Shown piece after piece: positions 1-15,724 of a DNA stretch of 15,724 nt; within the stretch, counting starts at the first letter, position 1; each line of letters begins with the position of its first letter. Source of the stretch: Paludibacteraceae bacterium (lineage in GTDB: Bacteria; Bacteroidota; Bacteroidia; Bacteroidales; Paludibacteraceae); the NCBI GenBank assembly GCA_947445425.1, contig CANFFA010000012.1:1-15724 (forward strand). Reading direction: 5' to 3'. A program made the translations under genes and the position numbers. The notes under the pieces are model-generated. The model did not search any database. It was not told the origin of the DNA and saw only the letters and a list, made by a program, of their open reading frames with translations.

Positions 1-1
1 A

Positions 2-670
2 AAAAGTGATGGGAAAGTGAATATCAAATTGGGTAGCACAGAAATAAAATCTCAAAGTTCAGAAGCTGGAACTGGCTATTTTAAACAGACCATTCAAACT
101 GCTGAAATTCAATCAATTATGGGCAAAATGACCATCTCAAATCAAATTCAGTCTACAAACTCTAAAAAAAATAGTTCAATTGGATGGGGAGCTATGTATT
201 GGCAGTACTACCAAAGCTTAGAAAAAATAACGCAACAAAATGGTTCATTGAGTGTTAGTAAGAAACTATACCTAGAAAAAAGGAACAATCAAGGAAAACA
301 ACTTGTACCAATTGAACAAGCCATAATCAAAAAAGGGGATAAAATTATCACGCGCTTGGTGATTACAACCGACCGTGCACTCGAGTTTGTAGCCCTAAAA
401 GATTTGAGAGCTGCTTGTTTCGAACCAGTAGAACAAATTTCTGGCTGCTTTTGGAAAGAGGGCGTTTCTTACTATAAAACATCTAAAGATGCCTCAACAC
501 AATTTTTCTTTTCCTATTTACCGAAAGGAACTTATGTCTTTGAATATGAACTCTGGGCAAATTCCGCAGGAAATTTCGCAAGTGGAATGGCCACCCTACA
601 ATGTCTCTATGCACCAGAATTCATTAGTCATTCTGGTGGGGAGAGGGTCATCATTTCAAACCCCAAATAG
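2..670 (+). CDS. alpha-2-macroglobulin family protein, C-terminal end (5' truncated by window edge)
   Basis: The frame is open to the left edge of the window. The only in-window initiator is a GTG at 17, and it lies inside coding sequence, so this is the tail of a larger gene. The 222 visible residues match, from memory, the extreme C-terminus of the very large (about 1,800-2,000 aa) Bacteroidota alpha-2-macroglobulin/MG2-domain proteins. Signature stretches are WGAMYWQYYQSLEKI, the segment around ITTDRALEFVALKDLRAA, the following FEPVEQISG, the KDAS-FFF-YLPKGTYVFEYEL segment, and QCLYAPEFISHSGG near the end. These proteins are envelope-associated and thought to trap or inhibit proteases, as with bacterial YfhM. 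The thioester/bait part, if there is one, would lie outside the window. I see no hairpin terminator after the TAG stop. Family assignment is fairly secure; the physiological role is inference. Confidence 0.8.
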   Translation, partial: KSDGKVNIKLGSTEIKSQSSEAGTGYFKQTIQTAEIQSIMGKMTISNQIQSTNSKKNSSIGWGAMYWQYYQSLEKITQQNGSLSVSKKLYLEKRNNQGKQLVPIEQAIIKKGDKIITRLVITTDRALEFVALKDLRAACFEPVEQISGCFWKEGVSYYKTSKDASTQFFFSYLPKGTYVFEYELWANSAGNFASGMATLQCLYAPEFISHSGGERVIISNPK

Positions 671-686
671 CTTAAAAAGAAAAAAC

Positions 687-717
687 TTGTATATCCGCAT
701 GATAAACCGTATTTTTG
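687..717 (+). promoter_or_regulatory. candidate Bacteroidota sigma-A promoter for the oxidoreductase gene
   Basis: TATTTTTG at 710-717 fits the Bacteroidota -7 consensus TAnnTTTG. CTTG ending at 689 lies 20 nt upstream, as expected for the -33 element. The predicted transcript would start near 725, leaving a leader of about 80 nt before the ATG at 807. The 10-bp palindrome TTTTGCAAAA (713-722) overlaps the -7 element and could be an operator or chance. Confidence 0.45.
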
Positions 718-806
718 CAAAATATTAATGTGAGAAAACCATAAGAAAGCTCAAACCGATTCAAATCAACGTATCGATATAAATTCAAACCAAACAATAA
801 AATATC

Positions 807-1826
807 ATGATTAAATTTGTAGTAATAGGACAAGGACATATCGGAAAAAGACATGCGGAGATGATTCGAACCAATCCGGAATCTAAATTGGTAGCCGTAT
901 GTGATGTATTGCCCAAAGAACAAATTGGGTTGGCAAATATTGAAGAACCCTATTTTACAAATATCGATGAACTATTGGCATCAGACTTAGAATTTGACGT
1001 AGTCAATATCTGTACACCCAATGGTTTTCACGCCGAATACGCCATTAAATCTCTACAAGCAAAAAAGCATGTGGTATTGGAAAAACCAATTGCATTAACT
1101 AAAACAGATGCAGAATTGATTCTTTTCAAATCATTGGAGATGTCTCACCATGTATTTTGTGTAATGCAAAATCGTTATTCACCGCCATCGGTTTGGTTAA
1201 AAGAATTGGCAGACAGCCAAAGTTTGGGTGATATATTCATGGTGAAATTGGATTGTTATTGGAATCGTGACGACCGCTATTATAAAAAAGGCAACTGGCA
1301 CGGTGATGCTAAATTGGATGGTGGAACATTATTCACCCAATTTTCACACTTTATTGACATCATGTATTGGTTGTTTGGCGATATTAAAAACATTCGCGGA
1401 AACTTTGCTGATTTCAGTCACAAAACTTTAACGGATTTTGAGGACAGTGGCGTAGTAACCTTCGATTTCATAAATGGAGGGATGGGTTGTTTGAATTATT
1501 CTACTGCCGTTTGGGATACCAACTTGGAAAGTAGTATCACAATTATTGGCTCAAAAGGTACAGTTAAAGTTGCAGGTCAATACATGAACGAGGTAAGCTA
1601 TTGCCACATTAAGGACTACGATATGCCAGAATTAGCTGCCTCCAATCCACCAAATGATTACGGATTATACAAAGGTTCTGCTCAGAACCACCACTATGTA
1701 ATTGAAAACGTGGTTGAAAAACTGAAAGAAAGAGGTAGTATCACCACCAATGTATTGGAAGGCTTAAAAGTCGTGGATATTATTGAGAGAATTTACAATG
1801 TGCGGGATGCACAGTGGAAGAAATAA
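807..1826 (+). CDS. Gfo/Idh/MocA family NAD(P)-dependent sugar oxidoreductase
   Basis: This 339-aa protein has the usual two-domain layout. An N-terminal Rossmann fold carries the dinucleotide loop GQGHIGKRH (residues 8-16), CTPNGFHAE (69-77) and the family hallmark EKPIAL (92-97). The C-terminal alpha/beta domain contains QNRYSPP (121-127) and the DGG-x7-H-x2-D segment (171-184), with His181 in the usual catalytic position. It probably oxidises or reduces a sugar hydroxyl using NAD(P). The NRYSPP and DGG segments recall the WlbA/WbpB UDP-GlcNAc-3-dehydrogenase branch, but no polysaccharide genes are nearby, so the substrate stays open. The ATG start has an A-rich upstream context. A DUF4293 gene follows 27 nt downstream with no terminator between, so the two are probably co-transcribed. 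Confidence 0.85.
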   Translation: MIKFVVIGQGHIGKRHAEMIRTNPESKLVAVCDVLPKEQIGLANIEEPYFTNIDELLASDLEFDVVNICTPNGFHAEYAIKSLQAKKHVVLEKPIALTKTDAELILFKSLEMSHHVFCVMQNRYSPPSVWLKELADSQSLGDIFMVKLDCYWNRDDRYYKKGNWHGDAKLDGGTLFTQFSHFIDIMYWLFGDIKNIRGNFADFSHKTLTDFEDSGVVTFDFINGGMGCLNYSTAVWDTNLESSITIIGSKGTVKVAGQYMNEVSYCHIKDYDMPELAASNPPNDYGLYKGSAQNHHYVIENVVEKLKERGSITTNVLEGLKVVDIIERIYNVRDAQWKK

Positions 1827-1853
1827 TTAGTCACATCGTCAAAACAACTGAAT

Positions 1854-2321
1854 ATGATTCAAAGAATTCAAACAGTTTATTTATTAATCATTGTATTGCT
1901 ATCTGGCTTTACGATATTCTTGCCACTAGCCGATTTATTGAATACTTCAGAAGGCTTGACTTACCTTGTTAATCTGAAAGGAATTTACTTAATACAAGGA
2001 GCTGAAAACATTTACCAATCAAGTGTGTGGAGCTTATCCATGCTAACAATATTAATTCCAGTTTTATCAATTGTTACTATTTTTTCCTACAAAAATAGAG
2101 TTAAACAAATCCGATTATCAGTCATTAATATGTTAGTAATGATAGGATTCTATGTTTTGTTATTCCTCTATCTCTGGCTTGGAAGCAAAAATCTTAATGC
2201 AGATTGGCACCTTCGAACAGTCTGTATTTTACCACTTATCAATATTATTTTAAATTACTTGGCAATTGGTGCCATTGGTAAAGATGAAGCATTGGTAAAA
2301 TCCCTGGATAGAATACGCTAG
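1854..2321 (+). CDS. DUF4293 family integral membrane protein
   Basis: A 155-aa protein with four predicted membrane spans (about residues 8-26, 57-78, 89-109 and 121-141). The opening MIQRIQTVYLL and the ending KDEALVKSLDRIR are the ends I associate with Bacteroidota DUF4293 proteins, whose function is unknown. It is the second gene of a pair, 27 nt after the oxidoreductase, and is closed by a strong terminator at 2350-2383. Its length is normal for the family and nothing appears broken. No catalytic motif is visible. A structural or accessory role in the inner membrane is all that can be inferred. Confidence 0.75.
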   Translation: MIQRIQTVYLLIIVLLSGFTIFLPLADLLNTSEGLTYLVNLKGIYLIQGAENIYQSSVWSLSMLTILIPVLSIVTIFSYKNRVKQIRLSVINMLVMIGFYVLLFLYLWLGSKNLNADWHLRTVCILPLINIILNYLAIGAIGKDEALVKSLDRIR

Positions 2322-2349
2322 TTTTTAGACTTTCAACTATAAATAATTT

Positions 2350-2383
2350 AAAGACGTCTTTGTTAACAAAGGCGTCTTTTTTT
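2350..2383 (+). terminator. intrinsic terminator after the DUF4293 gene
   Basis: A 13-bp stem (2350-2362 with 2367-2379, one G-U pair) closed by a TTAA loop leads into a run of seven T (2377-2383). It ends the oxidoreductase/DUF4293 transcript just before the methionine sulfoxide reductase gene. Confidence 0.85.
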
Positions 2384-2439
2384 GTGCAAGATTTCGAACA
2401 ATCAATTACATGGGATTGTTTATTTCTAAAATACAAACA

Positions 2440-3387
2440 ATGAAATCAAAAATCAGTTTTAAGCTCATAGTGCTTCTCTTAATTTTAAGTCAGAGTGCTT
2501 GTAATCAAACGCATACAAAAACAAATACAATTACAACAATGAAATACAATAGTCTAACACCAGAAGAACAGTATGTAATATTAAACAAAGGCACTGAACG
2601 TCCCTTTACAGGAGAGTATGTAAACACCAAATCAACAGGCACCTATGTCTGTAGACAATGCGATGCACCACTTTACAATTCTAAAGACAAGTTTGAATCA
2701 CATTGTGGTTGGCCAAGTTTTGATGATGAAATAGCAGGTGCCGTTAGACATTTACCGGACGCCGATGGAAGTAGAACAGAAATTGTTTGTAACAGATGTG
2801 GTGGTCATTTAGGCCATGTATTTACAGGAGAAGGATATACAAAAAAAGACACAAGACATTGTGTTAATTCTATCTCTATAAAGTTTATCCCAAGTAAAGA
2901 AGCGGTAGTAGAAAAAGCCTATTTTGCTTCTGGTTGCTTCTGGGGAACAGAATACCATTTCATGAAAGCCAAGGGGGTACTAAAAACTGCAGTGGGTTAT
3001 ATGGGTGGAAAAACGGAAAATCCAACGTATAGACAAGTATGTACTGGTGAAACGGGTCATGCAGAAGCGACAGCAGTAGAATTTGACCCGACAAAAACAA
3101 CTTATGAGGAGATGGTGAAACTATTTTTCGAAACACATGATTTCACACAAGTAAATGGTCAAGGTCCAGACATCGGTAATCAGTACCGATCAGTCATTTT
3201 TTACACTTCTGAAGAACAAAAAACAATTGCCGAAAAGTACTTTTCCATTTTAGCACAAAAGGGCTTCAAGGTAGCCACACATTTGGAGAGAGCACCCATT
3301 TTTTGGAAAGCTGAGGATTATCATCAAGCTTATTACAATAAGAAAAATGGATCTCCTTATTGTCATATATACCGTAAAATCTTCTGA
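2440..3387 (+). CDS. bifunctional methionine sulfoxide reductase lipoprotein (MsrB-MsrA fusion)
   Basis: Repairs both R- and S-methionine sulfoxide. Numbering is from the ATG at 2440 (315 aa). Residues 1-20 form a lipoprotein signal ending SQSA before Cys21. MsrB comes first (about 38-150): zinc ligands CRQC (71/74) and CNRC (117/120), likely resolving Cys89 in CGWPSF, and catalytic Cys141 in HCVNS. MsrA follows (about 158-315): catalytic Cys166 in GCFWG, the GYMGG loop, and a late Cys308. I chose 2440 over the in-frame ATG at 2410 because it gives a clean signal peptide with an A-rich leader. A third ATG at 2539 would give a cytosolic form. The likely location is the periplasmic face of a membrane, for repair of envelope proteins. 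B-before-A is one of the two known fusion orders. The catalytic call is strong; the anchoring rests on the relaxed lipobox. Confidence 0.92.
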   Translation: MKSKISFKLIVLLLILSQSACNQTHTKTNTITTMKYNSLTPEEQYVILNKGTERPFTGEYVNTKSTGTYVCRQCDAPLYNSKDKFESHCGWPSFDDEIAGAVRHLPDADGSRTEIVCNRCGGHLGHVFTGEGYTKKDTRHCVNSISIKFIPSKEAVVEKAYFASGCFWGTEYHFMKAKGVLKTAVGYMGGKTENPTYRQVCTGETGHAEATAVEFDPTKTTYEEMVKLFFETHDFTQVNGQGPDIGNQYRSVIFYTSEEQKTIAEKYFSILAQKGFKVATHLERAPIFWKAEDYHQAYYNKKNGSPYCHIYRKIF

Positions 3388-3391
3388 TTAG

Positions 3392-3481
3392 TGATTAACG
3401 TTTAACGTTTAGTGTTTAATGATTAATCCTTCGCCACCACGAAACTTTAATCATTAAACACTAAACGTTAAACGTTAATCA
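3392..3481. repeat. 35-bp perfect inverted repeat (long intergenic palindrome)
   Basis: Arms 3392-3426 and 3447-3481 are perfect reverse complements over 35 bp, with a 20-nt loop that contains its own small stem (TTCG 3430-3433 with CGAA 3440-3443). Each arm is built from degenerate 7-nt units related to GTTTAAC. It fills the space between two convergent genes and abuts the TraB-like stop codon at 3482. No T-tract follows either side, so it is not a textbook intrinsic terminator, although it may still stop or stabilise both converging transcripts. Confidence 0.85.
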
Positions 3482-4354
3482 TTACTTACTGACAGCAGCC
3501 ACCTTAAACCCTGCTTTTTGTAACAATTTCACCACCCCCTTATCACCACCTAAATGCAATGCTCCAACAGCAATAAAACAGCCTGAGGCTTGCATTTGGG
3601 CAGGTAATTTATTCAACCATTCCGCATTTCTATCATCCACAATCTTGGTATATTCTGCTTCAGTAAGCTGAGAAAAATCTCCTGATTTTTTAGCATGCAA
3701 CACCATCTCATCAATTGCACCAGTCCTATAAAGTTTGTTGAGATGCAGCATTTCATTTAAAGCAGTCTCCTTTTGATTTATAGAGGCCACCAATAAATTG
3801 GCTTGCCTTTGAAGCGTTCCATTCTCAAACAGTAAAGCAATTTGTTGCTGAATGGTTTCAAGACCAAGCATTTTCTTACCCTTTTCACTTCCTACCAATT
3901 GAAAATAAGAATCTGATTTTATATCATCCGAAAAGCCTGTCAATTGTTTGTATATCTCCATCTCATACAATGTAAGTATCAAAGACGGATTTAAGATGGA
4001 TAAATCACTTAAGCCCATTTTCAAAACCCTCTTTAACTCTGCATCTACCAACTGATAATCCTGCTCATCCAACAAATCCTTCATTTTAATATGATTGGGC
4101 ATAACAGCAGCCTTTTGCATTGTTGCAGTAGCATCCAAATCACTCAGAATCATCTCACCAATAATCATTTCGCTAGCATTGAAAGCTTTGTACAAACCAG
4201 GTACGCTATCTAAAAAAGAAATCGGTATTAGATGATGTGTTCCAAACAAATAAGAAGGCTGCTTCAAACCATTTCCAGAAATTCGCCACAAGAGTTGAGC
4301 CATTGCGGGATACGCTATAAGAGCTAAAATCAGTATAAAGAGGGATTTTTTCAT
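3482..4354 (-). CDS. TraB/GumN family protein, secreted
   Basis: A 290-aa protein from the ATG at 4354. The frame can be extended to a TTG at 4396, but that would overlap the preceding stop and spoil the signal peptide. Residues 1-20 (MKKSLFILI... ending AMAQ) look like a Sec signal. The family landmarks are YLFGTHHL (35-42), GLET followed by QQQ (164-171), the DRNAEW segment (241-246) and VGALHLGGDKG near the end (263-273). TraB/GumN proteins share a fold related to the Tiki/erythromycin-esterase-like metalloprotease group, with conserved GxxH and late H motifs. A periplasmic hydrolase is possible but unproven for this branch. It follows the nitrilase gene by 38 nt, probably in one operon. 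Family call good, function open. Confidence 0.8.
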   Translation of the reverse strand: MKKSLFILILALIAYPAMAQLLWRISGNGLKQPSYLFGTHHLIPISFLDSVPGLYKAFNASEMIIGEMILSDLDATATMQKAAVMPNHIKMKDLLDEQDYQLVDAELKRVLKMGLSDLSILNPSLILTLYEMEIYKQLTGFSDDIKSDSYFQLVGSEKGKKMLGLETIQQQIALLFENGTLQRQANLLVASINQKETALNEMLHLNKLYRTGAIDEMVLHAKKSGDFSQLTEAEYTKIVDDRNAEWLNKLPAQMQASGCFIAVGALHLGGDKGVVKLLQKAGFKVAAVSK

Positions 4355-4362
4355 GCTTAAAT

Positions 4363-4391
4363 TAATATGCCAATTAAATAATATGCCAATT
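4363..4391. repeat. 13-nt direct repeat between the nitrilase and TraB-like genes
   Basis: TAATATGCCAATT occurs exactly twice, at 4363-4375 and 4379-4391, with a 16-nt period. It fills most of the 38-nt intercistronic gap upstream of the TraB-like start. It could be a small duplication or a paired binding site; no function can be assigned. Confidence 0.6.
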
Positions 4392-4392
4392 T

Positions 4393-5166
4393 TCAAATCT
4401 TCAAATCAAACGCATCAGCATCTTTCCATACTGAAAATTTTGAACGATAGTGTTCTAATTTTTCAATTGAAAGTTCAGCAGTTTGAAGATCCGTTTCATT
4501 TTCAGAAAAAGTAACTAACTCTTTCGCTTGAGCATCGAGCATTATAGAATGACCTGAATAATGAATATCAGCCCCATCTACCCCCACCCTATTGACACCA
4601 CAAACATAGACCTGATTTTCCAAAGCACGAGCCTTAAGAAGTATATCCCAATCTGCAATTCGTCGATGTGGAAAATTGGCCACACAAATCAACAAATCAT
4701 AGGCATTGTTCACATTGCGGGTCCAAACTGGGAAACGAATATCGTAACAGACTATCACCCGAATCTTAAAACCTTTATAATTGACCAACAAAGACTTATC
4801 ACCGGCCGTAAAGAGTTTATCCTCACCACCCAAACTAAAAAGATGCCGTTTATCAGCAGTTTGGACCTCCCCAGTTGGGAAAACAAAAAAGCTACGGTTA
4901 TAAATCTTATTTTGCTCAGTAGCAATAAAACTTCCAGTAATGGCCAATTGATATTGTATCGCCCAAAGCTTTAACTGCATCACTGTCTCACCCTCTATCG
5001 TTTCAGCCAGATCCAATTGATCAGTACAAAAGCCAGTAGTAAACATTTCAGGCAATACAACTAAATCTGTCAATCCTGCCAAAGATTTTAGATGCCTACC
5101 AAACTTTTCTATATTCGCAGCCTTATCGGCCCATGTTATGCTTTCTTGAACAAGGCTAATTCGCAT
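4393..5166 (-). CDS. carbon-nitrogen hydrolase, YafV/Nit2-like omega-amidase
   Basis: This 257-aa nitrilase-superfamily enzyme has the full Glu-Lys-Cys triad: Glu40 in LPEMFTTGF, Lys106 in DKRHLFSLGGE and Cys140 in VCYDIRFP. It also has the downstream RALENQVYV segment (180-188) and GHSIMLD (205-211). The LPEMFTTGF and CYDIRFPVW versions are typical of the YafV/NIT2 omega-amidases, which hydrolyse 2-oxoglutaramate or 2-oxosuccinamate to the 2-oxo acid and ammonia in the cytosol as metabolite repair. Length is normal for the family and there is no signal peptide. It is first in a minus-strand pair with the TraB-like gene. A candidate promoter with a CAAAAATA (-7 on the minus strand) lies at 5255-5262. 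Superfamily certain, exact substrate inferred from motif resemblance. Confidence 0.88.
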   Translation of the reverse strand: MRISLVQESITWADKAANIEKFGRHLKSLAGLTDLVVLPEMFTTGFCTDQLDLAETIEGETVMQLKLWAIQYQLAITGSFIATEQNKIYNRSFFVFPTGEVQTADKRHLFSLGGEDKLFTAGDKSLLVNYKGFKIRVIVCYDIRFPVWTRNVNNAYDLLICVANFPHRRIADWDILLKARALENQVYVCGVNRVGVDGADIHYSGHSIMLDAQAKELVTFSENETDLQTAELSIEKLEHYRSKFSVWKDADAFDLKI

Positions 5167-5200
5167 GTCTAATCAATTAAAATTTACAATAAATACTTGT

Positions 5201-5226
5201 GAAACGCTTTCTGTAAAAAGCATTTC
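5201..5226 (-). other. imperfect hairpin in the nitrilase leader
   Basis: GAAACGCTTT (5201-5210) pairs with AAAGCATTTC (5217-5226) with one mismatch and a 6-nt loop, inside the predicted 5' leader of the minus-strand nitrilase transcript. It matches no riboswitch class I recognise and could be chance in AT-rich DNA. Confidence 0.3.
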
Positions 5227-5254
5227 AGAATTTAGCTGGTTACCATATCTCTCA

Positions 5255-5288
5255 CAAAAATAAGCAAATAAAGGCTAGCCACCTAAAA
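5255..5288 (-). promoter_or_regulatory. candidate promoter for the nitrilase/TraB-like pair
   Basis: On the minus strand TATTTTTG (plus 5255-5262) matches TAnnTTTG. A TTT (plus 5286-5288) lies 23 nt upstream, at the long end of the accepted -33 spacing. The predicted leader is about 80 nt. Confidence 0.35.
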
Positions 5289-5345
5289 CCATTTACAGTC
5301 ATTCACTTTTTAACACATTTACGATATACAGTCAAAAAAATTAAC

Positions 5346-5353
5346 TATATTTG
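5346..5353 (+). promoter_or_regulatory. candidate -7 element for the DUF4492 gene
   Basis: TATATTTG matches TAnnTTTG and lies 66 nt before the ATG at 5420. The best -33 candidate, TTTA at 5318-5321, is 24 nt away, slightly too far, so the call is weak. Confidence 0.35.
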
Positions 5354-5419
5354 CGATAATTTTATGGAAGCCAAATTAAAAGCAACTATACAATTGAAAC
5401 CATACCAACCCCACTATTC

Positions 5420-5644
5420 ATGGCGATTCTAGGTTTTATAAAAAGAGTTTATAATTTTTACAGTGAAGGTTTCAAGCAAATGACTGTTGGAAAAACACTC
5501 TGGATGATTGTTCTTTTAAAACTTTTTATAATGTTTGCCATCCTAAAAGTATTCTTTTTCCCCAACATATTAAACACGAATTATAATAACGAAGAAAGTA
5601 AGGCAAATCATGTCCGTTTGGAATTAATAAAGAAGCATGACTGA
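5420..5644 (+). CDS. DUF4492 small membrane protein, cytochrome bd-associated
   Basis: A 74-aa protein with one strong transmembrane helix (about residues 27-50) after an amphipathic N-terminus (FIKRVYNFYSEGFKQMTVGK) and a charged C-terminal tail. The pattern of a YNFY-EGF-MTVGK start, a LKLFIMFAILK helix and a FFFPNIL end is what I recall for Bacteroidota DUF4492. That family is usually encoded immediately upstream of cydA. Here cydA lies in the same direction but 388 nt downstream, behind an inverted repeat and its own candidate promoter. The size, single span and linkage resemble the small bd-oxidase subunits CydX/CydH, so an accessory or assembly role for the oxidase is a reasonable inference, not shown. 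The ATG start is preceded by an AT-rich leader. Confidence 0.75.
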   Translation: MAILGFIKRVYNFYSEGFKQMTVGKTLWMIVLLKLFIMFAILKVFFFPNILNTNYNNEESKANHVRLELIKKHD

Positions 5645-5689
5645 TGTAAAAACCATCAATTTAGTACCTAGTGAGATATAAACGACACT

Positions 5690-5886
5690 GTTTTTTTGAA
5701 CGCAAATGACACAAAAAACGCAAATAACCGCAAATAACCTAATTGAGTTTGCAGTCACTTAATTGTATTTTACAGGATAATTATGAATTCATTAGCTGAT
5801 TAACAAAATTGCTCAAACGAATTAGTTCTGTGTTTTATCTATTGTGTTCATTGGCGTTTTTTTGTGTCTTTTGCGTTCATAAAAAC
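5690..5886. repeat. long imperfect inverted repeat in the DUF4492-cydA spacer (possible non-coding mobile element)
   Basis: The 388-nt spacer 5645-6032 holds no convincing gene. Arms of 32 and 33 nt (5690-5721 and 5854-5886) are reverse complements with two mismatches and one single-base indel, separated by 132 nt. The left arm runs into a tandem repeat: CGCAAATAAC twice at 5719-5738, with a degenerate copy, CGCAAATGAC, at 5701-5710. The layout suggests a MITE-like or other palindromic intergenic element. I could not identify target-site duplications. Confidence 0.6.
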
Positions 5887-5978
5887 TTGCGTTCTACAGC
5901 AAACTTAGTATTTTTAGGTACATTTCTAAATTGTCGATTATTTTCGTGCACCTACTTATCATCCATATACAGAAAACA

Positions 5979-5986
5979 TATATTTG
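5979..5986 (+). promoter_or_regulatory. candidate -7 element for cydA
   Basis: TATATTTG at 5979-5986 is an exact TAnnTTTG match and would start a transcript near 5993, about 40 nt before the cydA ATG. The -33 region is poor (TTAT near 5956-5959), so an activator or a different start is possible. Confidence 0.4.
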
Positions 5987-6032
5987 AAATCAGTATTTTC
6001 AAAACCATTCAATATAATTTAATTCAACAAAA

Positions 6033-7580
6033 ATGGAATTTCTAAATGCCTCATTAGTAAACTGGTCTAAAGCACAATTTGCTTTAACCGCAATGTATCA
6101 TTGGCTTTTCGTGCCCCTAACTCTGGGTCTGGGTGTCATCATGTCAATCATGGAAAGTCTATACTACAAGACTGGAAACGAAGAGTGGAAAAAAGCGACC
6201 AAGTTTTGGATGACGCTTTTCGGTGTAAATTTCGCCATTGGTGTGGCAACGGGCATTATTCTAGAATTTGAATTTGGCACCAATTGGTCAAATTACAGTT
6301 GGTTTGTGGGAGATATTTTCGGTGCACCGCTAGCCATCGAAGGAATTATGGCCTTTTTCATGGAGGCAACTTTTATTTCCATCATGTTTTTTGGATGGAA
6401 TAAAGTGAGCAAAAGATTCCATTTGATGTCAACTTGGCTAACAGTACTTGGTGCGACACTATCTGCCTTGTGGATTTTAGTGGCAAATGCTTGGATGCAA
6501 TACCCTGTAGGTATGGAGTTTAATCCTGCTACAGTAAGAAATGAAATGGTTGATTTCTGGAGCATTTTACTATCACCTGTCGCCATTAACAAATTCTGCC
6601 ATACTGTTTTGTCCGGCTGGGTAATGGGCGGATTGTTCGTTATTGGTATCAGTGCATGGTTTTTATTGAAAAAACGCGAAATTAGCTTTGCAATAAGAAG
6701 CATGAAAGTGGCTGCTATCTTTGGTGTGATTGCAAGCTTGCTATTAGCATATACGGGTGATGGTTCGGCCTATCAAGTTGGAAAACACCAACCAATGAAA
6801 CTTGCAGCCATGGAAGGATTATATGAAGGGGGAAATGGAATGGGTTTAGTGGCCTTTGGAATACTGAATTCAAATAAAAAGGCGTATGACGACAGTAACA
6901 ATCCTTACTTATTTAAAATTGAATTTCCTAATATGCTCTCTATACTTGCTTGTAGAGACGTTAACGGATTTGTACCGGGAGTTAAAAACATCATTGATGG
7001 TGGGTATCAGCTAAATGATAGTACCAAAGCACTGTCCTTTCAAGAAAAGCAAATTCGTGGAAAAGCTGCCATTGAATCTTTAACTAGCTATCAACAAGCT
7101 ATTTCAAAAAAAGACACGACTGCTGCAGCATTTCACAAAGAACAATTAAAAGAGAATTATGCCCAGTTTGGTTATGGTTACTTAGAAAAAGCGGAAGATT
7201 TAATACCCAATATTCCAACAGTATTCTATTCTTTTCACTTCATGGTACTATTGGGTTTATATTTTATAGCTTTGTTTGCGCTTGTTTTATATTACACTCA
7301 GATTCAAAAGATTGAAAATACCAATTGGTTACTCTGGTTAAGTTTACTCAGTATTCCATTGGGCTATGTTGCAGGTGAATTGGGTTGGGTTGTTGCAGAA
7401 GTGGGTCGTCAACCCTGGGCAATTCAGGATATTTTACCAGTGCAAGCTGCAATTTCTGGTATCTCTACGAGTTCAGTAAAAATCACTTTTTTCCTATTTT
7501 TATTTCTATTTACCGCTTTGTTGATTGCCGAAATACGCATCATACTTCAACAGATTAAAAAAGGACCAGAAGTTGAATAG
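6033..7580 (+). CDS. cydA: cytochrome bd ubiquinol/menaquinol oxidase subunit I
   Basis: A 515-aa polytopic membrane subunit that oxidises quinol and carries all three hemes of cytochrome bd. Visible landmarks are His23 (heme b595/d region), His190 in NKFCHTVLSG and Met404 in FHFMV (the b558 ligands). Also present are the Q-loop residues Lys256 and Glu261 in QPMKLAAMEG, and the invariant GRQPW at 459-463. The periplasmic region between the Q-loop start and the Met404 helix is long (about residues 262-395) and includes a charged, Ala/Gln/Lys-rich stretch (335-390), unlike the E. coli protein. I believe this is normal for Bacteroidota CydA. cydB follows after 89 nt. The high-affinity oxidase supports microaerobic growth and oxygen scavenging. 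The start ATG lies in an AACAAAAATG context. Confidence 0.95.
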   Translation: MEFLNASLVNWSKAQFALTAMYHWLFVPLTLGLGVIMSIMESLYYKTGNEEWKKATKFWMTLFGVNFAIGVATGIILEFEFGTNWSNYSWFVGDIFGAPLAIEGIMAFFMEATFISIMFFGWNKVSKRFHLMSTWLTVLGATLSALWILVANAWMQYPVGMEFNPATVRNEMVDFWSILLSPVAINKFCHTVLSGWVMGGLFVIGISAWFLLKKREISFAIRSMKVAAIFGVIASLLLAYTGDGSAYQVGKHQPMKLAAMEGLYEGGNGMGLVAFGILNSNKKAYDDSNNPYLFKIEFPNMLSILACRDVNGFVPGVKNIIDGGYQLNDSTKALSFQEKQIRGKAAIESLTSYQQAISKKDTTAAAFHKEQLKENYAQFGYGYLEKAEDLIPNIPTVFYSFHFMVLLGLYFIALFALVLYYTQIQKIENTNWLLWLSLLSIPLGYVAGELGWVVAEVGRQPWAIQDILPVQAAISGISTSSVKITFFLFLFLFTALLIAEIRIILQQIKKGPEVE

Positions 7581-7599
7581 GAATTTAGGACATGAGATT

Positions 7600-7620
7600 A
7601 TGATTTCTAAATGAAATCAT
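7600..7620 (+). other. intercistronic hairpin between cydA and cydB
   Basis: ATGATTTC (7600-7607) and GAAATCAT (7613-7620) form a perfect 8-bp stem with a 5-nt loop in the 89-nt cydA-cydB gap. No T-run follows, so it is more likely an mRNA processing or stability element than a terminator. Confidence 0.45.
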
Positions 7621-7669
7621 TAACTATGCATTTGTTACAAAATTACCAAGCAAATCTAAAAATATAATT

Positions 7670-8818
7670 ATGATTACATATTCATTTCTACAACAATACT
7701 GGTGGTTTATCATCTCACTTTTGGGTGGAATTTTGGCCTTTTTACTTTTTGTTCAAGGAGGCCAAACCTTATTATTTTCTTTATCAAAAACCGAAGATGA
7801 ACGCCGACTTTTGGTGAATGTTCTGGGTAGAAAGTGGGAGTTTACCTTTACAACTTTAGTTACATTTGGTGGAGCATTTTTCGCCTCATTTCCCTTATTT
7901 TACTCTACCAGCTTTGGTGGAGCCTATTGGGTTTGGATGGCGATTCTCTTCTGCTTCATTATCCAGGCTGTTTCTTACGAATTTCAGTCAAAGCCTGGAA
8001 ATCTATACGGAGCTAACACCTATCGTATCTTTCTATTTATCAATGGACTATTGGGAACTTTCTTAATTGGGGTAGCCATTGCTACCTTTTTCACTGGTTC
8101 TGACTTTGCCATTAACAAAGGAAATATTACCAATCAATTGGCGCCAGCGATTAGTACATGGCAAAATCCATGGCATGGATTAGAGGCCTTGTTGAACATT
8201 AGAAATATAACACTAGGGTTGGCGGTTTTCTTTTTATCACGCTCCCAAGCCTTACTGTATTTTATTAATCGACTCAACAACGAGGCATTGGAAACACGTT
8301 CAAGAAAGCAACTGTTGTACAACGCCTTACCCTTTCTAGTATTTTTCCTGACTTTTGTAATCTGGACAATACTTTCAGAGGGCTTTGCAGTTGATAAATC
8401 AAGTGGAGTCGTATTTCTAAGCCCTTACAAATACTTCGTAAATCTAATAGAAATGCCGATTGTATTGCTTGCTTTTTTAATTGGAGTAGTAGCAGTATTA
8501 TACGGGATTGGAAGAAGTCTACTTTCCGAGAAATTCAAAGCAGGTATTTGGTTTTCAGGTATTGGAACGGTCATTACAGTTTGTAGTTTGCTGCTAATCA
8601 CAGGTTATAACAACACTTCATTTTACCCTTCTTCTAGCAACTTGCAAAGTTCGTTAACGATTTACAACTCCTCTTCAAGTGAGTTTACTTTACATGCCAT
8701 GTCGATTGCATCATTGCTCATCCCATTCGTTCTTGCTTATATCGTGTATGCTTGGCGGGCCATGGAAAAGAACAAAACGGACATTGAAGACATTAACAAT
8801 GATCATCATGCATATTGA
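7670..8818 (+). CDS. cydB: cytochrome bd oxidase subunit II
   Basis: A 382-aa hydrophobic protein with about nine predicted spans, directly downstream of cydA. Recognisable CydB segments are TEDERRLLVN (41-50), FGGAFFASFPLFYS (66-79) and YEFQSKPGN. Two motifs of the E. coli subunit are altered. The DGFDMG helix reads VQGGQT (28-33), so Asp29 is absent. HWDGNQVW reads KWEFTFTT (55-62), with Glu57 in place of Asp58 and no GNQ. From memory this is the usual Bacteroidota version rather than decay, and the frame is intact over the full length. It forms the heterodimer core with CydA and, by inference, may contact the DUF4492 protein. The tail (DIEDINNDHHAY) is cytoplasmic and polar. Transcription ends at the hairpin 8839-8871. 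Confidence 0.93.
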   Translation: MITYSFLQQYWWFIISLLGGILAFLLFVQGGQTLLFSLSKTEDERRLLVNVLGRKWEFTFTTLVTFGGAFFASFPLFYSTSFGGAYWVWMAILFCFIIQAVSYEFQSKPGNLYGANTYRIFLFINGLLGTFLIGVAIATFFTGSDFAINKGNITNQLAPAISTWQNPWHGLEALLNIRNITLGLAVFFLSRSQALLYFINRLNNEALETRSRKQLLYNALPFLVFFLTFVIWTILSEGFAVDKSSGVVFLSPYKYFVNLIEMPIVLLAFLIGVVAVLYGIGRSLLSEKFKAGIWFSGIGTVITVCSLLLITGYNNTSFYPSSSNLQSSLTIYNSSSSEFTLHAMSIASLLIPFVLAYIVYAWRAMEKNKTDIEDINNDHHAY

Positions 8819-8838
8819 TTAATCATACAAACAAAAAT

Positions 8839-8871
8839 AGGCTACTCCGATTATGGGAGCAGCCTTTTTTT
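8839..8871. terminator. bidirectional terminator between cydB and pepD
   Basis: The stem AGGCTACTCC (8839-8848) pairs with GGAGCAGCCT (8856-8865) with one A/C mismatch and a 7-nt loop, followed by seven T on the plus strand. On the minus strand the stem exits into TATTTTTGTTT, so it can serve both convergent genes. Confidence 0.85.
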
Positions 8872-8877
8872 ATTCAT

Positions 8878-10350
8878 TTACTTCAAAGGCGTATTTTCTA
8901 GTCCTGCAACAAGAAAATCCCAAAATTTTGCAACGGAAGTAATCTCAACCTTTTCGTCTGGCGAATGTGGATATCGAATGGTTGGACCAAATGAGATCAT
9001 ATCCATTTTGGGGTAATGGGTACCAATAATTCCACATTCCAATCCAGCATGAATAATCATAACTTTAGGAATTACACCAAATTTTTCTTGATAAACCTGG
9101 GTCATTTCTTTCAAAATGGGTGATTGCAAGTCTGGCTCCCAACCTGGATAACCACCAGCAAATTCCACTTTTGCTCCTGCCAATAAAAACAGACTTTCTA
9201 CCATGGAAGCCAATTCCTCTTTTCGTGATTCAACCGAACTACGAATCAGACAACGCAAACTCACCGATTGACCATCCGACTTAATGATGGCCAAATTATT
9301 GGAAGTTTCTACTACAGTAGGCATTTCAGAGATAAAACGTAGTACACCATTTGGACAAGCGGTCACTCCATTTATTAAATCATCCTGAATCTCTTCTGGC
9401 ATCAATCCACTGGGTAGATCAACCATATCCACTTGAAAAGTGATATTGTTTTCAACTGATTTATACTCTTCTATGAATAATTCTTGAAAATCTGAAACAA
9501 ATTCAATTAAATCATCCACCCCATCAGCAGGAACTGTGATCACAGCAAATGCTTCCCTCGGAATAGCATTTCGCAAACTTCCTCCATCAACAGATGCCAA
9601 GCGCGCTTCAAAATCTGAAACTGCCTCCTTTAGGAAACGAAATAAAAGTTTGTTAGCATTTGCACGTTGCAAATGAATATCTACTCCAGAATGCCCTCCT
9701 TTTAAACCAGTCAAAGAGAGTTTCAAAGCCACATCCCCCTGAGGGACTTCAACTTCTGTGTAACGAAAACTAATGTCGGCATCACTACCGCCAGCACATC
9801 CAACATACAACTCACCTTCGTCTTCCGAATCAAGATTCATCAGAATTTCACCTTTAAGAAAATTAGGTTGAAGTCCAAAGGCACCATGCATTCCTGTTTC
9901 TTCATCTGCTGTTGCAAAAAGTTCTAGAGCTGGATGAGAAAGATTAGTAGATTGCAACACTGCCAAAGCCGCAGCCAGTCCTATACCATTATCTGAACCC
10001 AAGGTCGTATTTTTAGCGGTCACCCACCCATTTTCTACATAAGCATCGATAGCATCAGTTACAAAATCATGTCCAATACCGCTATTTTTTTGCGGCACCA
10101 TGTCCATGTGCGCTTGTAGGATTACCGCTTTTCTATTCTCCATTCCTAGTGTAGCAGGTTTACGAATCAGCACATTTCCAGCCTCGTCACAAATGCTTTC
10201 TAGTCCCAAAGACTTACCAAAATTCAATAGAAATTCAGTAACTTGACCACAATGTCCAGATGGACGAGGTACTTGCGTTAAACTATAAAAATTATCCCAA
10301 AGAATCTTTGGCTCTAAAAGGCGAATATCATTTTCGTTCATAAACAACAT
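8878..10350 (-). CDS. pepD: aminoacyl-histidine dipeptidase (Xaa-His dipeptidase, M20C)
   Basis: A 490-aa cytosolic metallodipeptidase that releases His from dipeptides such as carnosine. The metal site is complete: His81 and Asp83 in AHMDMVPQ, bridging Asp120 in LGSDNGIG, catalytic Glu150 with metal-binding Glu151 in DEETGMHGAFGL, Asp174 in NLDSED, and His462 in YPHSPDEKV. The dimerisation/lid domain contains LKGGHSG (216-222), and HAGLECG lies at 434-440. The length equals the E. coli family average and there is no signal peptide. The first ATG (10350) is annotated; a second ATG three codons in (10341) gives a protein starting MNENDIRLLEP and is equally plausible, since homologs start near there. 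It is monocistronic, converges on cydB and diverges from the CoA-transferase gene. No sigma-A-like motif is evident upstream. Confidence 0.92.
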   Translation of the reverse strand: MLFMNENDIRLLEPKILWDNFYSLTQVPRPSGHCGQVTEFLLNFGKSLGLESICDEAGNVLIRKPATLGMENRKAVILQAHMDMVPQKNSGIGHDFVTDAIDAYVENGWVTAKNTTLGSDNGIGLAAALAVLQSTNLSHPALELFATADEETGMHGAFGLQPNFLKGEILMNLDSEDEGELYVGCAGGSDADISFRYTEVEVPQGDVALKLSLTGLKGGHSGVDIHLQRANANKLLFRFLKEAVSDFEARLASVDGGSLRNAIPREAFAVITVPADGVDDLIEFVSDFQELFIEEYKSVENNITFQVDMVDLPSGLMPEEIQDDLINGVTACPNGVLRFISEMPTVVETSNNLAIIKSDGQSVSLRCLIRSSVESRKEELASMVESLFLLAGAKVEFAGGYPGWEPDLQSPILKEMTQVYQEKFGVIPKVMIIHAGLECGIIGTHYPKMDMISFGPTIRYPHSPDEKVEITSVAKFWDFLVAGLENTPLK

Positions 10351-10403
10351 GCTTTAATAAATATATGCGAAATCTTTAATCTAATGACTACAAATATCCA
10401 CAT

Positions 10404-10417
10404 TTATTTCGAAATAA
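10404..10417. promoter_or_regulatory. 14-bp perfect palindrome upstream of pepD, possible operator
   Basis: TTATTTCGAAATAA is its own reverse complement. It lies 54 bp upstream of the pepD start, in the 254-nt divergent region between pepD and the CoA-transferase gene. Its position suits a dimeric repressor site, but AT-rich palindromes also arise by chance. Confidence 0.35.
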
Positions 10418-10522
10418 GCAAACGATTATAAATTTCCAACTTCTATGATAAAAGATGATTAGTCACTAAAAAAAACTAAAATTTCAAGTTGAAAATTAAA
10501 TGAGAATAAGCGTCATTTAAAG

Positions 10523-10552
10523 TTTAAATTTAAAAAATAAATGCTAATTTTG
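10523..10552 (+). promoter_or_regulatory. candidate sigma-A promoter for the CoA-transferase gene
   Basis: TAATTTTG at 10545-10552 matches TAnnTTTG. TTTA at 10523-10526 lies 18 nt upstream as a -33 element. The predicted leader is about 45 nt before the ATG at 10605. Confidence 0.5.
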
Positions 10553-10604
10553 TAGCCATTAAGCAGTAAAACAGATGGAAAATTAACTATATCCCCCTCA
10601 TATT

Positions 10605-12104
10605 ATGCAACAGACTTTTAAATTTGTGACTGCCGAAGAGGCAGCTAGCTATGTAAACGATGGTGATATCATTGGCTTTAGCGGTTTTACACCAGCTGGC
10701 TGTCCAAAAGATGTTCCAACTGCCATTGCCAAACGTGCAGAGGCTTTTCATGCTGAAGGTAAACCTTTTAAAATCGGCATTTACACAGGTGCATCAACCG
10801 GCGACTCATTAGATGGAGTCCTAGCACGTGCGAATGCAATTTTATTTCGCACTCCTTATCAATCCAACAAAGATCTGCGTTCGGCCTTAAACGACGAGCG
10901 AGCACCCTATTTCGACATGCACCTTTCTAGTCTTGCCCAAGAGTTGCGTTTCGGCTTTATGAAAAAACCGACATTCGCCATCCTAGAAATTTGCGACCTC
11001 ACTGCAGATGGTGAGTTTGTACTTACTTCAGCTGTGGGTATCTCGCCAACAGTAGCGCAATTGGCAGATCATATCATTTTAGAATGGAACCACAATCACC
11101 CAAAAGAATTACGTGGATTTCATGATATTTATGAACCCCTTGATCCTCCCTTCCGTAGAGAATTACAAGTATATAAACCAACCGATAGAATCGGGTCTGC
11201 TGTAATTAAAGTAGATCCATCAAAAATCCTTTGTGTTGTTGAAACCAACCGCAAGGATGAAGTAGGTGGCTTCACGCCTACCGATGCTGTTACTGATCAA
11301 ATTGGGGCTAACGTTGCCATTTTCTTGGCAAATGAAATCAAGGCAGGCCGGGTTCCTAAAGAATGTCTACCAATTCAATCAGGTGTTGGAAATATAGCAA
11401 ATGCCGTAATGGCTTCGTTGGGCGAAAATCCAGACATCCCACCTTTTGAAATGTATACAGAAGTAATTCAAGACTCTGTTATTGATCTAATTAACAAAGG
11501 AAACATCACTTTTGCCAGTGGCTGTTCACTCACGGTTACCGTTCCAGTTCTGGATGCAATTTATGCAAATTTAGAATTCTATCGCGACAAATTATTGCTT
11601 CGACCTCAAGAAATATCAAATAATCCTGAGATTGCACGTCGCTTGGGTCTAATTACCATCAATACTGCATTGGAAGCAGACATCTTTGGTAATGTCAACA
11701 GTACCCACGTACTTGGATCTAAAATGATGAACGGAATTGGTGGTTCTGGCGACTTTACTAGAAATGCCTACATCTCTATTTTCACCACTCCATCAACCGC
11801 CAAAGGCAATAAAATCAGTGCTATTGTTCCCATGGTAACACATGTTGATCAATCGGAGCACTCGGTAAACATCATTATCACTGAGCATGGTATTGCAGAT
11901 TTAAGGGGCAAATCACCCGTACAACGTGCGGAAGAGATTATTGAAAAATGTGTAGCACCAGAGTATAAACAGATGCTTTTGGATTACATTAAATTATCAG
12001 GACCTACACACACACCTCAAAATTTATCAGCTTGCTTTGGGATGCACATGCAATTTGAAAAAACAGGCAGCATGTTGGGGACCAAGTGGGAGGATTATAT
12101 TTAA
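10605..12104 (+). CDS. acetyl-CoA hydrolase/transferase family protein, likely succinyl-CoA:acetate CoA-transferase
   Basis: A 499-aa soluble class I CoA-transferase. The N-terminal half has the fold entry GFSGFTPAGCPKDVP (24-38) and YTGASTGDSLDG (60-71). The C-terminal half carries GVGNIANAV (260-268), the catalytic glutamate Glu286 in MYTEVIQDS, the GIGGSGDFTRNAY oxyanion/CoA loop (about 377-389) and HGIADLRGKSP. The Y-T-E-V-I-Q-D context and the length match the succinate CoA-transferase branch (AarC/Cat1/YgfH-like), which moves CoA between succinyl-CoA and acetate or propionate. Hydrolase names are often applied to the same family. In Bacteroidota this can yield acetate or close the TCA cycle. 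It is monocistronic with its own candidate promoter and a strong terminator. Family certain, acyl preference inferred. Confidence 0.88.
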   Translation: MQQTFKFVTAEEAASYVNDGDIIGFSGFTPAGCPKDVPTAIAKRAEAFHAEGKPFKIGIYTGASTGDSLDGVLARANAILFRTPYQSNKDLRSALNDERAPYFDMHLSSLAQELRFGFMKKPTFAILEICDLTADGEFVLTSAVGISPTVAQLADHIILEWNHNHPKELRGFHDIYEPLDPPFRRELQVYKPTDRIGSAVIKVDPSKILCVVETNRKDEVGGFTPTDAVTDQIGANVAIFLANEIKAGRVPKECLPIQSGVGNIANAVMASLGENPDIPPFEMYTEVIQDSVIDLINKGNITFASGCSLTVTVPVLDAIYANLEFYRDKLLLRPQEISNNPEIARRLGLITINTALEADIFGNVNSTHVLGSKMMNGIGGSGDFTRNAYISIFTTPSTAKGNKISAIVPMVTHVDQSEHSVNIIITEHGIADLRGKSPVQRAEEIIEKCVAPEYKQMLLDYIKLSGPTHTPQNLSACFGMHMQFEKTGSMLGTKWEDYI

Positions 12105-12122
12105 CTACCTACTGAAAAAATC

Positions 12123-12161
12123 AAAAAAGAGAGCTTCTGCATGTTGAAGCTCTCTTTTTTT
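12123..12161. terminator. bidirectional terminator between the CoA-transferase gene and the Cys-rich gene cluster
   Basis: GAGAGCTTC (12129-12137) and GAAGCTCTC (12146-12154) form a perfect 9-bp stem with an 8-nt loop, flanked by A6 and T7. It therefore works in both directions: it ends the CoA-transferase mRNA on the plus strand and the 68-aa Cys-rich protein's mRNA on the minus strand. Confidence 0.9.
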
Positions 12162-12190
12162 GCTTTAAATTATACTTTCCTATACAATCT

Positions 12191-12397
12191 TTACTCTGCC
12201 ACACTATCTCTAGTGCATTGAGTGGCTGGCATTACAGATGATTTACAGGATTCCATTTCCGGCATACAGCAATGCTGCATTGTGTGACAGGGCTGACAAG
12301 ATTTATTAAAACGTGTTGACCCTAGGGTTCCATACAGTGCTCCAAAAGTTAGTGCCGCAGCAACTAGTCCTACTAAAAAATTTCCTTTTCTTGACAT
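12191..12397 (-). CDS. small Cys/His-rich membrane-anchored protein with CxxCHxxxHCC
   Basis: A 68-aa protein I cannot assign to a named family. The N-terminus MSRKGNFLVGLVAAALTFGA resembles the YtxH-type start and gives one membrane span (about residues 7-25) that could be a signal anchor with the tail outside. The tail holds Cys34, Cys37, His38, His42, Cys43, Cys44, Cys51 and Cys61, arranged as CQPCHTMQHCC followed by two single Cys, plus four Met. CQPCH formally equals a c-type heme attachment motif, but the protein is far smaller than known cytochromes, so metal or redox thiol chemistry is as likely. It is the last gene of a minus-strand pair, 83 nt after the four-CC-pair protein, and ends at the bidirectional terminator. 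ATG start with an AT-rich leader. Confidence 0.65.
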   Translation of the reverse strand: MSRKGNFLVGLVAAALTFGALYGTLGSTRFNKSCQPCHTMQHCCMPEMESCKSSVMPATQCTRDSVAE

Positions 12398-12480
12398 CGT
12401 GATGATTATTTATCGATTATCTTATATACTTTTTAAAAATTGAAAATACATCTGCAATCAGTCATGCAGACGAATACAGC

Positions 12481-12750
12481 TCAACAGCAGTTGGATTTTG
12501 AGCTACAACAGCCTTTTGTTTTTGATGCTACAAATTCAGCATATTCAGCATCACTCATGGATCGGATTTTATCCATCATTTCGAGCTTACGATCCCTACC
12601 TCCGCAACAGCTATATCTACTGCAACAAGACTTCAGTAGTTTCATTACCAAGCCAAAAACAAAGATTCCCACTAGTAATTTTGGCATAAAAAAAGCCACA
12701 GTCCCAAACAGCACTCCCACCAGTACGGACTTAAAAATTGATTTTGTCAT
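12481..12750 (-). CDS. small membrane protein with four CC pairs
   Basis: An 89-aa protein, family not recognised. Residues 6-38 are hydrophobic with a central Pro-Lys and probably form a two-helix hairpin, leaving both ends cytoplasmic by the positive-inside rule. The polar part carries CCx4CC (42-49), a basic linker, the segment KIRSMSDAEYAEF (61-73) and a terminal CCx5CC (81-89): eight Cys in four adjacent pairs and none elsewhere. The KIRSMSDAEYAEF segment resembles KLMEMSDDEKQKF of the neighbouring 109-aa protein, which also ends in CC. It is first in its own unit, preceded by a promoter element shared with the sigma gene (12800-12829). The overlapping plus-strand frame is the low-complexity shadow of this gene. 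Thiol-based metal binding or redox sensing is inference. Confidence 0.7.
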   Translation of the reverse strand: MTKSIFKSVLVGVLFGTVAFFMPKLLVGIFVFGLVMKLLKSCCSRYSCCGGRDRKLEMMDKIRSMSDAEYAEFVASKTKGCCSSKSNCC

Positions 12751-12799
12751 TTTCGTTTAAATTGAATTATTAATCTTAATTTGTTTCTTTATATTGTGG

Positions 12800-12829
12800 T
12801 AGACGCACCATAATGAAAACTACTTTAAA
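12800..12829 (-). promoter_or_regulatory. candidate ECF-sigma promoter driving the Cys-rich pair
   Basis: Read on the minus strand it is GTTTAAAGTA, 15 nt, then CGTCTA, followed by a predicted leader of about 43 nt to the ATG at 12750. CGTCTA is a common -10 hexamer of ECF promoters. The same two blocks at the same spacing occur upstream of the ECF sigma gene (13912-13941). No TAnnTTTG element is present here. Confidence 0.6.
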
Positions 12830-12896
12830 CAAAAGCGCATTTTAACAAAAACACACACAAGCATTTCACTGCCAAATAATTACGCCATAATACAAA

Positions 12897-12945
12897 CAAA
12901 AAAAAACTTGACTTTTCTGACGAAAAACGTCAAAAGAGTCAAGTT
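12897..12945 (-). terminator. terminator after the sigma factor/109-aa protein unit
   Basis: An 18-bp stem (12905-12922 with 12928-12945; one G-U, one mismatch) with a 5-nt loop. On the minus strand it runs into eight T (plus 12897-12904). It separates the sigma-factor unit from the downstream Cys-rich pair. On the plus strand only CTTTTTG follows, so the main direction is minus. Confidence 0.85.
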
Positions 12946-12967
12946 CTTTTTGTTTGTGGATAAAAGC

Positions 12968-13297
12968 TTATTTACAGCATCTATTTTTCCAGATATTCTT
13001 AAACTTTTGTTTTTCGTCATCACTCATCTCCATCAGTTTTTCTTTGAAGTCTTGATGATCTTGATGTCCTACATGCTCAAAGTGTTTTCTATAACTCCAA
13101 CCGCCAAATAGAATACGAGACAAAAGTAGTAAACCCATTGCCTGCCAATAAGTGATGAGTGGTAAATCGAAAATCATTGGAAGGAGATGATTCCACAAAA
13201 GCATAACAACAGCACTTAATACAAAAAGTCCAATAAAGAGCAAAGGGATGAAAAAACATTTATGTCTTTTGCAATAGTTTTGATTTTCTGTTTCCAT
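12968..13297 (-). CDS. small His/Cys-rich membrane protein co-transcribed with the ECF sigma factor
   Basis: A 109-aa protein without an assigned family name, though I have a memory of similar proteins next to Bacteroidota ECF sigma genes (LPLITYWQAMGLLLLSRILFGG core). It has two spans (about 15-36 and 47-65), placing both termini in the cytoplasm. The N-terminus has CKRHKC (9-14). After the second span comes a His ladder, His72-x2-His75-x2-His78-x2-His81, then KLMEMSDDEKQKF (87-99) and a terminal CC (107-108). It starts 31 nt after the sigma gene stop, so it is almost certainly co-transcribed and occupies the place where an anti-sigma factor would normally sit. It has no zinc anti-sigma HxxxCxxC motif. 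A sigma-regulating or metal-sensing role is inference from position and residues. Confidence 0.72.
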   Translation of the reverse strand: METENQNYCKRHKCFFIPLLFIGLFVLSAVVMLLWNHLLPMIFDLPLITYWQAMGLLLLSRILFGGWSYRKHFEHVGHQDHQDFKEKLMEMSDDEKQKFKNIWKNRCCK

Positions 13298-13328
13298 AAT
13301 ATAAATTATTGATTGAGTTTAAATTCAT

Positions 13329-13904
13329 TTAATGATTGAGTTCTTCGTAAAGATAGTTCAATCTTTTACGCAAGTGTTTTACTGCATAACCTTTACGGCT
13401 GATGATGGTTTTTAAATTTTCACCACTTTGATCAGCAATTTGTTGTAATGTCATATCTTCCATTTCATTGAGTAGAAATACCTCCTTTTGGGCAGGCGGT
13501 AGCTCTTCTAAAGCATTTTGAAATTCAGTCCAAAAGAGTTCTTTAAAAAAACCTAACTCAGGATTTTGACTATCATCTAATAACAATACTTCTTTGAAAT
13601 TAAATACTCCATCATCACTTTCGTAAGTAAAATCTTCTAATGCAGCACTCTTTTTTTTTCGGGATTTATCAATGATTTTATTTCTCGCTACTTCGTATAG
13701 CCAACCACTTACATTTTCTAGTTCGGCAATATTATTCAATTTAGTAAGCTGATACCAAACATCTTGCAGAATATCTTCTGCATCCTCGGTCGACTTTACT
13801 TTCCCCCGCACAAAACCAAACAGATTCTGACTGAATTGCTGTATCGTTTTGGAGATGGAAAGCGCCTTTTGATCACTCATTGAAAGATTATATGTTGTCT
13901 CCAT
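13329..13904 (-). CDS. ECF RNA polymerase sigma factor (sigma-70 family)
   Basis: A 191-aa protein with region 2 (about 22-85: DAEDILQDVW at 41-50, WLYEVARNKIID at 68-79) and region 4 (about 126-185: LPPAQKEVFLL at 135-145, then the helix-turn-helix around MTLQQIADQSGENLKTIISRKG). There is no region 3 or SnoaL-like extension, so it is a classic small ECF factor that should recruit RNA polymerase to CGTC-type promoters. Such an element lies at 13912-13941. Its -10 is only 7 nt from the ATG at 13904, so the mRNA would be leaderless if that start is used. The in-frame ATG at 13880 (MSDQKALSISK, 183 aa) would leave a leader of about 25 nt and may be the true start. No conventional anti-sigma gene follows. 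Confidence 0.9.
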   Translation of the reverse strand: METTYNLSMSDQKALSISKTIQQFSQNLFGFVRGKVKSTEDAEDILQDVWYQLTKLNNIAELENVSGWLYEVARNKIIDKSRKKKSAALEDFTYESDDGVFNFKEVLLLDDSQNPELGFFKELFWTEFQNALEELPPAQKEVFLLNEMEDMTLQQIADQSGENLKTIISRKGYAVKHLRKRLNYLYEELNH

Positions 13905-13911
13905 ATTTTTG

Positions 13912-13941
13912 AAGACGCAGTGTGGAAAATTTTACTTTAAA
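13912..13941 (-). promoter_or_regulatory. candidate autoregulatory ECF promoter of the sigma factor gene
   Basis: Read on the minus strand it is TTTAAAGTA, 15 nt, then CGTCTT. It matches the element at 12800-12829 in both blocks and in exact spacing. The intervening 15 nt are mostly different, so the match is not a simple duplication. This suggests the sigma factor recognises its own promoter. Confidence 0.6.
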
Positions 13942-13951
13942 ATATTCGAAA

Positions 13952-13995
13952 TAATATAAAAGAAATCCGTTACAACTCTAATTGCAACGGATTTC
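13952..13995 (-). terminator. terminator after the MmcQ/YjbR-family gene
   Basis: A perfect 10-bp stem (13962-13971 with 13986-13995), extended by an inner CAA/TTG pairing past one mismatch, reads into TTTTATATTATTT on the minus strand. It insulates the sigma-factor promoter from the upstream gene. Confidence 0.75.
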
Positions 13996-14003
13996 AACAA
14001 ATA

Positions 14004-14354
14004 TCACAACAACTCTCCTTGTAACTTTTTAGGCAATTTACTCACTACCAATTGATAAGAATGCAATATCCACTCACATAATAGAACATTAGAGATGGAT
14101 GCGTCAATAAATACGGTATTCCAATGCTTCTTATTAAAATGCCAAGCGGGCACTACTGCGCTAAATTGCTCACGTAATTCTATCGCTTTTTCCGGGTCAC
14201 ATTTTAATGAAATACTCCTTTCTGCACTTTCTAAAGGTATCAGTGCATACATTTTACCTTGCACTTTCAAGACTAAAGTTACATCATCAAAAGGAAGACA
14301 TTCTGTTGAGCCGTTTAAGCTTAGGCAGTATTCTCTGAGTTCTTCTAGGTTCAT
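14004..14354 (-). CDS. MmcQ/YjbR family protein
   Basis: A 116-aa protein with the compact alpha/beta (CyaY-like) fold of the YjbR family. The marks are the opening MNLEELREYCLSLNGSTE, LPFDDVTLVLKV-GKMYAL (20-37), a cationic SLKCDPEKAIELREQF segment (49-64), and the family signature HFNKKHWNTV (72-81). These proteins are labelled DNA-binding by fold similarity, but their cellular role is unsettled. Length is standard for the family. ATG start; the gene stands alone between its terminator and the AT-rich gap after metG. No promoter motif could be defended upstream. Confidence 0.85.
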   Translation of the reverse strand: MNLEELREYCLSLNGSTECLPFDDVTLVLKVQGKMYALIPLESAERSISLKCDPEKAIELREQFSAVVPAWHFNKKHWNTVFIDASISNVLLCEWILHSYQLVVSKLPKKLQGELL

Positions 14355-14438
14355 TTTTGAGTAAATGAGTTAAAATATTTATAAAACTACACAAATACTT
14401 ATCAAAACGCGTACAAGTCCAATTATCAAAATCAGCTC

Positions 14439-14466
14439 AAAAAAAAAAAAAACAAAACAAAACAAA
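14439..14466. repeat. A14 homopolymer and CAAAA repeats downstream of metG
   Basis: Fourteen A (14439-14452) are followed by three CAAA(A)-type units. On the minus strand this gives a U-rich tract just after the metG stop codon, but no clear hairpin precedes it. It may act as a weak termination or stability signal, and it is a site where sequencing errors are likely. Confidence 0.5.
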
Positions 14467-15723
14467 TCACTTTACCTCTGCACCGTTCACTACCAAGGCC
14501 TTCGGCGATATAAGAACTAATTTCCCATCTGCATTTTCGGCCGAGAGTATCATCCCTTCACTCATGACTCCTCTTAATTTACGTGGTTCAAAATTGGCAA
14601 TAAAGCAGACTTGAGTACCTATAAGTTCTTCTGGATTTGGATAAGATTGAGCAATACCTGAAAGTATCGTACGCTCTTCCATTCCATCAGCAATTCTAAA
14701 TTGCAATAATTTATCTGCTTTTGGTACCCTTTCGCAGTTCAATACTGTTCCCACACGAATATCCATCTTCATGAAATCATCAAAAGCGACATTTCCCTTT
14801 ACCGCAGCTGGTTTATATTGATCCGTTTCATTGGCTTTCTTCGTATCTAATAACTTTTGAACTTGGGCCTCCATAGCCTCATCTTCAATTTTCTCAAAAA
14901 GCAATTCAGCAGCTGCAACCGATGAGCCAGAAATCAGCAAATCAATTTTACCCAAGTCATTCCAATTACACTCAACCATACCAAGCATTGTGCGTAATTT
15001 TGCTGAAGTAAAAGGCAAGAAGGGTTCAAAGGCAATGGCTAAATTGGCCGCAATTTGAAGGCTTAAGTGCATAATGGTTGCCACCCTATCCATATCAGTT
15101 TTAGCAAGCTTCCAGGGCTCTGTGTCTGCCAAGTATTTATTACCAATACGTGCCAATACCATCGCTTCTTTTTGTGCATCTCTGAAACGGAAATTATTCA
15201 ACAACTTTTCTACATCTGCCTTAACGTTTACAAATTCTGCCAAGGTCTGTTCGTCATACTCCGTCAAAGTACCCAAAGCTGGAACTTTCCCGTCGTAGTA
15301 TTTATGCGTTAAAACCATAGCACGGTTGATGAAGTTACCAAAAATGGCTACCAACTCATTGTTATTTCGCGCTTGGAAGTCTTTCCAAGTAAAGTCATTG
15401 TCTTTGGTTTCAGGTGCATTCGCAGTTAAAACATAGCGTAAAACATCCTGTTTCCCTGGAAAATCAATCAAATACTCGTGCAACCACACCGCCCAATTAC
15501 GAGAAGTGGAAATCTTATCCCCTTCTAAATTTAAGAATTCATTGGCTGGTACATTATCTGGCAATATGTAAGATCCTTCTGCTTTTAAAATGGAAGGAAA
15601 AACAATGCAGTGGAAAACGATATTATCTTTTCCAATAAAATGAAGGAGACGAGTATCCTCATCCTTCCACCATTTTTCCCAACTATCGGGAAGCAACTCC
15701 TTGGTATTTGAAATGTAACCGAT
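14467..15723 (-). CDS. metG: methionine--tRNA ligase, C-terminal part (5' end beyond the window)
   Basis: The frame runs off the right edge. The apparent TTG start at 15696 is internal, because the residues before it ([10 protein letters not shown]) are conserved MetG sequence. Visible parts are the end of the class I catalytic domain with the substrate loop [11 protein letters not shown] and the KMSKS-type loop as [10 protein letters not shown] (around 15500-15520). Next comes the anticodon-binding helical domain containing [16 protein letters not shown] and EPWKLAK. A C-terminal EMAPII/Trbp111-like tRNA-binding domain occupies the last 108 residues or so ([17 protein letters not shown]-like [19 protein letters not shown]). 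The enzyme charges methionyl-tRNA in the cytosol and the appended domain favours dimerisation and tRNA capture. KISTS in place of KMSKS is, from memory, normal for Bacteroidota. Confidence 0.95.
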
Positions 15724-15724
15724 C

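Follow-up and report, generated by a model that had tools for sequence, protein, structure and literature searches.

P109, a candidate small membrane anti-sigma factor in an ECF sigma module of Bacteroidota

RpoE of Escherichia coli is an envelope-stress ECF sigma factor under the membrane anti-sigma factor RseA, which belongs to class I; domains of this class are helical bundles in the cytoplasm with a mean length of about 101 residues (PMC8103513, PMC7406223; all sources are cited here from excerpts of their text). Class I anti-sigma factors adjoin only 6% of the ECF sigma factors of Bacteroidetes, compared with 32% over all phyla, and the survey that reported this left open whether other anti-sigma classes rule in Bacteroidetes (PMC7406223). 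Class II is represented by CnrY, which acts on CnrH in Cupriavidus metallidurans and whose domain consists of two helices clasped around the outside of sigma regions 2 and 4 (PMC4598750, PMC8103513), and RsbN, the partner of BldN, is a membrane-anchored anti-sigma factor of class III, outside classes I and II (PMC8103513). In Bacteroides and Phocaeicola, the pairs Reo-EcfO and Dma-Das use non-class-I membrane anti-sigma factors in envelope stress (PMC13114119, PMC13088901), and CirYZ-Spy of Phocaeicola vulgatus is a self-activating ECF pair co-transcribed with a chaperone gene (PMC13114119).

Here we describe an ECF sigma gene and three small genes, those of P109, P89 and P68, in 15,724 nucleotides of a Paludibacteraceae genome (the window; its source assembly comprises 381 contigs and is 76% complete). 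With a probability of roughly 0.6, we read them as a self-contained ECF module in which P109 is a small membrane anti-sigma factor that answers membrane or envelope stress. P109 would resemble class II in kind: CnrY, as described in the excerpts, is a membrane protein with a very short cytoplasmic two-helix segment that controls an ECF sigma factor, a segment of this kind is predicted with low confidence in P109, and both modules have small membrane-protein neighbors and a link to efflux (PMC4598750, PMC8103513). In contrast to CnrY, the P109 hairpin is C-terminal, after two predicted spans, and matches no solved structure in sequence. The best hit of the P109 profile among PDB sequences was a glycine receptor (E 0.12), with no sequence relation to a solved class II member, and the P109 module has no CnrX-type metal sensor. 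The likeness to Reo-EcfO and Dma-Das is that of a Bacteroidota ECF sigma factor with an unusual membrane anti-sigma factor, in our case a candidate. However, Reo and Dma span the inner and the outer membrane, whereas P109, with 109 residues and two predicted inner-membrane spans, has no room for an outer-membrane domain and does not belong to a type that reaches from the cytoplasm to the outer membrane. As in CirYZ-Spy, a chaperone gene is linked to the module, here in part of the loci, and self-activation is likely; compared by description, the chaperone is periplasmic Spy there and Hsp20 here. RsbN and P109 are both membrane-anchored and outside class I, and we saw no sequence link between them.

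Gene order and transcription units

An earlier note on this DNA had described an ECF sigma gene followed on the same strand by three short membrane-protein genes. The four ORFs are indeed found in the window ORF list at 12191..13904, all on the minus strand (Table 1). The sigma factor matches Sigma70 r2 and r4_2 above the Pfam cut-offs and the NCBIfam sigma70-ECF superfamily with 72.1 bits (cut-off 42.9), and it consists of Sigma70 regions 2 and 4 only in about 190 residues, as an ECF sigma factor does. None of P109, P89 and P68 matched a Pfam or NCBIfam model above cut-off, and the flanking genes, identified by the same libraries as YjbR (upstream) and CoA transferase (downstream), do not encode anti-sigma factors. 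This agrees with the earlier statement that no conventional anti-sigma factor is present, and no characterized family in Pfam, NCBIfam or PDB covers the three small proteins.

The four genes had been presented as one set. They are present as described, but they form two transcription units, because the P109 and P89 genes are separated by a terminator, a hairpin followed by U residues (-27.5 kcal/mol, z -6.0 by folding), and a second copy of the promoter lies ahead of P89. Within the window, the element TTAAAGTA-N15-CGTC was found ahead of the sigma gene and ahead of P89, and none was found before P109 or P68. The three small proteins contain four (P109), eight (P89) and six (P68) cysteines. 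Elsewhere in the window we observed a C-terminal MG10 domain of a bacterial alpha-2-macroglobulin (17-670), a fused methionine sulfoxide reductase with a SelR domain followed by a PMSR domain and, by eye, a lipoprotein-like N terminus (2410-3387), and a TraB/PrgY/GumN family protein (3482-4396).

Table 1. Features of the ECF sigma module and its borders in the window
Feature	Position	Strand	Basis or remark
Terminator-like hairpin of the upstream yjbR gene, parting yjbR from the sigma operon	13962..13995	minus	
Promoter of the sigma operon (strongly supported), TTAAAGTA-N15-CGTC	13914..13940	minus	5' end 34-36 nt ahead of the sigma start
ECF sigma factor, 191 aa	13329..13904	minus	Pfam and NCBIfam matches above cut-off
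P109, 109 aa, candidate anti-sigma factor; predicted two-span protein with cytoplasmic C-terminal hairpin	12968..13297	minus	
Intrinsic terminator closing the sigma-P109 unit	12905..12947 (about)	minus	Sequence and fold energy
Second sigma-type promoter, ahead of P89	12802..12828	minus	Pattern match
P89, 89 aa: hydrophobic N-terminal half, P109-like C-terminal hairpin, then Cys-rich tail	12481..12750	minus	
P68, 68 aa: single membrane span and Cys/His-rich C-terminal tail	12191..12397	minus	
Terminator-like hairpin behind P68, between it and the CoA transferase gene, which is convergent	12123..12160	minus	

P109, its hairpin and its linkage to the sigma factor

A search of about 5.8 billion proteins returned 284 relatives of P109, 120 of them listed. 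In an alignment of 121 sequences, the proteins share a conserved core (VMLLWN ... WQA.GL..L.RILFG) and a conserved C-terminal motif (M.M.DEER..FK..WK.RC); the consensus of the hairpin is M-S-D-E-E-x3-F-K-x2-W-K-x-R-C. Basic residues outnumber acidic ones in the N-terminal stretch of 112 of the 121 proteins (K/R mean 3.7) and in the C-terminal stretch of all 121, and the loop is poor in K/R (mean 0.26). Because of these K/R-rich termini and the K/R-poor loop, both ends are predicted to be cytoplasmic, with two membrane spans between them. In a structure model of low confidence (mean pLDDT 68.8, pTM 0.29), helices were placed at residues 10-42, 50-64, 82-90 and 93-107, the last two with a local pLDDT of about 74-86.

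The predicted cytoplasmic parts of P109 comprise 12.3 residues on average at the N terminus and about 50, linker included, at the C terminus. P109 does not fit class I (including the zinc type, Hx3Cx2C), which has a cytoplasmic helical bundle of about 100 residues; the mean of about 101 for the class I domain compares with about 12 at the N terminus of P109 (PMC8103513, PMC7406223). No anti-sigma model was among the Pfam matches of the 121 members at E 0.01, and none matched the window P109 in NCBIfam. None of the open-access text searched describes P109, P89 or the promoter.

The C-terminal part of P89 matched P109 in a profile comparison with a probability of 97.5% over 59 columns (97.1% with a 30-row alignment). 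The score was 70.7, compared with 30.2 for the best of 60 column-shuffled controls, and the soluble halves alone scored 45.8 versus 14.0 in controls. Judged from these profiles, the C-terminal hairpin of P89 is homologous to that of P109. The tail of P68 is probably periplasmic, as suggested by its basic N terminus. P68 scored 12.2 bits (E 0.22) against FeoB_associated (PF12669), below the cut-off of 27, and we do not assign it to that family.

We then asked how constantly P109 accompanies an ECF sigma gene. In the relatives, an ECF sigma gene adjoins P109 in 23/23 places (20 of 100 relatives, the genome of the window included), and in named genomes in 76/80 loci, a subset kept of 566 that encode a relative; one of the other four loci begins at a contig start and three have no sigma gene nearby. 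Among 395 genomes of the phylum, 58 of the 60 P109 places found (E 0.001 or better) adjoin an ECF sigma gene, 53 of them a gene of the window's sigma clade and five a more distant one. The two places without a sigma gene are weak matches, one at E 1e-4 inside a 504-aa frame and one at E 8e-4. The sigma gene comes first in 132 of 142 pairs (135 distinct) and P109 in 10. These linkage counts, like the promoter counts below, come from loci related by descent and are not independent. Both genes are absent from the 10 P109-less relatives checked, except for a sigma remnant in one, and the neighbor clusters of 79 loci contained no other recurrent regulator candidate adjoining the sigma gene. The co-transcribed 109-aa protein, which the earlier note had picked as the most likely regulator, is thus the best candidate for that role. 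The neighborhood comparison that the earlier note had asked for did not refute a link between the small genes and this sigma clade: P109 follows the clade through the phylum, and P89 and P68 do so in a narrower set; sigma, P109, P89 and P68 are complete and in order in 10 of the 23 places.

The clade itself was delimited by a score gap in the 395 phylum genomes, where at least 85 sigma factors scored 102 bits or more against that of the window and the next scored 69 bits. The best 11 or best 8 candidates per genome were scored, and these counts are of genes found. P109 accompanies 35/35 clade sigma factors found in the window's class. Outside it, where at least 50 were found, P109 was recognized by profile beside 18 of 50, and for 12 of the remaining 32 the next gene encodes a membrane protein that matches weakly. 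No P109-like neighbor was found at 20 of the 85, all outside the window's class, and there the sigma factor can therefore do without P109.

Several loci depart from the common form. In three genomes of one family (L207, L213, L217), a clade sigma gene lacks P109 and has a PIG-L-type deacetylase gene behind it, named by Pfam for L207 and L213. At L018, the sigma factor behind P109 is in two separate pieces of 138 and 52 aa. At L308 and L353 (G046), an intact promoter element precedes what is left of the sigma gene, which encodes about 70 residues and then has a stop, and P109 was not found in that genome. One module (L061) is in a bin titled Thermoanaerobaculia, outside Bacteroidota, for which misbinning and transfer are both possible.

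A shared promoter element and candidate targets

The element was searched as AAAGTA-N15/16-CGTC at the 125 distinct pairs with the sigma gene first (the 10 with P109 first were left out), in 200 nt ahead of the sigma gene, including its first 30 nt, and in 450 nt behind P109; loci with too short flanks were omitted, leaving 123 and 122. It was present ahead of the sigma gene in 75/123 loci, compared with one for the reversed pattern and none on the opposite strand. Behind P109 it was present in 54/122, and both controls gave none. The base 5' of AAAGTA, which the pattern leaves free, was T in 75/75 and 54/54 cases. In this searched form the element is missing ahead of the sigma gene in 48/123 loci. 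At L220, in another class, a clade sigma gene without P109 has the element ahead of it and ahead of an Hsp20 gene directly behind it; the element therefore goes with the sigma factor and not with P109. The identity of TTAAAGTA-N15-CGTC as a promoter is strongly supported. We infer that the sigma factor recognizes it, and the evidence fits self-activation, in line with the general point of the earlier note that ECF factors usually have a membrane regulator as partner and drive their own operon.

In the 13 genomes whose module is of the close type, TTAAAGTA-N15-CGTC occurs at 35 sites, 23 of them inside the module, and in the other 87 of the 100 relatives at 26 sites (hand counts). Of the 12 sites outside it, three are ahead of TolC genes, each in a different genome. 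One of these genomes is that of the window, and in the remaining two the TolC gene is followed by genes for a membrane-fusion-type protein and an RND pump. One site lies ahead of rsfS-ftsH (G022), one ahead of a gene for a membrane phosphatase (best NCBIfam model LpxG, far below cut-off) and one (G000:C335) ahead of an ORF whose start resembles an outer-membrane receptor. Two sites, both in G005, are inside genes, and one (G015:C1:2976811) has its spacer in common with sites of module-less genomes. The last three are at G005:C53, G038:C1:583683 and G061:C14. With looser patterns, genome-wide counts did not exceed those of reversed controls, and single unlinked sites may therefore be due to chance.

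Other genes are tied to the module by position or by the element. In 15 of 79 neighborhoods there is an Hsp20 gene downstream, and one genome has an unlinked operon of a small membrane protein and an Hsp20-like protein (named from sequence likeness) behind two tandem sites, one of them without the constant T. In a single genus, four genomes (L210, L212, L219, L223) have an MscL gene directly behind the sigma gene and its divergent P109-like neighbor, and lpxD is preceded by the element in one genome. A survey of 27 rsfS loci, of which 3 were unplaceable and in which ftsH was identified by eye, found the element ahead of rsfS-ftsH in 3 of 24 readable genomes; one site has a mismatch, and in another genome (G018) the site is perfect, yet neither a clade sigma factor nor P109 was detected. 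Because the genes tied by operon or promoter are those for Hsp20, MscL, TolC with multidrug-type RND pumps, FtsH and LpxD, we propose a role in membrane or envelope stress.

Two further groups of sites were rejected as regulon members: those ahead of an MsbA-like ABC transporter gene in five genomes lack the constant T, and those that fall within a birA-like gene preceding rsfS-ftsH, in five genomes of the Chryseobacterium-like group, can be explained by the coding sequence. A short protein encoded between P68-like and Hsp20 genes (L285:2867-3247, L286:2690-3073) resembles the N-terminal part of macrolide-type glycosyltransferases (L285, NCBIfam MGT 62.9 bits, below cut-off).

A proposed membrane switch and its alternatives

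P109 is probably the off-switch of the sigma factor, a candidate that no family library searched names; linkage, topology and promoter logic suggest that it binds the sigma factor and lowers its activity. In the proposed mechanism, the sigma factor would read TTAAAGTA-N15-CGTC and activate both its own operon and the P89-P68 unit. The cytoplasmic helical hairpin of P109 would tether the sigma factor to the membrane. When the membrane or envelope is disturbed, the highly conserved membrane part of P109 would change and the sigma factor would be set free. The freed sigma factor would raise P89 and P68 and, in other species, Hsp20, MscL, TolC/RND efflux, FtsH and LpxD. P89 would provide a second, induced hairpin binding site and may reset the switch.

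The earlier note had favored thiol stress, copper or zinc handling. In such a module, C107 of P109, the cysteines of P89 and the Cys/His tail of P68 would bind metal or be oxidized, the sigma factor would be released and its regulon would export or buffer the toxicant. Position 107 is Cys in 115 of 121 P109 homologues, at least three His lie between span 2 and the hairpin in 75 of 121, the C termini of divergent P109-like proteins have motifs of the CGC or CC type, P68 tails contain 13-29% Cys plus His in 21/21 distinct relatives detected, and TolC genes are preceded by the element. However, the Cys-rich tail of P89 occurs in closer relatives only and is not kept further out (21-row alignment), four P109-type partners of one family (L184-L187) have no terminal Cys motif, and Hsp20, MscL, FtsH and LpxD are not metal genes. 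In both element-linked RND pumps, multidrug models score far above CusA/CzcA models, all below cut-off. Thus, of the Cys/His clusters noted in all three small proteins, those at C107 and in the P68 tail are conserved and that of P89 is specific to a lineage, and with the tied genes indicating membrane or envelope stress, metal or thiol handling is unlikely as the main role. Metal or redox may nevertheless provide an input, through the P68 tail and C107.

It is somewhat less likely again that P109 helps the sigma factor or serves as its effector, be it as a membrane anchor, a positive co-factor or a target that needs co-production. The 20 of 85 clade sigma factors that manage without it would fit such a role, as would the hairpin of P89, whose gene lies behind a separate promoter with no sigma gene beside it, so that the hairpin may have a different ligand, for example Hsp20 or a lipid. 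The near-obligate pairing in both gene orders argues against it, as does the lack of a recurrent rival regulator candidate by the sigma gene in the 79 loci. Very improbable is an old inherited operon without functional coupling, the true regulator being elsewhere. The correlation of the distance matrices of sigma factor and P109 (r 0.77) is what common descent by itself would produce, and residue coevolution is weak: with 135 pairs (effective number 79), the true pairing was slightly above within-cluster shuffles in all three P109 regions, 2, 7 and 9 of 200 shuffles reached the observed value, and the hairpin was not special, so no interface could be placed. Yet the linkage survives across classes, sequence divergence and changes of gene order, and sigma factor and P109 are jointly absent as described above.

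Beyond the anti-sigma reading of P109 itself, we tentatively propose, at somewhat less than even odds, that a new miniature anti-sigma domain, a C-terminal cytoplasmic hairpin on a two-span membrane anchor, is present in P109 and P89 and governs a phylum-wide ECF clade, with P89 as a sigma-induced copy that resets or re-tunes the switch. Such a membrane-stress system of Bacteroidota would fill the role of RpoE with unrelated parts. The P109 module provides a concrete anti-sigma candidate for one ECF clade of Bacteroidota, together with a promoter of defined sequence and a few likely targets. If the hairpin is the part that binds the sigma factor, few anti-sigma domains would be smaller, and a set of hypothetical proteins across Bacteroidota would be explained.
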